Part shown: positions 1 through 64,000 of the stretch, in pieces | Layout: every line of letters starts with the position of its first letter | How positions within the stretch are numbered: the first letter of the stretch is position 1 | Assembly (NCBI RefSeq): GCF_027023865.1 | Contig: NZ_JALVUC010000022.1 | Coordinates: 1 to 64,000 of the forward strand | Length of the DNA stretch: 64,000 nucleotides | Direction of reading: 5' to 3' | Source of the DNA: Thermococcus sp. | GTDB taxonomy: Archaea > Methanobacteriota_B > Thermococci > Thermococcales > Thermococcaceae | Program-made: the position numbers and the translations under genes | The notes under the pieces: generated by a model | Databases searched by the model: none | Seen by the model: only the letters and a program-made list of their open reading frames with translations | Told to the model about the DNA's origin: nothing

Positions 1-117
1 CCGCTGAACGGTTTGGGGTTATCGCTCCAAAGGCCACTAATCGAGTTTCAGACTGCCTCAACGGGCAGTCTTTCGAAGACGCTTAACAGCGTCAAACCCC
101 CCAATGCTGGAGGGTAA
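1..117 (+). CDS. C-terminal end of an unrecognised reading frame cut by the window edge
   Basis: A frame is open from the first base to a TAA at 115-117, giving 38 residues that end in VKPPNAGG. The rest of the gene lies outside the window. I do not recognise the protein. The Pro/Gly-rich tail and the structured DNA around it (perfect stems at 52-72 and 77-93) would suit the end of a transposase, but this is only a guess. An opposite-strand frame through the same DNA has no start codon and looks less gene-like. Confidence 0.3.
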   Translation, partial: PLNGLGLSLQRPLIEFQTASTGSLSKTLNSVKPPNAGG

Positions 118-152
118 CGTGAAACCCTCGTCCCATCGGGCTGTTCTTGAGT

Positions 153-172
153 GGCCTCTCCGAGGCCTTATT
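153..172 (+). terminator. GC-rich hairpin followed by TTATT
   Basis: GGCCTC (153-158) pairs perfectly with GAGGCC (162-167) across a three-base loop and is followed by TTATT. It lies 36 bases after the stop of the partial frame at the window edge, as a transcription end would. Thermococcales usually terminate on U tracts without hairpins, so this could instead be part of a structured mobile-element end. Confidence 0.35.
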
Positions 173-272
173 AAGTTGCAAAAACTTAAAAGGGTTTTCG
201 GTGGTTTAAGGGTTGTAACCAATTGCGGCACTTTTTTAAGGTGGAAACTTGAGAAAGGTGGGGTGGTTTTTG

Positions 273-872
273 ATGGTTGATCTCACAGAGATACTCAAGC
301 CCTATGGATGGTGGGTGCTGGGCGGCGTTACGGTGCTCTACATAGCCTACGTCTACGCCAACAGGAAGAAGTTCAGGAGCGCAAGCACGCTAGCCCTGTC
401 AGGCATATTAGCTGCCCTCGTAACGGTGGCGACGACGATAATCCGTGTCCCCACCCCCACAACGGGCGGCTACCTCAACTTCGGTGACACGATGGTCATG
501 TTCTCAGCGATGGTCTTCGGTCCGGTTATCGGTGTGTTTGCAGGGGGCGTCGGTTCTGCCCTGGGTGATATAACCGGCGGCTACCCTGGATGGGCACCAA
601 TAACACTCGTCGTTAAGGGCTTGGAGGGCCTTCTCGTTGGTTACATAGCGATGAGGGGTGACAGCACTGGAAACCTCGTCGTTGCCGGCGTGGTGGGAGG
701 AACGATCATGGTTCTCGGCTACCTCTCCTTCGAGGCCTATATGTTCGGTATCCCAGTGGCCCTCACAGAGGTGCCCGGCAACACGCTCCAGGCGGTGACC
801 GGAATACTCGTTGGGACCGCCCTGGCAAAAGTGATAAAGAAGAGGTACCCTGAGGTTCTCGACCTTATCTGA
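273..872 (+). CDS. ECF-type transporter S component (riboflavin-like family)
   Basis: This 199-residue integral membrane protein has about six hydrophobic segments. The stretch around residues 65-105 (GGYLNFGDT, then FGPVIG, GGVGSALGD, GGYPGWAP and KGLEGLL) is the signature of the ECF-ribofla_trS family, the substrate-capturing subunit of energy-coupling-factor vitamin transporters. The family suggests riboflavin or another vitamin as substrate, but the ligand cannot be read from sequence. The ATPase and T subunits are not in this window, so it probably shares a module encoded elsewhere. I chose ATG 273 over TTG 249 because the GGTGGGGTGG ribosome site sits just before it. T-rich TATA-like elements lie at about 182-193 and 230-240. 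Confidence 0.85.
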   Translation: MVDLTEILKPYGWWVLGGVTVLYIAYVYANRKKFRSASTLALSGILAALVTVATTIIRVPTPTTGGYLNFGDTMVMFSAMVFGPVIGVFAGGVGSALGDITGGYPGWAPITLVVKGLEGLLVGYIAMRGDSTGNLVVAGVVGGTIMVLGYLSFEAYMFGIPVALTEVPGNTLQAVTGILVGTALAKVIKKRYPEVLDLI

Positions 873-879
873 AGGGGTC

Positions 880-1170
880 TCAGGCCTCTAAATTCTTCAG
901 CTCCTCCCACATGTGGCCCTCAACGAGCAGGGGTTCGATGGATATCCTCTTCGAGGCCTTTTTTATCTGGCCCAGGTACTTCGAGTCCGTTATAATCGCA
1001 TCATAGCCAAGCTCCTCTATCTTGTAAACCTTCAGCCCGTATCCTCGGAGCAACCCCGCGGTATGCTCAATGAAGCTAGGGCCCGCTAGCATCACGTTCG
1101 GCTCGAATCCCTCCGCCACGAGCTCGTCTATGATTCTGTCAATGAGGCTTTTCAAATCCTCTCCCGCCAT
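880..1170 (-). CDS. DUF1884 protein, family-4 encapsulin-like (HK97 A-domain)
   Basis: This 96-residue protein matches the small DUF1884 family of Thermococcales. From memory, that family has been reinterpreted as family 4 encapsulins: stand-alone A-domains of the HK97 virus capsid fold, usually paired with one metabolic enzyme such as deoxyribose-phosphate aldolase. That pairing is seen here: its ATG lies 19 bases inside the 3' end of deoC on the same strand, so the two are probably translationally coupled. The sequence has an N-terminal helix, an alternating strand/helix core ([17 protein letters not shown]) and no catalytic motif, transmembrane segment or signal peptide. Family assignment is by recognition; whether it forms a shell or ring around DeoC is inference. 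Confidence 0.7.
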
Positions 1171-1847
1171 TTCCGGGCACCCTCCACTATCTTTACCCCG
1201 CTCGACGCCCCTATCCTGTTAGCCCCTCCCTCTATCATCGCCAGAGCCTGCTCGTACGTCCTTATTCCGCCGGCGGCCTTGACACCCATATCCGGGCCGA
1301 CGACCTTCCTCATGAGCCTGACGTCCTCAATCGTCGCTCCACCAGTACCGAAACCGGTGGAAGTCTTCACAAAGTCGGCTCCAGCTTCCTTCGCCAGCTC
1401 GCAGGCCTTTATCTTCTCCTCATCGGTTAGATAGCAGGTCTCGATGATGACTTTTACCTTGGCACCCTTCTCGTGCGCTACCTCGGCGACCTCTGCTATG
1501 TCGTTCCTGACGTAGTCATGCTCCCCATCCTTCAGCGCACCGATGTTGATGACCATATCAATCTCATCCGCACCGTCCTCCAAAGCTTTCCTCGCTTCGA
1601 AGACCTTGACTTCCGTCGGAGTGGCCCCGAGCGGGAAGCCTATAACGCTTGCTACTTTGACGTCCGCTTTCCTCCCACGGAGGTAGTCCCTGGCAAGCTT
1701 AACACGGTAAGGATTGACACAGACAGCGTAAAAGCCATACTCTACAGCCTCATCACAGAGTTTGATTATGTCATCCCTAGTGGCTTGGGGCTTTAGGTTA
1801 GTATGGTCTATATACCCAGCTACATCGATATGAGCATCCACCACCAT
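1152..1847 (-). CDS. deoC: deoxyribose-phosphate aldolase
   Basis: Class I aldolase of about 231 residues converting 2-deoxyribose 5-phosphate to glyceraldehyde 3-phosphate and acetaldehyde, reversibly, in cytosolic nucleoside breakdown. The TIM-barrel motifs are intact: YIDHTNLKP near residue 12, D97 in DEIDMVIN, the Schiff-base K161 in [12 protein letters not shown]190 in VKAAGGIRT, and the phosphate-binding IGASSG near 212. Length fits the archaeal family. The frame opens at GTG 1850 and ATG 1847; no good ribosome site precedes either, so a leaderless start is likely. It is the first gene of a pair with the encapsulin-like gene, which begins inside it. Confidence 0.95.
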
Positions 1848-1916
1848 CACCGGATGATAATACGCTCAACCGGTTTAGAAGTTTTCTCCTCAAAAATACC
1901 CAGATGATGAGCAAAT

Positions 1917-2240
1917 TCACGGGTTGTCTTCATCCACGAGCGACTTCAGGGCTCTAACAAACCTCTCCGCAACGCCTTCATCCCCAAAGAGCGGTTTCTC
2001 CTCGCCACGTGCTATTCTCCTCAAAACCTCAACCGCGTTGTCCCAGCCTTCATCAAGCGTTTCACCCTTGGGGATGGAGTTCCTAAGGACGTGCCAGCGG
2101 CCGGTTTTCCCGTCGTAGACGATAATCCTGGGTATGTAATCAAGCTCCATGAAGGTGTTGTCAAGGGTGAGCTCCACCCTAAAGCCGCCGAACTCCAAGT
2201 AGCCCTCCTCCCTTAGGCGTTTTCCCCAGTCCATTTCCAT
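1917..2240 (-). CDS. conserved hypothetical protein
   Basis: I do not recognise this 107-residue soluble protein. It is rich in Glu, Arg and Trp, with a central strand-rich part (YIPRIIVYDGKTGRWHVLRN) and a C-terminal helical, acidic part; it has no membrane segment or cysteine motif. The frame is open back to GTG 2279, but I chose ATG 2240 because the TATATA at 2288-2295, shared with enolase, would start transcription near 2265, downstream of the GTG. It is divergent from enolase, so the two promoters may compete or be co-controlled. Confidence 0.6.
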   Translation of the reverse strand: MEMDWGKRLREEGYLEFGGFRVELTLDNTFMELDYIPRIIVYDGKTGRWHVLRNSIPKGETLDEGWDNAVEVLRRIARGEEKPLFGDEGVAERFVRALKSLVDEDNP

Positions 2241-2287
2241 CGGTGAAGGTTGATGCTGGAGCTTAAAAGTCCACCGCACCCCAAAGC

Positions 2288-2296
2288 CTATATATC
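2288..2296. promoter_or_regulatory. TATA element between enolase and a divergent gene
   Basis: CTATATATC at 2288-2296 is nearly symmetrical and is the only strong TATA-like box in the 88 bases between the two start codons. On the plus strand it predicts an enolase transcript starting near 2316-2318, just before the GAGGTGAT ribosome site. On the minus strand it predicts a start near 2265 for the hypothetical gene. Direction of use is inferred from spacing only. Confidence 0.5.
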
Positions 2297-2328
2297 CTCA
2301 CCTGAGAATATTACTCGAGGTGATTGGT

Positions 2329-3621
2329 ATGGAGAACCCCTTTGAGATTAACGGAGTCGTTGCGAGGGAAATACTCGACAGCAGGGGCAACCCGACGATT
2401 GAGGTCGAGGTCTACACCCCTGTCAGCATGGGGCGTGCCGCCGTTCCTAGCGGAGCGAGTACCGGCACCCACGAGGCCCTTGAGCTTCGTGACGGTGGGA
2501 AGCGCTACCTCGGGAAGGGCGTTAGGAGGGCAGTTGAGAACGTCAACAAGATAATTGCGCCTGAGATTACAGGAATGGACGTTACATGGCAGAGGGACAT
2601 AGACACGCTCATGCTCGAACTTGACGGAGCCGAGAACAAGAGCAACCTCGGAGCAAACGCAATGCTCGGCGTTTCCCTGGCCGTTGCAAGGGCCGCAGCA
2701 AACGCGCTCGGTTTGCCGCTCTATCAGTACATAGGAGGAACCAACACCTACGTCATGCCAGTTCCAATGAGCAACGTCATCAACGGAGGAGTGCATGCTG
2801 GCAACGAGCTCGACTTCCAGGAGTTCCTGGTAATGCCCGTTGGAGCCGACTCCTTCAGGGAAGGCATCCGCTGGGTGAGCGAGACCTACCACATCCTCAA
2901 GGGGGTTATAGCCGAGAAGTACGGAAAGGACGCCGTCAACGTCGGCGACGAGGGAGGCTTTGCCCCACCACTGAAAGAGCCGCACGAGCCGTTCGAACTC
3001 CTCATCGAGGCCATTGAAGAGGCCGGATACAAGCCGGGCGATGAGATAGCCTTCGCCATGGACCCGGCCCCAAACGAGTTCTTCCACCCCGACATCGGGA
3101 AATACGTCGTCAACGGCAAAGAATACGATGGGGGAGAGCTTCTTGAGCTTTATAAGGATCTCATCAGCAAGTACCCAATAGTCTCACTCGAGGACCCGTT
3201 CCACGAGGAGGACTGGGAGAACTTCGCCCTCATAACGAAGGAACTCGGGGACAAGATACAGATCGTCGGCGATGACATCTTCGTCACCAACCCGAAGAGG
3301 ATAAGGAAGGGTATCAACATGAGGGCTGCGAACGCGCTCCTCCTCAAGGTCAACCAGATCGGAACGCTCAGTGAGGCCATAGATGCTGCTTACACCGCTT
3401 ACAGGGCTGGCTGGGGGATAGTTGTATCACACCGCTCCGGAGAGACCGACGATCCGTTCATAGCCGATTTGGCCGTTGCCCTCAACACGGGCCAGATAAA
3501 GACCGGTGCCCCTGCGAGAATGGACAGGAACTCCAAGTACAACCAGCTGATAAGGATAGAGGAGGAACTTGAAGGGATAGCGGTCTATCCCGGAAGGAAG
3601 TTCCACAACCCCTTCCTCTGA
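2329..3621 (+). CDS. eno: enolase (phosphopyruvate hydratase)
   Basis: Enolase of 430 residues interconverting 2-phosphoglycerate and phosphoenolpyruvate in cytosolic glycolysis and gluconeogenesis. Visible family features are the N-terminal [12 protein letters not shown], the Mg-binding carboxylates in SLEDPF and GDDIFVTN, the signature [13 protein letters not shown] with the catalytic lysine, and [12 protein letters not shown] 2329 is chosen because GAGGTGAT ends six bases before it; GTG 2320 lies inside the ribosome site. A solo insertion-sequence hairpin begins seven bases after its stop. Enolase is a classic fluoride-sensitive enzyme, worth noting given the fluoride riboswitch later in this window. 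Confidence 0.98.
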
Positions 3622-3628
3622 ACATTAC

Positions 3629-3673
3629 ATTTTTCTTTGAAAGCCTCGCCATTCACGGCGGGGAGGAGGTCAG
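3629..3673 (+). mobile_element. solo ~45-bp IS200/IS605-type end hairpin (copy A)
   Basis: A TTAC (3625-3628) is followed by a T/C run, GAAAG, a perfect stem CCTCGCC (3644-3650) / GGCGGGG (3657-3663, one G-T pair) with loop ATTCAC, then AGGAGGTCAG ending at 3673. The start resembles the left end, and the finish the right end, of the complete TnpB element at 42206-43659; an almost identical copy lies at 26749-26795. No transposase gene is attached. It could be a minimal non-autonomous derivative or a stand-alone remnant of the TnpB-associated RNA. It also supplies the T-rich stretch where enolase transcription may end. Confidence 0.65.
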
Positions 3674-3704
3674 GCCTGTCAGATAGAAAACAAAGGAAGG
3701 AGAA

Positions 3705-5042
3705 TCAGTCGAGGGAAGCCTTGAGGGCCTCCTCGAAAATCTCCATCGCCACGTCTACCTCTTCCTTGGTGACAATGAGCGGCGGGATGAAGCGGATGCT
3801 GTTGTCACCGCAACCGAGAAGCACGAGACCGCGCTTCGCAGCCTCCTTGACGATTCTGTTCCTCAGCTCCGGGTTCTTCTCCTTTCCTTCCTTGCTCTTG
3901 ACTACCTCAACCGCTTGGGCGAGTCCAATGCCCCTTGCGTCGCCGATAACTTCGTAGCGCTCTCTGAAGTCCTCGAGGTACTTGTGGAGGTAGTCTCCAA
4001 CCTCCCGGACGTGCGGAAGGAGCTCCTTGACTATCCCGACGACCTCTATTCCTGCGGCTATTGCCACGGGGTTTCCACCGAAGGTGGTCGCGTGCCTTCC
4101 GGGCTTGTCGAAGCTTATCTCTGCCCTGTGGATAACACCTGCAAGCGGAATTCCCCCACCGATTGCCTTTCCGAACTGGATGAGGTCGGGAGCAACGTCG
4201 AAGTTCTCGATGGCCCAGAACCTTCCTGTCCTTCCAATGCCCATCTGAACCTCGTCGTCCGCTAGGAGTATCCCGTACTCGTCGGCGAACTTCTTGAGCT
4301 CCTTGAAGAAGTTCTTTGGCGGAACGACGTAGCCACCTTCACCTTGTATGGGCTCGAGGAATATCGCCCCGACCTCGTGCGGCGGGATGTGCTTGAAGAC
4401 GTAATCCTCTATGAAGTTCAAAACGCGGTTGATGAGTTCATCGGGCTCCTCGTAGCCGTCTATGCCCCAGAGGTTCCTGTAGGGGTTCGGGTAGGGGACG
4501 TGGGTAACACCAGGCATCGTTGGGAAGAAGCTGTCCTGCTGGACCCACTTGCTTGCGGTCAAGCTGAGAACGGCCTGAGTTCTTCCATGGAATGCGTGGT
4601 AGAATGCCAAAAACTGCTTTCTTCCGGTTCCGTACTTGACGAGCTTCATCGCGGCCTCGTTTGCCTCAGCGCCGCTGTTGCCGTAAACGACCTTCTTCTC
4701 AAAGTCACCCGGTGCAAGCTCGATGAGTTTCTCGGCAAGAACGACGGCATTCTCGTAAAAGAAGTCGGTCAGCGAGTAGTGGGTGAACTTCTCTGCCTGC
4801 CTCTTTATCGCTTCCACCACGCGCGGGTGGGCGTGGCCAACGTTGAGAACACCAACGCCGCTCGCGAAGTCGTAGAAGACGTTTCCATCCACATCGTAGA
4901 CCCTGATACCCTCACCGTGGTCTATGACGATTGGTAGGTCCTCGGGGTCCTGGGTCGTGGTCGCGAGGTACTTAAAGTTCCTCTCCATTACCTCCTTGGC
5001 CTTCGGTCCCGGGAGTTCCTTAACGTTCGGTCTAACCTCCAT
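3705..5042 (-). CDS. class III aminotransferase, ornithine-type
   Basis: PLP-dependent fold-type I aminotransferase of 445 residues. The class III motifs are present: [11 protein letters not shown] (residues 121-131), FHAFHG-type YHAFHG near 148-153, [14 protein letters not shown] with the PLP-ring Asp at about 263, and the Schiff-base K292 in [11 protein letters not shown]. The sequence matches the Thermococcales group that includes omega-ornithine aminotransferase and amino-acid racemases; I favour ornithine aminotransferase (ornithine to glutamate semialdehyde, towards proline), but specificity is not certain. ATG 5042 is preceded by GGTGAT. A TATA element (5072-5080) and a perfect 16-bp palindrome (5086-5101) lie just upstream. 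Confidence 0.85.
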
Positions 5043-5085
5043 GCGTATCACCACTCCCCTCTTGGCCTTCCCCTATATAAGCCTG

Positions 5086-5101
5086 TGTTCATTAATGAAC
5101 A
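5086..5101. promoter_or_regulatory. perfect 16-bp palindrome upstream of the aminotransferase TATA box
   Basis: TGTTCATTAATGAACA is a perfect inverted repeat. Read towards the aminotransferase, it ends a few bases before the TATA element CTTATATAGG (5081-5072), a usual place for an archaeal activator or a TFB-blocking repressor. A near copy (14 of 16 bases) lies at 39327-39342, upstream of the malic enzyme TATA box. The cognate regulator is unknown. Confidence 0.5.
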
Positions 5102-5524
5102 TTTTTGACCGAAAAATTTTCGGAAGCTCACTGACGGCTCTGAACTCTTAGGCTTCCTTCAAGGATTAGGGGACAAGATTAATAAACTTTAAAAAGTTTT
5201 TAATTTCGATATGGAGATAGTCATGACGATCTGATGGGAGATTGAGCAAATGGAGAAAAAGAGAGGTCACGCTGGTAATGCCATTATCCTAACTTCATTT
5301 CTGGTTCTACTCCGTTTTGTCATCACTGGGATTGGGAAGGGGCAAGGTTTGATTTTTCACTATTGACCTACTAATTAAAATAATCCCGTTCATGACCTTG
5401 CTGGATTTGTGATGATATCGCTCCTCGAACCGGCCTCTCTTTTCAGTGAGGGTGAAGAAGACGAGTCGTTTATGATCCCTTTAGAACCGATTGAAAACGA
5501 AGAATAAAGAAGATGACTTTCGGA
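5102..5524. other. gene-poor spacer with two small doubtful reading frames
   Basis: No gene of normal size is seen in this AT-rich spacer. On the plus strand a 38-codon frame (5250-5366, ATG to TGA) encodes a basic N-terminus followed by one hydrophobic segment; a T/A-rich promoter-like stretch lies at 5180-5203 and a weak GGGAG before the ATG. A second 31-codon frame (5412-5507) encodes a very acidic peptide. They may be two pieces of one decayed membrane-protein gene, or chance. No tRNA, C/D-box pattern or stable long stem was found. Confidence 0.35.
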
Positions 5525-6517
5525 TTACTCCCCGTTCTTCTCCTTCCACTCGTCTAAGAGCTCCTTGGCTGAGTTGGCCGCTATCGCGCCCTGGCCGACT
5601 GCGACTGCTATCTGCTTGAAGACGTTGGTTATGTCCCCTGCCGCGAAGATCCCCGGAATCTTGGTGCGCATGTGCATGTCCACCGGTATGTAGCCGTACT
5701 CGTTGGTTATGCCCAGGTGCTTGACGAAGTCGGTCTTCGGCTCGTAGCCTATGAAGATGAAGACGCCGTCAACGGCCATCTCACTCTCCTCGCCGGTTAC
5801 ACGGTTCTTGAGCTTAACGCCCTCGACCTTGCCCTCTCCCTTGATCTCGGTCACGACGGTGTTGAGTATCGTCGGAATGCCACTCTCGGCAAAGCGGTCC
5901 TGTAGTATCTTGTCTGCCCTGAATTTGTCCCTCCTGTGGACGAGCGTTACGTTAACGCCTATGCTCTTGAGGTAGAGGGCTTCCTGTAAGGCGGTATTTC
6001 CCCCGCCGATGACTATGACCTTCCTGCCCTTGAAGAGCGGGCCGTCGCAGGTGGCGCAGTAGGAGACGCCCTTTCCCGTGAGTTCTTCCTCTCCTGGAAC
6101 CTTGAGCTTCCTTGGAGCGGCCCCAACGGCTATGATTATCGTTCTGCCCTTGTACTCCTTCCCGTTCTTGGTCTTCACGGCGAACTTGCACGGCCCCTCG
6201 TAGTAGGCACACTCTGCCGGATCAATCCTCTCGACCTCGTCGAAGACTACATCGACGCCGAGCTTCTTGACATGCTCGTGCATCCTGCTGGTAAGCTCCG
6301 AACCGCTGATCCCTCCCGGAAAGCCGGGGTAGTTCTCTATGAGGTCCGTCAGTGCCACGTTCCCCCCTAGGTCTTTGCTGATGATTAGGGTCTCCAAGCC
6401 GTAGCGAGCCATGTATATGGCAGCGGTGAATCCGGCCGGCCCGGCTCCGATGATGAGAACATCCCAGGTCTTGTTCTTGTACTCTCCTCCACGTGAAAAG
6501 CCACCGAGGCTGAACAT
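5525..6517 (-). CDS. trxB: thioredoxin reductase
   Basis: FAD- and NAD(P)H-dependent disulfide reductase of 330 residues that passes electrons to thioredoxin- or glutaredoxin-like proteins in the cytosol. The FAD-binding GAGPAGFTAAIY is at 24-35, the redox-active CATC at 154-157, the NAD(P)-binding GGGNTALQEAL near 175, and the C-terminal FAD motif GIFAAGDI near 290. Length and order fit the low-molecular-weight family. ATG 6517 follows GGAGGTGGG; the GTG nine bases earlier lies within that site. A TATA-like CTTTTAAATAG lies at about 6550. In Thermococcales this enzyme is linked to the sulfur-responsive SurR system (family knowledge). Confidence 0.95.
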   Translation of the reverse strand: MFSLGGFSRGGEYKNKTWDVLIIGAGPAGFTAAIYMARYGLETLIISKDLGGNVALTDLIENYPGFPGGISGSELTSRMHEHVKKLGVDVVFDEVERIDPAECAYYEGPCKFAVKTKNGKEYKGRTIIIAVGAAPRKLKVPGEEELTGKGVSYCATCDGPLFKGRKVIVIGGGNTALQEALYLKSIGVNVTLVHRRDKFRADKILQDRFAESGIPTILNTVVTEIKGEGKVEGVKLKNRVTGEESEMAVDGVFIFIGYEPKTDFVKHLGITNEYGYIPVDMHMRTKIPGIFAAGDITNVFKQIAVAVGQGAIAANSAKELLDEWKEKNGE

Positions 6518-6603
6518 CTTTCCCACCTCCGGGTTTTCCTAACGTGGACTATTTAAAAGCCTTGTTCCACAGAAATGTGTAAAAATAACCAAAAATTCCA
6601 ACC

Positions 6604-7134
6604 TCAGATGAGCTTGAGGGAGCGATCGAGGAGCAGGTGGAGCATGTAGCCGCTAAAGGCCGCGAAGCCTACAAAAAGCCCCTCTGCCGTGTTCATTCCA
6701 AGGCCATACTCAACGAGGAGGTACGAAAGGGCGCCGTAGATAAGCGCAAAGAGAAGTGAGTGAACTATGCCTCTATGTCTCGGCATCATCCATGTGAAGG
6801 AGTACCATGCTATCACCGCCACCACCACTGATATTCCCCATGCTGTTGTGATGTTGAGCCACTCGGTACCGACGTTCATCCTTCCTATGATGTTGATATA
6901 GGTCGCTCCCCCAGCTAAAACACTCACTATCGGCTTCGTGCCGCGGTGGATGAGTGCGTTGGGGTGGTCTATGTCTGGCAGGTCAGCCCCGAGCACGTAG
7001 AGAGCGTAGCCTATGAGCAGGGCCATCGTTGTCAGTTTGAAGGGAACGCCCACCGTTGACAGGTAGCCCGCTATTGCAACCGCTATCGGATAGCTGACTA
7101 TCCCGCTGAGCATGTGGACATCGTAGTTTGGCAT
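6604..7134 (-). CDS. YdjM-family membrane-bound metal-dependent hydrolase (DUF457-like)
   Basis: Membrane protein of 176 residues with about four to five hydrophobic segments. The family metal-binding pattern is recognisable: an early His (YDVHMLSG), the acidic GADLPDIDHP near 50, HRG in PRHRGIVHS near 120, and a late LHLLLD near 168. These resemble the LexA-regulated YdjM hydrolase family, whose physiological substrate is unknown. It starts four bases after the stop of the AAA ATPase gene on the same strand, so the two are probably co-transcribed and may act together at the membrane. Confidence 0.75.
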   Translation of the reverse strand: MPNYDVHMLSGIVSYPIAVAIAGYLSTVGVPFKLTTMALLIGYALYVLGADLPDIDHPNALIHRGTKPIVSVLAGGATYINIIGRMNVGTEWLNITTAWGISVVVAVIAWYSFTWMMPRHRGIVHSLLFALIYGALSYLLVEYGLGMNTAEGLFVGFAAFSGYMLHLLLDRSLKLI

Positions 7135-7138
7135 GCTA

Positions 7139-8344
7139 TCACTCCTCTTCCCTCTCGGCCTGACTCGCCTCCAAGAACTTTCTCACGTAGTCTGGAACCT
7201 TGTAGTTGCCCTTCGGGTCGCCAACGAGGAAGCCGAGCCTTATCAGCTCGTTGAGGTTCTCATAAACCTGCATTCCCGGCTTCTTAACTGCCTTTGCCAC
7301 CTGTATGTAGCTGACGGGTCCTCCATCGAACTCGAAGACTACCGCCTCTACAAGGTCCTTGTACTCCTTTGGAATTCTGGTGAGGTACTCCTCGAGGCTC
7401 TTGGGTTCCTCGAGGATGGTCGTTACGACGTAGTCGTCAATCGGGTCGAACTTGTGCTTCGCAGCTTCGCTCAGGACATAGTGGAGCAGCCTTAGAATCT
7501 GCCTGGGGTTGCCATTCCCGAGCTGATGGATGAGCTTTATCGCCTCCTCCGTGAAGGGATACAGCGGATCGTCAGTGTCTTTCACGCGGACTCGGTTGAG
7601 CCTCTTCTTAACAAGCTCGTAGGCTTCATCCAGACTCATTGGGCGGAGCTTAAACTCGTAGTGGAGGCGCATGAAGAAGGCTGGGAAAATCCTTGAATAC
7701 TCCTCATATGCCTCAGGAACGCAGGCGAAGGCGACGACGCAGCCCTTTGGCATGTTGCTTATGAAGTGCCTCAGCATTTCAAAGAACTGAATCTTCTCAT
7801 GTTCTTTAGCTGACTGCATGTTCTCAAGCTCGTCGAGGAGGAGGGCGCAGTAGGGGAACTTTCCCATCTGCTCGGTCAGGAGTTCGGCTATGTCCCTGCT
7901 CTTGTACTCGCCGGTTGAGCTGAGCATCTTCTCGAGTCTGTCGATGAAGCCGAGCTTCCGTGAGAGGTTTTCTAGGAAGATGTTCGTCCTGCTCTTTGGT
8001 GGCTTGAGGGCGTAGAAGATGTCCCTGGTGAGCTTGAGGATGTCGTTGGTGTCTACCTTAACGTATACCGCTTTCCCGCCGTTGCCCTCTACAACTTTCG
8101 CGAGGCTCTTGAGCCTTTGGGTCTTCCCCATTCCGAGCGGCCCGACGATGCTCATCGCTATGGAGCTTTTGTTTCCTATGACTTCAGACGCTATCATCTG
8201 GAGGCGCATGTCAACCTCTTGGTAGACGTGTATGCTCTCCACGTCGGCTATTCCCTCGCTTGCGAGCTGTTCAAAGGGGTTCCGAGAAAGACCGTAAACC
8301 TCGTATGACTGGTACGGGTAAAGTTTAAGGCCTCCGTTTTCCAT
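7139..8344 (-). CDS. AAA/P-loop ATPase with C-terminal winged helix
   Basis: Protein of about 401 residues. Walker A GPLGMGKT is at 68-75 and Walker B ALLLDELEN near 170; a sensor-type segment GNGNPRQILRLL is near 275, followed by a winged-helix-like C-terminal domain (VSYIQVAKAV, LNELIRLGFLVG). The layout resembles Orc1/Cdc6-related or MoxR/ExeA-like ATPases that load onto DNA or partner proteins; the exact role is unknown. The frame is open to 8392, but a TATA-like TTTTATATTT lies inside that extension, so I chose ATG 8344, preceded by CCGGTGG. It is followed by the membrane hydrolase gene, suggesting a two-gene operon. Confidence 0.75.
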   Translation of the reverse strand: MENGGLKLYPYQSYEVYGLSRNPFEQLASEGIADVESIHVYQEVDMRLQMIASEVIGNKSSIAMSIVGPLGMGKTQRLKSLAKVVEGNGGKAVYVKVDTNDILKLTRDIFYALKPPKSRTNIFLENLSRKLGFIDRLEKMLSSTGEYKSRDIAELLTEQMGKFPYCALLLDELENMQSAKEHEKIQFFEMLRHFISNMPKGCVVAFACVPEAYEEYSRIFPAFFMRLHYEFKLRPMSLDEAYELVKKRLNRVRVKDTDDPLYPFTEEAIKLIHQLGNGNPRQILRLLHYVLSEAAKHKFDPIDDYVVTTILEEPKSLEEYLTRIPKEYKDLVEAVVFEFDGGPVSYIQVAKAVKKPGMQVYENLNELIRLGFLVGDPKGNYKVPDYVRKFLEASQAEREEE

Positions 8345-8371
8345 TTTAACCACCGGAGGTGTTTTGCGTTT

Positions 8372-8384
8372 GAAATATAAAAAC
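8372..8384. promoter_or_regulatory. TATA element between the ATPase and THUMP genes
   Basis: AAATATAAAAACC on the plus strand predicts a start near 8400 for the THUMP gene (ATG 8405, very short leader). Read on the minus strand, TTTTATATTT predicts a start near 8350 for the ATPase gene (ATG 8344). One A/T-rich box seems to serve both directions; this is inferred from spacing. Confidence 0.45.
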
Positions 8385-8404
8385 CTGTCCATCGGTGAGC
8401 AGAG

Positions 8405-8890
8405 ATGACGGTTTTGCTCGTTACATCACCTCAGGGTCGAGAGGGGGATGTGATACTCGAACTTGAGTGGGCACTGGAGAAGGTTAAAGTCAAGGGGACT
8501 GACTGGAAGGGTGTTCTCCTCGCTGAGACCTCTCTTCCGAAGGAGGGGGCACTCAAAAGGCTCAAAAAATTCGAGACCCAAGCGATACAGCGGGTCGTTC
8601 CTCTCGATGAGTTCGTTCCAGCGAGATGGGAGGAGATAGAAGCGGCAGTTCTGAGGCTGGCCAAGGGAATTGACGGAACTTTCGCCGTCCGTGCCAGGGT
8701 CAGGGGCAACAAGACTTTGAAGGAGAGGGAGCTTGAGGTTAAACTCGGTTCTCTCATCGTGGAGAGTTATGACCTTGAGGTCAACCTCTCGGACCCGGAC
8801 TACACGGTGGTGGTTGAAGTTCTCGGGAAGAGGGCTGGAGTTGGACTCGTGGGGAGGGATGAGTCCCTGCGCTTCGAGGTGAAGGACTAA
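8405..8890 (+). CDS. THUMP domain-containing protein
   Basis: Small 161-residue protein whose C-terminal half (GTFAVRARVRGNK, LEVNLSDPDYTVVVEVLG) is a THUMP RNA-binding domain; the N-terminal part (VLLVTSPQGRE, KGVLLAETSLP) is the short alpha/beta region found before it in Tan1/THUMPD1-like proteins. These act as tRNA-binding adaptors for modification enzymes such as the cytidine acetyltransferase; that role here is inference. No methyltransferase domain is fused. It begins with ATG 8405 after GGTGAGC with almost no leader. Confidence 0.8.
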   Translation: MTVLLVTSPQGREGDVILELEWALEKVKVKGTDWKGVLLAETSLPKEGALKRLKKFETQAIQRVVPLDEFVPARWEEIEAAVLRLAKGIDGTFAVRARVRGNKTLKERELEVKLGSLIVESYDLEVNLSDPDYTVVVEVLGKRAGVGLVGRDESLRFEVKD

Positions 8891-8936
8891 CCCAAAGCTT
8901 ATTTACTCTTTTAATCCATTCTGGTTGGGGATGAAA

Positions 8937-9416
8937 ATGATTGACGTTGAGGAAGTTATAAGTCGACTCTCAAAGTTCAGTTACGAAGAGGTCTTAGCAT
9001 ACTGGGTGAAGAGCGAAGGAGAGGAGGCTCAATTTTACAGGGAGCTGGCAGAGCGCGCCAAAAACCTCTGCCTTCCGGAGAGCCTTGTTGGAACCTTTGG
9101 AAAGCTTTCAGAGGACTCCAAGAGGCACGCGGAGGAACTCACGAGAATATTCAAGGAGACCTACTCGCGGGAGCCCAAGAGCGAGGTTCCGCCGCTTGAG
9201 GTCATGCCGGTTCTTGATAGGTTTGAGAGGGCGGATCAAGTTAAGGAGGTTCTTGAAGCCGCTATGGAGAGTGAGCTCATAGCGATGAACGCTTACAGAA
9301 CCCTGACAGAGAAAGTTGACGACCCAAAGCTCCGGGAGCTTTACCTCAAGCTTGCTGAGGTTGAGAGGACCCACTACGAGGCCCTCAGGAATGAGTACGA
9401 GAAGCTGGGTGATTGA
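8937..9416 (+). CDS. ferritin-like (rubrerythrin-type) protein, first of a tandem pair
   Basis: All-helical protein of 159 residues with two similar halves, as in erythrin/ferritin-like diiron proteins. The first half has EGEEAQFY and SEDSKRHAEEL; the second has MESELIAMNAY and an ExxH motif in EVERTHYEAL. The first half lacks a standard E-x-x-H spacing, so the diiron site may be modified. No rubredoxin domain is attached. ATG 8937 follows GGTTGGGG; ATG 8931 is possible. The next gene is a paralog starting two bases after its stop, and a third paralog lies at 26141. Roles in peroxide or iron handling are known for the family but not shown here. Confidence 0.75.
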   Translation: MIDVEEVISRLSKFSYEEVLAYWVKSEGEEAQFYRELAERAKNLCLPESLVGTFGKLSEDSKRHAEELTRIFKETYSREPKSEVPPLEVMPVLDRFERADQVKEVLEAAMESELIAMNAYRTLTEKVDDPKLRELYLKLAEVERTHYEALRNEYEKLGD

Positions 9417-9417
9417 G

Positions 9418-9906
9418 ATGGCCGTGGAAATTTTGAAAGAGATACGGAAGCTGAACGAGCGCGAACTTCTCAGCTACTGGATTAAGGGTGAATACGAGGA
9501 GGCCGAAACCTACTGGAAGCTGGCCGAACGCGCGAAAGAGCTCAGCCTCCCGAATAACGTCGTGGAGACGTTCAAAAGGCTCGGCGACGAGTCAAAGGGG
9601 CACGGGGATGAGCTTCTGGAAATCTACAGGGAAAAGTATGGAGGGAAGCTGGTTGATGTTGACATACCGAACGTGGAAGCCCTGAACGTCCTTGGCAAGT
9701 TCTGGAAGGTTGAGGACCTTAAAGACGTGCTCGAAATAGCCATGGAGAGCGAAAAGCTGGCGGAGACCATCTACAGAAAACTCGCCAGTGAAACGGGGAA
9801 TCCAAAGCTTAAGGAGGCCTACCTCCGCCTGGCGGACATAGAGAATGGACACTACAACTCCCTTAAGGCTATTTACGAATGGAGAAAGGAGAAGGGGCTA
9901 CTCTGA
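9418..9906 (+). CDS. ferritin-like (rubrerythrin-type) protein, second of the pair
   Basis: Helical protein of 162 residues, clearly a paralog of the preceding gene. It has EYEEAETYWKLAERAK in the first half, DESKGHGDEL where an E-x-x-H would be expected, MESEKLAETIY in the second half, and an ExxH in ADIENGHYNSL. Translation probably couples to the upstream gene: its ATG 9418 comes one base after the upstream TGA. The frame open from 9316 is an artefact of overlap. Its 3' end overlaps the end of mbhN by nine bases, convergently. Likely a diiron oxidative-stress or iron-binding protein; the substrate is unknown. Confidence 0.75.
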   Translation: MAVEILKEIRKLNERELLSYWIKGEYEEAETYWKLAERAKELSLPNNVVETFKRLGDESKGHGDELLEIYREKYGGKLVDVDIPNVEALNVLGKFWKVEDLKDVLEIAMESEKLAETIYRKLASETGNPKLKEAYLRLADIENGHYNSLKAIYEWRKEKGLL

Positions 9907-10320
9907 GTCCTTTTTCTTGATCTTCTCTGCCTTCTTCGCTTCTTCTGCTTTCTTCCTCAGCTCCTCGACCTTCTCCCTCTTTAGGGGAACGAAGCGCCCA
10001 TCCCTGTTGTCGTAGTTCGCCAGTAGGAAGTCCCTGCTGAGCTGGAGCGCTCCGGTCGGGCAGACATCAACGCACTGGCCACAGTAGACGCAGCGGGCCG
10101 TCCATAATGCCACTTTTTTGATATCCGACAAGTAGACAAACACTCCAGCGGGACAGACATTGACGCACATCCTGCACCCAACGCACTTGTCCACGTTGTA
10201 GGCTACCACCCCCCTGAAGTCCTCGGGAATTGGAATCGGCTCGGTCTCGGGGAAGAGGTTGGTTGCTGGCTTTTTTATAAGGTTTCTGAGCACCGTTGGG
10301 ACCAGTATTGGAGCCCTCAC
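9898..10320 (-). CDS. mbhN: membrane-bound hydrogenase subunit MbhN, 2x[4Fe-4S] ferredoxin-like
   Basis: Last gene of the mbh operon, 140 residues, homologous to NuoI. Two CxxCxxCxxxCP motifs (CVGCRMCVNVCP near 46-57 and CVYCGQCVDVCP near 77-88) bind the two [4Fe-4S] clusters that receive electrons from reduced ferredoxin and pass them to the MbhJ cluster. The C-terminus is a lysine/glutamate-rich helix. It starts with GTG 10320, overlapping the stop of mbhM, with GGAGGTGA just upstream. Peripheral, cytoplasmic face. Confidence 0.95.
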   Translation of the reverse strand: MRAPILVPTVLRNLIKKPATNLFPETEPIPIPEDFRGVVAYNVDKCVGCRMCVNVCPAGVFVYLSDIKKVALWTARCVYCGQCVDVCPTGALQLSRDFLLANYDNRDGRFVPLKREKVEELRKKAEEAKKAEKIKKKDSE

Positions 10321-11309
10321 ATTATCACCTCCATCGCTATGAGGAGCGAGCCGACGAGTGAAGCTAAGAAGACGTTCTTCCAGAGGAAGTCAACCGCCTG
10401 CGTTATCTTCAGCCTTCCCGTTACTGCTCTAAAGACGCTCTCGACGACGAAGAGTAGGGCAAATACCTTCAGCGTGTGGAAGAGCAGGTTGACGAGGTCC
10501 GCTGAAATGCCGGTGAGGTTTAAGTAACTGGCTATCCCCCACGGGAAGAATATCGCCACGACGAGCGATGTCGCTATGTAAGCCTTGAGGGCCTTCATCA
10601 ACTTGAGCAAAGCTAAATACCTACCGCTGTACTCCACGAGGGGACCTTCCGCTATCTCCTCCTCCGCATCCGGTATGTTGAAGAACCCCACCTCAATCTC
10701 GCTCGCCAGCCAGACGCAGAAGACGTAGAGCAAAATAATCGCCCCAACGAAGCTCATCGGAGTCCCTATCTCCCAGATGTTGTGGACGTAGAAGACCCCC
10801 ATGCTGAAGGGCTTTAGAACGCCGAGCTTCCCGAGGCGCCACATTATGGTGAAGATTGCCAGCATCATGGCAGGTTCCCTCGACACCATTACCGTCGCTT
10901 CCCTAGCGGCACCTATCTTTGCGTATGGATTGCCGGAGCTTATGGCACCGACTATCTTGAAGAAGCTTATCAATGCCAGGAGATATATGAAGACTATAAT
11001 GTCACCCTTGGAAGCAAGCACTGGGATGAAGCCCATCGGCGTGTAAGCCAAGAGCGCTATTGCCGTTGCCAGTGCCAGAATCGGAGCAACTTTGAACATG
11101 TAGTTGGCCGTGTTCGGAATTATTGTCTCCTTGCTCATGAGCTTGAGGAAGTCATAGAGGGGCTGTACCAGTGGTGGCCCAACGCGCCTCTGCATTCTCG
11201 CGACCAATTTCCTGTCTATCCCTTCCCAGAGCAAAGATGCGAATGAGACGAAGACGTACAGACCTATAAGACCGGTAATCGGGTAAATGATGTTACTCAT
11301 TACGTTCAT
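10317..11309 (-). CDS. mbhM: membrane-bound hydrogenase subunit MbhM (NuoH-like)
   Basis: 330-residue membrane anchor with about eight hydrophobic segments, homologous to NuoH/HycD; it joins the hydrogenase arm to the ion-pumping arm. The conserved loop with acidic residues (PDAEEEIAEGPLVEYSG near 205-222) and the ARMQRRVGPPLVQP segment near 37-50 are typical. ATG 11309 follows GAGGTGAGG that overlaps the end of mbhL. Confidence 0.95.
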   Translation of the reverse strand: MNVMSNIIYPITGLIGLYVFVSFASLLWEGIDRKLVARMQRRVGPPLVQPLYDFLKLMSKETIIPNTANYMFKVAPILALATAIALLAYTPMGFIPVLASKGDIIVFIYLLALISFFKIVGAISSGNPYAKIGAAREATVMVSREPAMMLAIFTIMWRLGKLGVLKPFSMGVFYVHNIWEIGTPMSFVGAIILLYVFCVWLASEIEVGFFNIPDAEEEIAEGPLVEYSGRYLALLKLMKALKAYIATSLVVAIFFPWGIASYLNLTGISADLVNLLFHTLKVFALLFVVESVFRAVTGRLKITQAVDFLWKNVFLASLVGSLLIAMEVIM

Positions 11310-11315
11310 TTCCCC

Positions 11316-12596
11316 TCACCTCGGACAGCCCAGACCAACGGGCCTCGGGTCGCCCTTAACCTTGGGGTTTATCTCGCGCGTCTTCTTGATGGATTCCTTG
11401 AGGAGGTCTTTCTCGGTCAGGACCCTCTTCCTGCCGTTTTCAACGACGGCAACCCTGTCCGTACAGCTCAGGCACGGGTCTATCGAGGCAACGGCAACGA
11501 CGAAGTCAGCAACTTGGTCGCCTATCACTCCCTTCGCCACGGAGAATAGGTTTGGAAACGTTGGCTCTCTAGGCTTCCAACGGAGTGGCCTGTCTGAGCC
11601 TTTCTTTCCGCGGACGTAGTGGATGAGCTCTCCCCTTGGCGCCTCGTACCTGCCGATGCCCTCGCCGTCTATGAGGAGCCTTAGCTTCGCGTAGAGGATG
11701 TTGTCCCTCGGGAAAGCCTTGATTTTCCCGTCCGGCATTCCATCGAGGGCGTGCTCAATAAGCTCAAGGCTCTGCCACAGCTCGCCCATCCTGACCGCCA
11801 TCCTGTCGAATACGTCTCCCCTTGGCCTCTCCCCCGTAACGTCCTGGGGCATTACCGGCTTTATCCCGAGGTCAGGGTAGACTCCAAGCCTCTCGCTCCA
11901 GCGGGCATCGTCCCTTATTCCGCTTCCCCTTCCGGTGGGGCCAACTGCTCCCTGCTCAAGGGCTACTCTCTTGCTTATCACCGCCGTATCTCTGAAACGG
12001 GCCTCTATCGTCGGATCGTGGAGGAAGGCTTCCTCCATCTGCGGGAAGACCTCCTTGTAGTACTTAATCATGTCGAGGATTACCCTCCTCTTCTTCTCGT
12101 CGATGTCCCTCCTAACACCGCCTATCGTTACCATCGAGTAGTTTACGCGGTTCCCGCTGACCGCTTCGAGCGTGTCCATGACCTTCTCACGGGCGAGCCA
12201 AGTGAGGTGGAGGAGTGTGTCGTAGCCTATGTCGTGGGCTAAAACGCCGAGGTTGAGGAGGTGGGAGTGAATCCTCTCAAGCTCGCCAATGATGACGCGG
12301 ATGTACTCGGCCCTCTCCGGGACTTCAATGCCTCCAGCCTCTTCAACGGCCCTTGTGTAGGTGTGGTTGTGGGAAAAGGAGCAGATGCCGCACATCCTCT
12401 CCGCCAAGTACATTATCTGGATGTAGTTCCTCCTGAGGGCTATCCACTGGATTCCGCGCAGATTGTAGCCGAGCTTTACGTCAACGTCTATAATCTTCTC
12501 ACCGTCTAAGGTAAGTATGAACTTCTCGGGCTCCTCCAAACCCGGATGAATCGGCCCGAAGGGTATCTTGACCCAGTACTCGATCCTCTCGGTCAT
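11316..12596 (-). CDS. mbhL: membrane-bound [NiFe] hydrogenase large subunit MbhL
   Basis: Catalytic subunit of 426 residues reducing protons to H2 with electrons from ferredoxin. The four Ni-Fe cysteines are present: C69 and C72 in RMCGICSFSH, and C375 and C378 in DPCLSC; E21 is also in place. As in other Mbh proteins, about 48 residues follow the second motif, ending in GLGCPR. ATG 12596 overlaps the mbhK stop (ATGA) and follows GGAGGTGG. The intact ligands contrast with the Ni-Fe-less homolog at 35517-36722. Confidence 0.97.
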   Translation of the reverse strand: MTERIEYWVKIPFGPIHPGLEEPEKFILTLDGEKIIDVDVKLGYNLRGIQWIALRRNYIQIMYLAERMCGICSFSHNHTYTRAVEEAGGIEVPERAEYIRVIIGELERIHSHLLNLGVLAHDIGYDTLLHLTWLAREKVMDTLEAVSGNRVNYSMVTIGGVRRDIDEKKRRVILDMIKYYKEVFPQMEEAFLHDPTIEARFRDTAVISKRVALEQGAVGPTGRGSGIRDDARWSERLGVYPDLGIKPVMPQDVTGERPRGDVFDRMAVRMGELWQSLELIEHALDGMPDGKIKAFPRDNILYAKLRLLIDGEGIGRYEAPRGELIHYVRGKKGSDRPLRWKPREPTFPNLFSVAKGVIGDQVADFVVAVASIDPCLSCTDRVAVVENGRKRVLTEKDLLKESIKKTREINPKVKGDPRPVGLGCPR

Positions 12597-13159
12597 TTCT
12601 TGCCACCTCCTTTTAGGTAATAGGGATGTCCTGCGTTGTGAACCATCTCCTCCGGGACGCCTTTGTCGTCTAGGCGGAGTGGGTAGATTCCCTCCGGGAA
12701 GTCGTCCGGTAAAAAGAGCCTCCTTTTGTCCGGTGCATCCTCGAAGTCTATTCCCACCATCTCCATGCCTTCCCTCTCGAACTGGAGCGCTATCGGGAAG
12801 ACATCGCTGACGTCCTGAATAACCGGGTCGTCCTTCGGCGCGTGGACGTCTACGATCAGCGAAACAGCCGGAGCGTCATCATAGTAAATCACGAGATGGC
12901 TGAGGAAGCCCAGCTCGTCCCCCCAGTCCTGCTCTATGCCTATCGAGTAGTGGGCTTCTCCATCAAGCTCTTTTATGAACTTCATCAGCTTCCCATACCT
13001 CTCCCTTGGGATCCTCACCCAGACCCTCTGCCTTCCCCACTTGTTGGCCTTTACTCCAATCTGGGCCTCAGGGAAGCGCTCCGCTATTGTCTCAGCGACC
13101 TTCTCGACCTTGGTGGGTTCTTTGACTTCGTTTGCCTCGGTAACGGGATTATCATTCAT
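12593..13159 (-). CDS. mbhK: membrane-bound hydrogenase subunit MbhK (NuoC-like)
   Basis: Hydrophilic subunit of about 188 residues related to NuoC, part of the cytoplasmic hydrogenase module. Core motifs include WVRIPRERYGKLMKFIKEL and the C-terminal FPEGIYPLRLDDKGVP. I place the start at ATG 13159 because a GGGGGG run sits about eight bases upstream; ATG 13165 is nearly as good. The frame is open further to GTG 13219, but that extension is made of the 63-bp repeat (13189-13251) and is unlike the family N-terminus. The residues after the start (NDNPVTEANEVKEPTK) look like a flexible leader. Confidence 0.93.
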   Translation of the reverse strand: MNDNPVTEANEVKEPTKVEKVAETIAERFPEAQIGVKANKWGRQRVWVRIPRERYGKLMKFIKELDGEAHYSIGIEQDWGDELGFLSHLVIYYDDAPAVSLIVDVHAPKDDPVIQDVSDVFPIALQFEREGMEMVGIDFEDAPDKRRLFLPDDFPEGIYPLRLDDKGVPEEMVHNAGHPYYLKGGGKK

Positions 13160-13379
13160 GTCCATTCCCCCCCGGAACTTCTCCCTTAGAGCCTTTGCTT
13201 GCGCAAGCGCCGTTCTCACTGTCGTTCGAACGTTCCTGACGGATCGCGGAAAACATTTTTCTAATCAACCGGGCACCTGGGAGAGTGGGGGACTTCTCAA
13301 CTGCCTCTTTTTCAGTGTTCACCCCTCTGGAACGCCCTTCGGGCGATAGGTGATTGTGAACCTCCAAAAATCCCCTCAT
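13152..13379 (-). CDS. possible small cistron between mbhJ and mbhK
   Basis: An open frame of 75 codons fills the whole mbhJ-mbhK gap. Its ATG 13379 overlaps the mbhJ stop (ATGA) with a GGGGGG run upstream, and its TGA overlaps the mbhK start, so ribosomes could pass from J to K without a break. The peptide is unlike anything I know, is Ser/Asn/Gly-rich at the end, and its 3' part is read through the 63-bp repeat in a different frame from the small frame between I and J. It could be a real small protein or just a frame that preserves translational coupling across an insert. Confidence 0.4.
   Translation of the reverse strand: MRGFLEVHNHLSPEGRSRGVNTEKEAVEKSPTLPGARLIRKMFSAIRQERSNDSENGACASKGSKGEVPGGNGHE
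13189..13251 (+). repeat. 63-bp direct repeat, copy 1 (mbhJ-mbhK gap)
   Basis: Identical over 63 bases to 13905-13967. It contains two perfect palindromes, GCTTGCGCAAGC (13197-13208) and CGTTCGAACG (13224-13233). The DNA on either side differs between the copies. It lies just before the ribosome site of mbhK. Confidence 0.95.
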
Positions 13380-13888
13380 TTCTCGGAACCCCCCTTTAAC
13401 TTCTCGATCAGCTTCTCCAATGCTAAAACAACCCCTTGGAGTATCGCTTCGGGCCTCGGTGGACAGCCAGGGACGTAAACGTCCACTGGGATGACGTTGC
13501 TCAGCGGTGCGTTGGTGAAAGGACTCTCGTAGAAGACACTCCCGCCCGTCGGGCATGCCCCGACCGCTATCACTATCTTTGGCTCTGGGGTCTGTTCGTA
13601 GATCAGTTTAACCCTCTCAAGGCTCTGGCTGGTTACCGGTCCGGTGACGAGGAGTATGTCCGCGTGCCTCGGACTGCCAACGAGTTTCACACCAAACCGC
13701 TCCGCATCGTACCTCGGTGTCAGTGCCGCTATAATCTCTATGTCACAACCGTTGCACGAGCCGGTGTTGACGTGGAAGACCCATGGAGACCTACCTATGT
13801 AACGGCACAGCCCGGTGACTCTTCTCTCAAGCCTCTCGCGCTCGCTCAGGTTCTCCCTTCTTTCTTCGGATGGAACCTTGATGCTCAT
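13376..13888 (-). CDS. mbhJ: membrane-bound hydrogenase small subunit MbhJ (NuoB-like)
   Basis: 170-residue electron-transfer subunit holding the proximal [4Fe-4S] cluster next to the Ni-Fe site. The four ligands are C45 and C48 (SCNGCDIE), C112 (GACPTGG) and C142 (PGCPPRP). ATG 13888 follows GGAGGTGAG. It is the first gene of the hydrogenase module (J-N) and is isolated from both neighbours by inserts carrying the 63-bp repeat, whereas nearly all other mbh genes overlap or abut. Confidence 0.96.
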   Translation of the reverse strand: MSIKVPSEERRENLSERERLERRVTGLCRYIGRSPWVFHVNTGSCNGCDIEIIAALTPRYDAERFGVKLVGSPRHADILLVTGPVTSQSLERVKLIYEQTPEPKIVIAVGACPTGGSVFYESPFTNAPLSNVIPVDVYVPGCPPRPEAILQGVVLALEKLIEKLKGGSEK

Positions 13889-14049
13889 TCTCTCACCTCC
13901 AGATGAGCCTTTGCTTGCGCAAGCGCCGTTCTCACTGTCGTTCGAACGTTCCTGACGGATCGCGGAATTATTGGGGTCTCATCAACGTCACTGTTCCTGA
14001 ATGAGGTTTTCACATTTCTTTTTTCAAACCCCTCTCTTATGAGCGCCAC
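13885..14049 (-). CDS. possible small cistron between mbhI and mbhJ
   Basis: A 54-codon frame, too short for most gene callers, starts at GTG 14049 right after a GGGGTGATG ribosome site that overlaps the mbhI stop. It ends in a TGA overlapping the mbhJ ATG. The product is basic (many Arg and Lys), with a Val/Thr/Arg-rich amphipathic end encoded by the 63-bp repeat. I recognise no domain. Tight coupling on both sides argues that it is translated; the use of CGA, which seems uncommon in the neighbouring genes, inside the repeat argues for imported DNA. Real gene versus bridging frame is unresolved. Confidence 0.5.
   Translation of the reverse strand: MALIREGFEKRNVKTSFRNSDVDETPIIPRSVRNVRTTVRTALAQAKAHLEVRE
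13905..13967 (+). repeat. 63-bp direct repeat, copy 2 (mbhI-mbhJ gap)
   Basis: Exact copy of 13189-13251, in the same orientation, 716 bases away, just before the ribosome site of mbhJ. The two copies bracket mbhJ, so recombination between them would delete or duplicate that gene. Confidence 0.95.
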
Positions 14050-14055
14050 TTTTCA

Positions 14056-14403
14056 TCACCCCCAGATTAACAAAACACCAAGCACGAAGGCCGTCGTTAT
14101 CACGAGGTAGCTCACGTAGTCGGTCAGCAGTCCTGTGTGTTCTCTCCTTAGGACAGTGAAGAAGCGCTTGAGGGCGTAGGTTAGACCCCACATGATGTTC
14201 CTGCCGGTGTAGTGTCCTTCGAAGTGCTCGAAGCCCGGAATCACCTTCTCCGGATCCTCCCCACTTAGGAATATCTTCGTTCCATCTCCAATTTCCCTCG
14301 TTCCCATTCCACTTCTTCTCGCCCACAGTTCAAGTAGATAAGCTAGGATCAGGCCGACGATGAAAACAAGGACGAAATAGAGGGCATCCCAGTAGCCGAA
14401 CAT
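14056..14403 (-). CDS. mbhI: membrane-bound hydrogenase subunit MbhI
   Basis: About 115 residues: two hydrophobic segments, one near the N-terminus (YFVLVFIVGLILAYLLEL) and one at the C-terminus, joined by a cytoplasmic stretch with GMGTREIGDGTKIF and FEHFEGHYTGRN. In family structures this subunit bridges the Mrp-like antiporter part and the hydrogenase part. ATG 14403 follows GGGGGTG; the longer frame from GTG 14412 overlaps mbhH. It is the last gene before the first insert. Confidence 0.93.
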   Translation of the reverse strand: MFGYWDALYFVLVFIVGLILAYLLELWARRSGMGTREIGDGTKIFLSGEDPEKVIPGFEHFEGHYTGRNIMWGLTYALKRFFTVLRREHTGLLTDYVSYLVITTAFVLGVLLIWG

Positions 14404-14404
14404 T

Positions 14405-15949
14405 TCACGCACCCCCTAGGAGAGCGCTCACGTAGGCCATCTGGTTCTCGAGGGCTTTCGCAGCTGGGATCATGACCTTGTCGCTTATCTGCCATGGGAA
14501 GAGTCCCATGACTATTATCGCAACGGTGAGGATTATAATCGGCCAGAGCATTGTTCCTTCGGGGTCTTTCGCCTCCATGGCCCTCTCGCTCGGCCTCCCG
14601 AAGAAGGTGTAAAGCACCCTGATGTATGCCGCCGTACAGAAGGCCGTTCCGATTATGGCTATCGCACCGAGTAGGGGGTTAAAGACTGCTGAGCTCTCGT
14701 AGATGAGCCACTTGCTCGCGAAGCCATTCAGTGGGGGCATTCCTATTATCGCGGCCGCTCCAATGAGGAAGGTGAATGTCGTCTTGGGCATGGTCTTTGC
14801 CAAACCGCTCAACTCGTTCAAATTCCTCGTTCCGAGCTGGTGAATTACCGCGCCGGCTATGAGGAAGAGGAGCGCTTTCATGAGTGCGTGGTTAAATGTG
14901 TGGTATATAGCCCCAGCTAGGGCTATCTCACCTGTCTGGCTCCCGTAAGCTGCTAGGCCTATTCCAAGACCCAGGAGGATGTATCCTATCTGCCCGACCG
15001 AGGAATAAGCCAGGAGCCTCTTCATGTCCGTCTGTATTACCGCCATAGTGTTTCCAACTATGAGGGTTATGCAGGCGAAGATTATGATGATCCATCCCAC
15101 GGCCTTCATGTTCACGCTGTTTTCGTAGATGCTGAAGAGTATTCTCGTTAAAGCGTAGATTCCGCCTATCTTGATGACTAACCCGGAAAGCATGGCACTT
15201 ATCGAGCTTGGAGCCGCTGGGTGGGCATCGGCAAGCCACATGTGGACCGGAGAGGCACCGCTCTTGAAGAGCAGTCCAGCTATGAAGAGCGCCAGCGCGA
15301 CCTTTCCGACAACGGTTGGGTTCTGGGTGAGCTTGACCGCGAGGTAACCCATGGTCAGTGTTCCGTATTCACCGTAGAGGAGCGCTATGCCCAGGAGGAT
15401 CAGGGAGCTTGCTATCGAGCCGACGAACATGTACTTTATGCCCGCCTCGATGCCCTCCCATGTGTCGTTCCTGAAAGCGACGAGGGCGTAGCTGGCAATG
15501 CTCATTATCTCAAGGAATACATAGAAGTTGAAGAGGTCCCCCGTTATCGCTATACCCAGCATTCCGAGCTCGAGGATTATTATGAGTGTGTAGTACTTGT
15601 CCAAGCCTGTATCGTGCTTCATGTAGCTGAGGGAGTATAGAACCGCAAGGAAGCTCACAAGCGTGACCATCAGCACCATTATTGCTCCGAATAGGTCAAC
15701 CTCCCAGACGATTCTTATTGGGAAGTTAACGCCTTGGCCGAGCGGACTCTTTGCCCCGAGTGTGTAGAGGAATACCCCCCCGCTCTTCCAGACGCTGTAG
15801 AAGAGTGCGGAGCCCACCGCTAGAGTTGTGCCTGAAATTAGGAGGGCCCACGCTCCCCTTGCTCTCCTCCCGGCCAAGCTGACTATAGGCATCGAAAACG
15901 CTCCGAAGAGCGGGACGATTATGAGGTAGGAGAGCATCTCGCCGTTCAT
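14405..15949 (-). CDS. mbhH: membrane-bound hydrogenase subunit MbhH, antiporter-like (NuoN/MrpD)
   Basis: 514-residue polytopic subunit with about 14 hydrophobic segments, the proton-translocating antiporter-like part of MBH. Key elements are the Glu in FYVFLEIMSIASYALVA, the Lys/His region LFKSGASPVHMWLADAHPAAPS near 225-246, KRLLAYSSVGQIGY near 310-323 and the discontinuous-helix segment around FNHALMKALLFL. ATG 15949 overlaps the mbhG stop. Confidence 0.96.
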   Translation of the reverse strand: MNGEMLSYLIIVPLFGAFSMPIVSLAGRRARGAWALLISGTTLAVGSALFYSVWKSGGVFLYTLGAKSPLGQGVNFPIRIVWEVDLFGAIMVLMVTLVSFLAVLYSLSYMKHDTGLDKYYTLIIILELGMLGIAITGDLFNFYVFLEIMSIASYALVAFRNDTWEGIEAGIKYMFVGSIASSLILLGIALLYGEYGTLTMGYLAVKLTQNPTVVGKVALALFIAGLLFKSGASPVHMWLADAHPAAPSSISAMLSGLVIKIGGIYALTRILFSIYENSVNMKAVGWIIIIFACITLIVGNTMAVIQTDMKRLLAYSSVGQIGYILLGLGIGLAAYGSQTGEIALAGAIYHTFNHALMKALLFLIAGAVIHQLGTRNLNELSGLAKTMPKTTFTFLIGAAAIIGMPPLNGFASKWLIYESSAVFNPLLGAIAIIGTAFCTAAYIRVLYTFFGRPSERAMEAKDPEGTMLWPIIILTVAIIVMGLFPWQISDKVMIPAAKALENQMAYVSALLGGA

Positions 15950-16305
15950 CCCCTCAACCTCCTTAGAGCTCTCACGTCAAGGGTTCCGTAGTGGCGATAG
16001 GCGTTTATCGTGAGCGCAACCGCGAGGGCGAGCACACAGACGCCGATGACTATGCTCGTCAGGACGAGGGCCTGGGGCAGAGGCCCGACCATCGGGCTCT
16101 TGAGCGTTTCGTAACCGGTGTAAATCGGCGCAGTCGGGATTTCGTTCAGCTCTATGCGGTAGCCGAGACTTATGAGGAGCAGATGAATACCTGAATCGAT
16201 TATGTCGAGGGCTAAAACCAGCTTAAGCAGGTTTCTCTTTGCCAGGAAGGCGTAGATTCCGAGGACTACCAGTAGGAATGCGGTAATGAACTGGAACTGG
16301 ATCAT
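15946..16305 (-). CDS. mbhG: membrane-bound hydrogenase subunit MbhG (MrpC/NuoK-like)
   Basis: 119-residue protein with three transmembrane segments; homolog of MrpC and NuoK. ATG 16305 overlaps the mbhF stop and follows GGAGGTGG; the GTG nine bases earlier is inside the ribosome site. Part of the ion-translocating module. Confidence 0.93.
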   Translation of the reverse strand: MIQFQFITAFLLVVLGIYAFLAKRNLLKLVLALDIIDSGIHLLLISLGYRIELNEIPTAPIYTGYETLKSPMVGPLPQALVLTSIVIGVCVLALAVALTINAYRHYGTLDVRALRRLRG

Positions 16306-16766
16306 GACTTCCACCTCCGGTACATCGCTATCGCAGTGAGGGCGCTAACGAGTCCCGTGAAAACCTTCAGGCCAACGGCTAGGTTCATTATTGGCAGGAA
16401 TCCAGCCGAAAGGAGCGTTCCCGGCTTTCCGTTGAAGAACGGCCCGCTGTGCCAGAGCGTGTTGTAGAAGAACGCGGTGCCCATTCCGAGCATTGCGACT
16501 CCGAGAAAGGCCAAGCCTCCTATTCCCTCAAGGGCCGAGTAAAGGCTCTTGTTGTAGTTCCTCTCCATCTCGTCGAGGCCGAACGCCACCAGAAAGAGTA
16601 TTCCCGCGCCGGCTATAGTTGCCCCTCCCTGAAAGCCACCTCCAGGTGTTAGGTGACCGTGCATCACGATGTAGGCTCCGAAGATGCCTATGAGAGGGAT
16701 TATGGCCCTAGCGGAGGTCTTGACGATGAGCCCCATATCGCTACCGCACTTCGGCCTGCAGGTCAT
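16302..16766 (-). CDS. mbhF: membrane-bound hydrogenase subunit MbhF (MrpB-like)
   Basis: 154-residue membrane protein with four hydrophobic segments and the MnhB signature HLTPGGGFQGGA near 42-53. It supports Na+/H+ translocation in the Mrp-like module. ATG 16766 overlaps the stop of mbhE; the first ten residues, with two cysteines, precede the first helix. Confidence 0.94.
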   Translation of the reverse strand: MTCRPKCGSDMGLIVKTSARAIIPLIGIFGAYIVMHGHLTPGGGFQGGATIAGAGILFLVAFGLDEMERNYNKSLYSALEGIGGLAFLGVAMLGMGTAFFYNTLWHSGPFFNGKPGTLLSAGFLPIMNLAVGLKVFTGLVSALTAIAMYRRWKS

Positions 16767-17059
16767 GACTCATCCCTCCTCCAGGGTCTCAGAAGGGCAA
16801 CCGCTCCCGCTATGGCCGTGAACAGGACGGTGGCCTCTCCAATCGTATCGTAGCCACGGTAGTCGAACACGATGTCTGTGACTATGTTCATACCACCGAC
16901 TTCTTTAAGGCCGTGGGTGATGTAGTAGTTGTCAGTGTATCTTAACGAGAGCCACTCCTTGCCTCCGGGTCCGAAAACCAGACCGTAGTTGGGGTTCGCT
17001 ATGTAGAGGAACACACCGAGGATGAACAGCAGTGAGAGGTAAGCGAGCGTTCTCTTCAC
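16763..17059 (-). CDS. mbhE: membrane-bound hydrogenase subunit MbhE (MrpA C-terminal/MrpB-like)
   Basis: About 98 residues with an N-terminal helix and the conserved VTDIVFDYRGYDTIGEATVLF block near 60-80, characteristic of the MrpA C-terminal/MbhE family and carrying membrane-embedded Asp and Glu. Start GTG 17059 overlaps the mbhD stop as GTGA and follows GGAGGTGG; the ATG five codons earlier overlaps that ribosome site and is less likely. Confidence 0.92.
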   Translation of the reverse strand: MKRTLAYLSLLFILGVFLYIANPNYGLVFGPGGKEWLSLRYTDNYYITHGLKEVGGMNIVTDIVFDYRGYDTIGEATVLFTAIAGAVALLRPWRRDES

Positions 17060-17319
17060 GGTTCCACCTCCCATCTATCCGTCTTTGCTATGCCGTAAAC
17101 CACAACCGCGGTAACGACTCCGGCACCGACGGCAGCTTCCGCTATTGCAACATCCGGAGCGTGGAGCATGTAGAACTCAAGGCTGAGGAGCAGGCTCATC
17201 GCTGCCGACATCAGTGCAGCCGCAAGTAAATCCTTGAAACGAATCGTTAGGTATGCGGTTATGAGGACGCTGATTAGGATAATTGCCTGAATCGCCATGT
17301 CAATCGTTAGGGCGTTCAT
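17056..17319 (-). CDS. mbhD: membrane-bound hydrogenase subunit MbhD
   Basis: 87-residue membrane protein with two to three helices and the DUF4040-type motif HAPDVAIAEAAVGAG near 47-61 containing embedded Asp and Glu. ATG 17319 lies inside the end of mbhC, following GGGGGTGAG. Belongs to the MrpA-derived part of MBH. Confidence 0.92.
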   Translation of the reverse strand: MNALTIDMAIQAIILISVLITAYLTIRFKDLLAAALMSAAMSLLLSLEFYMLHAPDVAIAEAAVGAGVVTAVVVYGIAKTDRWEVEP

Positions 17320-17686
17320 TCTTCTCACCCCCGAGCTTTTCCTCATAGGCGTCAACGACGGCTTTAGCCGGCTTGTAGCCGCTCAGATGAGCCGCTTTGG
17401 CTATCGCATGTGCACCAACCGGGTTCGTGAGGAGAAGCGCCACCAGTGCAACGAGGCTGTGGAGGGCCATCCCGAGGTATTTAGGATCACCGGTGACGTG
17501 GAGTCTGTAAAGGGCATGGGCAACGACTGCTAAAACCGCAAATATCGTCCCGAAGGTCGTGCACTTGGTTGCACCGTGAAGCCTCGTGTAGACATCGGGG
17601 AAGCGGTGAAGGGCTATGCTCCCGAGGAGGTTGAAGGTGATCGCTATTGACAGGAAGGCGTAAATCAGGTAGGTAACCCAGCTCAT
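17300..17686 (-). CDS. mbhC: membrane-bound hydrogenase subunit MbhC (MrpG-like)
   Basis: 128-residue MnhG/MrpG homolog: three helices and the RFPDVYTRLHGATKCTTFG motif near 27-45 typical of the family. The C-terminal tail is hydrophilic and overlaps the start of mbhD. ATG 17686 overlaps the mbhB stop. Confidence 0.94.
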   Translation of the reverse strand: MSWVTYLIYAFLSIAITFNLLGSIALHRFPDVYTRLHGATKCTTFGTIFAVLAVVAHALYRLHVTGDPKYLGMALHSLVALVALLLTNPVGAHAIAKAAHLSGYKPAKAVVDAYEEKLGGEKNERPND

Positions 17687-17946
17687 CTTAATCCCCCCTG
17701 TAGGTATCTCGCGATTACCAGCGTCCCGATGTAGCTGAGGAGTGCGTAAACGATGGCTATGTCGATGTAGATCGTCCTGTCGTAGGCAGCACCGAGGAGG
17801 ATCATTATGGCTACTACCAGCGTGTTGAGTGTATCAACCCCGACGACCCTGTCCGGAACGCTCGGCCCGAGCATGATCCTAAGTATCGTTAGAAACAATG
17901 CTATCGAGATCAGCAGGGTGGCGTAGAAGAACACAGGGTCAATCAT
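17683..17946 (-). CDS. mbhB: membrane-bound hydrogenase subunit MbhB (MrpF-like)
   Basis: 87-residue MrpF homolog with three helices and the conserved GPSVPDRVVGVDTLNT near 28-43. ATG 17946 follows GGAGGTTGGG and overlaps the mbhA stop. Confidence 0.94.
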   Translation of the reverse strand: MIDPVFFYATLLISIALFLTILRIMLGPSVPDRVVGVDTLNTLVVAIMILLGAAYDRTIYIDIAIVYALLSYIGTLVIARYLQGGLR

Positions 17947-18446
17947 CTTCCCAACCTCCTAGCCCACTTTTCAAAGGACCCCGCAACGGGCTCAGAACTT
18001 TCCGGCCTCTCCATGCCATCGGGAATGTCAATCCAGTGGATGTATAGGGCCTTCTCCTCCGGGCAGGCATCTATCGTCAGCGTTCCAGGAGTAAGGGTTA
18101 TTGAATTGCTCAGAATCGTGTACTGGGCATCGTTTTCAAGCTCGACTGGAACTTTGACAATACCGGGCTTTATCCTTCCGGTTATGACGAGCCATGCAAC
18201 GTGAAGATTCGCCTTTGTCATTCCCCAGAAGATAACCGGGACGTAGGCAATCCACTCGAGCCACTTCACAGGGTTCAGGAAGCGAGTGGATTTCTCGCCG
18301 ATTATGTCTTTTGTAGTGTATGCAACTATCCCTGCAAATATCAGTCCCGCTATCAACTCCTGCGTGCTCCAGAGTAGGCCGTTCGTTCCAGCGGTTAGGA
18401 CGAGCCACAGCAGGTAGCTCCAGGCAAATGAAGTGATGAACTTCAA
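17943..18446 (-). CDS. mbhA: membrane-bound hydrogenase subunit MbhA (MrpE-like), first gene of mbh
   Basis: About 167 residues, MrpE homolog: two to three N-terminal hydrophobic segments and a cytoplasmic C-terminal domain with SITLTPGTLTIDACPEE near 118-134, typical of MnhE. I place the start at TTG 18446, five bases after GGAGGTG; the frame open to 18482 reads through that ribosome site and does not match the family N-terminus. Transcription likely starts near 18490 from the TATA-like GCTTTAAAAAAGCG at 18522-18509. Confidence 0.92.
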   Translation of the reverse strand: MKFITSFAWSYLLWLVLTAGTNGLLWSTQELIAGLIFAGIVAYTTKDIIGEKSTRFLNPVKWLEWIAYVPVIFWGMTKANLHVAWLVITGRIKPGIVKVPVELENDAQYTILSNSITLTPGTLTIDACPEEKALYIHWIDIPDGMERPESSEPVAGSFEKWARRLGR

Positions 18447-18554
18447 ACCACCACCTCCTGGGGTTTTTAGGCCCTCTCTCAATTTAGAATTCTCTGACCC
18501 TCTTAAAACGCTTTTTTAAAGCTTTGTTTCCCATAAAAAGGTAGGAAATGTTTT

Positions 18555-18571
18555 GTTTTAAACCAAAGGTT
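18555..18571 (+). promoter_or_regulatory. SurR-like operator, mbh-proximal
   Basis: GTTTTAAACCAAAGGTT matches exactly the extended SurR consensus GTTn3AACn5GTT known from Pyrococcus furiosus, where the redox-sensing SurR activates hydrogenase genes in the absence of sulfur. It lies about 33 bases upstream of the mbh TATA element. Confidence 0.8.
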
Positions 18572-18634
18572 TAGGGGAGTTAGGGCACCCTAAAATGTCT
18601 TATCCTTCTGTATATGAGCCTGAAGGGTCTTTTT

Positions 18635-18651
18635 AACCTTTGGTTTTGAAT
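18635..18651 (-). promoter_or_regulatory. SurR-like operator, hyh-proximal
   Basis: Read on the minus strand, ATTCAAAACCAAAGGTT differs from GTTn3AACn5GTT only in the first base and shares AACCAAAGGTT with the mbh-proximal site. It ends six bases before the hyh TATA element, the usual position for an activator of archaeal promoters. Confidence 0.65.
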
Positions 18652-18748
18652 TTTCGGGTTTAAAAACGCTTTTTTAGTTTCCGGATGAGGGATAACTGGG
18701 GGATAAACATGGACACGTGTACATTTATGGTCACTGGAGGTGAGGGCT

Positions 18749-19852
18749 TTGCGCTACGTTAAGCTCCCTGGGGAGAACACGCACGCTTTCCTTGAAAGGC
18801 TCAAGGAGTGGGGCAAGCTCTACGCCCCCGTCAAAATCTCGGAGAAATTCTACGACTTCAGGGAGGTTGACGACGTTAGAAAGGTGGAATTTCACTACAA
18901 CAGAACGATAATGCCACCAAAGAAGTTCTTCTTCAAGCCGAGGGAGAAGCTCTTCGAGTTTGACCTGAGCAAGCCCGAATACCGGGAGACAGTTGAGGAG
19001 GTGGAACTTTTCGTGCTCTTCGGCGTTCACGCCTGCGACATCTTCGGTCTCAAGATACTCGACACCGTTTACCTCGACGAGCTCCCCGACAAGTACTACA
19101 AGGTTCGCCGTGAAAAGGGCATTATCATAGGCATAAGCTGCATGCCCGACGAGTACTGCTTCTGCAACCTTAGGGAGACTGACTTTGCCGATGACGGCTT
19201 TGATCTGTTCCTCCACGAGCTCCCCGACGGATGGCTCGTCCGCGTTGGAACCCCCACCGGCCATAGGATAGTTGACAAGAACATCAAGCTCTTCGAGGAG
19301 GTAACAACCGGAGATATCTGCGCCTTCCGCGAGTTTGAGAAGAAGAGGAGCGAGGCCTTCAGGTACCACGAGGATTGGAGCGACCTGCGATATTTGCTTG
19401 AGCTTGAGATGGAGCACCCAATGTGGGGGGAGGAGAGCGAGAAGTGCCTCGCCTGCGGCAACTGCAACTTGGTCTGCCCGACGTGCCGCTGTTACGAAGT
19501 GCAGGACATCGTCAACCTCGACGGGGACACCGGCTACCGCGAGAGGCGCTGGGACTCCTGCCAGCTCCGGAGCCACGGCCTCGTTGCGGGCAACCACAAC
19601 TTCAGGCCCACAAAGAAAAGCCGTTTCATGAACCGCTACCTCTGCAAAAACTCCTACAACGAGAAGCTTGGGGTAAGCTACTGCGTCGGCTGCGGAAGGT
19701 GCACCTACTTCTGCCCGGCTGGCATAAGCTTCGTCAGGAACCTGCGCACGATAATGGGGCTTGAGGAGAAGACCTGTCCGTCCGAGATCAGTGAGGAGAT
19801 ACCGAAGAAAGGGTTCGCCTACGCGACCGAGATAAGGGGGGAGGACCTATGA
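18749..19852 (+). CDS. hyhB: sulfhydrogenase beta subunit (iron-sulfur)
   Basis: Electron-transfer subunit of 367 residues of the soluble heterotetrameric [NiFe] hydrogenase. Two C-terminal [4Fe-4S] motifs are visible: [16 protein letters not shown] near 233-248 and [14 protein letters not shown] near 311-324. The start is TTG 18749 (product [10 protein letters not shown], as in the family), five bases after GGAGGTGA; the upstream in-frame GTG overlaps that site. First gene of hyhBGSL, with ATGA overlaps between B-G and S-L. Confidence 0.95.
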
Positions 19853-20739
19853 GCGAGACCATCAAACTTCCAGAGGAGATAATGATGCCCGAAGAGAACC
19901 CCTACGCGCTTCACGGGGTCAAGGTGCTTAAAGTCTACCAACTCACCGAGACGGAGAAGCTCTTCCTGTTCCGCTTTGAAGACCCCGAGCTGGCTGAAAA
20001 CTGGACTTTCAGGCCGGGGCAGTTCGTTCAGCTCACTATCCCTGGTGTGGGGGAGGTGCCGATAAGTATATGCTCTTCCGCAATGAGGAAGGGGTTCTTC
20101 GAGCTGTGCATCAGGAAAGCCGGAAGGGTAACCACCGTCGTCCACAGGCTGAAGCCCGGAGACACCGTCCTCGTCCGTGGTCCCTATGGAAACGGCTTCC
20201 CAGTCAACGATTGGGAAGGTATGGATCTGCTCCTCATAGCCGCCGGTTTGGGAACCGCTCCGCTCAGGAGTGTCTTCCTCTACGCCATAGACAATCGCTG
20301 GAAGTACGGGAACATAACCTTCATCAACACCGCCCGCTATGGAAAAGACCTGCTCTTCTACAGGGAGCTTGAGGCGATGAAGGACATGGCCGAGGCAGAG
20401 AACGTCAGGATAATCCAGAGCGTCACACGCGACCCCGGCTGGCCTGGAAGGCATGGAAGGCCCCAGAAGTTCATAGCTGAGGCTAACACGGACCCAAAGA
20501 AGACGGCAGTCGCGATATGCGGCCCGCCGAGGATGTACAAGTCCGTCTTCGAGTCGCTCATCAACTACGGTTACAGGCCCGAGAACATCTTCGTGACGCT
20601 GGAGAGAAAGATGAAGTGCGGAATTGGCAAGTGCGGCCACTGCGTGGTTGGAACGAGCACGTCAATGAAGTACGTCTGCAAGGACGGGCCCGTCTTCGGG
20701 TACTTCGACATAGTATCAACGCCGGGACTCTTGGACTGA
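19849..20739 (+). CDS. hyhG: sulfhydrogenase gamma subunit (FAD/NAD(P)H-binding)
   Basis: 296-residue diaphorase subunit related to ferredoxin-NADP reductase; it exchanges electrons with NAD(P)H. Visible are the FAD-binding [13 protein letters not shown] near 51-63 and PISICSS near 69, the nucleotide-binding GLGTAPLRS near 132-140, and a C-terminal [2Fe-2S] motif CGIGKCGHC near 264-272 with a further Cys at about 283. It overlaps hyhB by four bases. Confidence 0.95.
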
Positions 20740-20749
20740 GGTGGTGGCG

Positions 20750-21544
20750 ATGGGTCAGAACAAAAGGATCAAAGTTGGGTTTTACGCCCTCACCTCATGC
20801 TACGGCTGTCAGCTCCAGTTTGCGATGATGGACGAGCTCTTGAACGCCCTGGGACGCCTCGAGGTGAAGTGCTGGTACATGCTCGATAGGAATAGCGTCG
20901 AGGACGAGCCCGTTGATATAGCCCTCATCGAGGGGAGCGTTTCAACTGAGGAAGGGGTTGAGCTCGTTAAGAAAATCCGCAAGAACGCGAAGATAGTGGT
21001 TGCCGTCGGTGCCTGTGCCGTTCAGGGCGGTGTTCAGAGCTGGACAGATAAGCCCCTTGACGAGCTCTGGAAGACCGTCTATGGCGATGCTAAAGTGAAG
21101 TTCCAGCCCAAGATGGCCGAACCAGTCTCGAAGTATATCAAAGTAGACTACAACATTTACGGCTGTCCGCCTGAAAAGCGCGACTTCATCTACGCCCTCG
21201 GCACCCTCCTTATAGGTTCATGGCCGGAGGACATCGACTACCCGGTCTGCGTCGAGTGCAGATTGAGGGGCTACCCCTGCGTGCTCATAGAGAAAAGTGA
21301 GCCATGTCTCGGCCCGCTCACGAGGGCAGGTTGCGACGCCCGCTGTCCCGCCCATGGGATACCGTGTATCGGTTGCCGCGGCGCGATAGGCTACGATGTG
21401 GCGTGGTTCGACTCATTGGCAAGAGTTTTCAAGGAGAGGGGGCTCACCAGGGAGGAGATCATCGAGCGCATGAAGATCTTCAACGCCCACAACCCGAAGA
21501 TTGAAGGGATGGTTGACAAGATATTCGAGGTGGTGAAAGAATGA
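20750..21544 (+). CDS. hyhS: sulfhydrogenase small (delta) subunit
   Basis: 264-residue [NiFe]-hydrogenase small subunit. Proximal cluster ligands are in CYGCQL near 17-20, GACAVQGG near 84 and GCPPEKR near 136; the C-terminal half carries many more cysteines ([33 protein letters not shown]) for the medial and distal clusters. ATG 20750 follows GAGGTGGTGG; the GTG at 20741 is within that site. Confidence 0.95.
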
Positions 21545-22833
21545 GTATGAAGAACCTTTACCTACCAATCACCGTTGACCACATAGCACGCGTTGAGGGC
21601 AAGGGCGGCGTGGAGATCGCGGTCGATGATGAGGGTGTCAAGGAGGTCAGGCTCAACATCATAGAGGGACCTCGCTTCTTCGAGGCTATCACGGTAGGCA
21701 AGAAGCTCGACGAGGCCCTGGCCGTTTATCCAAGGATATGCTCCTTCTGTTCTGCCGCTCATAAGCTCACAGCGGTGGAAGCGGCCGAGAATGCGGTCGG
21801 CTTCACCCCGCGCGAGGAGATACAGGCCCTCAGAGACGTTCTTTACATAGGGGATATGTTAGAGAGCCACGCTCTGCATCTCTACCTCCTTGTCCTCCCG
21901 GACTACCTCGGTTACTCGGGGCCGCTTCACATGGTGGACGAGTACAAGAAGGAGATAGGCATAGCCTTGGAACTTAAGAACCTCGGGAGCTGGGTGATGG
22001 AGGTTTTGGGTTCCAGGGCGATCCACCAGGAGAACGCCGTTCTTGGCGGTTTTGGGAGGCTCCCGGACAAGAGCATCCTCGAGACCATGAAGAGGAGGCT
22101 GAAGGGGGCCCTGCCGAAGGTTGAATACACCTTTGAGCTCTTTGCGAAGCTCGAACAGTATGGCGAAGTTGAGGGGCCGATAACTCACCTGGCGGTCAAG
22201 CCGAGGGGAGACGTCTACGGAATCTACGGGGATTACCTCAAGGCAAGCGACGGAAACGAGTTCCTGAGCGAGGACTACAGGGAGCACATAAAGGAGTTCG
22301 TCGTCGAGCACAGCTTCGCCAAGCACAGCCACTACCACGGGAAGCCCTTCATGGTTGGGGCGATATCGCGCGTCGTCAACAACGCTGAAACGCTTTATGG
22401 AAGGGCTAAAGAACTTTACGAGGGTCACAAAGAGCTGTTGAAGGCAACCAACCCCTTCGCCAACAACCTAGCCCAGGCCCTCGAGCTCGTTTACTTCACC
22501 GAGAGGGCTATCGATCTCATAGACAAGGCCCTCGCGAAGTGGCCGGTGAAGCCGAGGGACGGGGTGAAGATAAGGGACGGCTTTGGTGTCAGCACCACCG
22601 AGGCACCGCGCGGGGTACTCGTCTACGCCCTTGGGGTCAGGGACGGAAAGGTGAGCTACGCTGACATCATAACGCCTACCGCGTTCAACCTCGCCATGAT
22701 GGAGGAGCACGTCAGGATGATGGCGGAGAAGCACTACAGCGACGACCCCGAGAGGCTCAAGCTCCTCGCTGAGATGGTCGTCAGGGCCTACGACCCGTGC
22801 ATCTCCTGTTCGGTTCACGTGGCGAGGCTCTAA
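21541..22833 (+). CDS. hyhL: sulfhydrogenase [NiFe] large (alpha) subunit
   Basis: 430-residue catalytic subunit oxidising or producing H2 in the cytosol. Ni-Fe ligands are C67 and C70 in [10 protein letters not shown] and C420 and C423 in DPCISC. The chain ends soon after with H426 followed by VARL; family knowledge says a dedicated protease removes these four residues after the His, and a candidate protease lies at 23495. Overlaps hyhS by four bases. Confidence 0.96.
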
Positions 22834-22882
22834 TTTCTCAACTTTTTTAAGGTCTTCAAGCTAATTAAAACCGGGGAGGAAA

Positions 22883-23098
22883 ATGGGGGAGGTAGTCATT
22901 CACGTCGTCGTTCCCGATGGCTACGAGGGGACCTTCAAAAAAGAGGTTGAGGAGATGGCCAGATACTTGAGAAACCGGGAGGAGCTGAGGAAGAATATGG
23001 AAAAGCTCTTCGGGATACTCAAGACCGAGAAAACGTGGAAGGAAATGAAGAGGGAGATGTATGAGGGGCGTCTTGCTCGACACCTCAATTCTCCTTGA
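22883..23098 (+). CDS. VapB-type antitoxin (putative)
   Basis: 71-residue charged, mostly helical protein whose 3' end overlaps the PIN-domain toxin gene by 38 bases, the usual VapBC layout. The N-terminal strand (VVIHVVVPDG) resembles the DNA-binding edge of archaeal antitoxins, and the C-terminal Glu/Arg/Lys helix would wrap the toxin. Assignment rests mainly on position. It follows hyhL by 49 bases. Confidence 0.65.
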   Translation: MGEVVIHVVVPDGYEGTFKKEVEEMARYLRNREELRKNMEKLFGILKTEKTWKEMKREMYEGRLARHLNSP

Positions 23099-23498
23099 AT
23101 ACTTTAAGGGAAACCCCAAAGCAAAGGACGTCCTCTTAAGATTAATGGGCTCCGAGGTAGTTCTCTTCATTAACCCAATAGTCTTCAGCGAGGTCGTTTA
23201 CCTGCTTCTCGGTTTCTATTCCGGCGTATCCCCGAGAAGCCTGAAGGGAAAGCCTGAAAAACTGCCCGAGGAGCTTGACCTTGTTTTTGAGGCTCTTGAG
23301 AAATATGCTTTTGTAGAACTCGGCGAGAAGACTTCTCTGATAGCCAGAGACCTCATCCAGAGATATGTCATGCTCCCCAATGATGCCCTTATCCTGGCAA
23401 CGTGCATAGAGCACGGCTTTTCCCTGGCGACGCTTGATGAAGACTTCAAAGCCCCCGCCGAGAAGGAAGGGGTCTCTCTTATCGGGGTGAGAGCTTGA
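23061..23498 (+). CDS. VapC-type PIN-domain ribonuclease toxin
   Basis: 145-residue PIN protein with the acidic metal-binding set D7 (LLDTSI), E44 (FSEVVY), D108 (PNDALI) and D126/D128 (TLDEDF). VapC toxins cleave RNA, often tRNA. Its stop overlaps the start of the hydrogenase protease gene (TTGA). The pair thus sits inside the hyh transcription unit between the large subunit and its processing enzyme. Confidence 0.85.
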   Translation: MRGVLLDTSILLEYFKGNPKAKDVLLRLMGSEVVLFINPIVFSEVVYLLLGFYSGVSPRSLKGKPEKLPEELDLVFEALEKYAFVELGEKTSLIARDLIQRYVMLPNDALILATCIEHGFSLATLDEDFKAPAEKEGVSLIGVRA

Positions 23499-23953
23499 GA
23501 ACCTTAATTCTAGCCCTCGGCAACGACCTCATGAAGGACGACGGCGTTGGGCTTAGGGCCGGCAGGGTTCTCGCGGAGAAAGGCTACAACGTCCTTGAGG
23601 TTGGAATCGATATCTTCCTCCTCCAGAACCACTACGGCGGCGAAGAGAGGATTGTTATCATCGACGCGATTTTGAGTGATAGGCTGGAGCCGGGTGAGAT
23701 AATTCACCTGCAGGACAGGGAGGTCTTTGAAAAGCTGAGGGCCGAGATAAGGAGCGCGCACTTCATGGGGGCCATTGACGGGCTCAAGCTGCTGATGACG
23801 CTCGATGAGAGGCTTGCAAGGGCAGATATACACTTCGTCGGCGTTGTCGCGAAGGAAATTGACCTCGGAGTCGAGCTGAGTGACGAGGTTGAGGGGGCCA
23901 TCCCAAGGGTCGTTGGGCTTGTCAGGGACATCTGCGGGAATGGAGGGGGGTGA
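23495..23953 (+). CDS. hydrogenase maturation protease
   Basis: 152-residue member of the HyaD/HycI family that clips the C-terminus of [NiFe] large subunits after metal insertion. The family motif LALGNDLMKDDGVGLRAG at the N-terminus holds the first metal ligand (Asp near residue 15); further ligands are expected at the Asp of VIIDAI near 55 and His88 in SAHFMG. The likely target is HyhL. Start TTG 23495 overlaps the vapC stop and follows GGGGTGAG. Confidence 0.88.
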   Translation: MRTLILALGNDLMKDDGVGLRAGRVLAEKGYNVLEVGIDIFLLQNHYGGEERIVIIDAILSDRLEPGEIIHLQDREVFEKLRAEIRSAHFMGAIDGLKLLMTLDERLARADIHFVGVVAKEIDLGVELSDEVEGAIPRVVGLVRDICGNGGG

Positions 23954-24138
23954 AAGGCGGGATCCACTGTCCCGTCGATTGTGGGGGGTTGGATACCGGC
24001 CAGACAGAACACTCTGGCGGCCGACACCTTCCGTGTTCTCCGATGCAAACCTTTATATACTCTCAAAATGACCCACCATCGGGACTCTTCTCGGAGTCTT
24101 TCGGGAGAGCCCTGAAAGTTGAAAAGTTGGTGTTGGAT

Positions 24139-24348
24139 ATGTATGGAGATGGATTTGGAGGCTACGAAGCCCCAGTTAAGGTTGGAGAAAGGTACAGAGT
24201 TAGGATTGAGAGCCTTGGAAAGGGCGGTGACGGCATCGCCAAGATAAAGGGCTTCGTTATCTTCGTCCCGAACACCCAGGTCGGCGACGAGGTTGAGATC
24301 GTTATCAACTCTGTCAAGAGGAAGTTCGCTTTCGGAGAGGTCATCTGA
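24139..24348 (+). CDS. stand-alone TRAM domain RNA-binding protein
   Basis: 69-residue protein consisting almost only of a TRAM domain (VKVGERYRVRIESLGKGGDG, then VIFVPNTQVGDEVEI and VKRKFAFGEV), the small RNA-binding beta-barrel that in archaea can act as an RNA chaperone. ATG 24139 is chosen from homology to the compact family; the longer frame to 23950 reads through the promoter. A strong TATA box CTTTATATAC lies at 24051-24060, giving a leader of about 55 bases with a small GACTC/GAGTC stem. Confidence 0.85.
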   Translation: MYGDGFGGYEAPVKVGERYRVRIESLGKGGDGIAKIKGFVIFVPNTQVGDEVEIVINSVKRKFAFGEVI

Positions 24349-24458
24349 TTTCCTTTCCTTTTCTCTGTTATTATCCCGTAGTTTGTGGTTTTTAGTCTAG
24401 TTGTAATCCCCAAAACTGTACCGCACCCTTTTTAAACCCCTTCCATCAGCCCGCTCCG

Positions 24459-25754
24459 ATGGTAAGGGTTTACGTCGAGAGCTACGGGTGCACGAGGAAC
24501 AAGGCCGACGGCGAGATTATGGAAGCCCTTCTGGTTAGGGCAGGTCATGAGCTGGTCGAGACACCGGAGAACGCAGACTACGTGGTTGTGAACACCTGTG
24601 CCGTTAAAGACCCGACGGAACACAAGATGGCGCGCAGGATACGGGAGCTTATAGATTCCGGAAAGAAGGTCATAGTGACTGGCTGTCTCGTCCACGTCAA
24701 CCCCGGTGTTATAGACAGGCACGTCTCCGGGATGCTAGGTGTCAGGAGCATAGACCGGATTGCAGAAGCAATAAGCGTGGCGGAGCGCGGTGAAAAGCTC
24801 GTCAGCGTCGAGGGCTGGCAGGAGAAGAGCCTTGACAAGCTCGAACTCCCCCGCCTCTGGAAGTCCGGCGTTGTCTTTGTGGTTCCGATAAGTGAGGGTT
24901 GCCTCAACGCCTGCACCTACTGTGCGACTCGCTTTGCAAGGGGCGTTCTCAAGAGTTACAGGCCTGAACTAGTCGTTAAGTGGGTGAAAGAGGCTTTATC
25001 AAAAGGGTACAGGGAGATACAGCTCTCCAGCGAGGACACCGGTTGTTACGGCTTCGACATCGGGACGAATCTTGCGAAACTCCTCGACGAGATAACGGCC
25101 ATAGAGGGCGACTTCCGCGTAAGGGTCGGTATGATGAACCCCAACCACACCATCAAGTTCCTCGACGGGCTGACCGATGCTTATCGGAGTGAAAAGGTCT
25201 ATAAATTCCTTCACCTGCCCGTTCAGAGTGGTGACAACGAAATCCTGAGGAGGATGGGGCGGAACTACACCGTTGAGGAATTCGAGGAGATCATAAGAGA
25301 GTTTCGGCGGAAAATCCCGGGCCTCAACCTCACCACGGATATAATAGTTGGATTCCCAGGAGAGAGTGATGAGGCCTTTGAGAACACGGTTGAGCTTGTG
25401 AAGAGAGTAAAGCCTGATAAGATAAACGTCTCCCGCTATTCGCCGAGGCCGGGCACGATAGCGGCAAAGTGGACGCAACTTCCAGGCGGGAAGGTCAAGG
25501 AGCGCTCCCGCGAGCTTCACAGGCTCCGCCTTGGGATAGCCTATGAGATAAATCAAACCTACGTTGGGAAGACCATTGAAGTTCTCGTCCACGGTGAAGG
25601 GAGTAAGGGCGGGATCGAGGGCAGAACTTCCAACTACAAGGAGATAATCCTGGATTCTGGAAACCCCGGGGAACTGCTGGAGGTAAGGGTGGATTGGGCA
25701 GGCTCCACATACCTCAAAGGAAAGAAGATAAAGGCCTACTACCGCAGGCGCTAG
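24459..25754 (+). CDS. tRNA t6A37 methylthiotransferase (CDKAL1/e-MtaB type)
   Basis: Radical-SAM enzyme of 431 residues adding a methylthio group to N6-threonylcarbamoyladenosine 37 in tRNA. The MTTase domain has cluster cysteines C11, C47 and C76; the radical-SAM motif CLNACTYC is at 148-155; a C-terminal TRAM-like domain follows (VGKTIEVLVHG near 372 onwards). A TATA-like CCTTTTTAAACC lies at 24427-24438, so the transcript is nearly leaderless. Its stop overlaps the end of the convergent cupin gene by four bases. Confidence 0.92.
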   Translation: MVRVYVESYGCTRNKADGEIMEALLVRAGHELVETPENADYVVVNTCAVKDPTEHKMARRIRELIDSGKKVIVTGCLVHVNPGVIDRHVSGMLGVRSIDRIAEAISVAERGEKLVSVEGWQEKSLDKLELPRLWKSGVVFVVPISEGCLNACTYCATRFARGVLKSYRPELVVKWVKEALSKGYREIQLSSEDTGCYGFDIGTNLAKLLDEITAIEGDFRVRVGMMNPNHTIKFLDGLTDAYRSEKVYKFLHLPVQSGDNEILRRMGRNYTVEEFEEIIREFRRKIPGLNLTTDIIVGFPGESDEAFENTVELVKRVKPDKINVSRYSPRPGTIAAKWTQLPGGKVKERSRELHRLRLGIAYEINQTYVGKTIEVLVHGEGSKGGIEGRTSNYKEIILDSGNPGELLEVRVDWAGSTYLKGKKIKAYYRRR

Positions 25755-26107
25755 GCCCACTCGTCCTCTGGAATCGCTTCCTTCTTGGCAGGGATTATGC
25801 ATATGAACTCTAGTGTTTCTCCCGTCGCTTTGTATCCGTGTGGCTCGTTTGGCGGGACGTAGAGGAAGTCCCCTGTCTTAACGTGGTGCTCCTCCTTTCC
25901 ATTCGTTATTATCCCCTCACCGCGAACGATGAATATCTCGTGCTCCCAGTCGTGGCTGTGCATTGGTATCTCCGAACCCTTCTTCATTGCAAAATAACGC
26001 ATCGCGTAGTTCTTAGCCCCGAGCCTTGGGGAGACGAGCCAGCGGATTGTTACACCCTCAAAACCGGTGTCCTTCTCGGGGATGTCGGTGTAGTGCTTTG
26101 CTATCAT
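25751..26107 (-). CDS. cupin-2 domain protein
   Basis: 118-residue single-domain cupin. Metal-binding motif 1 is HSHDWEHEIFIVRGEG near 51-66 and motif 2 is YVPPNEPHGYKA near 83-94. Such proteins may be small dioxygenases, isomerases or binding proteins; no substrate can be named. ATG 26107 follows GGTGAT. Next gene upstream on the same strand is a ferritin-like protein 33 bases away. Confidence 0.85.
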   Translation of the reverse strand: MIAKHYTDIPEKDTGFEGVTIRWLVSPRLGAKNYAMRYFAMKKGSEIPMHSHDWEHEIFIVRGEGIITNGKEEHHVKTGDFLYVPPNEPHGYKATGETLEFICIIPAKKEAIPEDEWA

Positions 26108-26140
26108 GCCATCACCGTTCTGAATTGGGCACCCCTGTAT

Positions 26141-26632
26141 TTAAGGGTGGCGGGTCTCAAAGGCTTTCTCGTACAGACCTAAGAGCCTCCGGTAGGAGTT
26201 CTCCTTTATCTCCGTCAGCCTTCCAAAAAGCTCAGCGGTTTCCCCGTCGCTTATCCTCTGAAGCTTGCGGTAAATGTCCCGTCCTATCGCCTCTGAGAGG
26301 AGTGCTAACGCTAAGGCCTTCTCCACGCCCCCAACCTTCATCATCTCACCGCAGACAGGGAGGGTGTCTAGCGGGGGTGCGTTGAACTCCAACGGCTTCC
26401 GCCCGGGGTAGAGCCTCTCGAAGAGCAGTTTTATCTCCCCTGCGTGCTTCCTCCTCTCCTTGGCAAGGTGCCTGAACTCGTCTGCTAAAAGGCCCTCAAC
26501 GCGACCGGCCAGCCACTCGTAAGTCTCTGCCCCGCACTCCTCGTTGCAGATGGCGTAACTCAGCAGCTCGTAGCCGTTGAGGTTCCTCAGAAGGGTCTCT
26601 ACATCTTGAATAATATCAATGTCTATCGCCAT
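26141..26632 (-). CDS. ferritin-like protein, third paralog, with altered second-half motif
   Basis: 163-residue helical protein related to the pair at 8937-9906. It has NEECGAETYEWL and KERRKHAGEI in the first half and LSEAIGRDIY in the second, but the last ExxH of its paralogs is replaced by EIKENSYRRL, with Tyr where His should be, so the diiron site is probably incomplete. ATG 26632 follows ATGGTGG; a TATA element GTATATAG lies about 40 bases upstream, which rules out the longer frame to 26704. Confidence 0.7.
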   Translation of the reverse strand: MAIDIDIIQDVETLLRNLNGYELLSYAICNEECGAETYEWLAGRVEGLLADEFRHLAKERRKHAGEIKLLFERLYPGRKPLEFNAPPLDTLPVCGEMMKVGGVEKALALALLSEAIGRDIYRKLQRISDGETAELFGRLTEIKENSYRRLLGLYEKAFETRHP

Positions 26633-26748
26633 TTTTTCCACCATACATTGAGTAAACCTTTGGACTATATACACTTTTGCCTCGATGGTTTCAATGGAGA
26701 TCAAGGGAATGGGACGCGTTAAGTGCTCCGTGGGGAACTGAGGGTTAC

Positions 26749-26795
<47 letters not shown>

Positions 26796-26802
26796 TACAA
26801 TG

Positions 26803-26955
26803 AAGAAGTGAGGCTCAAAGCATACCTAGCCAATATCCTTGTTCCACACACTCGGAGCGTCCTGGAGCCGAGATTGAGTCCGATTTCCGGAAGCTGAAGG
26901 TCAAGATAAAGCAGGGGAAACGGCTAACGCATCCCGCCGACCAAAGCGCTCGTTA
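26803..26955 (+). pseudogene. coding-like remnant, frameshifted
   Basis: Immediately after solo hairpin B, two adjoining frames read like a protein broken by frameshifts: a first part from GTG 26811 (RLKAYLANILVPHTRSVLEP) and a second in another frame (EIESDFRKLKVKIKQGK), ending near 26956. Together they resemble the general pattern of small KEOPS Pcc1-type proteins, but I am not sure of that. The 3' end overlaps the end of tldD on the opposite strand. Confidence 0.35.
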
Positions 26956-28285
26956 GCACGTGCGGCCCGCCGTCATCAACCGGGACAACCTGTCCCTTTC
27001 CGCAGTAGCCCGGGAACTCTATTCTAGTATCGTTTCCAACCGCCTTAATGTTCTTGAGCACATCCAAGATCTTTCCGGAGAGCGCGACGTCCCTGACGTG
27101 GGTCTTAATCTTCCCGTTCTCTATTACGTAGCCCTCTTTGGCCCCGAACGTGAAAGTCCCCCCTGCGGTATCGACCTGGCCGCCCTTGTCACCTATCATG
27201 TAGAGGCCACTCCTAACTTCAGCGAGCATCTCCTCGAAGCTCCAATCGCCAGGTTCGACATAGGTATTGCCCATCCTCACGAGCGGCTGGTAGGCGTAGC
27301 CCTGCGCCCTCCCGTGGCCGTTAGACTCCAGGTCAAGTAAAGCGCTCGTCTCGCGGTCGTTGAGGTAGTTCATCAGGATCCCGTCCGTTATCAGCTCAAT
27401 GCGCTTTGCTCTGACCCCTTCATCGTCGTAGACGTAGGAGCCGAACTTGCCGGGCAGGGTGGGGTCGTCCACGACGTTTAAACCTTCAACCCCTATCATC
27501 TCGCCGAGCCTCCCCCCGAGTATGCTGTCACCGTTCTTAACGGAATCAGCTTCAACCGCGTGACCCAGGGCCTCGTGGATGAAGACACCGGTGAGCTCGG
27601 GATCCATCATCACGTCGAACGTTCCAGAGGGAGGCGCCCGTGCGTGAAGGAGTGAGGTTGCTTTCTCTTTCACGAACCCCGTCCAGCTGGGGAGATCTAT
27701 CCCCTCAACCAGTTCCCAGCCCGTTGTTCCGCCGAAGCTCTTCCAGTAGGTCTGCATCTCACCATTTTCCTTCGCCGTAACCGAGAAGACGAGGCTTATC
27801 CTTGGAACCACCGTTTCTATCTCGCTTCCAATCGAGTTGAAGTAGAGCTGTCTTTTGATACCGTCGCCGTAGTGAACGGACCTGCTGACGATTCCGTCTC
27901 CAATGAGGAGTGAGCTGATCTCTCTTGCAAGGGCCAATTTCTCCTCGACGTCAATTTCGTTGAAAGGTTTCTTAATCTGCATTTCCACACTGTCCACAAC
28001 GGGATCGCCAACGTGGAGTTTTGAGCTTCCCTTTGAGAGCCTCGCTATCTTCATCGCCGTTTCGATGGCCCTCTCTGCCCTACCCATATCGTTGGCGCTG
28101 GAAAAGCCCCAAGCACCGTTGAATGCCCTGACGCCGATTCCAACCTCCGTGTTGAGGGACAGCTCTTCCAGCTGGTCGTTCTCCATCCTCATGCTTGAGG
28201 CGGTGACCTCGACTATCCTTATTTCATAATAGGATATCCCGTAACGTCCCGCTAGCTCCTCTGCCTTTCTCATGAGTTTTTCCAT
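26924..28285 (-). CDS. tldD: TldD/PmbA-family metalloprotease, TldD-like subunit
   Basis: 453-residue protein of the TldD family; bacterial TldD/E acts as a Zn peptidase on unfolded or modified peptides. The metal motif HEALGHAVE is at 237-245, and a third ligand Cys is probably in FPGYCGKG near 436. The partner TldE/PmbA gene is not adjacent in this window. ATG 28285 follows GGTGAGG with a TTTTTATATCC TATA element just upstream; the frame to 28348 runs through that promoter. Confidence 0.9.
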   Translation of the reverse strand: MEKLMRKAEELAGRYGISYYEIRIVEVTASSMRMENDQLEELSLNTEVGIGVRAFNGAWGFSSANDMGRAERAIETAMKIARLSKGSSKLHVGDPVVDSVEMQIKKPFNEIDVEEKLALAREISSLLIGDGIVSRSVHYGDGIKRQLYFNSIGSEIETVVPRISLVFSVTAKENGEMQTYWKSFGGTTGWELVEGIDLPSWTGFVKEKATSLLHARAPPSGTFDVMMDPELTGVFIHEALGHAVEADSVKNGDSILGGRLGEMIGVEGLNVVDDPTLPGKFGSYVYDDEGVRAKRIELITDGILMNYLNDRETSALLDLESNGHGRAQGYAYQPLVRMGNTYVEPGDWSFEEMLAEVRSGLYMIGDKGGQVDTAGGTFTFGAKEGYVIENGKIKTHVRDVALSGKILDVLKNIKAVGNDTRIEFPGYCGKGQVVPVDDGGPHVLTSALVGGMR

Positions 28286-28367
28286 TCTCCTCACCGATGG
28301 ATATAAAAAGGGGAACTTTTTAGGGCTTCCCATAGAGGAATGAACCATAAGGGTTTAAGTGTTGCTT

Positions 28368-28880
28368 ATGGAGAGGCGGGATGAGATACTAGGAACCATA
28401 CAACACGAACCGGGGATAACCTTCCGGGGCTTGGCTAGGCGGCTTGGACTTGGAATCGGGGACCTCCAGTATCATCTCCGGAAGCTCGAGAGGGATGGGG
28501 AGGTCTTCTCCCGGAGGGTGGGGAGGAGGAGATATCTCTTTCCCAAGGGGTTGGAGGATGAGGCTCAAAGGCTCCTCATCGCGATTTCGACGGATACCAG
28601 AAGGAGGATCCTGCTCCGGCTCATTGAGGGGCCCGCTGACCAGAAGACTCTCTCCGAATACCTGGGGGTGAGCCAGCCCACTGTCAGCTATCATATGGGT
28701 GAGCTTGTGAAGCTCGGCATCATCGAGGCTGAGAGGAGGGGAAAAAGCGTGGTTTACCGACTTTCGTACGATCCCGGGCTGGTTGTGAGGATGATAAGGG
28801 ATTACCGGCCCGGCCTGCTCGAGAGGCTTGCGGATGGTCTCATAGACCTGCTGGCCGGGGTTGGTGGTGGAGATGATTGA
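28368..28880 (+). CDS. transcription regulator with two winged-helix domains
   Basis: About 170 residues with two consecutive winged-helix DNA-binding domains: one near 5-60 (ITFRGLARRLGL, LQYHLRKLERDG) and an ArsR/MarR-like one near 75-135 (KTLSEYLGVSQPTVSYHMGELVKLGIIEAE). No ligand or cysteine sensor motif is visible. ATG 28368 is chosen, GTG 28359 being possible. The next gene, a small membrane protein, overlaps its 3' end, suggesting a regulator/membrane pair. Confidence 0.8.
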   Translation: MERRDEILGTIQHEPGITFRGLARRLGLGIGDLQYHLRKLERDGEVFSRRVGRRRYLFPKGLEDEAQRLLIAISTDTRRRILLRLIEGPADQKTLSEYLGVSQPTVSYHMGELVKLGIIEAERRGKSVVYRLSYDPGLVVRMIRDYRPGLLERLADGLIDLLAGVGGGDD

Positions 28881-29127
28881 GCTGATACTCGCGGTTGTTG
28901 CAATCGTACTGTCCCTCCTGCTCGCTGGGATTTCTTACATTGCCTACAGGAAGAGCCACCTCCGTCCCGCGCTTTACCTCCTGATAGCATTCCTCCTCTT
29001 TGCTTTTAAGAAGACCATAGACGCGCTGAGCCTTGGGAGATGGATTGACAGGGATGTGGGCCTAATTACCGCGTCCCTTGAGGTGGTGGTGCTTCTGCTC
29101 CTGTTGGTCTCCTTCTGGAAGCGCTAA
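28873..29127 (+). CDS. small membrane protein, unknown
   Basis: 84-residue protein with three hydrophobic segments (near 3-22, 34-46 and 62-80) separated by short charged loops (YRKSHLR, RWIDRD). I recognise no family motif. ATG 28873 lies inside the end of the regulator gene, after GGTGGTGGAG, so translation is probably coupled and the regulator may be tied to membrane events. Confidence 0.65.
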   Translation: MIELILAVVAIVLSLLLAGISYIAYRKSHLRPALYLLIAFLLFAFKKTIDALSLGRWIDRDVGLITASLEVVVLLLLLVSFWKR

Positions 29128-29193
29128 GTTCTAAGAAAAATGAACCAAAAACGCTTTATTAAACGCCGCTTTTCCTTAACCTGGGGTGAGATA

Positions 29194-31128
29194 ATGAAAA
29201 AACTGGCAGTGATAGCACTCGTTCTAATGCTTGTTCTACCGTTTGCAGGATCCGCAGCGGCACAGTGCCCGGCGGAGGGACATACCGTTATCCTTAAGGC
29301 CCCAGCAGTCTCAAAAACCGCCAATGGCCAGCTGGTTGGAGTCGTAACGGAGTTCGTCATAACGGTGGCTCCAGGAAGCGGTCATATCTACATCGAGACG
29401 TGGCCGCTGGCGCAGGTTGACATGGAGGCCAGCGCTAGGCTCGCGGCACAGGTTGCGGGGCAGATCCTGGGTGTCAACATGAGCAAGTACGACGTGTTCA
29501 TACAGGTGAAGGCCAACGCACCCATTATTGGCGGTCCCTCAGCGGGAGGAACGATGACCGTTGGGATAATAGCCGCACTCAAGGGATGGAAACTCAACCC
29601 GGACGTCATGATGACGGGCATGATAAACCCGGACGGAACCATCGGCCCGGTTGGGGGGATACTTGAGAAAGCCTCGGCTGCACACAGCGCGGGGGTGAAG
29701 CTCTTCCTCATACCGGAGGGCCAGAGGATACAGTACGTCCAGCAGACCCAAAAGAAGGAGATAGGCGGGATAATCGAAATAAACAGCCAGACAAAGAAGG
29801 TTGACGTCGTCAAGTACGCTAAGGAGCGCTGGGGTCTGAAGGTTATCGAGGTTAAGGACATTTACCAGGCGGTCTATTACTTCACGGGGCACGAGATACC
29901 CAGGCCGGAGGCGCCCGCTTACACCAAGATAGACACGTCCTTCCTGAAGGGGGATGCCATAGTGGACTACCAGAATACCACCAGGTACTACGAGACCGTT
30001 GTTACGAACCTCAAGAACAGCAACGTTGGTTACGAGACCTATACAACCCTCATGGCCGCCATGAACCAGGCCCAAGCGATACTCAACGAGTCAAAGGAAG
30101 CCCTTGACAGCGGGATGTACTACACGGCCCTGAGCAAGGACTTCCAGGCTAGGATCATCATAAGGCACGTCGACTGGTACATGAACACGAGCACCCAGGA
30201 GGACGTTCAGAGGCTTTTAAAGTACACGCAAAATGAAATAAACCAATCGGAGGAATTTGTCTCAGGGTTACAGATAAGGGGTATAACCATGCTTCAGGCC
30301 GTTGCCGCGGCCCAGCAGAGGGTTGAGGAAGCGAAGAGCCTACTCGACAGCGCCTGGAAATACTATTACTCTGGTGACTACTGGGATGCCATCGGTGACG
30401 CCGCCTATGCCTACGAGAGGGCCAAAACCGCCGTCTTCTGGGCAAAGCTTGGAGAGAAGTTCGCAAAGGGCAAGGTGATAAGCGAGGCAGTCATCAAAAC
30501 AACGGCGAGGGAGTACATAGACGAATCCAGCCTTATAGTGGCCTACATAGAATCGATGTACGGCAACGTTGCCGGTGACCTTCAGAGCAGCATCCAGAAG
30601 GCAGAGCAGTACTACGAGGACGGCAAGTACTCCGCGGCGCTCTTCACAGCCATGGAGGCACGCGTTCAGGGGCAGGTCTTCCTCGACACACTTGGAATCA
30701 GCAACATGACGGTTCTCTTTGACAAGCTGACAGAGATGAAGTCCAATGCGAGGACGGCGATAGGGATAGCCGAAGAGAAAGGCATCAAACCGATACTGGC
30801 GATGGCTTACTACGAGTTCGCGGAGAGCTACGAGAAGAGCGCCAGGGAGAAAAACGACATCAACGACCTCCAGACGGCCATGATATTCTACCAGTACGCT
30901 AGGGAAACGGCGGGCCTGTTCCTGGGCAACTCTATGTCGCCATCTACAGGTGTTCCGAGCGGTAGCGGTGTCCCCCAGATAGCAGTTCCGGGAGGCTCAA
31001 ACGGCTCATCAACCAGCACAACGGTTCCAGCAAGCTCAGGAAGCTCCAGCGGAACCGAATGGGGTATCTTAGCCGCCGTCGCCGTTGGGGCATTCCTCGT
31101 CGGTGCACTGACAGGGAAGAAGCTCTGA
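29194..31128 (+). CDS. membrane-anchored, exported Lon-like (S16) protease without ATPase domain
   Basis: 644-residue protein. Residues 1-24 are a signal peptide (MKKLAVIALVLMLVLPFAGSAAA). A Lon-type catalytic domain follows, with the Ser116/Lys159 dyad in GGPSAGGT and GGILEKAS. Next comes a long helical region with repeated Tyr/Ala-rich segments (about 230-590), a Ser/Thr/Pro/Gly linker (about 595-625) and one C-terminal transmembrane helix ending in GKKL. There is no AAA domain, so it is an ATP-independent protease facing outside the cell and held in the membrane. RBS GGGGTGAG precedes ATG 29194; TATA-like CTTTATTAAACG at 29150-29161. Confidence 0.85.
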   Translation: MKKLAVIALVLMLVLPFAGSAAAQCPAEGHTVILKAPAVSKTANGQLVGVVTEFVITVAPGSGHIYIETWPLAQVDMEASARLAAQVAGQILGVNMSKYDVFIQVKANAPIIGGPSAGGTMTVGIIAALKGWKLNPDVMMTGMINPDGTIGPVGGILEKASAAHSAGVKLFLIPEGQRIQYVQQTQKKEIGGIIEINSQTKKVDVVKYAKERWGLKVIEVKDIYQAVYYFTGHEIPRPEAPAYTKIDTSFLKGDAIVDYQNTTRYYETVVTNLKNSNVGYETYTTLMAAMNQAQAILNESKEALDSGMYYTALSKDFQARIIIRHVDWYMNTSTQEDVQRLLKYTQNEINQSEEFVSGLQIRGITMLQAVAAAQQRVEEAKSLLDSAWKYYYSGDYWDAIGDAAYAYERAKTAVFWAKLGEKFAKGKVISEAVIKTTAREYIDESSLIVAYIESMYGNVAGDLQSSIQKAEQYYEDGKYSAALFTAMEARVQGQVFLDTLGISNMTVLFDKLTEMKSNARTAIGIAEEKGIKPILAMAYYEFAESYEKSAREKNDINDLQTAMIFYQYARETAGLFLGNSMSPSTGVPSGSGVPQIAVPGGSNGSSTSTTVPASSGSSSGTEWGILAAVAVGAFLVGALTGKKL

Positions 31129-31134
31129 TTGCAG

Positions 31135-31156
31135 GGTCTTATTTTTCTTCCTTATT
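31135..31156 (+). terminator. T-rich end of the Lon-like gene
   Basis: TCTTATTTTTCTTCC starts nine bases after the stop codon. T-rich tracts of this kind terminate archaeal RNA polymerase; no hairpin is needed. Confidence 0.5.
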
Positions 31157-31169
31157 CCAACGGAGCAAT

Positions 31170-32276
31170 TTAAACGAGCGACCTTAGGAATGCTGTATAT
31201 ACCTTCTTCACCCTTCTGACGGAAGAAACACTCACCCATTCATTGATGGAGTGCCAGTTCTCCCCCACGGGGCCGTAGACGAGGGTTGGCTTGCCGAGGT
31301 ATGCCCCAAAGTAGTTGAAGTCCCCGACACTCCTGCCGTAGGTTATCTCAGGTTCCCTTCCTAAGAACGTCCTGTGGATGGAGCGGAAGACGTTGACGAA
31401 GCGGTTGTTCTCCCTAACTGTGTAGGGGAGCATGTCCGGGGTCGGTCTCTCGAACCTGCTTATCTTGACACTTCCCCTGAGTCCAAGCTTCTCCCAGAGG
31501 GCTAACAGCTCACCCCTCACCTTCTCCCAGTCCTCCCCTGGAATGATGTGACGGTCGATTATCGCCATCGCTTCATCGGGAACGCTCAAGCCATCGGCGG
31601 AACCTTCAATGTGGAGCGTGCAGTATGAGCCTATGCCCAGCTTCCGGTGGTTCCTGAAGTGTATTCTCCCGAGGCTTCCTACGAACCTGCAGAGTTCCTC
31701 TATCGCGTTTATCCCGAGGTGCGGCCGGGCGGCGTGCGCCTTCTTTCCAGCGACCCTGACCCTCACGACGAACCTCCCCCTCGCCCCCAGCATCAGGCTC
31801 TCGTTGGTTGGCTCCGCAACTAGGATGAGGTCAGCCCCCTCCAGCTTCCCGCTTTTTATAAGCTCCCACGCTCCCCTAGAATACCCCTCCTCATTGCTCA
31901 CCGCTGTAAAAATCACGTTTGGTCTCTTCTTCCTGGGAAGCTCCGCCAGCTCCACGAAGGCGCTTAGAATGGCAGCCAATCCCCCCTTCATGTCCGCGCT
32001 TCCGATTCCGTAAAACCTATCCCCCTCAAGTTCTCCAAGTGGGTTCTTTGTCCAGCCTTTGGATGGGTGAACCGTGTCCATGTGGCCGTTCAGAACCACC
32101 GTCGGCCCCTTTCCCGGAAGGTAGGCTATGATGTCGTCTCCGAAGCCTTCAACTGGAAGGGTCTCCACTTCAAAGTCCTTCTCCTCAAGAAAGTCCCTTA
32201 TGAAGGCGGAGATCTCCTGCTCCCTCCCCGTTGGGGACTCGATCGAGACGAACTCTTTAAGAAGTTCAACCTCCAT
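31170..32276 (-). CDS. M20-family metallopeptidase / deacylase
   Basis: 368-residue Zn-dependent M20 peptidase related to DapE, ArgE and carboxypeptidase G2. Metal-binding motifs are NGHMDTVHP near 64-72, SADMKGG near 94-100, SNEEGYSRG near 129-137, an EPTN motif near 156, and a final His in GENWHSINEW near 342. The substrate cannot be decided: acyl-amino acid, dipeptide or biosynthetic intermediate. ATG 32276 follows GGTGATA. It diverges from the fluoride-riboswitch operon. Confidence 0.85.
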   Translation of the reverse strand: MEVELLKEFVSIESPTGREQEISAFIRDFLEEKDFEVETLPVEGFGDDIIAYLPGKGPTVVLNGHMDTVHPSKGWTKNPLGELEGDRFYGIGSADMKGGLAAILSAFVELAELPRKKRPNVIFTAVSNEEGYSRGAWELIKSGKLEGADLILVAEPTNESLMLGARGRFVVRVRVAGKKAHAARPHLGINAIEELCRFVGSLGRIHFRNHRKLGIGSYCTLHIEGSADGLSVPDEAMAIIDRHIIPGEDWEKVRGELLALWEKLGLRGSVKISRFERPTPDMLPYTVRENNRFVNVFRSIHRTFLGREPEITYGRSVGDFNYFGAYLGKPTLVYGPVGENWHSINEWVSVSSVRRVKKVYTAFLRSLV

Positions 32277-32503
32277 GGATATCACCAAACTTGTTAATAT
32301 GTTAAAGCGCTTAAGTAGTTTTCCGATGTGACATTCGATATCTTCACTCAAAACCAAAAGTTAGTAGATTTCTCAAGGGTTGGTATTTTTGTTCTAAGAT
32401 TGGAGATTTCAGTGTTCGCCAGTGGCTCTTTGTATACATTCCTTATCCGGAACGGTGGCGTAATCTTTAAAAACCCATGAGGCTACCCCCGCCGGGTATT
32501 TCC
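32277..32503. promoter_or_regulatory. promoter region between the M20 peptidase and the riboswitch operon
   Basis: Gene-free. On the plus strand a TATA-like CTTTAAAAACC at 32465-32475 predicts a transcript starting near 32495-32500, immediately before the riboswitch aptamer. On the minus strand a T/A-rich CATATTAAC at about 32300 may serve the peptidase gene. No SurR-type GTTn3AAC motif was found here. Confidence 0.55.
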
Positions 32504-32551
32504 GGGCGAAGGCGTCCGCCCCAAATGCCCCCTGTGGGGATAATGACGCCT
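32504..32551 (+). ncRNA. fluoride riboswitch aptamer (crcB motif)
   Basis: The sequence folds exactly as the known fluoride aptamer. GGGCG (32504-32508) forms the pseudoknot with CGCCC (32517-32521); GCGTC (32512-32516) pairs with GACGC (32545-32549) as the main stem; CCCC (32529-32532) pairs with GGGG (32536-32539). Segment lengths match the Thermotoga petrophila aptamer one for one in the parts I compared: AAG for AUG after the first strand, and ATAAT for CUGAU before the closing stem, with the U for the long-range A-U pair at 32551. The changes are U to A in AUG and G to A in GAU. A possible expression platform follows: TCTCC (32554-32558) can pair with GGAGG (32565-32569), the ribosome site. 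Confidence 0.88.
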
Positions 32552-32577
32552 GTTCTCCACTCTAGGAGGTGACGCCC

Positions 32578-33537
32578 TTGAACCCGGAAGGAAGGATAGT
32601 TATAGGTTTAGTCCAGGTTATAGTCGTGCTCCTGCTCTCCCCCCTGATGGTGGGGATACTCAAGAAGGCTGAAGCTAGGATAGAGTCGCGGAAGGGAATA
32701 AGCATCTTCCAGCCCTACTACGACCTCGCAAAGTTCTTCAGGAAGGAAACCCTAATCCCCGAGAAAGCGGCTTCCTTCTTCGTGCTCGCTCCATTCATAG
32801 CGTTCGGAGCGATGCTCACACTGCCCTGGGTGTTACCCATCGTCGGCAACTTCCCCAGCTGGTTCGCCCCAACGGTGGACTTCTTCGGCGGGACGTTCCT
32901 CTTCGGCCTGGCCGCGATGGTCTCGATACTCGCGACTGAGAGAACTGGAAGTTACTACACCGGCATAGGGGCGACCAGAGCCGTTAACTTCGGCGCCTTC
33001 GCGGAGCCGGTTCTCATAATGGTCTTCTTTGGAGTGGCCATCCTCACGGGAACGAACAACCCGTTCCTGATGAACCACAGGATAACGGCAGGGGGATGGT
33101 ACCTTAGCCCGACGCACATACTCATAGCATCGGCCTTCTTCATGCTCCTGCTCTTTGACACAGGAAAACTGCCCATTGAATCGCATGGAAGCAACGAACT
33201 CGGAATGCTCGACCAGGGGAAGGGCCTCGAGTACACTGGCCCCCTCTACGCTCTCAGCACCTGGGCGGGCTACATGAAGTCCTTCATCCTCATGGCGGTG
33301 TTTCTCAATGTCTTCGCGGTTCCTTGGGGCCTGGCAACAAACGCTTCGCTCTACGAGGTTCTCAAGGGGACTCTCTGGCTGTTCGTCAAGATGCTCGGAC
33401 TCATAGGCGCGTTCGTGGTCGTTGAAGAAACCCTCGCAAAGATAAGGCTCTTCAGGATAATAGACTACCTCTCGGCCAGCTTTCTGCTGGCTATAATGGG
33501 TGTCATAAGCTTCCTCCTGGGGGGTGTTGTGCCTTGA
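32578..33537 (+). CDS. energy-converting-hydrogenase-related complex, NuoH/HyfC-like subunit
   Basis: 319-residue membrane protein with about eight helices, homologous to HycD/HyfC/NuoH. Conserved features are AEARIESRKGISIFQPYYDLAKFFRKE near 33-59 and the acidic loop IESHGSNELGMLDQGKGLEYTG near 198-219. Start TTG 32578 lies five bases after GGAGGTGA; GTG 32569 is within the ribosome site. First gene of a tightly packed six-gene operon controlled by the fluoride riboswitch just upstream. Confidence 0.9.
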   Translation: MNPEGRIVIGLVQVIVVLLLSPLMVGILKKAEARIESRKGISIFQPYYDLAKFFRKETLIPEKAASFFVLAPFIAFGAMLTLPWVLPIVGNFPSWFAPTVDFFGGTFLFGLAAMVSILATERTGSYYTGIGATRAVNFGAFAEPVLIMVFFGVAILTGTNNPFLMNHRITAGGWYLSPTHILIASAFFMLLLFDTGKLPIESHGSNELGMLDQGKGLEYTGPLYALSTWAGYMKSFILMAVFLNVFAVPWGLATNASLYEVLKGTLWLFVKMLGLIGAFVVVEETLAKIRLFRIIDYLSASFLLAIMGVISFLLGGVVP

Positions 33538-34160
33538 TTAGCGTTACAACTGAGGTCATAAACATCCTCGGAGTTACAGTGCTCCTGATAGCGTTCCTCC
33601 TGCTCACCGAATCGTATATGCACTCGCTGATAAACCTCATAGCCTTCCAGTCTCTCCTCATAGGAGGAATACTGGCCATCATCGGCTGGGAGAAGGCCAG
33701 TCCCGAACTCATCGTCCTGGCTGGGATTACCATAGCGTTTAGGGCGCTCCTGATACCCTGGATACTCCAGAGGGACATAATGAAGGAACACATCTGGCAC
33801 AACAGGGAGGTCAAGACAACCCACCACGCGATAGTCGTCGGCCTAATCCTAGCTGTGACCGCCTACTTCCTATACATCCCGATATACAGGGCAACTGGAG
33901 ACTGGAACGGGGTCATACCCTTCCTACTGCTCTTCCTCAGCATGCTCGTCATCGTCGGAAGGAGGAACGCCATGGCCCAGATAATCGGCTACATCAGCGA
34001 GGAGAACTCCCTGCTTTACTTCGCGGCAGTGATGACTTCAATGCCCATAATACTGGAGTTCGGAATCCTGCTCGACATGATAGCCTTCGTCCTGCTCGCG
34101 GTCATCCTCGGAGCCGAGAAGCGCTACGGGCCGGTTGAAGTTGAGGAGCTGGTGGGGTGA
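33534..34160 (+). CDS. energy-converting-hydrogenase-related complex, HyfE-like (NuoK-like) subunit
   Basis: 208-residue membrane protein with six to seven helices, homologous to HyfE. The N-terminal half contains membrane glutamates in LLTESYMHSLINL and EKASPELIVLAGI; the rest (REVKTTHHAIVVGLIL, EFGILLDMIAFVLL) is typical of HyfE. Start TTG 33534 overlaps the upstream stop (TTGA). Confidence 0.88.
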   Translation: MISVTTEVINILGVTVLLIAFLLLTESYMHSLINLIAFQSLLIGGILAIIGWEKASPELIVLAGITIAFRALLIPWILQRDIMKEHIWHNREVKTTHHAIVVGLILAVTAYFLYIPIYRATGDWNGVIPFLLLFLSMLVIVGRRNAMAQIIGYISEENSLLYFAAVMTSMPIILEFGILLDMIAFVLLAVILGAEKRYGPVEVEELVG

Positions 34161-34164
34161 TAAC

Positions 34165-35520
34165 ATGGAAGTGGTACTTTACCTCTTAATACTCCCTCTC
34201 ATAGCCTCGCTCCTCTCGTTAGCGGGCGAGAGGTGGGGGAAGGTTCTGACACCAGCCTTCGCCTTTGCAACAGCGGTCCTCTCGGCCCTGATGCTCTACC
34301 AGGGAAAGACCGTCTCAACGCCGAATCTCTACGCGGACTGGTACTCCCTCGTAATCGCGGGCATAGTCTCCTGGGTCTACTTCTTCGCCTCCCTGGCTTC
34401 TCTCTACTACACCGAGGGGCTTGAGAGGCCCTTCTTTGACCTCCGCTACTACTGGAGCTTCCTGTCGCTCTTCGCCCTCACCATGAGCTTCACCGCCCTG
34501 GTTTCCAACCTCGGCTGGATGTGGATAGGGCTTGAAGCGACCACCGTGGTGAGCGCACTCCTCATCCTCACGGAGGGAGAAAAGCGGAACGTCGAGGGGG
34601 CGTGGAGGTACATGATAGTAGCCTCCGCTGGACTCGGGGTGGCATTCCTCTCGGTTATCTTGGCCTACGTCTCTGCCGGAACCCTTGACGTGAGGCACTT
34701 AACGTTCACACCGAAGGAGGCCCTCCTGGTTTCCACCCTGGCTTTAATCGGCTTTGGAACGAAGGTAGGCCTCTTTCCGATGCACGGCTGGCTTCCAGAC
34801 GCCCACGGGAGCGCGCCATCGCCGGTAAGTGCAATGCTCTCCGGAACGCTCCTCCCAACGGCCCTGCTCGTCTACTACAGGATCCTCAGCGCATCCCCCT
34901 GGAATGCCCCGGCGGAGATAACGCTCCTCTTTGGAGTCCTCACGCTCCTCGTCGCTTCCTTCCTGATGGCGTCCCAGAGGTTCGTCAAGAGATTGCTCGC
35001 CTACTCAAGCATGGATATGATGGGTGTCGCTACAATAGGCCTTGGCTTGGCTTACTACCACCCCGTCCTGCTAAAGCTCGTCTTCCTCCTCCTGGCGGTT
35101 CACGCCTTCTCCAAGGGTGCCCTCTTCATAACCGCCGGGGGCGTCATGCGGGCCTATAGAACGCACGAAATAGGGGGGATAAGGGGCCTAATGAACTCGA
35201 ACCCCATGAGCGGCCTATCACTGGTCCTCTCCGCCCTGTCCGTTACTGGAAGCCCTCCTTTCGGGACGTTCATAGCGGAACTTGGAATAATAGGCGTTGC
35301 CCTGTCGAGGAGCTACTGGTGGGCGCTCTTCATAGGGACTGGCTTACTGCTGTCGTTCCTGGCTTTGAACTGGCACTCAGCTAAGATGGCCTTTGGAGAA
35401 GGAGAGAAGCGGAAGGTTCCCACGGGAGAGGGGATCATAGTGCTCACTATGACCTTAACCGCCCTTGGGATAAGCCTCTACGCGTGGTATCTTATCGTTA
35501 CGGGAGGTCTGGTAGTATGA
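34165..35520 (+). CDS. energy-converting-hydrogenase-related complex, HyfF/NuoN-like antiporter subunit
   Basis: 451-residue polytopic antiporter-type subunit with about 13 helices. Proton-path elements are present: Glu in GWMWIGLEATTVVSALL near 117-133, Lys/His in GFGTKVGLFPMHGWLPDAHGSAPS near 194-217, KRLLAYSSMDMMGV near 273-286 and a Lys in HAFSKGALF near 312-320. ATG 34165 follows GGTGAT. Likely an ion-translocating part of the complex. Confidence 0.9.
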   Translation: MEVVLYLLILPLIASLLSLAGERWGKVLTPAFAFATAVLSALMLYQGKTVSTPNLYADWYSLVIAGIVSWVYFFASLASLYYTEGLERPFFDLRYYWSFLSLFALTMSFTALVSNLGWMWIGLEATTVVSALLILTEGEKRNVEGAWRYMIVASAGLGVAFLSVILAYVSAGTLDVRHLTFTPKEALLVSTLALIGFGTKVGLFPMHGWLPDAHGSAPSPVSAMLSGTLLPTALLVYYRILSASPWNAPAEITLLFGVLTLLVASFLMASQRFVKRLLAYSSMDMMGVATIGLGLAYYHPVLLKLVFLLLAVHAFSKGALFITAGGVMRAYRTHEIGGIRGLMNSNPMSGLSLVLSALSVTGSPPFGTFIAELGIIGVALSRSYWWALFIGTGLLLSFLALNWHSAKMAFGEGEKRKVPTGEGIIVLTMTLTALGISLYAWYLIVTGGLVV

Positions 35521-36722
35521 AGGCTCTTTCCGCTGTGTTCAGGAAGGGCGGGAAGTATCTGACGGTCTGGCTCGACTACGAAAGCGGTGAGGCCGAGCTT
35601 GAGTTCACGGACTCGCTCCCGGGTAGGATGATAGCGCCTGCCCTCATCGGCGAGACCGAGCCTTACATGAGGATACCCCCGGGGACGAACGCGGTTCCGC
35701 TGACCTTTGGGCCGGCCGCGGGTGGCCTTGGTCAGGCCGGGGCCTTCGAGATACTAACCTACGGCGAGAGGATAGTGGCGATAAGGCCGGTCTACGGCTA
35801 CAAGGGACGCGGGCTGGAGAAGATGATGCTCGACCGTCCTATTGGGGAGTCGATAGCTGTCCTCGAGAGGGCAGCGGGGAACTTCGCAATGGCCTACACC
35901 TACGCCTTTCTGAAGGCGGTCGAGGCCAACCCTGACGAGGACGTCTGGGATGTTAGAAAGGCTCTCCTCGAACTTGAGAGGCTCTACAACCACTTCAACG
36001 CGATACACAAGTTAGCGGGAGCCGCATCCCAGAAGGTCGCCACCATGCACTTCCACGCCCTTGAGGAGGACGTCCTCAGGGTATTCAGCAGGCTGACCGG
36101 CCATCGCTATGGCTTCGGCTCAAACCTGCCTGGTGAGGTCAGGATTCTTGAACCGGAGGTCATTCAGAGACTTGGGAGGATTAAGGCGGAGTTCCGCTCG
36201 CTAACCGATGAACTGCTGGAGAGCAAGATATTCATAGACCGTCTCCACACGACCTGCAGACTCACGAGGGAAGATGTCATCGAACTTGATGCAGTGGGCA
36301 TAGCGGCTAGGGGGTCCTCCGTTCCTAGGGATGTCAGGGCTTTCGACAGGTTTTACTCCTACAAACCGGTAACCTACGAGGACGGAGACGCTCTGGCGAG
36401 GTTAATGGTCAGGATCGAGGAAGTGGAGAGGTCCTTCGAGATCATTGAAGGTTCGGACGTTAGAAGCGTCAGCTCCGACCCGTCCCTGAAGGACGGGCTG
36501 AACCTTGGATTAGCTGAAGCATCTCACGGGGACGTTCTAGTTCTCGCGGAGCTTGAGAACGAAAGGCTGAGGTGGATAGGCCTCAGGGGCGCTTCCCGCA
36601 TCAACTACATCGCCTTCGCAAAGGGAATAACCGGGAACATCTTCACGGACTTCCCGTTTGGCTTAGAGAGCTTTGGCCTGAACTTTGCCGATGCTGACCT
36701 TTGGCAGGGGGGTGAGGACTGA
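35517..36722 (+). CDS. energy-converting-hydrogenase-related large subunit lacking the Ni-Fe site
   Basis: 401-residue homolog of HycE/HyfG/NuoD without the NuoC-like N-terminal domain. The fold signature is clear (LTFGPAAGGLGQAGAFEI near 62-79, GYKGRGLEKMM near 94-104, a NuoD-like core). Where hydrogenases have CxxC, this protein has A120 and F123 (ERAAGNFAM) and, near the C-terminus, N389 and D392 (SFGLNFADAD). All four Ni-Fe cysteines are gone, so it cannot be a [NiFe] hydrogenase. It resembles the Ehr class between group 4 hydrogenases and complex I. Frame and overlaps are intact, so it is not a pseudogene. Its redox partner is unknown. Confidence 0.88.
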   Translation: MKALSAVFRKGGKYLTVWLDYESGEAELEFTDSLPGRMIAPALIGETEPYMRIPPGTNAVPLTFGPAAGGLGQAGAFEILTYGERIVAIRPVYGYKGRGLEKMMLDRPIGESIAVLERAAGNFAMAYTYAFLKAVEANPDEDVWDVRKALLELERLYNHFNAIHKLAGAASQKVATMHFHALEEDVLRVFSRLTGHRYGFGSNLPGEVRILEPEVIQRLGRIKAEFRSLTDELLESKIFIDRLHTTCRLTREDVIELDAVGIAARGSSVPRDVRAFDRFYSYKPVTYEDGDALARLMVRIEEVERSFEIIEGSDVRSVSSDPSLKDGLNLGLAEASHGDVLVLAELENERLRWIGLRGASRINYIAFAKGITGNIFTDFPFGLESFGLNFADADLWQGGED

Positions 36723-37327
36723 TGTGGATGATCAAAGGCCTTCGGAAGGGCGTCATAACGAGCGATTATCCAGGAAAGGTGAGTGAGGAAGAGCTTTCGC
36801 CGAGCTTTCCCCTAAAAGCCCCCGAGGAGTGTCCCTTCGGTGCCCTTGAAAACGGAAGCTTCGACCCCAAGAAGTGCATCTCCTGCCGTCTCTGCAATGC
36901 CCCCTTCGGAAGGAAGCTCGACGTTGATGAGGTTAAAAATCCCCTCAACTTCAGGCGCTCGCTCCATGTCCTCTTCCTTGACGTTGGAACCTGCCACGCC
37001 TGCAACCGCGAAGTCGCACAGCTTCACAGCCCATACTACGACGTCCACAGGCTCGGAATATTCTTCACGCCCACGCCGAAGCACGCTGATGTTCTCCTCG
37101 TCGCGGGCTGTCCGACCGACGGTATGATACCAGTTCTAAAGGAGGCCTACGAGCTGATGCCTGAACCGAAGCGCGTCCTCGTCCTCGGCGCCTGCTCCAA
37201 CGGTGCCTTCTGCGGGAGAAAGGTCGAGGATTTTGTCCCGGTGGATGGCTATGTGGCGGGCTGTCCGCCGAACCCGGTTCAGATAATCCGGGGCCTCCTT
37301 AAGATGGCCGGGAGGGATGTGGAATGA
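36722..37327 (+). CDS. energy-converting-hydrogenase-related small subunit with N-terminal Fe-S motif
   Basis: 201-residue NuoB/HycG homolog. N2-type cluster ligands are C91 and C94 (TCHACNRE), C158 (GACSNG) and C181 (AGCPPNP). Before them lies a separate cysteine set, C37 (ECPFGAL) and C52/C55/C58 (KCISCRLC), which would hold one extra [4Fe-4S] cluster and may replace the missing polyferredoxin subunit. Start ATG 36722 overlaps the upstream TGA. It shows that the complex still moves single electrons. Confidence 0.88.
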   Translation: MWMIKGLRKGVITSDYPGKVSEEELSPSFPLKAPEECPFGALENGSFDPKKCISCRLCNAPFGRKLDVDEVKNPLNFRRSLHVLFLDVGTCHACNREVAQLHSPYYDVHRLGIFFTPTPKHADVLLVAGCPTDGMIPVLKEAYELMPEPKRVLVLGACSNGAFCGRKVEDFVPVDGYVAGCPPNPVQIIRGLLKMAGRDVE

Positions 37328-39138
37328 ACCCCTACTATCTGATAACCTTGGGTTTCGCCCTGGCATCACTCGTCTCACCAGCATCGAGGAAGCTCACCTA
37401 CTGGCTCAACGTGGCCCTATCATCGGCCCTGCTCTACTTCCTCCTCTTCCAGCCCGGGAGCATAGGTGGAACAGACAGGTACTTCATGCTGATCTCGGGA
37501 ATAGTCTGGCTGACCGCTTCACTCTTCAGCCTGGACTACGACCACTATCCAAAACTCCTGGCCGGCTCTTTCTCGCTCGCCATAGCGGGCATGATGGTTA
37601 TCCTACTCGCCAAAGACGCGGTTACCTTCCTCGTCGGCTGGGAGGTAATGACGGTAGCGAGCTACCTCGGCATAACCGCGAAGGAGAGGGAGGGAAGAGG
37701 TGCTTACAGCTTCCTTGCCTTCGGTGAGCTTAGTGCGCTCTTGATCTTAGCTGGTTTCGGCCTGCTAACCATCCAAAACGGTTCGGTGGACTTTTCAGCC
37801 TGGAAAGCCTCACCGGCCTGGAACGTCGCCTTCTTCTTGGCAGCCCTCGGCTTCTCGGTCAAGATGGCAATCTTTCCCTTCCACATCTGGCTTCCGCAGG
37901 CCCACGGTAAAGCCCCAGCCAACCTCTCCGCCCAGCTTAGCGCCGTCCTCACTCTGATGGGCCTCTACGGGATGGTTAGGCTCCTCCTTATTGCAAGGCC
38001 AGCTGACTGGATCGGTGCCTTCTTCCTCCTCTTTGGAGGTTTGACCGCGATCCTCGGTGCGGCCTACGCGGCCGGAACCGAGTACGTCAAGAGACTGCCC
38101 GGATACAGCACGGTTGAGAACGACGGCGTTTTACTGGCCCTCTTTGGCGGGACGGTGATCACCCTGAACCACGGCAACGTTGATTTGGCCTCGTTCACGT
38201 TCTTAGCTCTGCTCTTCTTTGCCTTCGCCCACAGCGTATCAAAGGGCCTGCTCTTCCTTGTGGCAGGGAGGCTGGAGAACGGCACCGGGAGGTTCCCCGA
38301 GGTCGTCCACGGCAGACTCTCACTCCTTGGCGTCATAGCCGGCTACGCCTCGGCGTTAAGCCTCGCTGGGATTCCCCCATTCCCGGGATTCCTCGGTGAG
38401 TGGCTCGGTATAGAGAGCCTCCTCCAGAGCTTCAAGATACCCGACCCTGGACTCAAGGTTCTCATGATGCTCGTGGGTTCACTCGTGGCTTTGACGGCTG
38501 GAATAGCCGGGGTTGCGATGAGCAAGATAATAACGCAGGGGGCCCAGAGGGCGGGAGGAAAGAATGGTTATTCAGTGGAGGATATCGGCTATGCCTTCTC
38601 CGTGGCGGTCCTCTTTACGGTCGGTATTGTACCGGGGCTTCTCTTCCGCCTCATAAACGCCCCAATGGAAGCTTTAACAGGTCAGAAGGCGACTGACTTC
38701 CTCGGCGGTGTGCTCGGAATAAAGGAGGGCTTCCTCGTCGTTGCAAAGGGTTTTGGGGGAATCTCCCCGACCTACCTGGCCCTCCTGGTCTTTATCTTCG
38801 CGGTGGGCACGTACATCGTTCTAAAACCTTTCACAAAGCTGAAGGCAAGGCGCGTCAGGGCGTGGAGCGGCGGACTTACCAATCCAGAATACCCACCGAT
38901 AGCGCACTCGACCATACTGCTCGTCACTGAAGGCTGGCTCTACGGGACGATGGAGGAGAAAGGCCGCCTCCACTGGCGTGAGAAGGTGAGCACAGCATAT
39001 AGTAGGCTTGCTGATGGTTACCTGGCCTTTTCCGAGTGGTTCAGACACGGGGTCATGAGGGGCTCCGACAGCGTTTACGTCGCCTATATCCTCCTAACGT
39101 TAATAGCCGGGCTTGTTTACCTTCTTTACGCCCTTTGA
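37324..39138 (+). CDS. energy-converting-hydrogenase-related complex, HyfB/NuoL-like subunit
   Basis: 604-residue polytopic protein, the second antiporter-like subunit of the complex. Conserved elements are Glu in FLVGWEVMTVASYLG near 100-114, Lys/His in GFSVKMAIFPFHIWLPQAHGKAP near 178-200, and HSVSKGLLFLVAGRLENG near 303-320. A hydrophilic stretch near 500-570 precedes the last helix. ATG 37324 overlaps the upstream stop. Last gene of the operon; U-rich DNA follows. Confidence 0.9.
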   Translation: MNPYYLITLGFALASLVSPASRKLTYWLNVALSSALLYFLLFQPGSIGGTDRYFMLISGIVWLTASLFSLDYDHYPKLLAGSFSLAIAGMMVILLAKDAVTFLVGWEVMTVASYLGITAKEREGRGAYSFLAFGELSALLILAGFGLLTIQNGSVDFSAWKASPAWNVAFFLAALGFSVKMAIFPFHIWLPQAHGKAPANLSAQLSAVLTLMGLYGMVRLLLIARPADWIGAFFLLFGGLTAILGAAYAAGTEYVKRLPGYSTVENDGVLLALFGGTVITLNHGNVDLASFTFLALLFFAFAHSVSKGLLFLVAGRLENGTGRFPEVVHGRLSLLGVIAGYASALSLAGIPPFPGFLGEWLGIESLLQSFKIPDPGLKVLMMLVGSLVALTAGIAGVAMSKIITQGAQRAGGKNGYSVEDIGYAFSVAVLFTVGIVPGLLFRLINAPMEALTGQKATDFLGGVLGIKEGFLVVAKGFGGISPTYLALLVFIFAVGTYIVLKPFTKLKARRVRAWSGGLTNPEYPPIAHSTILLVTEGWLYGTMEEKGRLHWREKVSTAYSRLADGYLAFSEWFRHGVMRGSDSVYVAYILLTLIAGLVYLLYAL

Positions 39139-39182
39139 TGCTTTTTTATTTCTCTTCTCATGTTCTTTTCTCCTATATTCTT
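39139..39182 (+). terminator. T-rich terminator after the hydrogenase-related operon
   Basis: TGCTTTTTTATTTCTCTTC and a second T/C-rich block follow the stop directly, ahead of the convergent tRNA gene. This is a typical archaeal U-tract terminator. Confidence 0.6.
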
Positions 39183-39199
39183 AGAGAAGAGCCAAATTT

Positions 39200-39277
39200 T
39201 GGTGGACCGGGCGGGATTTGAACCCGCGGCCTCCGCCTTGCGAGGGCGGCGCTCATACCAGGCTGAGCTACCGGCCC
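39200..39277 (-). tRNA. tRNA-Ala (anticodon CGC), CCA encoded
   Basis: On the minus strand GGGCCGG (39277-39271) pairs with CCGGTCC (39210-39204), including the G3-U70 pair that defines alanine tRNAs. The anticodon loop CTCGCAA carries CGC between CCGCC/GGCGG stems; a T-arm with GGTTCAAATCC and an encoded CCA end (39202-39200) complete it. An upstream TATA-like CTTTTTAAAAC lies near 39305. Confidence 0.95.
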
Positions 39278-39326
39278 GTCCGGTAGTAGAAAAGCGGGCG
39301 GGTTTTAAAAAGTTTTGGTCCAGTCG

Positions 39327-39342
39327 GGTTCATTAATGGACA
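39327..39342. promoter_or_regulatory. imperfect palindrome upstream of malic enzyme
   Basis: GGTTCATTAATGGACA matches 14 of 16 bases of the perfect palindrome at 5086-5101. It lies about 40 bases before the malic enzyme TATA-like ACTTATAAAT (39381-39390). The same unknown regulator may bind both. Confidence 0.4.
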
Positions 39343-39413
39343 AATTTGAGTTTATTTTCCGCTATAGACGGTGGATTTTTAACTTATAAATGGCAATAGA
39401 TGGCGGTGATAAC

Positions 39414-40700
39414 ATGAACCCGCTTGACCTTCACAGGAACAACTTCCCCGGCAACGGGAAGATTGAAGTCATCCCTAAAATTCCGCTCACGAAGGAGACC
39501 CTGAGCCTCGCTTACACGCCGGGCGTTGCCGAGGTTTCCAGGAGGATCACCGGGAGCCCGGAGGACGTCTTTGAGTACACGAACAGGGGCAACACCGTGG
39601 CCGTTGTAAGCGATGGGAGCAGGGTCCTTGGTCTCGGAGACATCGGGCCCCTCGCGGCCCTGCCGGTGATGGAGGGTAAGGCGCTCCTCTTCAAGGCCTT
39701 TGGTGGAGTTGATGCCTTTCCGCTCGTCCTGGCAGAGAAAGACCCCGAAAGGTTCATCGAGGTTGTAAAAGCCGTCTCGCCCTCCTTCGGCGGGATAAAC
39801 CTTGAGGACATAGCCTCACCCAAGTGCTTTTATATCCTTGAAAGGCTCCGGGGGGAGCTTGAGGTACCGGTTTTCCACGACGACCAGCAGGGAACCGCGA
39901 GCGTGGTTTTAGCGGCCCTGATGAACGCCCTAAAAGTCGTTGGGAAACAGCTCGATGAAATTTTAGTTGTCCTCTTCGGCGCAGGGGCCGCCGGCTTCGC
40001 CACGCTGAGGCTCCTCACGAAGGCGGGGGTGAAGCCCGGAAACGTTAGAGTCGTAGAGCTCGTGAAGGGGGAGCCGAAGGTTCTAACGGCGGACCTTCCC
40101 CTCGGGGAACTCTTCCCCTACAGGGGAGAGTTGCTCTCAAAAACGAACGAGGAAGGGGTCGAAGGCGGTCCGAAGGAAGCCCTGAACGGGGCGGACGTCC
40201 TTATATCCTTTACCAAACCGGGGCCTGGCGTCATAAAGCCCGGCTGGATAGAGAGGATGGCCGACGATGCAATAGTCTTCCCGCTGGCAAACCCCACCCC
40301 CGAGATACTCCCTGAGGATGCGAAGAAGGTAGGGGCGAGGATAGTGGCAACGGGGCGGAGTGATTACCCCAACCAGGTGAACAACCTCCTCGGCTTCCCC
40401 GCTATATTCCGCGGTGCTCTCGACGTTGGGGCAAAGACGATAACCGACGGGATGGTAATAGTCGCATCGGAGGCAATGGCTTCGGTCATAGAGCCGAGCG
40501 AGGATGAGATAATCCCCTCACCCTTCCATCCGGAGGTTCACCTAGCAGTTGCCAGAGCGGTCGCCGAGGAGGCGATGAGGGAAGGTGTCGCCCGGAGGAA
40601 GGTGAAAGGTGCCGAAGTCGAGGAAAGGGTCAGAAAGTGGCGGGAGTTTTATCTGAGGTTCATCGCCCCGATAAACGAGAGGAGGAAGGGTTACCGGTAG
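39414..40700 (+). CDS. malic enzyme (malate dehydrogenase, oxaloacetate-decarboxylating)
   Basis: 428-residue enzyme converting malate and NAD(P)+ to pyruvate and CO2. The N-terminal catalytic region has TLSLAYTPGVAEVSRRI near 28-44, the metal/substrate motif VFHDDQQGTASV near 153-164, and a Rossmann segment LFGAGAAGFATLRLL near 184-198. It lacks the C-terminal phosphotransacetylase domain of large bacterial forms. ATG 39414 follows GGTGATA. Convergent with the fumarase genes, with the ends overlapping by ten bases. Confidence 0.93.
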   Translation: MNPLDLHRNNFPGNGKIEVIPKIPLTKETLSLAYTPGVAEVSRRITGSPEDVFEYTNRGNTVAVVSDGSRVLGLGDIGPLAALPVMEGKALLFKAFGGVDAFPLVLAEKDPERFIEVVKAVSPSFGGINLEDIASPKCFYILERLRGELEVPVFHDDQQGTASVVLAALMNALKVVGKQLDEILVVLFGAGAAGFATLRLLTKAGVKPGNVRVVELVKGEPKVLTADLPLGELFPYRGELLSKTNEEGVEGGPKEALNGADVLISFTKPGPGVIKPGWIERMADDAIVFPLANPTPEILPEDAKKVGARIVATGRSDYPNQVNNLLGFPAIFRGALDVGAKTITDGMVIVASEAMASVIEPSEDEIIPSPFHPEVHLAVARAVAEEAMREGVARRKVKGAEVEERVRKWREFYLRFIAPINERRKGYR

Positions 40701-41209
40701 AGCGAGCTTCCGTGGGCATCTATGGCCACGACGAGCGGGAAGTCCTCCACTTCGAGAACCCAGATTGCCTCAGGGATTCCCAGCTCATCGAGCCAGTGAA
40801 CGGCTCTAACCCTTTTTATGCTCTCCGCAGCTAAAGAGCCAGCTCCGCCCGTGAAGGCGAAGTAAACTGCCCGGCCTTTGAAGGGCTCCGAATCCATTCC
40901 CCCTTTTCCTATTATCCCCCTTATGCCGAGGGGGAGAATCTCGCCGAGGTAGCGGTTCATTCTCGCGCTGGTGGTCGGCCCCGCCGAAACAACTTCCCAT
41001 CCTCTAGGGGTCTTTCTAACAACGGGCCCGCAGTGGTAGATTACCGTCCCCCTTGGATTGAAGGGCAGCTCTTCCGGCGAAAGGCTTAAAATTTTCCCGT
41101 GGGCTGAATCGCGAGCAGTATAGATCGTCCCGGAGAGGTGGACGATATCCCCTGCCTTCAGTTTAATCACCCCTTCCCCGCTCAGGGGAGTTCTCAGCCT
41201 TACCGCCAC
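40691..41209 (-). CDS. fumarate hydratase, class I, beta subunit
   Basis: 172-residue C-terminal-domain protein of the two-subunit iron-sulfur fumarase. Motifs include GTIYTARDSAHGKI near 27-40, GPTTSARMNRYLGEI near 77-91, and GKGGMDSEPFKG near 101-112. Start GTG 41209 lies inside the end of the alpha gene after GGGAGGG. Together the subunits interconvert fumarate and malate, next to malic enzyme. Confidence 0.93.
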   Translation of the reverse strand: MAVRLRTPLSGEGVIKLKAGDIVHLSGTIYTARDSAHGKILSLSPEELPFNPRGTVIYHCGPVVRKTPRGWEVVSAGPTTSARMNRYLGEILPLGIRGIIGKGGMDSEPFKGRAVYFAFTGGAGSLAAESIKRVRAVHWLDELGIPEAIWVLEVEDFPLVVAIDAHGSSLYR

Positions 41210-42054
41210 ATGTCAACCCTCCCGTCCGGGCTTATCCTCAAAAAGGCCCTTCTGTTGGCCCAGCACTGGACGATTAAACCAACGGGGAAGCTCGCGGGAT
41301 GCCTGTGGGCGACTTCGATTTTGACGTCGAGGGCAGTTGTTACCCCTCCCATGCCCATCGGTCCTATCCCGAGGGAGTTCACCACCTCCAAAAGCTCCTC
41401 TTCGATTCTCGCAATCCTCTTATTGGCGTTTCTCTCGCCGACTTTTCTGAGCAGGGCCCTCTTAGCTAGTTCCAGGGAATAATCGGCACCCCCACCAACA
41501 CCCACTCCCAGTATCACTGGCGGGCAGGGCTTTCCACCGCAGGCCTTAACCTTCTCGACCACAAAGCGTTTGATCCCTTCCCAGCCTTCCCCAGGGGTGA
41601 GCATCGCCAGTGCGGAGCAGTTCTCACTTCCACCTCCCTTTGGAAAGACCGCCACCTCGATTTTATTCTCTTCCGTCAACTCCCAGTGGATTATCGGCAC
41701 CCCATTTCCCGTGTTGTCCCCGGAGTTTTTGCCGGTCAGAGGGTCGACGGAGTTAGGCCTGAGTGGAACTTCGGGGGTCGCCTTTCTGACGGCCTCGATG
41801 ATGGCCCCCTCGATTTCCGTAAGGAAGGGGCTATCCACCCCGGCCCTGACGAAGAAGGTCAGCGTCCCCGTGTCCTGACAGACCGGTATTGACCTTTCCC
41901 TTCCGATTTCAATGGCCTTGAGGATGTTTTGGAGGTTAAAGCGTGCTATCTCGCTTTCCTCAGCTTCGTGGGCCCTTTGGAGTGCTTCAACCGTGTCCTC
42001 AGGGATTGCGGTTACGGCGAGCCTTATGGCATCAACGAGGACATCGACCAGCAA
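41200..42054 (-). CDS. fumarate hydratase, class I, alpha subunit
   Basis: About 284 residues with the three cluster cysteines of class I fumarases visible in VCQDTGT near 58-64, SENCSAL near 143-149 and the Cys near 175-180 (KACGGKPCPP), plus GVGVGGGADY near 188. I chose TTG 42054, preceded by AGGTG; the frame is open to TTG 42072. Just upstream lies the insertion sequence at 42206-43659. Confidence 0.92.
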   Translation of the reverse strand: MLVDVLVDAIRLAVTAIPEDTVEALQRAHEAEESEIARFNLQNILKAIEIGRERSIPVCQDTGTLTFFVRAGVDSPFLTEIEGAIIEAVRKATPEVPLRPNSVDPLTGKNSGDNTGNGVPIIHWELTEENKIEVAVFPKGGGSENCSALAMLTPGEGWEGIKRFVVEKVKACGGKPCPPVILGVGVGGGADYSLELAKRALLRKVGERNANKRIARIEEELLEVVNSLGIGPMGMGGVTTALDVKIEVAHRHPASFPVGLIVQCWANRRAFLRISPDGRVDMWR

Positions 42055-42205
42055 TCGGCATACACCTGTCAAAGATTTGAAGAGAAGTTAAAAAGTTTGA
42101 CGTAGGGATTTAAAAGCCACCTCTAGAGCGGAGGAGTTTTGAGTCTTAGTGCTGTTGTTAACAGGTCATGTCCGGATCCTAAGCTGGAGAAGTTTATGCT
42201 ATACC

Positions 42206-43659
42206 CTGACCTCTTCCCTGCCGTGAAAGGCGAAGGGTTCCAACGACCTAACCCCTCGCCAAACTCGGGAAGGTTTGAGGGGCTTCATTAAAACCCAAAC
42301 TAAAACGGGTTTTTAACCCCTCTGGCCCGGTCTTAGGCCAGTTACCCCTCCTCTGAGCGTAAAGACCGCCCAAGTTCGGGGTTATGGTTTTTGCCACCTT
42401 CTTTAAGATATTAAACGCTCCAACTAAGTCCGCGTTAAAGATAAGCCCCGTTGCGGGACACTCAAACAATCCCCGAACAAACCTCGCCTCCTCGTGGGGC
42501 TTCCCGCAGACGGGGCAGGTTTTCGAAGTAAAAGCCTCGTCCACAACCACGACACTAATACCATACTCTTCCGAGACTTCTTTTAGACGTTTAATAACGT
42601 AATTGAACCGCCAGACGTGGGATAGGAGGAAATTCTGCTTTTTACCCTTATCGGAGTTCCTGCTAATGCCCTTTGGATAACCAACGACAATCCTCGAAAC
42701 TCCGAGGTGATAAAACCTTTCAACGGCTTGTCTTACGGTAGTGTTAATGTAATTTTTGGCTTGGAGCTTGGCCTTCTCGTGCATTCTTTTGAGTTTTCTA
42801 CTGCTCTTAGCTCCAGACTTGTTGAGTTTTGACTGATAGTCAGCGATAACCTTCCTAAAGTAGAAGTCTATGGCTTTCAAGGGTCTTCCGTTCACGAGAA
42901 AACTCTCACCGTTTTCCACGTAAACGGCCATTAAGTTGTTCACTCCAAGGTCTATTCCAGTCGAAAGGTTACCCAGGGGTTGTCTCGGAATACTAATCCA
43001 CTCGCTTCCAATCAGCTTCTCCTCCACCGTGTATGAGATGTGGGCATACCATTTACGTTTAACATCATCGTAAACGATTTCCAATCGCCCTTGTTTGCCT
43101 CTGAAGTGTATTCTACCCTTGAATTGAATTTCGAGGCGTTTGAATTTTCCGAGACCTTTAAGGATTAGTTTGTTGTCTTCAATTTTGTATTGGTCGTTCC
43201 TGAGGATGATTAAACCTCCTTTCTTGATGTAGTTTGGTAGTTTTGGTTTGAACCATTCCGACAGTTCCCCGTTCCGCTTACTCCTTAAGAGAGAGAAGAA
43301 GCTCCGCCAAGCTTCAGTGTTCTTTCTGGCTATTTGCTGGACTGTTGCCGAGCCGATTTCCTTCTTGAATTCTTCATAGATTATTTTCTCGGTTTTGTTA
43401 AGGTCTATTGGTTTGCCCTCAAAGAATTCTTGCCTGCGGAGGTAGTTTACTCGGTTCCAGATTTTGGCTCCAATGCCAGCTAACTCGAAAAGAACTTTTT
43501 TCTGTTCTTTGCTTGGCTGGAGTTTTACTGTTACTGCCCGCTTCATTTCAGAGTGTGGTATGGTCTTTTGGCTTTAAAATAGTTTGCTTTCCCGTTTAAT
43601 GGCTGTTGGATGGTTTACTGCATCCCCGCCCTAAAGGGCGAAGCTTTCAAAAGAAAAAA
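42206..43659 (-). mobile_element. IS200/IS605-family element carrying only tnpB (IS1341 type)
   Basis: On the minus strand the element starts after TTAC (43663-43660) with a T/C run and a hairpin, CGCCC/GGGCG with loop TTTA (43640-43627). It ends after tnpB with a second hairpin, CCCTTCGCC/GGCAGGG (about 42237-42217), and GAAGAGGTCAG finishing at 42206. There is no tnpA. The two ends resemble the solo hairpins at 3629 and 26749. It sits between serA (3' end) and the fumarase alpha gene (5' end). Boundaries are inferred from the shared TTAC and GGTCAG. Confidence 0.75.
42248..43546 (-). CDS. tnpB: TnpB, RNA-guided nuclease of the IS605 OrfB family
   Basis: 432-residue protein of full family length. 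The RuvC catalytic residues are intact: D199 (STGIDLGVNN), E337 (VVVDEAFTS) and D373 (NADLVGAFN). The zinc ribbon has C344 and C347 (TCPVCG), but its second pair is CPATG, so C363 is kept and the expected fourth Cys is T366. TnpB cuts DNA guided by an RNA made from the element's right end and the flanking sequence. With the catalytic triad whole it may be active despite the odd ribbon. Confidence 0.93.
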   Translation of the reverse strand: MKRAVTVKLQPSKEQKKVLFELAGIGAKIWNRVNYLRRQEFFEGKPIDLNKTEKIIYEEFKKEIGSATVQQIARKNTEAWRSFFSLLRSKRNGELSEWFKPKLPNYIKKGGLIILRNDQYKIEDNKLILKGLGKFKRLEIQFKGRIHFRGKQGRLEIVYDDVKRKWYAHISYTVEEKLIGSEWISIPRQPLGNLSTGIDLGVNNLMAVYVENGESFLVNGRPLKAIDFYFRKVIADYQSKLNKSGAKSSRKLKRMHEKAKLQAKNYINTTVRQAVERFYHLGVSRIVVGYPKGISRNSDKGKKQNFLLSHVWRFNYVIKRLKEVSEEYGISVVVVDEAFTSKTCPVCGKPHEEARFVRGLFECPATGLIFNADLVGAFNILKKVAKTITPNLGGLYAQRRGNWPKTGPEGLKTRFSLGFNEAPQTFPSLARG

Positions 43660-43728
43660 GTAAACTTTCTTAGAAAATACACCATAATACTGCTGGTAAA
43701 AGCTTGAAAGATGAGGAAAAGAAAAAGC

Positions 43729-44646
43729 TCATCCCTTCAGAATCTCAACTATCTGCTCGGCGACCTGAACGCCAGCCCTCATCTGGGCCTCAACGGTCGA
43801 GGCCCCGATGTGCGGGGTGAGAACCACGTTGTCGAGCTTGGTAAGTGGGTGGTCCTTTGGCAGGGGTTCCTCCTCATAGACGTCGAGGCCGGCCCCGGCT
43901 ATCCAGCCCTCCTGGAGGGCCTTTACAAGGGCGGCGTTGTCGACGACGGCCCCACGGGCGGCATTTATTAGTATCGCAGTTGGCTTCATGAGTTTCAGCC
44001 TCTCCTCATTTATTAAGTGGTATGTTGCATCTACTAGTGGAACGTGGAGCGTAACGACGTCGCTCTCCTTCAGGAGGTCTTCCAGAGAAACAAAGGTTCC
44101 ACCGACTTCTTTCGCCCTCTCCTCGTTGGGATACGGGTCATAGAGGAGGACATTCATGCCGATGGCCTTCGCGATTTTGGCGATCTGGTAGCCTATCCTT
44201 CCAAAACCGACGACGCCGAGGGTTTTCCCTTCAAGCTCTGTACCTTCGCACTGCTTTTTGGCCCAGACGCCTTCCCTCATCTTCCTGTCGGCGAAGGCCA
44301 TCTTTCTAGCAACGTTGAAGATCAGGGCTATGGCGAGCTCTGCAACGCTCCTGCTCGATGCGGCCGGGCTGTTGACGACTTTTATGCCCCTTTCCCTAGC
44401 TGCATCGAGGTCTATGGTGTCAAGGCCAACGCCGGCCCTACCGATAACCCTGAGCTTCGGTGCCGCCTCGATTACCCTCCTGCTGACCTTTGGCTTGCTT
44501 CTTACAATTATTGCCTCAACGTCCTTCACAAGCTCAATAAGCCTTTCCTCATCTGGATACTCTTCGTAAACAACCTCAAAACCAGCTTCCTTCAAAACTC
44601 CTATGGCCTTCTCGTGGATCGGGGCCGCAACGAGGACCTTCACCAT
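43729..44646 (-). CDS. serA: D-3-phosphoglycerate dehydrogenase, short form
   Basis: 305-residue NAD-dependent 2-hydroxyacid dehydrogenase, first step of serine synthesis. NAD-binding GVVGFGRIGYQIAK is near 145-158; catalytic residues are Arg in NAARGAVVD near 228-236, Glu near 258 and His in LTPHIGAST near 280-288. There is no C-terminal ACT domain, so serine feedback is not expected from this chain. It is the last of a minus-strand group with panE and a PhoU-like gene. Confidence 0.9.
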   Translation of the reverse strand: MVKVLVAAPIHEKAIGVLKEAGFEVVYEEYPDEERLIELVKDVEAIIVRSKPKVSRRVIEAAPKLRVIGRAGVGLDTIDLDAARERGIKVVNSPAASSRSVAELAIALIFNVARKMAFADRKMREGVWAKKQCEGTELEGKTLGVVGFGRIGYQIAKIAKAIGMNVLLYDPYPNEERAKEVGGTFVSLEDLLKESDVVTLHVPLVDATYHLINEERLKLMKPTAILINAARGAVVDNAALVKALQEGWIAGAGLDVYEEEPLPKDHPLTKLDNVVLTPHIGASTVEAQMRAGVQVAEQIVEILKG

Positions 44647-44655
44647 GCTATCACC

Positions 44656-45303
44656 TCATCCCCTTCTTTTTATTGCCATCAGCATGACCTGGTCGGAGGC
44701 GTCTTCAGCTCTGTCAGCTATGTCTCCGATTTTGGTCAAGACCTGATTCCAGATTATCTTGGCATACGTGCTGATGGTCTCACTCTCATAAACTTTACCC
44801 TTCACTTCGTATTCAACCTTATCTGCGCTTTCCTCTGCATCTTCTACTGCCTTTGACATTTCTATGGCCTTATCCACGTCCGAGGTGAGAGCTCTGACCG
44901 CATCCATGAGCAGCTCGTACGTCCCCACGGCTGAATCGACGAGTTCCATTATCTCGTTCTTCAGCTCGGCCGGGACCTTGGGTTTGGCGAGTATGAGTGT
45001 GTGGGCGGCACTCTCAGCCGCGTCCGCCACCTGGTCTATCTGCTCGCTCAGGTGGACGTAATCACCCCTGTTGGTAGGGAGGAAAGCCCCCTCGTAGAGC
45101 ATCGTCTCTATACCCCTTCTGAGCTTATCCGCTACGCTCTCCAGCTCACTTACCTTCTCCTCAAGCTCTTTGGCTTCCTCCAGGTTTCCTTCTAGATAAG
45201 CAGAAACTAGTCCCCTAAACGCCTCAAGGGTTTCATCTACAGCCTTGAGGTGCTCCTCAATGGTGTCAAAAACGTTGCTCTCCTTGCCGCCGAAGATAGC
45301 CAT
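44656..45303 (-). CDS. PhoU-like protein of the DUF47/TIGR00153 family
   Basis: 215-residue all-helical protein with repeated acidic Glu/Asp patterns (EEHLKAVDETLEAFRG, DQVADAAESAAH, KIGDIADRAEDASDQV) typical of DUF47, which usually accompanies Pit-type phosphate transporters and regulates them. No Pit gene is adjacent here. ATG 45303 follows GGAGGGG; 20 bases from panE. Confidence 0.85.
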   Translation of the reverse strand: MAIFGGKESNVFDTIEEHLKAVDETLEAFRGLVSAYLEGNLEEAKELEEKVSELESVADKLRRGIETMLYEGAFLPTNRGDYVHLSEQIDQVADAAESAAHTLILAKPKVPAELKNEIMELVDSAVGTYELLMDAVRALTSDVDKAIEMSKAVEDAEESADKVEYEVKGKVYESETISTYAKIIWNQVLTKIGDIADRAEDASDQVMLMAIKRRG

Positions 45304-45323
45304 CTTGACCCCTCCACTATCCC

Positions 45324-46232
45324 TTATTTGTCTAACTTATTTAGGTTTTCCCTCGCCTTTATCAGTACCCAGAGAAGCTCGTTCCTCGGTGCCTCTAAAC
45401 CGACCGATTGGGCGTACTCGACGATCTTTCCATGGATGTAGTCCACTTCAGTTCTCTTCCCTCGCATTATGTCCTGAAGGGTTGAATTGTAGTTGTCCTT
45501 AGTCCTGTCTATGGTATCCCACAGCAGTTCAAGCGGGTGAATCTCGAACTCTATACCAAGTTGTTGGGCAACGAGACAGCCCTCCTTGGCGATATCTACG
45601 GATATCCCCTCAAGGTTTGGATCCTTCATTAGAACTCCATTTTTAACGCCCAGAACTGTTCCGAGGCCGTTGATGACGGAGTTGACTATGGCTTTAGCCC
45701 ACTTCCAGCCGATGATGTTCTCGCTTACTCTGGTTTCAATTCCGGCTTTGCTAAAGACATTCGCAACTTCTTCCACGAAGTCCGCCCTTCCCTTTGGATA
45801 CTTTCCGATAACTGTTACCCCTCTCCCCGTCCACTCCACGCGGCCCCACTCAACGAGCATGGCGCCGTTCGTCGTCACCCCACCTATCACCCTCTCCGTC
45901 CTCTTCAGGGCAAGTTCCTCGTTCCCGAGGCCGTTCTGTATGCTGAGAACCCACGTTTCTGGCCCTATGCATCCCCCCGCACATTGGAGGGCAGTTTTGG
46001 TGGAGTATGACTTAGTAGAGAGCAGTAGGAGCTCAGGCGGTTCATCCGGGGCATAAATGGTAGCCTTTGGATAGACGGTGAACTCATCGATTCCAAAGAC
46101 CTCAAGGCCGTTCTCGTTGACCGTTTTAACCTGCTCTTCTCTCCCTATAAGGGTGACGTCGTTTCCGGCCCTTGCAAGAAGTGCACCAAATAGAGACCCT
46201 ATACTCCCAGCACCGAGCACGTAAATCCTCAT
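45324..46232 (-). CDS. panE: 2-dehydropantoate 2-reductase (ketopantoate reductase)
   Basis: 302-residue enzyme reducing ketopantoate to pantoate with NAD(P)H for coenzyme A synthesis. The N-terminal [20 protein letters not shown] is the Rossmann motif; STKSYST near 72, QNGLGNEE near 98-105, and the catalytic Lys in [16 protein letters not shown] near 172-187 fit the family. ATG 46232 follows GAGGTGAGG, which overlaps the stop of the upstream membrane-protein gene. Confidence 0.93.
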
Positions 46233-46236
46233 CCTC

Positions 46237-46686
46237 TCACCTCAGGAGCTTTCTAAGGTGGTGAAGCGCGTAGACGTAAACCAGTACAAAGAGAGAAGTC
46301 CACTTCCATCCGGTTCCGGACAGGAGGAAGACCGCAGATACCGGGAGCATTCCAAAGGACGATACGACTCGGTTGCCCGAGAAGAGGGAGATACCCGCCA
46401 CGCCGAGCAGGTAAATGGTGTAACCCCCTTCGCCCGCGGTGGTTGCGATCGCAAGTCCAGCCACGCCGAGAATCGCGTTTAGACACCGCTCCCATCCCTT
46501 GACGGGCTGCCTCTCAAAGGGCCAACCAAGGGCGAAGATTGCTCCAGCCGTGAGGAGAAGCGCGTATCTCCACATATCCGGGAGCGGATAAGGGAGCGAG
46601 AATGCCAGCAGTGCCCCGGCTGAGAACGGTCTCGCCTTCCTCTTTATTCCTGCAAGGGTAAGGGGCAGATAGGCAACCTCGTACAT
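46237..46686 (-). CDS. membrane protein, unknown
   Basis: 149-residue protein with about five hydrophobic segments and few charged residues except KRKARP near the N-terminus and HHLRKLLR at the end. I recognise no family motif. ATG 46686 follows GGTGAGC. Its stop is within the ribosome site of panE, so it is the first gene of a four-gene operon. Confidence 0.65.
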
Positions 46687-46784
46687 GCGCTCACCACAAG
46701 GGTTTAAAGTCCGGCTTTTAAATGCCTACCGATGCTTGGGGTCGTGCCTGTTGAACCTGAGGTTTCCGGTTAGGGGATGATGAA

Positions 46785-47309
46785 ATGCTGAGCGTTGATG
46801 CTTTTGAGATAGCCGGCGAGAAGATCTGGATCGCCGTGGTATGGGGGGAGAGAATCCAGGGGATAACCTTCTCACTCGACAGGAGGCAATTCGAGAAGAA
46901 CATCGAGCGCCTAATAGGATTTCTAGGAAAAAGGGGTGTAAAGGTCGATTTAGATAGGAAAAACTCGGATTATCCCTCCGTTGTAAGGGACGTCATCCTC
47001 GGAGAGGTTGAGAACGTCGACCTCCTTCCCATGCTGTCTTTTGAGGGTGTCACATCCTTTGAGAGGCGCGTTTACGAATGGCTCACGAAAAACGTTAAAA
47101 AAGGGAGTGTTATAACCTATGGTAGCCTCGCAAAGGCGCTGAACACTTCACCGAGGGCCATCGGTGGGGCGATGAAGCGCAATCCCTACCCAATAGTTGT
47201 TCCCTGTCACAGGGTCGTTGCTCGCGACGGGGTAGGTCACTACACACCAAGGCTCGACGAGAAAATCTTCCTGCTGAGAATAGAGGGGGTGGAAGGATGG
47301 ACAGGCTAA
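46785..47309 (+). CDS. ogt: methylated-DNA-protein cysteine methyltransferase
   Basis: 174-residue suicide repair protein that moves the alkyl group from O6-alkylguanine onto its own Cys. The active site PCHRVV puts the acceptor at C141, after the helix-turn-helix region TYGSLAKALNTSPRAIGGAM near 111-130. The N-terminal domain is of archaeal type. RBS GGGGATGA. Its end overlaps the TPR gene by 13 bases. Confidence 0.94.
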   Translation: MLSVDAFEIAGEKIWIAVVWGERIQGITFSLDRRQFEKNIERLIGFLGKRGVKVDLDRKNSDYPSVVRDVILGEVENVDLLPMLSFEGVTSFERRVYEWLTKNVKKGSVITYGSLAKALNTSPRAIGGAMKRNPYPIVVPCHRVVARDGVGHYTPRLDEKIFLLRIEGVEGWTG

Positions 47310-48337
47310 AAGCATACGTTATAGGTTTCCTGCTTATAGTTCTCGCGATAGCGGCTGGTATCGTCTGGTACGGCGGCTGGAGATTGTTACTACAGGTTGT
47401 ACTCGTCCTCGGCTTCCTTGCCTTCACTCTGATATTGCTCTTCTTCATGGGGTTAACCCTCTACGCGGAGAGCTGGAAGTATGGGACGATTCTGGCTATT
47501 TTAACGACTATAAGCGGCTATGCAACCTACCTGAGCATAGTATGGCGCGACCTCTGGATCGTCGGGGCGGTAATAGTCTTTTTCGTCGCGGCCTTTGCCT
47601 TTGGGGTCTGGTATATCAGCGAACCTGACCTCGGGCTGGCGGACCGCTTCAAGAGCGCCGAGAGCCTTGAAAAGGCCGGCAAGTACAAGCAGGCCGCGAG
47701 AAAGTACGAGAAGGCCGGAGATTATCTAAAGGCCGCGGGGATGTACGAGAAACTCGGCTGGATGGAGAGCGCCGCCTGGGCCTACGAAAAGGCCGGAAAG
47801 TACGAGAAAGCCGCTGAAATCTACGAGGAACTCTATGAAAAGGAGAAGGACACTTACTACCTTAAGGAGGCCCATGAGTACTGGAAGAAAGCCGGAAATA
47901 TGGAGAGGGCCGCCCAAGCCCTTGAAAAGTACGCGGAGGAAGAACCCTGGTTCTGGGAGGACGTTGCAAAGCTCTACGAAGAGCTTGGAAATGAAGGAAA
48001 GGCAAGGGAAGCCTGGGGGAAGGCCCTTGAATACTACCAGGGAGAAGCAGAAGAGGAGGGCGTCTTCTACGAGGACGTCGGCAACATAGCGAGAAAGCTC
48101 GGCATGGAAGAGTTGGCTAGGGAAGCCTACGGGAAGTTCCTCGAGTACTGCCTGAAGGAGGCTGAGGAGGATCCAATGTGGTGGAAGCACGTGGCCGAGG
48201 CATATGAATACCTCGGCGAGGCTGATAAAGCAGAAGAGGCTAGGAAGAAGTATGAAGAGTACAGGCAGAGCATCATGAAGGCCAACGAAGAAACCTCGAA
48301 GTTCCCGGAGGAGAGGGGGGAGAGTGGCTCTTCCTAA
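47297..48337 (+). CDS. membrane-anchored TPR-repeat protein
   Basis: 346 residues: three hydrophobic segments in the first 105 residues, then a cytoplasmic array of tetratricopeptide-like repeats rich in Ala, Tyr, Lys and Glu (EKAGKYKQAARKYEKAGD, EKLGWMESAAWAYEKAGK, and five or so more to about residue 320), and a hydrophilic tail. Probably a scaffold for protein interaction at the membrane; partners are unknown. Translation overlaps ogt. Confidence 0.85.
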   Translation: MDRLKAYVIGFLLIVLAIAAGIVWYGGWRLLLQVVLVLGFLAFTLILLFFMGLTLYAESWKYGTILAILTTISGYATYLSIVWRDLWIVGAVIVFFVAAFAFGVWYISEPDLGLADRFKSAESLEKAGKYKQAARKYEKAGDYLKAAGMYEKLGWMESAAWAYEKAGKYEKAAEIYEELYEKEKDTYYLKEAHEYWKKAGNMERAAQALEKYAEEEPWFWEDVAKLYEELGNEGKAREAWGKALEYYQGEAEEEGVFYEDVGNIARKLGMEELAREAYGKFLEYCLKEAEEDPMWWKHVAEAYEYLGEADKAEEARKKYEEYRQSIMKANEETSKFPEERGESGSS

Positions 48338-48361
48338 AGCATCCTCTTTGCATCCACTCTA

Positions 48362-48541
48362 TCAGTAAACGTCTCCAGTTTCCTCCTCTTCTTTAAGCTC
48401 TTCATTTATCTCCTTCTCCTTTTTCTCGACGGAGCGCTCGATATAGCCAAGGATGAAGTAAAAGACTATTCCCATTATTAACAGACTTCCAATCAGTTCC
48501 ACCAACTGGAAAAGAGTTGACCCCGATTGAGGAACGGACAT
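48362..48541 (-). CDS. small membrane protein of 59 residues
   Basis: ATG 48541 follows GGGGTGAGAG closely, and the frame runs 59 codons to TGA 48364-48362. The product has one strong hydrophobic helix (about 12-34, LVELIGSLLIMGIVFYFILG), then a highly charged Lys/Glu tail. It is too short for ordinary gene callers. The good ribosome site and the clear protein-like composition support a real gene; function unknown. Confidence 0.65.
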   Translation of the reverse strand: MSVPQSGSTLFQLVELIGSLLIMGIVFYFILGYIERSVEKKEKEINEELKEEEETGDVY

Positions 48542-48756
48542 TCTCTCACCCCCTCAGGTTATCCTCAAAGGTTTTAAACTTTGTCTCTGCGAGAGGATGA
48601 AGTTTCCTTTGGGTTGGACTGATATCCGGATGGGCGTTGAGCCTGCAATGTGGCGATTACTAGGGTGATAGGAGGTATCCCCGAGCACCTCAATGCTGCT
48701 GAAGGAGGTCTCCCAACCTTTTTAAAATCCTCCCCCAATTTCACCCGGTGATAAAG

Positions 48757-49092
48757 ATGATGGGTATGAACCCGAGGCAGATGAAGAAGCTCATGAGGCA
48801 GATGGGCATCAAGATGGACGAGCTTGATGGCGTTGAGGAGGTAGTGATCAGGCTTGAGAACAGGGAGATAGTTTTGAAAGAGCCTGCCGTCACGGTGATC
48901 TCAGCCCAGGGAGAGAAGAGCTACCAGATAGTTCCAGGAAGTGAAGAGGTTAGACCGAGGGTGAAGGTCTCAGAGGAGGACGTTAAGCTCGTCATGGAAC
49001 AGGCGGGGGTGGATGAGGAAACCGCCAGGAAGGCCCTCGTCGGGGCTGAGGGTGACCTGGCGGAGGCCATATTGAAGCTCACTGGGGAGTGA
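48757..49092 (+). CDS. nac: nascent polypeptide-associated complex protein (archaeal alpha-NAC)
   Basis: 111-residue ribosome-associated chaperone forming a homodimer in archaea. A basic N-terminus ([16 protein letters not shown]) contacts the ribosome; the NAC beta-barrel spans about 20-65; a UBA domain ends the chain ([28 protein letters not shown] near 78-105). ATG 48757 follows GGTGATA; TATA-like CTTTTTAAAATC at about 48717-48728. Confidence 0.93.
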
Positions 49093-49093
49093 A

Positions 49094-49444
49094 TTATCTC
49101 CCCTCCTTAAATGCTTCTATCGCCTTCGTCAGTGGGATGAGGTGCATCAGGGCCGGTCCACCGGCCATAAGAACTGCCACCAGTCCAGCTTCCATAAGTT
49201 CTTCCGGCTTCGCCCCGGCCTCAAGGGCCTTCCTGGTGTGGAGGTATATGCACCACTCACAGCCCGCCGAGATTCCCAGGGCAAGTGCTATAAGCTCCTT
49301 CTCTCTCGTTGTTAGGGCCTTGTTGTCGAGGGTCTCCCTCAGAAAGCGTGAGAAAGCCGATATTTCCTTCGGGTGCTCCTTGCCGAGCTTATCTAAAAGG
49401 GCCTCAATCTCCTCGAGCTTCACCATCACGTCTTCTTCTCCCAT
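49094..49444 (-). CDS. carboxymuconolactone decarboxylase/AhpD-family protein
   Basis: 116-residue helical protein with the AhpD-like catalytic pattern CEWCIYLHTRKALEAG near 65-80: two cysteines in CxxC and the following His. Such proteins act as alkylhydroperoxidases or peroxidase-coupled reductases. ATG 49444 follows GGTGTT; the longer frame to 49534 is unlikely. Convergent with nac, one base apart. Confidence 0.85.
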   Translation of the reverse strand: MGEEDVMVKLEEIEALLDKLGKEHPKEISAFSRFLRETLDNKALTTREKELIALALGISAGCEWCIYLHTRKALEAGAKPEELMEAGLVAVLMAGGPALMHLIPLTKAIEAFKEGR

Positions 49445-49523
49445 AACACCACCGTAGAATGTTGAGGGGTAGGGAATTAAAGGATTTTCAAAACATAAGG
49501 TTTCAAACCTTCCCTTAACCCCC

Positions 49524-51056
49524 TTAGACCACAATTCCCCTCTGGCGGAGCCTGATGACGTCCCCTATGACGTCTATCAGAGACGCTATTATCTCGTCAT
49601 TCCTGCCGTTGTTCTTCCCATAGAGGCTTTTAAGCTTGTCAACGAGGTCGAATAGCACCTCCTTGTCCATGTCAACGAGCCTCTGTGCTTTCCTAGCCAG
49701 GAACCTCAGGACAACGGATCTCGAGTCGTCGCGGTCGAGAAGCTTAAAGATTATCCCCATCGCCGATCTCTCGAACTCGTCTCCACCTACCTTCTCGGAC
49801 AGCCTAGTAATCATCTCAAGCCCGCCTTCAATATCAGTGGGATTGTTTGACTTCAGCAGGACGTCTATCAGCGAGGAGAAAAACTTCGCGGTTCCAGGAT
49901 AGAGGTTGTAGATGTCCGCCATGGTTTTCGCAGCTGTTTCCCTTGCCCAGAGGTTTTTGCTCTTCAGGAAATCCCCCAAGGTTGGTAGAATCCTGTAGGC
50001 GTCCGTTGGGGTCAAGTGTTCGGTTATCCTTGAGATGACCCAGAGGGCGTCCATCCTGCGCGTGTAGTCCGGATCCTCCAGCATGTTCAGTATCCTCTCC
50101 ATGACCTCGGGGTCGAGCTTCGCAAGTTCTGCAACGACCTCCGTTTTTCCGGCATCTAAGAGCCTGTCAACGTCCTCGGCGCCGTACTTCGTTACCTCCA
50201 TAGTTTTCTTAAGTTCCCCCTCGCTCTGGATGACGCTTCCAATGCTTGCCGACTTCTCGAGTTTCTCAAGCACAGTGCCTGCCTTTAGGCCGAGTTTGAC
50301 GTCGCTCTTGAGCTCCTTTATCTTTGCGATGACCTTGAGCTTGTTCTTGGTGGAAATATATTTATCCCTCGTTGAGAGCCTATCTATTGAAATAAGCGCC
50401 CTCTCAACAACGTATGGGTCTGGGTGGCTCAGCAGATCGGCCACCCTGTCGAAGACCTCATTGAGGAGTTTGGGGTCGTCGGTTTTGCTCGCTATCTCTG
50501 TCAAAGCTGTTATCGCCGCCCCATGTACCTCCCTCTTGCCGCTTGAGCCTATAATGGAGAACAGCCAGTTAACTATCTTGTATGCTAGCCTCGCAACATT
50601 CACGCCGATGTTTCCAAGCCCCTCTGCTGCGTACTCTCCCAAGATCGGTATCCCGGACTTCACAACTCCCATAAGTGCCTCCGTAACCTTATCGTAGTCG
50701 ACGTCGCTCAGTTTCCCTTTCTCGAGGAGGAGGTTCAGCACCTCGATGGCCTTGAGGGTCACCTTTTCGTCCCTGTCATTCAGTAGCTCGATCACCCTGT
50801 CTAGAACGGGCGAAAGCAGCTCTCCTTGGAGATTGCCATCCGCTATCATGTCCCCGATTATAGTAAGGACGTTGGCCCGGACGTGAGGGTTTTCGTCGGA
50901 GAGGAGATCAACCAGGGCTTTGAATGCACTCTCGTGCTCCTCTGCCAGATTTCTTACCTCCTTGAGGTGCCACTTTAAGATATCCTTCCTCAGGCCCTCC
51001 CTGTCCACTATGAGTTCGCCTCCCTTTATCAGGAGAATTGAGAGGTAGTCTATCAT
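49524..51056 (-). CDS. HEAT-repeat protein
   Basis: 510-residue protein made of about ten HEAT-like helical repeats (for example LVDLLSDENPHVRANVLTIIGDM near 48-70, VIELLNDRDEKVTLKAIEVLNLL near 88-110, LNMLEDPDYTRRMDALWVISRI near 323-344). No enzyme motif, membrane segment or signal peptide is seen. HEAT solenoids bind proteins or nucleic acids; the partner is unknown. ATG 51056 follows GGTGGGAG. Divergent from hflX. Confidence 0.85.
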   Translation of the reverse strand: MIDYLSILLIKGGELIVDREGLRKDILKWHLKEVRNLAEEHESAFKALVDLLSDENPHVRANVLTIIGDMIADGNLQGELLSPVLDRVIELLNDRDEKVTLKAIEVLNLLLEKGKLSDVDYDKVTEALMGVVKSGIPILGEYAAEGLGNIGVNVARLAYKIVNWLFSIIGSSGKREVHGAAITALTEIASKTDDPKLLNEVFDRVADLLSHPDPYVVERALISIDRLSTRDKYISTKNKLKVIAKIKELKSDVKLGLKAGTVLEKLEKSASIGSVIQSEGELKKTMEVTKYGAEDVDRLLDAGKTEVVAELAKLDPEVMERILNMLEDPDYTRRMDALWVISRITEHLTPTDAYRILPTLGDFLKSKNLWARETAAKTMADIYNLYPGTAKFFSSLIDVLLKSNNPTDIEGGLEMITRLSEKVGGDEFERSAMGIIFKLLDRDDSRSVVLRFLARKAQRLVDMDKEVLFDLVDKLKSLYGKNNGRNDEIIASLIDVIGDVIRLRQRGIVV

Positions 51057-51201
51057 GCTCCCACCGTTTCATTACCTAGGGCGGAGGATGATTTAAGGTT
51101 TCCCCGGGGAGGGGATTCCGGACTGTAACCTCCGGATGTGTTTTCTGGCCGAACTGGAACACGGGCGTAAGTTTATTAAGCGCGCCGAGAACTCCCGCCG
51201 C

Positions 51202-52511
51202 ATGAGGGTCGTTGGGGTAATACGGAAGTCCCGTAGGGAGCGCACTTCGCGGGAGGAGTTTGAGGAACTCCTGAGAAGTGCAGGCTATGAGGTAGTGGAG
51301 ATACTCGAACAAAACCGTGAGGAGCACCCTAGATACAACATCGGGAGGGGAAAGCTTGAGGAGCTGAAATCCCTTGTGGGGGAGTTGAAGCCAGACAGGG
51401 TCGTCTTTGCCAACAGGCTCACCCTGGCCAAGCCTACAACTTATGGAGGGAACTTAAGGTTGAGGTTATTGACCGCTGGCAGCTTGTCCTCGAGATATTC
51501 GAGAGGCGCGCCCACTCTAGGGAGGCCAAGCTCCAGGTGGAGCTGGCATCCCTCCAGTATGAGGTTCCGCTCGTCAGGGAAGCGATAAGGCGGGCAAAAC
51601 TCGGCGACAGGGCCGGCTTCAAGGGGATGGGTGAGTACCAGACGAGACAGTACCTCAAGCACATCCGCTACAGGATGGGCAAGATACGGAAGGAGCTTGA
51701 GAGGGTAAAGGCGGAGCGTGAGGTGAGGAGAAAGCGGAGGGAGGAGGTTGGGTTTGTTCTCGTTGCCCTCGCTGGCTACACGAACGCCGGCAAGTCTACT
51801 CTTCTCAACGCCCTCGCCGGAGAGAACGTCGAGGCAAGGAACCAGATGTTCACAACGCTCGACACTACCACAAGACGCTTTAAGCTCTCCGGGAAGAGGG
51901 TTCTCGTCACAGATACGGTCGGCTTCATCGACGGCCTTCCCCCGTTCATAGTCGACGCCTTCCACTCCACCTTAGAGGAGATAGTTAAGGCCGACGTAAT
52001 CATCCTCGTTCTGGACTCCAGCGAACCTTGGAGTGAGGTGAGGAGGAAGTTTCTGGCGTCGCTTGAGGTTCTCCGTGAGCTTAAAACCCTTGACAGGCAG
52101 ATGGTTATTGCGCTTAACAAGGTCGACCTTACATTGCCTGAAGACTCTGAAGAGAAGGTGAGGAGAATCCGCGAACTTGCTGAAGAGCGGGGGCTTACCC
52201 CCCGGGTCGTTTCAATCTCCGCCAAACTCAACCGGCTGGACGAGCTTTACAATGTCCTTGAATCCGCGGTTCTATCCCTCCCAAAGTACGGGGCCTTTGA
52301 GGTTATCGTTAAGTCTCCTCAGGATGTCCCGCGCGTCCTCTCACTCGTCCGTTCCATCGGAGAAGTCCTTGATGCCCAGTACGGCGAGGAAACCCGGATA
52401 AGGGCCTACCCTCAGACGGGCATGATAAAAGAACTGACGCGGATGGGGGTTGGAGTGAGGCGCCTAAGCCTGCCCCGTGGGGATGGTGAGATGGGTGGAG
52501 ATGGTCATTAG
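51202..52511 (+). pseudogene. hflX: HflX GTPase gene with a one-base frameshift
   Basis: The gene is split into two frames: 51202 to about 51425 encodes the N-terminal HflX domain (RVVGVIRKSRRE, NIGRGKLEELKSLV, RVVFANRLT), and the rest, in another frame from about 51426, gives the linker and the full GTPase domain (GYTNAGKST, DTVGF, NKVD) to 52511. Adding one C to CCC at 51422-51424 restores LTPGQAYNLWREL and a continuous 436-residue protein. Either a sequencing error in a C run, a recent mutation, or programmed slippage. HflX binds ribosomes and splits stalled ones. TATA-like GTTTATTAAGCG at 51168-51179 implies a leaderless ATG 51202. Confidence 0.9.
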
Positions 52512-52659
52512 GGATGTCGCGATCAACATGGCTGTCTCCTAGCAGGCGTTTAACATATTAGTGGGCGAAGTTTTTTCGGGAAGCTGTGAGCTTTTTCCAC
52601 CATTAAAGGATGAGAGCGTTCATCCTTACCCAAAAACACCTGTCGAGGGGAGCTTAAGC

Positions 52660-52724
52660 CAATACCGAAACTTAAATAAATGTTTTTGGTGATTTAAGTT
52701 TGACAAACTTGGGAGGCATGAAAG
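52660..52724 (+). promoter_or_regulatory. promoter of the por/vor cluster
   Basis: ACTTAAATAAATG at 52669-52681 and GATTTAAGTTTG at 52691-52702 are TATA-like; the first fits a transcript starting near 52703 with a short leader holding GGGAGG before the ATG of porG. Which one is used is not certain. Confidence 0.45.
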
Positions 52725-53282
52725 ATGATTGAGATTCGTTTTCACGGTAGAGGTGGACAGGGTGCAGTTACGGCTGCCAACATATTGGCCTCTGCAGCCT
52801 TCAAGGGAGGCAAGTACGTCCAAGCATTCCCCTTCTTTGGCGTTGAAAGGCGTGGAGCGCCGGTTACGGCTTTCACCAGGATTGACGAGAAGCCGATCAG
52901 GATAAAGACCCAGATATACGAGCCTGACATTGTCGTTGTCCTCGACCCAAGCCTTCTTGACACCGTCGATGTGACCGCGGGTCTCAAGGAGAACGGCATA
53001 GTCATTGTCAACACCGAGAAGAGCAAGGAAGAAGTGCTTGAAAAGCTCAAGAAGAAACCGGCCAAGCTGGCCCTCGTTGATGCTACTACGATAGCCCTCG
53101 AAGTCCTCGGTCTTCCGATCACCAACACCGCAATCCTCGGTGCCGTTGCCAAGGCCACTGGAATCGTCGACCTCCCCTACATCCAGGAGGCCATTAAGGA
53201 GACCTTCTCTGGGACGCTTGGTGAGAAGAACGCCAAGGCCGCTGAGGAGTCCTTTGAGAAGACCGTTATCTACGGGCTGTAA
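52725..53282 (+). CDS. porG: 2-oxoacid:ferredoxin oxidoreductase gamma subunit shared by POR and VOR
   Basis: 185-residue gamma domain ([31 protein letters not shown]) common to pyruvate and 2-ketoisovalerate ferredoxin oxidoreductases. In Pyrococcus one gamma serves both enzymes; the single copy at the head of the double cluster here fits that. Cytosolic; the complex oxidises 2-oxoacids to acyl-CoA and CO2 and reduces ferredoxin. Confidence 0.94.
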
Positions 53283-53329
53283 TCTTCTTTCACTTACTTC
53301 CTTAAAATTCCCAGCGGGTGGTGATAGAG

Positions 53330-53647
53330 TTGAACACGTTGTTTGGTGAAAAAAAAGAAGGGGCCACCAAAATCGTCCTCACAAAGGCGGACGAGTACCC
53401 AGAGGCCCCGGTAAGCATAGGTACCACGCTCAGCAACTTCACTGGCGACTGGAGAACCTTCATCCCGGTCATAGACGATGACAAGTGCGTCAAGTGCTAC
53501 ATCTGCTGGAAGTTCTGCCCGGAGCCGGCAATATACATAAGGGATGACGGCTACGTCGCGGTCGACTACGATTACTGTAAGGGTTGTGGCATCTGCGCTA
53601 ACGAGTGCCCGACCAAGGCGATAACGATGGAGAAAGAGGAGAAGTGA
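53330..53647 (+). CDS. vorD: 2-ketoisovalerate:ferredoxin oxidoreductase delta subunit
   Basis: 105-residue ferredoxin-like subunit with two [4Fe-4S] motifs, CVKCYICWKFCP near 49-60 and CKGCGICANECP near 79-90. The start is TTG 53330 (product MNTLFGEK, as in the family) with GGTGGTGATAG just upstream; the GTG at 53318 is part of that site. Fifty-three bases (53562-53614) are identical to porD. Confidence 0.92.
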   Translation: MNTLFGEKKEGATKIVLTKADEYPEAPVSIGTTLSNFTGDWRTFIPVIDDDKCVKCYICWKFCPEPAIYIRDDGYVAVDYDYCKGCGICANECPTKAITMEKEEK

Positions 53648-53657
53648 GGTGTTGGTT

Positions 53658-54842
53658 ATGGATTACAAACCCATTAGGAAGGTTGTGAGCGGGAACTACG
53701 CGGCTGCTTACGCCGTGAAGCACGCCCGTGTCCAGGTTGTCGCCGCTTATCCAATCACACCTCAGACTAGCATCATTGAGAAGATAGCAGAGTTCATAGC
53801 CAACGGTGAGGCTGATATCCAGTACGTCCCGGTCGAGAGCGAGCACTCGGCCATGGCGGCAACCATCGGTGCTTCCGCCACGGGTGCAAGGGCCTTTACC
53901 GCTACGGCCGCCCAGGGATTAGCTTTGATGCACGAGATGCTTCACTGGGCGAGCGGCTCGAGGTTACCGATAGTCATGGTCGACGTTAACAGAGCCATGG
54001 CTCCCCCGTGGAGCGTCTGGGACGACCAGACCGATTCACTTGCTCAGCGTGATACAGGCTGGATGCAGTTCTACGCTGAGAACAACCAAGAGGTTTACGA
54101 CGGCGTTCTCATGTCCTACAAGGTAGCCGAACAGGTCAACGTTCCGATAATGGTCGTTGAGAGTGCCTTCATCCTGAGCCACACCTACGATGTAGTTGAG
54201 ATGATTCCCCAGGAGCTTGTCGATGAGTTCCTTCCGCCGAGGAAGCCGCTATACACCCTCACCGACTTCGACAACCCGATTTCGGTTGGAGCACTTGCGA
54301 CTCCGAACGATTACTATGAGTTCCGCTACAAGCTGGCCAAGGCCCACGAGGAGGCAAAGGAGGTCATCAAGAAGGTTGGAAGGGAGTTCGGTGAGCGCTT
54401 TGGAAGGGACTACAGCAGCATGATAGAGACCGACCATGTCGACGATGCCGATTTCGTCTTCATGGGCATGGGTTCGCTCATGGGAACCGTCAAGCAGGCG
54501 GTTGACATCCTCAGGAGCGAGGGCTACAAGGTCGGCTACGCGAAGGTGAGATGGTTCCGCCCGTTCCCCAAGGAAGAACTCAAGGAGATAGCGGAGAGCG
54601 TCAAGGGCATAGCCGTCCTCGACAGGAACTTCTCCTTCGGCCAGGAGGGCATACTCTTCAATGAGGCGAAGGGAGCACTCTATGGAACCGGCGCGGAGCC
54701 GCTGATTAAGGACTATATCGTCGGCCTTGGAGGCAGGGACTTCACGGTTCCGGACGTTAAGGCGATAGCGGAAGACATGAAGAGGCTCATCGAAAAAGGC
54801 GAGCTTGATAGAGAGGTGGATTGGTACCACCTTAAGAGGTGA
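53658..54842 (+). CDS. vorA: 2-ketoisovalerate:ferredoxin oxidoreductase alpha subunit
   Basis: 394-residue subunit with the pyrimidine-binding domain of the TPP enzyme family (VVAAYPITPQTSIIEKIAE near 26-44, [16 protein letters not shown] near 84-99, [15 protein letters not shown] near 137-151). It oxidises branched-chain 2-oxoacids from Val, Leu and Ile. ATG 53658 follows GAGGTG. Paralog of porA in the same cluster. Confidence 0.93.
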   Translation: MDYKPIRKVVSGNYAAAYAVKHARVQVVAAYPITPQTSIIEKIAEFIANGEADIQYVPVESEHSAMAATIGASATGARAFTATAAQGLALMHEMLHWASGSRLPIVMVDVNRAMAPPWSVWDDQTDSLAQRDTGWMQFYAENNQEVYDGVLMSYKVAEQVNVPIMVVESAFILSHTYDVVEMIPQELVDEFLPPRKPLYTLTDFDNPISVGALATPNDYYEFRYKLAKAHEEAKEVIKKVGREFGERFGRDYSSMIETDHVDDADFVFMGMGSLMGTVKQAVDILRSEGYKVGYAKVRWFRPFPKEELKEIAESVKGIAVLDRNFSFGQEGILFNEAKGALYGTGAEPLIKDYIVGLGGRDFTVPDVKAIAEDMKRLIEKGELDREVDWYHLKR

Positions 54843-54847
54843 GAAAG

Positions 54848-55783
54848 ATGGAGATTCCCGAGAGCGTTAAGAAAAGGCTTACCCTTCCGGCTGAAGAGCA
54901 CTTCTACGCCGGCCACACGGCCTGCCAGGGTTGTGGTGCATCGCTCGGACTCCGCTACGTCCTCAAGGCCTACGGAAAGAAGACTATAGTTACCATCCCC
55001 GCGTGCTGCTCAACCATCATAGCAGGCGCCTGGCCCTACTCAACCCTCGACGCCAATCTGTTCCACACGGCCTTTGAGACCACAGGAGCGGTGATAAGCG
55101 GCATCGAGGCCGCACTCAAGGCCCTAGGTTACAAGGTCAAGGGTGAGGACGGCGTTATGGTCGTCGGATGGGCTGGCGACGGAGGAACTGCTGACATAGG
55201 TCTTCAGGCTCTCTCCGGCTTCCTTGAGAGGGGCCACGACGCGGTTTACATAATGTACGACAACGAGGCCTACATGAACACCGGAATCCAGAGGAGCGGT
55301 TCAACACCATATGGTGCTTGGACCACCAACACTCCCGGTGGAAAGAAGCACTTCCTTGAGAAGAGGCACAAGAAGAAGGTCATTGACATCGTTATAGCCC
55401 ATGAGATCCCCTACGCCGCAACCGCGAGCGACGCCTACCCTGAGGACTTCATAAGGAAGCTTAAGAAGGCCCAAAATACTCCGGGCCCGAGCTTCATACA
55501 GCTCTTCGCGCCCTGCCCGACCGGCTGGCGCTCACCAACGGACAAGAGCATCGAGATAGCGAGGCTTGCCGTCCAGACCGCCTACTTCCCGCTCTTTGAG
55601 TACGAAAACGGAAAATACAAGATCAACATGCCCTCAACGAAGAAGGAGCCGAAGCCTATAGAGGAGTTCCTCAAGTACCAGGGCCGCTTTAAGTACATGA
55701 CAAAGGAGGACATTCAGATCCTCCAGGAGTGGGTCAACCACGAGTGGGAGAGGCTCCAGAAGCTTGCCGAGGTCTTCGGCTGA
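54848..55783 (+). CDS. vorB: 2-ketoisovalerate:ferredoxin oxidoreductase beta subunit
   Basis: 311-residue TPP-binding subunit. The TPP/Mg motif [15 protein letters not shown] is near 108-122 with [10 protein letters not shown] near 137-146; cysteines CQGCGAS near 27 and those near 52 and 220 hold the intrasubunit [4Fe-4S] cluster. ATG 54848 follows GGTGAG. Confidence 0.93.
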   Translation: MEIPESVKKRLTLPAEEHFYAGHTACQGCGASLGLRYVLKAYGKKTIVTIPACCSTIIAGAWPYSTLDANLFHTAFETTGAVISGIEAALKALGYKVKGEDGVMVVGWAGDGGTADIGLQALSGFLERGHDAVYIMYDNEAYMNTGIQRSGSTPYGAWTTNTPGGKKHFLEKRHKKKVIDIVIAHEIPYAATASDAYPEDFIRKLKKAQNTPGPSFIQLFAPCPTGWRSPTDKSIEIARLAVQTAYFPLFEYENGKYKINMPSTKKEPKPIEEFLKYQGRFKYMTKEDIQILQEWVNHEWERLQKLAEVFG

Positions 55784-55843
55784 GCTTTTTATCTTACCCC
55801 AAAATTTAAGTTTCGATTTGATAATTTGCCTGAGGTGATAAAC

Positions 55844-56161
55844 ATGGCTGAGAGTCCGTTTAAGGCCGACATAGAGAGGGTTGGGAAGGAGTATAGCGAA
55901 AAGATGACACCCGGAGCGATAGCCACCATTCCGGGCAGCAGTGTGATAAACAAGACCGGTTCCTGGCGTGTTTTCATGCCCGAGTTCAACCGTGACAAGT
56001 GCGTCCGCTGCTACCTCTGTTATATCTACTGCCCCGAGCCGGCCATCTACCTTGACGAGGAGAACTTCCCGGTCTTCGACTACGATTACTGTAAGGGTTG
56101 TGGCATCTGCGCTAACGAGTGCCCGACCGATGCCATAATAATGGTTAGGGAGAGCAAGTGA
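55844..56161 (+). CDS. porD: pyruvate:ferredoxin oxidoreductase delta subunit
   Basis: 105-residue dicluster ferredoxin subunit with CVRCYLCYIYCP near 48-59 and CKGCGICANECP near 78-89. ATG 55844 follows GAGGTGATA. A TATA-like ATTTAAGTTTC at 55804-55814 suggests porDAB may also have its own promoter. Confidence 0.93.
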   Translation: MAESPFKADIERVGKEYSEKMTPGAIATIPGSSVINKTGSWRVFMPEFNRDKCVRCYLCYIYCPEPAIYLDEENFPVFDYDYCKGCGICANECPTDAIIMVRESK

Positions 56162-56171
56162 GGTGATGAAA

Positions 56172-57356
56172 ATGCCGATTAGAACCGTTATGAAGGCTAA
56201 CGAAGCGGCCGCCTGGGCGGCAAAGCTGGCCAAGCCCAAGGTTATAGCCGCGTTCCCGATTACTCCATCGACTCTCGTCCCCGAGAAGATAAGCGAGTTT
56301 GTCGCCAACGGGGAACTCGATGCAGAGTTCATCAAAGTCGAGAGCGAGCACTCCGCTATTTCTGCCTGCGTTGGTGCCTCCGCCGCTGGCGTCAGAACCT
56401 TCACCGCGACCGCTTCCCAGGGTCTCGCCCTGATGCACGAGGTTCTCTTCATCGCTGCCGGCATGAGGCTCCCGATAGTCATAGCCGTTGGAAACCGCTC
56501 GCTCAGTGCTCCCATCAACATCTGGAACGACTGGCAGGACAGCATAAGCGAGCGCGACACAGGCTGGATGCAGTTCTACGCCGAGAACAACCAGGAAGCC
56601 CTTGACCTCATTATAGCCGCCTTCAAAGTTGCCGAGGACGAGAGGGTTCTCCTCCCGGCCATGGTCGGCTTCGACGCGTTCATCCTCACCCACACGGTTG
56701 AGCCGGTGGAGATACCCGACCAGGAGCTCGTTGACGAGTTCCTCGGTGAGTACGAGCCGAAGTACGCCTACCTCGACCCGACTAAACCAATAACCCAGGG
56801 CACTTTAGCGTTCCCGGCCCATTATATGGAGACCCGCTATACCGTCTGGGAGGCCAACGAGAACGCCAAGAAGGTCATCGACGAGGTCTTCGCGGAGTTC
56901 GAGAAGCGCTTTGGTAGAAAGTACCAGAAGATCGAGGAGTACCGCACCGACGACGCCGAGATAATCTTCGTCACCATGGGTTCCCTCGCCGGAACCGTCA
57001 AGGACTACGTTGACCACCTCAGGGAGAAGGGAATAAAGGCCGGTGCAGCCAAGCTCACCGTCTACAGGCCGTTCCCGACCGAGGAGGTCAGAGAGCTGGC
57101 AAAGAAGGCCAAGGTCATAGCGCTCCTTGAGAAGAACATCACCTTCAGCGTCGGCGGAGCACTCTTCCAGGACTTCAGCAGGACTTTGGTGAACGTGGAG
57201 GACAAGCCGATACTCGTTGACTTCATCCTCGGTCTCGGTGGCAGGGACGTTACCTTCGGGAACCTCGACGAGGTTCTTGAGATAAGCAGGAAGGCCCTCG
57301 CCGGAGAGGAGTTTGGGGAAGTCAACTGGATTGGACTGAGGAAGGAGATACTGTGA
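56172..57356 (+). CDS. porA: pyruvate:ferredoxin oxidoreductase alpha subunit
   Basis: 394-residue alpha subunit, paralog of vorA ([20 protein letters not shown] near 25-44, [16 protein letters not shown] near 83-98, [16 protein letters not shown]). It works with porB, porD and porG to turn pyruvate and CoA into acetyl-CoA, CO2 and reduced ferredoxin. ATG 56172 follows GAGGTGAT. Confidence 0.94.
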
Positions 57357-57366
57357 GGTGAGGAAG

Positions 57367-58362
57367 ATGGCCGTGAGAAAACCCCCTATCACAACTCGCG
57401 AGTACTGGGCGCCCGGTCACGCCGCCTGTGCTGGCTGTGGCTGTGCCACCGGCATGAAGCTGGTCACTAAAGCCTTCAGCGAGGCCATGGAGGAGAAGTT
57501 CGGCGACCCCAATGCCTTCGCCATAGCCCACGCAACGGGCTGTATGGAAGTCGTCAGCGCAGTATTCCCGTACACCGCCTGGAAGGCCCCCTGGATTCAT
57601 GTCGCCTTCGAGAACGCGGCAGCGGCAGCGAGCGGTGTTGAGGCCGCCTGGAAGAAGCTTGGAAGGAAGGGCAAGATACTCGCCTTCGGTGGGGATGGAG
57701 GTACCGCCGATATTGGTATGCAGGCCCTTAGCGGTATGCTCGAGAGAAGGCACAACGTCGTTTACGTCATGTACGACAACGAGGCTTACATGAACACCGG
57801 AATCCAGCGCTCAAGTTCAACCCCCTATGGTGCTTGGACCACCACCAGCCCGCCGGGTAAGCTCTCAATCGGTGAGGACAAGCCCAAGAAGTGGGTTGCG
57901 CTTATAGCGGCTGCCCACCAGGTGCCCTACGTCGCCACCGCGAGCATAGGAAACCCCTTTGACCTCGTGAAGAAGGTTAAGAAGGCCGCAAAGGTCGACG
58001 GCCCGGCCTTCGTTCAGATGCACTGCACCTGCCCGACCGGCTGGAAGAGCCCGCTCGAGAAGGGTGTCGAGATCGCTCGCCTCGCCATTGAGACCGGTGT
58101 CTGGCCTCTCTTTGAGATCGAGAACGGAGACCTCTTCAACATCAAAATACAGAGTCCGGGCGGAGGCGCCAAGGTCAAGCGTGAGGGCGGTCGCGTCGTC
58201 GCCATCGAGTTCAAGAAGCCCATCGAAGAATACCTTAAGTTACAGGGCAGGTTCAAGCACCTGTTCAAGAGGCCAGAGGCAATAGACGAGATGCGCGAGC
58301 AGATCAAGGCCATGTGGAAGGTTTTGGGCGTCGAAGTCACCCTCCCGAAGCCGGAGGAGTGA
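57367..58362 (+). CDS. porB: pyruvate:ferredoxin oxidoreductase beta subunit
   Basis: 331-residue TPP-binding subunit: CAGCGCATG near 21-29, [15 protein letters not shown] near 113-127, [12 protein letters not shown] near 142-153 and a cluster cysteine in CTCPTGWK near 220. ATG 57367 follows GAGGTGAGG. Last gene of the seven-gene cluster; convergent with the cysteine desulfurase. Confidence 0.94.
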
Positions 58363-58380
58363 TCCCTCTTTTTTTCGTTT
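58363..58380. terminator. T-rich tract between converging porB and cysteine desulfurase genes
   Basis: CCTCTTTTTTTCGTTTT follows the porB stop at once. It can end the plus-strand transcript; the minus strand is A-rich here, so the desulfurase transcript must stop further on. Confidence 0.6.
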
Positions 58381-59577
58381 TCACCGCAGGTTTCTAACCA
58401 GCTCCTCAAGAACCCCTAGGAAGGCCTCAACTTCCTCAAGGCTGTTGTAGACGTGGAACGAGGCCCTCACAGTTCCGTTTATCCCGAGCTTTTTCATCAC
58501 TGGTAAAGCACAGTGGTGGCCTGAGCGAACCATTATCCCGTGGTCGTCCAGTACCGCCGCTACGTCGTGCGGGTGGAGCGGGGGGATGTTGAAGCTGACG
58601 ACACCGGCGTGTTTTTTCAGATTTCCCGGCCCATACCACGGTATTTCAAGCTCGTCGAGGCCTTCAACGGTTCTCTTTACGAGCTTCCTCTCCTGCCTTT
58701 CGATTCCCTTAAGGCCTATCCGCTGGATGTAGCGTATTCCCGCGGCCAGTCCTATTGCGCCGCCTATGTTCGGAGTTCCCGCCTCAAACCTTTCTGGAGG
58801 CTCCGTTAACCTGTATCCATCGGGGCTCACATCCTCTATCGTCCCCCCGCCGATGAGCGGTGGCTCGAAGACATCAAAGAACCCACTGTTGAGGTAGAGG
58901 ACGCCTATTCCAGTTGGGCCCATCGGCCCTTTGTGACCTGAGAAGGCCAGGAAGTCCACGTGCAGTTTCCTCACGTCAACCTCCATGTGACCGGCGCTCT
59001 GGGCTGCATCAACGACAAATATCGCCCCTTCCTCCTTCGCCATCTTCCCAAGCTCCTCGACCTCGTGGACAACGCCGAGGACGTTCGAGACATGTTGAAC
59101 CGCCACTAGCTTCGCATCTTTAATCTTCCTTTCGGCATCGCTTAAATCGAGGTTGCCCTCGTTGTCACCTTCGATGAACTCCAATTTGAGGCCTTTCCTT
59201 CTGGCCAGCCTCTGCCAGGGGAGTAAATCGGAGTGGTGCTCGTAGGGGGTTGTTACTATCTTATCGCCCGGTCTAAAAAGGTTCTCAAGTCCGAGGGCGA
59301 CCAAGTTAAGGCTCTCGCTCGTGTTTTTGGTGAAGACTATCTCCCCGAACTCTGCGTTGATGAAGTCAGCCACGATCTTCCTGCTCTCCTCGTATTTGTG
59401 GGTCGCCATCTGGGAGAGCCTGTGAACGCCCCTGTGGACGTTGGCGCGGTACCTCAGATAGTAATCATCCATCGCCTCGATTACGGGCTTTGGCGTTAAG
59501 GAGGTGGCCGTGTTGTCGAAATATATGACCTCGATCGTCAGCGGTATGTCCTTCCTAACATCGTCCGGGATCTTCAT
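58381..59577 (-). CDS. cysteine desulfurase, SufS-like class V aminotransferase
   Basis: 398-residue PLP enzyme removing sulfur from cysteine, or a close relative. N-terminal YFDNTATSLTPKP near 18-30, the PLP-binding Lys in FSGHKGPMGPTGIG near 222-235, the RFEAGTPN motif near 276-283 and the active Cys in RSGHHCALP near 356-364 support SufS-type. ATG 59577 follows GGAGGTGG and overlaps the stop of the next small gene by four bases; the frame to 59769 is an artefact. Confidence 0.9.
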   Translation of the reverse strand: MKIPDDVRKDIPLTIEVIYFDNTATSLTPKPVIEAMDDYYLRYRANVHRGVHRLSQMATHKYEESRKIVADFINAEFGEIVFTKNTSESLNLVALGLENLFRPGDKIVTTPYEHHSDLLPWQRLARRKGLKLEFIEGDNEGNLDLSDAERKIKDAKLVAVQHVSNVLGVVHEVEELGKMAKEEGAIFVVDAAQSAGHMEVDVRKLHVDFLAFSGHKGPMGPTGIGVLYLNSGFFDVFEPPLIGGGTIEDVSPDGYRLTEPPERFEAGTPNIGGAIGLAAGIRYIQRIGLKGIERQERKLVKRTVEGLDELEIPWYGPGNLKKHAGVVSFNIPPLHPHDVAAVLDDHGIMVRSGHHCALPVMKKLGINGTVRASFHVYNSLEEVEAFLGVLEELVRNLR

Positions 59578-59867
59578 ATTACCACCTCCAGAATTCCGGC
59601 GCAGTCGTATACCGTCTCGGCGATTTTCCTTCCCCTCTCGGCATCTTCGAGGAGCTTGATGATTATCTTCCCGCTCGGGTAAACGCTGACCTCGTAGCCT
59701 TCCATTTCGAGGATGAGCATCATGTTCGGGACGAGCTTTTTCACGGAGAAGCCTTTTTCCCTGAGGCACTTGGCGGTCTTTACGAGGTTCACCTTTACCT
59801 GTCTCTCCCAGGAGTAGGCTCCTATAACAACGCCCCTCATCGTGACGCAGGGCTTTGAGATTATCAT
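59574..59867 (-). CDS. conserved small protein, unknown, coupled to cysteine desulfurase
   Basis: 97-residue alpha/beta protein with two cysteines early (KPC, KCLREKG) and one late (VYDCAGI). The second half (YEVSVYPSGKIIIKLLEDAERGRK) resembles the strand-helix pattern of a TBP-like half domain, which is suggestive only. ATG 59867 follows GGTGGTGGG. Its stop overlaps the desulfurase start, so both are made together and it may assist sulfur transfer. Confidence 0.6.
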   Translation of the reverse strand: MIISKPCVTMRGVVIGAYSWERQVKVNLVKTAKCLREKGFSVKKLVPNMMLILEMEGYEVSVYPSGKIIIKLLEDAERGRKIAETVYDCAGILEVVI

Positions 59868-59988
59868 CCCACCACCGTTTTTACTTCCCCCGTTCGCTTA
59901 TACCCCTTTCCTGAACCGATGGTTAAAAACAATGTATGAACCGAATATCTTATAAGGCGTGCTACTTTTCTACTAAATGGTGATACCA

Positions 59989-60717
59989 ATGAAGATTCTC
60001 GTGAGCGGCAAGGGCGGTTGCGGAAAGAGCACGATAAGCGCGATGCTCGGAAAGTATCTCGCTAGGAATGACTATCGCATCCTAATCATAGACGCCGACG
60101 AGTCAAACCCCGGTCTTTACAGGATGCTCGGCCTCCCAAGGGTCAAAACGCTCGCTGAGCATCTGGGGGGAAAGAAGAGGGCCAAGATACTCATGGCGGC
60201 TGAAGGAGAGGGAGAACTCGACGAGGAGCTTTTCAAATGGACCCTCGACGAGGTTCCCGGGGAGATACTTGCGAGGAAAGGCAATCTTGCGGTTCTGACG
60301 ATTGGAAAGATTGAGGAAGCGGAAGAAGGTTGCGCCTGTCCCTACGGCTTCTTGGCCAGAAAGCTCCTCGAGGGTATAAGGCTGAAGGAGGATGAGGTTA
60401 TCATAGTTGATACCGAGGCGGGAATAGAGCACTTCGGTAGGGGCGTTGATAAATACGTTGATGTCGTTATCGATGTGGCTGAACCTTCTGTGGAGTCCAT
60501 TGAGCTGTCGAAGAAGATAGCCTCCCTGAGCGAGAGCCTCAGCCTCAGGCACTTCCTAGTCCTCAACAAGGCCCTCCCAGGGGTTGAGGAGAAGTTGCCG
60601 GTTAAGCCCGATGTAATAATATCCTTTAACCAAGACTTCATACTCGACAGTCTGAACGGAAAGGAAGTCGAGCCAGTAGAACAGATAGAGCGGCTCTGGG
60701 GGATAATCGCCGGGTGA
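59989..60717 (+). CDS. CooC-like P-loop ATPase (Ni insertion/CODH maturation type)
   Basis: 242-residue MinD/SIMIBI-class ATPase. The deviant Walker A GKGGCGKST is at 7-15, Walker B-like VIIVDTEAG near 139, and the CxC motif in EGCACPYG near 112 is the one that binds Ni at the CooC dimer interface. CooC proteins load Ni into CO dehydrogenase; no CODH gene lies in this window, so the client may be elsewhere or different. ATG 59989 follows GGTGATA; TATA-like ATCTTATAAGGC at 59947-59958. Confidence 0.88.
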   Translation: MKILVSGKGGCGKSTISAMLGKYLARNDYRILIIDADESNPGLYRMLGLPRVKTLAEHLGGKKRAKILMAAEGEGELDEELFKWTLDEVPGEILARKGNLAVLTIGKIEEAEEGCACPYGFLARKLLEGIRLKEDEVIIVDTEAGIEHFGRGVDKYVDVVIDVAEPSVESIELSKKIASLSESLSLRHFLVLNKALPGVEEKLPVKPDVIISFNQDFILDSLNGKEVEPVEQIERLWGIIAG

Positions 60718-60989
60718 ACAGTTTGAAAACTTGACGTTCTGACACGCCCCCTTGATCTTTTTAACAAGTCCTCGGCAAATTCCCTTGGGGCTTCTCCTCT
60801 CTCTTCGTTTTTCCCTGTGATCTTATAGCCTCCATCTCCTAATTTCGGCAACTGGTTATTTTCGTTTTAGCTTTTGGCCAATCAAGCTTCCCCAACCTAT
60901 TTTCGTCATCCGTCGGTTGTCACCTTGACAATCGCCGAAAGAATTTTAAGGAAATCTAACATCATTTTTCGAAAAATCGGGTGGTTGCC
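60718..60989. other. 272-base spacer with a possible decayed coding fragment on the minus strand
   Basis: Between the CooC-like gene and acetyl-CoA synthetase no intact gene is seen. On the minus strand, from ATG 60851 to about 60720, a stretch reads LGDGGYKITGKNEERGEAP and EFAEDLLKRSRGRV, coding-like in composition, before running on through the complement of the ATPase gene; it may be the remains of a gene cut off by rearrangement. An AT-rich promoter-like stretch (AATTTTAAGG) lies at 60942-60951. Confidence 0.3.
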
Positions 60990-62930
60990 ATGCAGGTGGG
61001 CGAAGGATTTTTAAAGGAGCGCTATATTCCATTGCAGGCCTTTAGGGAGGAACACCAGAAGTCCATCGAGGACCTTGGGGAGTTCTGGGCGGAACAGGCG
61101 AAAGTCCTCGACTGGTTTAAAACATGGGACAAACTCTTGGACGACTCGAAGGCACCTTTTTTCCGCTGGTTCGTTGGAGGGGAGCTGAACGCGAGCTACA
61201 ACGCTCTTGACAGGCACATAAAAGCGGGAAAGAGGAACAGGGCCGCGATAATATGGGAGGGTGAAGCGGGAGAAACGAGAACCCTGACCTACTACGAGCT
61301 CTACCGCGAGGTCAACCGCTTCGCCTCGGTTCTCAGAAACCTCGGCGTTGGTAAGGGCGACAGGATAGTTATCTACATGCCCCTCGTCCCGGAGGTAGTT
61401 GTAGCGATGCTCGCCAGCGCAAGGATTGGGGCTATTCACAGCGTCGTCTTCTCCGGCTTTTCAGCCGAGGCCTTGGCGACGAGGATAAACGATGCGAAGG
61501 CCAAAGTGGTCATCACCGCGGACTACCTCTACAGGCGTGGAAGGATCCTCAACCTCAAGGAGATAGTGGGCAAAGCCCTCGTCGAGACCCCGAGCGTTGA
61601 GAGCGTTGTAGTCCTCAAGAGGGGCTCCGATGGGGTCAACATGGTCGAGGGAAGGGACTACTACTGGCACAACCTCTTGGAAGGCGCTGAAAAGTACGTT
61701 GAACCCGTCCCGGTCGAGAGCAACCACCCGCTCTTCATCCTCTACACGAGCGGGACAACGGGAACGCCTAAGGGTATAGTCCACTCCACCGGTGGCTACC
61801 TCGTCTACGTCGCTAAAACCATGCAGTGGGCGTGGGGGATAAAGGAAGATGACCTCTTCTGGAACACGGCAGATGTCGGCTGGATTACCGGGCACAGTTA
61901 CCTCGTCTACGGGCCGTTAACCCTCGGCCTGACCGTGATGATGTATGAAGGGGCCTTAAACTATCCCAAACCGGACAGGCCCTGGGAGATAATCGAGAAG
62001 CACGGCGTTACGATATTCTACACCGCGCCGACAGCGATTAGGATGCTCATGCGCTACGGCGACGAGTGGGTGAGGAAGCATGACCTCTCAAGTTTGAGAC
62101 TCCTCGGCTCAGTTGGAGAACCGATAAACCCCGGTGCTTGGAAGTGGTACTATGAGATCGTTGGTGGAAAGCGCTGTCCAATCATCGACACCTGGTGGCA
62201 GACCGAAACCGGCGGCTACATGATTTACCCCTCTGCTGGAATACAGCTGCCGCCCCTCAAGCCCGGCTCGGCCACGTTCCCCGGCCTTGGAGTTGATGCC
62301 GATGTTTTCGACTCGAGGGGCAAGCCGGCAAAGCCTAACGAGCGCGGCTACCTCGTTATCAAGAAGCCCTGGCCCGGGATGCTCCTCGGAATCTGGGGCA
62401 ACGACGAGCGCTACATAAGAACATACTGGAAGCGCTTCAGCAGGCCGGACGAGGGGGTCTGGATTTACTACCCAGCGGACTACGCGATGAAGGACGACGA
62501 GAGCTACCTCTGGATATTTGGCAGGGCAGACGAGGTTCTCAACGTCTCAGGCCACAGGATTGGAACCGCTGAAATAGAGCACGCACTGGTTCTCCATCCG
62601 GCCGTTGCCGAGGCTGCAGTAATAGGCAGGCCCGACGAGATAAAGGGCGAGGTTCCGGTGTCATTTGTGATACTCAAGCAGAACTGCACCCCGAGGGAAA
62701 CGCTCAAGGGAGAGCTCATAGACTACGTCAGGGAGACCCTTGGACCGATAGCTGCTCCTGCCGAGGTCTTCTTCGTCAACAAACTGCCGAAGACGAGGAG
62801 CGGAAAGATAATGCGCAGGGTTTTGAAGGCCCTCGCGAGCGGAAAGAGCCTCGGCGACCTCTCGACGCTTGAGGACGAGGCGGGCGTTGAAGAAGTGAAA
62901 AAGGCCTTGGAAGGCTTCGAGATGCACTGA
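60990..62930 (+). CDS. acs: acetyl-CoA synthetase, AMP-forming
   Basis: 646-residue ANL-superfamily enzyme activating acetate (or a close short-chain acid) with ATP to acyl-CoA, AMP and PPi. Motifs are the P-loop YTSGTTGTPKG near 252-262, TWWQTETGG near 400-408, the adenylate YYPADYA near 490-496, GRADEVLNVSGHRIGTAE near 511-528, and the catalytic Lys in KTRSGKIMRR near 608-617. Full family length. Thermococcales normally make ATP with the ADP-forming enzyme, so this one works in the assimilatory direction. ATG 60990 follows GGTGG. Confidence 0.93.
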   Translation: MQVGEGFLKERYIPLQAFREEHQKSIEDLGEFWAEQAKVLDWFKTWDKLLDDSKAPFFRWFVGGELNASYNALDRHIKAGKRNRAAIIWEGEAGETRTLTYYELYREVNRFASVLRNLGVGKGDRIVIYMPLVPEVVVAMLASARIGAIHSVVFSGFSAEALATRINDAKAKVVITADYLYRRGRILNLKEIVGKALVETPSVESVVVLKRGSDGVNMVEGRDYYWHNLLEGAEKYVEPVPVESNHPLFILYTSGTTGTPKGIVHSTGGYLVYVAKTMQWAWGIKEDDLFWNTADVGWITGHSYLVYGPLTLGLTVMMYEGALNYPKPDRPWEIIEKHGVTIFYTAPTAIRMLMRYGDEWVRKHDLSSLRLLGSVGEPINPGAWKWYYEIVGGKRCPIIDTWWQTETGGYMIYPSAGIQLPPLKPGSATFPGLGVDADVFDSRGKPAKPNERGYLVIKKPWPGMLLGIWGNDERYIRTYWKRFSRPDEGVWIYYPADYAMKDDESYLWIFGRADEVLNVSGHRIGTAEIEHALVLHPAVAEAAVIGRPDEIKGEVPVSFVILKQNCTPRETLKGELIDYVRETLGPIAAPAEVFFVNKLPKTRSGKIMRRVLKALASGKSLGDLSTLEDEAGVEEVKKALEGFEMH

Positions 62931-62982
62931 CTGGCATTCTGTCCTCTATTTCTATTTCGGATTTTGCAAAAGAAAAGGAAGG

Positions 62983-63999
62983 TCAGCATATCCTCGGTAC
63001 GGGGTCACCCTCGGGCGGCTCCATGAAGCGCTTTCCGCCGATGCCGGTCTCGAGGAGAACCTTTCCGCGATATTCTCCTATGACCTCGCCGATTATTGCG
63101 GCGTTCTTGCCCTTCTCGGTCTTCCTCATGGCTTCGAGGGCTTCCCCAGCGTATTCTTTAGCAATTACCATGATAACTTTACCCTCATTGGCCACATCGT
63201 AGGGGCTTATTCCGAGCATCTCGCTGGCAGCTCTAACCTCTGGTCTTATCGGAATGTCAGCTTCCCTGATGAGTATTCCGACGTTGCTCTTTCCTGCTAT
63301 CTCGTTGAGGGCGTTGCTCAAACCGGCCCTCGTTGGATCCTTCATCGCATGGATGTTCTCCCAGCCGATTGCTTCGGCTACTGCCTTGACGACTCCCCAT
63401 GTCGGGGCGACGTCGCTCTTAAGCTCGGTCTCAAAGCTTATGCCCTCACGGTGGCTCATCAACGCTATTCCGTGATCCCCTATCGTCCCGCTGACCAGGA
63501 CAACGTCCCCGACCTTCGCCCCTGCGTCGCTTATCGGCCTCTCAGCTATTCCGACTCCCGCTGTGATGACGAACATACCTATCTGATCTTCAACCACTTT
63601 CGTGTCCCCTGTGACTATGGGGACTGGGACTTCCTTGGCAGTCTCGTTCATGGAGCGGAGAACCCTCTCGAGGATTTCCATGTCGAGGCCTTCCCCAATT
63701 ATCATGGAGTTAGCCAAGGCGAGGGGTTTTGCCCCCATCATGGCTAAATCGTTCACCGTCCCGCTGACCGCTAAGCGACCGATATCCCCTCCGGGGAAAA
63801 AGAGGGGCTTAACCGTGTGGCCGTCTATGGTGAGGACAATGTGTTTGTCCCCGAAGGGTATCGTTGCTCCATCGTCGAGGGCGTCAAGTCCTATCCCTCC
63901 GGCACTCTTTAGGGTCAGGATCTTCAGCACCACATCCCTCAAAAGCTCCTCCATTATTTCTCCACCTGCTCCATGTTCAAGCTTTACCTTTTCTCCCAT
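62983..63999 (-). CDS. hypE: hydrogenase maturation protein HypE
   Basis: 338-residue AIR-synthase-like protein that dehydrates a carbamoyl group on its C-terminal Cys to cyanide for the Ni-Fe site of MBH and the cytosolic hydrogenase. The N-terminal KLEHGAGGEIMEELL, the DDGATIPF loop near 42-49 and the C-terminal PRIC carrying the reactive cysteine are intact. The ATG sits at 63999 next to the window edge, so the gene is complete but its promoter and upstream neighbours are not visible. Confidence 0.95.
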   Translation of the reverse strand: MGEKVKLEHGAGGEIMEELLRDVVLKILTLKSAGGIGLDALDDGATIPFGDKHIVLTIDGHTVKPLFFPGGDIGRLAVSGTVNDLAMMGAKPLALANSMIIGEGLDMEILERVLRSMNETAKEVPVPIVTGDTKVVEDQIGMFVITAGVGIAERPISDAGAKVGDVVLVSGTIGDHGIALMSHREGISFETELKSDVAPTWGVVKAVAEAIGWENIHAMKDPTRAGLSNALNEIAGKSNVGILIREADIPIRPEVRAASEMLGISPYDVANEGKVIMVIAKEYAGEALEAMRKTEKGKNAAIIGEVIGEYRGKVLLETGIGGKRFMEPPEGDPVPRIC

Positions 64000-64000
64000 C

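Follow-up and report, generated by a model that had tools for sequence, protein, structure and literature searches.

Why would a fluoride riboswitch head an operon whose proteins resemble those of a hydrogenase? This combination lies in the window, a stretch of 64,000 nucleotides of Thermococcus sp. DNA, where a first-pass annotation had seen a near-complete fluoride aptamer in front of a single six-gene operon for a Ni-Fe-less membrane complex. Fluoride inhibits enolase and pyrophosphatase.

Is the aptamer genuine? The upstream region holds these features:

32466..32473, + strand: TATA-like box TTTAAAAA, read in the sequence
32496..32559, + strand: fluoride riboswitch aptamer (RF01734), Infernal 32.5 bits, E 1.5e-7 in the window and 2.6e-7 genome-wide

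The covariance match is significant and full-length, spanning RF01734 model positions 1-64 with P1, P3 and the pseudoknot, and orthologous leaders in other Thermococcus score about 40-56.5 bits. The covariance scan proposed with the annotation gave a divided answer, since the E-values are significant and the model is covered but the score does not reach the Rfam gathering cut-off of 34 bits; because it falls just below, a default Rfam scan misses the element. The E-values, together with the aptamer's presence in all 12 orthologous leaders found, rule out a chance match, and the remaining weak matches in the genome (E>0.5) were treated as noise. Thus, the aptamer claimed by the annotation is real. 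So is its spacing of 27 bases to the first gene: the core ends at about 32551 and the TTG start is at 32578. The position of the box also fits an aptamer near the transcript start: TTTAAAA occurs at about equal distance in 12/12 orthologous leaders, and archaeal promoter rules would place transcription initiation at about 32495-32500, close to the aptamer.

The lower score goes along with two deviations: P3 contains a G/A mismatch, and GGCGA is followed by A where U is usual, giving GAAGG for GAUGG. Most aptamers have U where this one has A, and therefore its ligand affinity may be lower. Could the leader be a degenerate aptamer that has lost its fluoride response in this genome? The score under the cut-off and the GAAGG variant would fit such decay, but the core is otherwise invariant over the 12 sequences while the flanking bases vary, and both A and U occur at this position among close relatives. 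We regard decay as very improbable.

How might the leader act on expression? The relevant elements are as follows:

32500..32516, + strand: anti-RBS strand TTCCGGGCGAAGGCGTC, predicted in 12/12 leaders to form a duplex with 32571-32576 and 32583-32589
32504..32521, + strand: P1 stem, GGGCG (32504-32508) with CGCCC (32517-32521), invariant and paired in 12/12 sequences
32511..32550, + strand: pseudoknot, GGCGTC (32511-32516) with GACGCC (32545-32550), invariant and paired in 12/12 sequences
32565..32572, + strand: Shine-Dalgarno GGAGGTGA, kept in 12/12
32571..32576, + strand: second GACGCC copy between Shine-Dalgarno and start, a rival of the pseudoknot strand, conserved in 12/12 leaders despite being non-coding

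In all 12 leaders, the predicted anti-RBS duplex (-22.4 to -26.3 kcal/mol) could not coexist with P1 and the pseudoknot; with growth near 80 C, these energies are approximate. When the pseudoknot was imposed as a constraint, predicted accessibility behind the Shine-Dalgarno rose. Because P1 and the pseudoknot are both invariant among the 12 leaders, covariation is neutral on them, neither for nor against. This alternative pairing of the aptamer 5' half across the start codon, found in 12/12 leaders, predicts a translational ON switch. Without fluoride, the 5' half (UUCCGGG, GGCGUC) would pair with CCCGGAA in codons 2-4 and with the GACGCC that follows the Shine-Dalgarno, so that the TTG start would be caged. 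Fluoride, entering as HF, would bind the aptamer at the mRNA 5' end; P1 and the pseudoknot would then form, and the freed start would be translated. PMC11077080 cites a translational fluoride riboswitch in archaea. The longest open reading frame begins at GTG 32569; this start was dismissed in favour of TTG 32578, since the fourth codon of that frame is TTG or GTG in all 12 orthologues and stands after a perfect Shine-Dalgarno.

What does the operon encode? Its genes are:

32578..33537, + strand: C subunit, NuoH/HyfC-like, 319 aa, TTG start (TTG/GTG in 12/12 orthologues); PF00146 2.3e-32
33534..34160, + strand: E subunit, HyfE-like, 208 aa; NF008556 (hydrogenase 4 membrane subunit) 1e-11, under cut-off
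34165..35520, + strand: F subunit, HyfF-like antiporter-type, 451 aa; PF00361 1.9e-43
35517..36722, + strand: G subunit, HycE/NuoD-like large subunit, 401 aa, without nickel ligands; PF00346 3.8e-16
36722..37327, + strand: I subunit, NuoB/HyfI-like small subunit, 201 aa, 10 Cys; PF01058 2e-18
37324..39138, + strand: B subunit, HyfB-like antiporter-type, 604 aa; PF00361 1.7e-26, NF005046 460 bits, at cut-off

These genes (32578-39138, order C-E-F-G-I-B) overlap or abut, consistent with the annotated single operon, and a tRNA and a malic enzyme gene follow. The pump residues are retained in F (E125/K201/K318, numbering from 34162) and B (E107/K180/K307), and I combines a Cys-rich N-terminal stretch with four N2-type Cys. 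In sequence comparison, the four Ni-binding Cys of [NiFe] group 4 hydrogenases are absent from G, where ERAAGNF and SFGLNFADADLW replace both CxxC motifs (DRVCGIC and DPCYSC in Hyf); the complex is thus Ni-Fe-less, as annotated. The operon holds no formate dehydrogenase gene, no maturation genes and no dedicated electron-donor gene, and no NuoE/F/G-like gene of an NADH-oxidising module lies within 32578-39138. A domain search found no CrcB/Fluc or CLC-F exporter family among the six proteins, again in line with the annotation. A CrcB is encoded elsewhere in the genome, at C19:223159-223494, and its gene cluster is headed by a further fluoride aptamer.

Is the complex then a formate hydrogenlyase? 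An association of the fluoride riboswitch (crcB motif) with genes called formate hydrogen lyase was published in 2010 (PMC2864571) and is repeated in a 2024 review citing Baker 2012 (PMC11139923), so the association is not new. Such published lists, and the match of the subunits to hydrogenase-4/formate hydrogenlyase families, speak for an enzyme of H2 or formate metabolism whose fluoride regulation is coincidental. That both CxxC nickel-binding motifs are gone in every fluoride-type complex examined, and that the operon has no formate dehydrogenase gene, argues against it, and we give this reading next to no chance; formate hydrogenlyase identity was dismissed for the missing nickel ligands. 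A HyfBCEFGI-type assembly lacking those ligands instead points to the energy-converting hydrogenase-related (Ehr) complexes, which are without CxxC and of unknown function (PMC4378227, PMC10284858). The Ehr subunit set, group-4-hydrogenase/complex I-like with two antiporter-type subunits, was found, and judged by its sequence the complex is a member of this known family.

Which Ehr complexes carry the aptamer? In a survey of 81 Thermococcaceae genomes, a second full-length aptamer was found in nine, directly 5' of gene C in 9/9; these nine include all seven genomes whose subunit G reaches >=78% identity. Second aptamers of G009, G035, G034 and G066 (E 0.002-0.009) were left out of the count, since the complex is not adjacent. 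The window's operon occupies another genome site than those of its relatives, and the leader is nonetheless kept. Among bacteria, the C-E-F-G-I-B order with the aptamer recurs in Burkholderia multivorans, B. cenocepacia, Caballeronia and Mycobacterium branderi plasmids, where the annotated loci have DUF190, pyrophosphatase, HAD, CrcB or enolase genes nearby, among them genes already known from fluoride defence. It also recurs in four Acidobacteriota genomes, one of them next to enolase and Usp. The B-first Ehr complexes examined showed no fluoride aptamer. A genome-contig search for relatives returned Thermococcus only, plus one Ni-containing Acidobacteriales complex, and phage records gave no informative relatives.

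Phylogenetic analysis with E. coli Hyf/Hyc as the root, and without EhrL references from Geobacter or Mycobacterium tuberculosis, unites the aptamer-linked complexes in one clade with local support 1.00 (FastTree, the source of all supports; the IQ-TREE maximum-likelihood tree carries no support values). This clade is nested inside the Ni-less complexes, and the Cys-bearing branch (L148, L154, L156) falls outside. Thus, the aptamer link marks a single Ni-free clade common to archaea and bacteria, whose identity as such appears new. The annotation's main suggestion, an undescribed system, stands only in part, as the riboswitch link had been published in 2010 and the Ehr family was already known. 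The shared clade, the separate aptamer-led CrcB operon and the possible leader switch go beyond what the annotation had noted.

What would the complex do under fluoride? Its predicted induction by fluoride is, on these sequence features, well supported. According to a review (PMC11139923), HF makes cells acidic, and among the riboswitch-linked classes only exporters are commoner than Na+/H+ antiporters. The most likely role of the complex is therefore, we infer, the restoration of ion gradients and pH upon HF entry, and the role in ion gradients that the annotation had proposed is still the best guess. The operon would make a Ni-free energy-converting membrane complex, from an Ehr clade devoted to fluoride conditions. 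In this complex, either ion exchange or the passage of electrons, probably donated by ferredoxin, along the clusters of subunit I would most likely be coupled to movement of H+ or Na+ through B, F, C and E. This would re-establish the cytoplasmic pH and membrane potential that the CrcB/Fluc channel, encoded elsewhere, needs for passive export of fluoride. We consider it probable that the leader switches translation ON with fluoride and that the complex aids CrcB export in this way. The Thermococcus complex retains the pump residues of B and F and the N2-type Cys of I. Residues needed for pumping are, however, lost in some clade members: (i) the M. branderi complex has lost all four N2-type Cys, and (ii) in three Acidobacteriota the otherwise conserved TM5 Glu is replaced by Arg in B and by Ala in F.

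Alternatively, with enolase and pyrophosphatase blocked, the complex could dispose of reduced ferredoxin, or gain energy from it, passing electrons to an unknown acceptor with ion gradients secondary. The N2-type and N-terminal Cys kept in Thermococcus, the enolase and pyrophosphatase genes beside bacterial complexes and the review's grouping of this formate hydrogen lyase association with metabolic acclimation (PMC11139923) would suit such a valve. Against it stand the lost Ni ligands with no recognisable acceptor site, the operon's lack of a dedicated electron-donor gene and the M. branderi complex without any N2 Cys; we hold it to be unlikely, if a serious contender. The M. branderi and Acidobacteriota losses, together with an Alicyclobacillus plasmid bearing an aptamer-led G subunit without the remaining subunits, hint at a redox-independent machine dedicated to fluoride defence, some versions carrying another ion, possibly F-; this idea is decidedly doubtful. 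Could the complex itself export F-/HF, or exchange F- for H+, through its antiporter-type subunits? A clade dedicated to fluoride and the TM5 replacements would be compatible with this, but in Thermococcus the usual proton-pump residues are retained and an aptamer-led CrcB is already present in the genome, and the operon proteins show no Fluc or CLC-F resemblance, which makes it a very unlikely function.

Gradient restoration would add membrane energetics to fluoride resistance, besides exporters and enzyme replacement. Membrane complexes whose function is unknown gain a testable role, and the Ehr clade that keeps the fluoride riboswitch in both hyperthermophilic archaea and soil bacteria provides a condition under which one can be expressed, knocked out and assayed. 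A published label is also corrected: in all cases examined here, the riboswitch-linked "formate hydrogenlyase" is not a hydrogenase.

How does the system compare with those already described? Like other Ehr complexes, it has a HyfBCEFGI-like set, a large subunit free of Ni ligands and antiporter-type subunits; it departs from them in its C-E-F-G-I-B rather than B-first order, the aptamer before the operon, its separate clade and the Cys-rich N-terminus of the small subunit. All six subunits have Hyf homologues, as in E. coli formate hydrogenlyase/hydrogenase-4 (Hyc, Hyf), but the Ni-Fe site, formate dehydrogenase, separate HycB/HycF proteins and operon maturation genes are missing. The aptamer class is shared with riboswitch-controlled fluoride resistance genes (Baker 2012; Weinberg 2010 crcB motif) and with the crcB-operon riboswitch of Thermococcales, which is present in nearly all Thermococcaceae genomes and whose transcript was observed in T. 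kodakarensis (PMC4247193); the latter differs from the window leader in its longer aptamer insert, its operon and the predicted start-codon-masking helix. Unlike the published formate hydrogen lyase association, the case described here concerns Thermococcus and a Ni-free Ehr complex, and its leader is predicted to control translation.

A focused scan of the window with the Rfam fluoride aptamer model (RF01734, crcB motif) gave a full-length match at 32496-32559 (E 1.5e-7). The first-pass annotation had placed a fluoride riboswitch at the head of the operon; the significant match bears this out, but its 32.5 bits fall below the Rfam cut-off of 34, and under default Rfam settings the window yielded only a tRNA. 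Genome-wide, this copy is the top RF01734 match (E 2.6e-7) and a second lies at C19:220658-220730 (E 6.5e-6); the remaining matches, all at E>0.5, were taken as noise. Downstream of the window aptamer, six overlapping or abutting genes (32578-39138, +) encode a nickel-free complex of the energy-converting hydrogenase-related (Ehr) type, in the order:

C, NuoH-like
E, HyfE-like
F, antiporter-type
G, 49-kDa/HycE-like
I, NuoB-like, N-terminus Cys-rich
B, antiporter-type

The GTG at 32569, the longest-ORF start for gene C, was rejected: because codon 4 is TTG or GTG behind GGAGGTGA in 12 orthologues, the start was set at 32578. An IS605 OrfB/TnpB-type gene (PF01385, PF07282; 42248-43546, -) lies ~3 kb downstream of the operon.

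At least one aptamer occurs in 76 of 81 Thermococcaceae genomes, and nine of the 81 carry a second full-length copy, in every case directly upstream of gene C. A close G subunit (at least 78% identity) was found in seven genomes, all among these nine; in the other two, the operon is interrupted by a contig end. With three further MAGs added, the element is present in all 12 available leaders. The operon adjoins a gene reading as valS in several relatives, and the flanks of the window operon are unlike those of any relative's operon. Thus, the window operon occupies a different genome site, with its leader retained.

How might the leader act? P1 and the pseudoknot are unchanged in 12/12 leaders, each of which contains GACGCC twice: (i) as the pseudoknot 3' strand; and (ii) between the Shine-Dalgarno and the start, where it is non-coding, yet conserved in all 12. 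The aptamer 5' half, UUCCGGGCGANGGCGUC, is predicted to pair with GACGCC and CCCGGAA (codons 2-4), enclosing the start codon in a competing duplex of -22.4 to -26.3 kcal/mol. In 10 of the 12 sequences, this pairing is stronger than that of any other window in the gene; in the remaining two, 5/293 windows pair as well. In five leaders subjected to ensemble folding, the stretch following the Shine-Dalgarno is closed when the pseudoknot is absent and more open when it is present; the shift is clear in most of them and weak in one. Together, these results predict a translational ON switch, in agreement with the translational fluoride riboswitch reported in archaea (cited in PMC11077080). The base after GGCGA (32510 in the window) is A in 7/12 leaders of this operon but U in every crcB-operon aptamer viewed; close relatives include both A and U.

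The C19 aptamer leads a separate cluster, with a prenyltransferase-like gene first and CrcB and DUF190 genes farther along. In Thermococcus, the first gene of the aptamer-led CrcB cluster (L052:4096-4959) encodes a prenyltransferase-fold protein (PF00432), not CrcB. In many Thermococcaceae crcB-operon leaders (L002:1501-1640, L011-L039), the aptamer 3' end GCCUGUUCUAC is pairable with GUAGAAUGGGC around the AUG, and aptamer GCUUCGAGCCC is complementary to GGGCUCGAAGC at the gene start. Judged by complementarity, these leaders can form a second start-masking design, unlike that of the Ehr operon.

Remote G relatives were found on plasmids. The order C-E-F-G-I-B recurs in Burkholderia multivorans, B. 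cenocepacia, Caballeronia SBC1 and Mycobacterium branderi; genes annotated nearby in Burkholderia and M. branderi include MutS, inorganic diphosphatase, HAD, DUF190, CrcB, a chloride-channel-type gene, enolase and Usp. In Burkholderia and Caballeronia, an RF01734 aptamer lies immediately 5' of gene C; in M. branderi it lies upstream of a NUDIX gene that in turn precedes C. Among 20 Acidobacteriota loci, all four with C-E-F-G-I-B order have an aptamer ahead of C. The remaining 16, of which 15 are B-first and one is truncated at a contig end, have no aptamer on their contigs at E<=1e-4. B-first complexes of Rhizobium, Cupriavidus, Variovorax, Azospirillum, Rhodococcus and Allomeiothermus lacked an aptamer above cut-off within ~19 kb. 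On an Alicyclobacillus sp. ALC3 plasmid, a lone G-like large subunit (L108:8938-10434) has its own fluoride aptamer (8732-8792); the island to which it belongs contains six aptamers, CrcB genes and DUF190, and the plasmid annotations list no further subunit of the complex.

In trees of the six concatenated subunits, one branch separates all aptamer-linked complexes from the rest (ML tree; FastTree support 1.000). With E. coli Hyf and Hyc as the root, the aptamer-linked complexes are monophyletic (local support 1.00), their clade spanning Acidobacteriota, Burkholderiaceae, M. branderi and Thermococcus. Three Acidobacteriota complexes with both CxxC motifs fall outside the Ni-less group. Bacterial and archaeal members sit on long branches, so the tree does not show when or in which direction transfer took place.

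What could the complex do? B and F retain the TM5 Glu, TM7 Lys and TM8 Lys, C its membrane Glu and I the four N2-type Cys, so by its residues the complex may possibly be an ion pump powered by electrons from a reduced carrier. Fluoride enters as HF, so that the cell becomes more acidic and its proton-motive force falls; among riboswitch-linked genes, only exporters are commoner than Na+/H+ antiporters (PMC11139923). The best-supported reading is therefore a putative role in restoring pH and potential, enabling passive Fluc export.

On plasmids, I has lost its N2-type cysteines, with CNGC, GxC and GCPP changed, in otherwise complete operons of M. branderi (L097:10024-10818) and Allomeiothermus silvanus (L109:10248-11129; aligned part without any Cys). 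The former complex, fluoride-type, and the latter, not fluoride-type, are apparently redox-dead. In Acidobacteriota L151, L153 and L161, Arg (in B) and Ala (in F) replace the TM5 Glu that the antiporter-type subunits of the other aligned Ehr complexes have. Together with the M. branderi loss, this shows that standard redox pumping cannot serve for all members.

In the literature searched, to which our novelty claim is confined, no paper connects Ehr complexes with the fluoride riboswitch. Ehr complexes have been described as Ni-less, their function not known (PMC4378227, PMC10284858). Formate hydrogen lyase genes were listed downstream of the crcB motif by Weinberg 2010 (PMC2864571), and a 2024 review, in a passage citing Baker 2012, counts the enzyme among the commonest riboswitch-associated ones (PMC11139923). 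The closest solved relatives of G are formate hydrogenlyase subunit 5 and the alpha subunit of a membrane-bound hydrogenase; the window G has a single Cys and lacks both nickel motifs, with ERAAGNF and SFGLNFADADLW at the sites of the E. coli Hyf motifs DRVCGIC and DPCYSC.

What the first reader, a model, noticed from the sequence alone, without database searches (positions are those of the whole stretch)
35517..36722. Hydrogenase-type large subunit has lost all four Ni-Fe cysteines
At both positions where group 4 hydrogenases carry CxxC, this protein has Ala/Phe (120, 123) and Asn/Asp (389, 392). The rest of the NuoD-like fold, the gene overlaps and the five partner subunits are intact, so it is a working gene, not a decaying one. 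It fits the Ehr class described as intermediates between group 4 hydrogenases and complex I. Without quinones or a Ni-Fe site its electron acceptor is unclear.
Basis: partly seen in the sequence, partly recalled or inferred. Interest (0 to 1): 0.8.

Follow-up and report, generated by a model that had tools for sequence, protein, structure and literature searches.

The report
Fluoride-switch-controlled complex I-like ion pump
The hydrogenase-like gene has indeed lost its nickel-iron site, and the six-gene membrane complex it belongs to sits behind a fluoride-sensing RNA switch in all 14 Thermococcus species where the front end could be read, so it is most likely a fluoride-stress ion pump rather than a hydrogenase.

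Summary
The large subunit (35517-36722) has A120/F123 and N389/D392 where group 4 hydrogenases have CxxC. Orthologs in 12 other Thermococcus genomes agree, dN/dS is about 0.06-0.09, and the six-gene block is intact. It is an Ehr (energy-converting hydrogenase-related) complex; gene content and phylogeny support this.

A fluoride riboswitch (RF01734) lies at 32496-32559, just before the first gene. It scores 32.5 bits in the window, against a gathering score of 34. It is present in 14 of 14 Ehr operons whose 5' end is sequenced, 12 of them above gathering. Nearly all Thermococcaceae have one such riboswitch, and where it was mapped it lies near crcB; Ehr genomes have a second one. Bacterial Ehr operons with the same riboswitch (Mycobacterium branderi, Burkholderia, Caballeronia, a lone EhrL in Alicyclobacillus) share one clade with the archaeal ones (97/97). 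Nine other Ehr lack the riboswitch.

Best reading: a fluoride-induced, Fe-S-linked ion pump that restores pH and membrane potential against HF influx. The regulation is well supported by sequence. The electron acceptor and pumping are inferred. The literature's "formate hydrogen lyase" behind fluoride riboswitches is probably this non-hydrogenase.

The parts
32496..32559 (+). Fluoride riboswitch aptamer (RF01734)
   Evidence: cmscan 32.5 bits (gathering 34), E 2.3e-7; 37.9-56.5 bits at the same place in 12 other Thermococcus genomes and 33.9 in a thirteenth; leader aligned in 15 genomes
32565..32572 (+). Shine-Dalgarno GGAGGTGA in a short hairpin; followed by a repeat of TGACGCC that also occurs in the aptamer (possible translational switch, inferred)
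   Evidence: sequence and folds
32569..33537 (+). NuoH/HycD-like membrane subunit (EhrB-like); true start probably TTG 32578 behind the SD
   Evidence: PF00146 2.3e-32; conserved with riboswitch
33534..34160 (+). HyfE-like membrane subunit (EhrC-like)
   Evidence: NF008556 1e-11
34165..35520 (+). HyfF/antiporter-like membrane subunit (EhrD-like); pump residues Glu TM5, Lys TM7, Glu TM12 conserved
   Evidence: PF00361 1.9e-43; alignment
35517..36722 (+). Large subunit (EhrL-like), Ni-Fe ligands replaced by A120/F123/N389/D392; His of GPxH replaced by Ala68
36722..37327 (+). Small subunit (EhrS-like): N-terminal single [4Fe-4S] ferredoxin domain fused to a NuoB-like domain with CxxC...C...C; extra invariant Cys C130 and C164
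   Evidence: PF01058 2e-18
37324..39138 (+). HyfB/antiporter-like membrane subunit (EhrA-like); Glu TM5, Lys TM7, Glu TM12 conserved
   Evidence: NF005046 460 bits, at its cut-off

Best explanation
The gene encodes the large subunit of a six-subunit Ehr complex that is switched on by fluoride. Shown from sequence: no Ni-Fe ligands; a reduced but present Fe-S chain (one ferredoxin-type cluster plus the proximal cluster); two antiporter-like subunits and a NuoH-like subunit with conserved pump residues; a fluoride riboswitch in front of the operon in every case examined; a monophyletic fluoride-associated Ehr clade in archaea and bacteria. Inferred: during fluoride stress HF enters as a weak acid, acidifies the cell and lowers the proton-motive force that drives F- export (CrcB/Fluc). 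The riboswitch raises translation of the complex. Electrons from ferredoxin or another low-potential donor pass through the medial and proximal clusters to an unidentified acceptor in the former Ni-Fe cavity, and the membrane arm exports H+ or exchanges Na+/H+ to restore pH and potential.
For: RF01734 precedes the operon in 14 of 14 Ehr operons with a sequenced 5' end. Own genome: only two riboswitch matches, one here and one about 2.4 kb before crcB. MBH and SHI (window), MBX (L049) and FHL (L048) loci have none. Bacterial relatives with the ferredoxin-NuoB fused small subunit carry RF01734 before their operons, beside DUF190, crcB, enolase and diphosphatase genes. Fluoride Ehr form one clade, 97/97. 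GPxH His is lost in 14/14 fluoride-clade and kept in 25/25 other rows. Pump residues conserved. Purifying selection. Literature: acidification and PMF loss are part of fluoride toxicity, and Na+/H+ antiporters are the next-most-common fluoride-riboswitch genes after exporters (PMC11139923).
Against: No expression, fluoride-sensitivity or transport data exist. The window's own riboswitch is 1.5 bits below gathering and has A for the consensus U in GGCGAUGG (shared by about half of the orthologs, several above gathering). The redox step is weak: M. branderi, in the same clade, has lost all proximal-cluster cysteines, so electron flow to the cavity is not universal. No electron acceptor is identified. 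Only 16 of 61 Thermococcus genomes show signs of the operon, so it is accessory. The structure model is poor at the pocket.
Confidence: 0.58

Rival explanations
1. A fluoride-induced complex that no longer does redox chemistry at the cavity: it works as an ion exchanger, or moves F-/HF itself, with the Fe-S arm a relic, a regulator or a structural part.
For: Small subunits of M. branderi (fluoride clade) and Allomeiothermus silvanus (non-fluoride Ehr) have lost every proximal-cluster Cys. The ferredoxin part is reduced to one cluster. Ni-Fe ligands, quinone-site His and Tyr are all gone. A lone EhrL stands behind a riboswitch in Alicyclobacillus, with no other complex gene annotated on the stretches of that plasmid viewed.
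Against: All Thermococcus small subunits examined keep the four proximal ligands and a complete one-cluster ferredoxin motif under purifying selection. Burkholderia and Caballeronia relatives keep two ferredoxin-type motifs plus the proximal ligands. CrcB is present in most of these genomes.
Confidence: 0.25
2. An MBS-like sulfane sulfur (polysulfide) reductase in which the proximal cluster or nearby cysteines reduce sulfur.
For: Thermococcales respire sulfur; two extra invariant Cys (C130, C164) lie in the NuoB-like domain; there is no Ni-Fe site.
Against: MBS keeps two of the four Ni-Fe Cys and a shortened proximal loop that leaves one iron without Cys (PMC7684303). Here neither Cys remains and CxxC spacing is hydrogenase-like. 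A separate MBX/MBS operon exists (L049). No SurR-type GTTnnnAAC site lies upstream in 8 of 9 operons. The switch senses fluoride.
Confidence: 0.08
3. A hydrogenase or formate hydrogenlyase, as fluoride-riboswitch neighbours are usually annotated.
For: Sequence similarity to FHL subunits; 'formate hydrogen lyase' is reported behind crcB-motif RNAs (PMC2864571; PMC11139923).
Against: All four Ni-Fe ligands and the C-terminal extension are absent. No formate dehydrogenase gene in the operon or beside the bacterial fluoride-clade operons. The genome has a separate fdh-linked FHL (L048) and MBH with intact CxxC.
Confidence: 0.02

Closest known systems
Ehr, energy-converting (Ech) hydrogenase-related complexes (e.g. 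Geobacter sulfurreducens GSU0739-45, ehrABCDLS)
   Same: Six-gene set with NuoH-, HyfE-, HyfF- and HyfB-like membrane subunits, NuoB-like small and NuoD-like large subunit without Ni-Fe ligands
   Different: Fluoride riboswitch; ferredoxin domain fused to the small subunit with one cluster; shortened NuoC-like N-terminus; GPxH His lost; forms a separate clade from the non-fluoride Ehr tested here
Fluoride-riboswitch-linked 'formate hydrogen lyase' genes (Weinberg 2010 PMC2864571; review PMC11139923)
   Same: crcB-motif RNA in front of FHL-like genes; probably the same genes
   Different: The members examined here are Ehr, with no Ni-Fe ligands and no formate dehydrogenase
MBX/MBS, membrane-bound sulfane sulfur reductase
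   Same: Complex I family enzyme of Thermococcales that lacks a Ni-Fe site
   Different: MBS keeps two of four Cys and a three-Cys proximal cluster, has Mrp-type subunits, and a separate copy exists in this genome
MBH / FHL group 4 [NiFe] hydrogenases
   Same: Subunit architecture; CxxC spacing of the proximal cluster
   Different: Ni-Fe ligands and C-terminal extension absent
Respiratory complex I (NuoB/C/D/H/LMN)
   Same: Fold of large and small subunits; all four Ni-Fe Cys lost
   Different: Quinone-site His and Tyr absent, no NuoEFG, tandem CC of NuoB absent

Membership tests
Ehr complex | NuoD-like large subunit without either Ni-Fe CxxC | tested here: met
   A120/F123/N389/D392
Ehr complex | Six-subunit gene set A, B, C, D, L, S | tested here: met
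Ehr complex | Groups with bacterial Ehr apart from hydrogenases and NuoD | tested here: met
   100/100 branch; the bacterial rows were called Ehr by gene content and lost ligands
Ehr complex | Groups with the founding Geobacter EhrL | not tested
Fluoride riboswitch regulon | RF01734 aptamer in the 5' leader | tested here: met
   32.5 bits in window, just below gathering; above gathering in 12 of 14 operons
Fluoride riboswitch regulon | Fluoride changes expression | not testable with these tools
   needs experiment
Group 4 [NiFe] hydrogenase / FHL | Two CxxC motifs binding Ni-Fe | tested here: not met
Group 4 [NiFe] hydrogenase / FHL | C-terminal extension beyond the second CxxC | tested here: not met
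   protein ends ADADLWQGGED
Group 4 [NiFe] hydrogenase / FHL | Formate dehydrogenase in the operon (FHL) | tested here: not met
MBS | Two residual Ni-Fe Cys and shortened proximal-cluster loop | tested here: not met
Complex I | Quinone-site His (GPxH) and Tyr in the NuoD subunit | tested here: not met
   Ala68, Gly121
Complex I | Quinone available | tested here: not met
   no PF02621 or TIGR00173 match in the genome; genome 98.7% complete

The most novel reading that the evidence does not exclude
The fluoride-clade Ehr is itself a fluoride (or HF) exporter: a complex I-like machine whose former Ni-Fe/quinone cavity and membrane arm move F- outward, driven by ferredoxin oxidation or by ion exchange. 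That would be a primary fluoride pump unlike the known Fluc channels and CLC-F antiporters.
Probability: 0.1. Interest if true: 0.95.

Novelty: new variant of a known kind. Interest (0 to 1): 0.74.

Why it matters
Ehr complexes are widespread relatives of complex I with no known function. A monophyletic Ehr subfamily in archaea and several bacterial phyla tied to the fluoride riboswitch gives a concrete handle on what at least some of them do. It also suggests that the 'formate hydrogen lyase' repeatedly listed in the fluoride regulon is a misannotation. It makes a direct test possible: does a complex I-like pump protect cells against fluoride?

Tried and rejected
Functional link to the adjacent malic enzyme and fumarase genes: rejected, as the neighbours are not conserved in other species. 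SurR (sulfur) control: the two-part SurR-type pattern has no match near the operon in the window, and only one of nine upstream regions has a GTTnnnAAC. Scan of named genomes: only Thermococcus orthologs plus one ordinary Chloroflexota NuoD. Bacterial Ehr were therefore reached through plasmid records, which biases taxon sampling. Structure prediction: folds confirmed as HycE/NuoD/MbhL-like and NuoB/HycG/MbhJ-like, but pLDDT is below 50 for residues 360-401 and for 66-75 and 259-276, so the former Ni-Fe pocket could not be examined. Extra invariant Cys in the small subunit: C130 takes the column of an Arg in a complex I NuoB, which I recall lies next to cluster N2 (own knowledge). A six-Cys cluster or a redox disulfide is possible but could not be tested without coordinates. 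No held paper found linked Ehr with fluoride.

Full report
WHAT WAS CHECKED. The ORF at 35517-36722 encodes a 401-residue NuoD/49-kDa-like protein. Aligned with the own-genome MBH and FHL large subunits, other Thermococcales group 4 hydrogenases, E. coli HycE, MBX and NuoD, its residues at the four Ni-Fe cysteine positions are A120, F123, N389 and D392. The C-terminal extension that hydrogenases carry beyond the second CxxC is missing too. Orthologs of 57-97% identity occur in 12 other Thermococcus genomes and in no other genus of the 115 genomes of the phylum searched. In the 11-sequence alignment F123, N389 and D392 are invariant and position 120 varies. dN/dS for L, S and HyfB is 0.06-0.10. 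The gene is functional.

THE COMPLEX. The six genes are NuoH-like, HyfE-like, HyfF-like, large, small and HyfB-like, in the same order in the orthologs wherever contigs allow. The flanking malic enzyme and fumarase genes are not conserved. The small subunit is a fusion: an N-terminal ferredoxin domain with C37 and C52/C55/C58, then a NuoB-like domain with C91xxC94, C158 and C181. By ferredoxin logic the four N-terminal Cys make one cluster, the one equivalent to N6b next to the proximal cluster, while the outer cluster is lost (inference). Both antiporter-like subunits keep the Glu of TM5, Lys of TM7 and Glu of TM12 used by complex I antiporter subunits; the TM8 Lys is not aligned. The same genome has MBH and SHI (window), MBX/MBS (L049) and an fdh-linked FHL (L048), so the complex is an addition, not a substitute.

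NEITHER HYDROGENASE, NOR COMPLEX I, NOR MBS. Ni-Fe ligands are absent. The complex I quinone-site His (GPxH) is Ala68 and the Tyr position is Gly121. The menaquinone families tested are absent from a 98.7% complete genome. MBS keeps two of the four Cys and has a shortened proximal loop (PMC7684303), while this protein has neither.

RELATIVES. Plasmid records gave bacterial complexes with the same gene order and a ferredoxin-NuoB fused small subunit: Mycobacterium branderi (35% identity in L), Burkholderia multivorans, B. cenocepacia and Caballeronia. Other Ehr with different gene orders came from Rhizobium, Rhodococcus, Cupriavidus, Azospirillum, Methylovirgula, Variovorax, Methylocalor and Allomeiothermus. 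In a 39-sequence ML tree, Ehr is separated from hydrogenases, MBX and NuoD by a 100/100 branch. Long branches are present, so finer joins are uncertain.

THE RIBOSWITCH. The leader before the first gene contains a fluoride riboswitch aptamer (RF01734, window 32496-32559, 32.5 bits against a gathering score of 34, E 2.3e-7). In other Ehr-positive genomes the same element scores 37.9-56.5 bits in 12 and 33.9 in one. In all, 14 of 14 operons with a sequenced 5' end carry it. Eighty-eight of 94 Thermococcaceae genomes have at least one such riboswitch; where mapped against crcB it lies near it. The Ehr-positive genomes have a second one before Ehr. Two genomes in which L was not found (G050, G066) show the second riboswitch directly before the Ehr nuoH gene at a contig end. 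A third (G051) has it at a contig end. The leader is strongly conserved in 15 genomes: aptamer, an SD hairpin, and a repeat of TGACGCC placed both in the aptamer and just behind the SD, which suggests control of translation (inference; direction not tested).

THE SAME LINK IN BACTERIA. RF01734 precedes the operons of M. branderi, B. multivorans, B. cenocepacia and Caballeronia, and a lone EhrL in an Alicyclobacillus plasmid next to two crcB genes and DUF190. Neighbours include crcB, DUF190, enolase and inorganic diphosphatase, classic fluoride genes (PMC11139923, PMC5533749). None of ten non-fluoride Ehr loci has the riboswitch. The 14 riboswitch-led sequences form one clade with 97/97 support, and all of them have lost the GPxH His that the other 25 rows keep. 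Weinberg et al. 2010 (PMC2864571) and a 2024 review (PMC11139923) list 'formate hydrogen lyase' behind this RNA. The members seen here have no Ni-Fe ligands and no formate dehydrogenase, so that label is probably wrong for them (inference from those sampled).

HOW IT PROBABLY WORKS. HF crosses membranes, acidifies the cytoplasm and lowers the proton-motive force, and Na+/H+ antiporters are the next-most-common riboswitch-linked class after exporters (PMC11139923). A fluoride-induced complex with two antiporter-like subunits fits the same need: restoring pH and potential, on which CrcB-mediated F- export depends. Energy would come from a low-potential donor through the two retained clusters. 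The acceptor is unknown. The redox step is the weakest part, because M. branderi and A. silvanus small subunits have lost all proximal-cluster Cys, so some Ehr may work without it. Direct F- transport is not excluded.

VERDICT. Ehr assignment is supported. The added finding is a fluoride-regulated Ehr subfamily spanning archaea and bacteria. No held paper found links Ehr and fluoride, though subscription papers could not be searched.

Noticed in passing
window 18547-18651: Cluster of SurR-like GTTnnnAACn5GTT matches between the divergent mbh and hyh (sulfhydrogenase) operons; the window has 18 matches against 9 expected.
   Followed up: no
L077 9024-9818 and L129 9257-10129: Small subunits of Mycobacterium branderi and Allomeiothermus silvanus Ehr have lost every proximal-cluster cysteine, so electron flow to the cavity is not possible by the usual route.
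   Followed up: partly
L130 7546-9248: A lone EhrL gene directly behind a fluoride riboswitch on an Alicyclobacillus plasmid, beside two crcB and two DUF190 genes; no other Ehr subunit annotated on the plasmid stretches viewed.
   Followed up: partly
window 36722-37327 (residues C130, C164): Two extra invariant cysteines in the NuoB-like domain besides the four cluster ligands; C130 takes the column of an Arg in a complex I NuoB. Role unknown.
   Followed up: partly
L010 / G067:C51:157519-158721: One ortholog has an in-frame TAG a few residues before the C-terminus of the large subunit.
   Followed up: no
G000:C19:220658-220730 (L120): The own-genome riboswitch near crcB is weak too (28.3 bits); crcB is followed by a DUF190-like gene.
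   Followed up: partly
window 42248-43546: A protein resembling a TnpB/OrfB transposon-associated protein on the minus strand; assignment by eye only.
   Followed up: no
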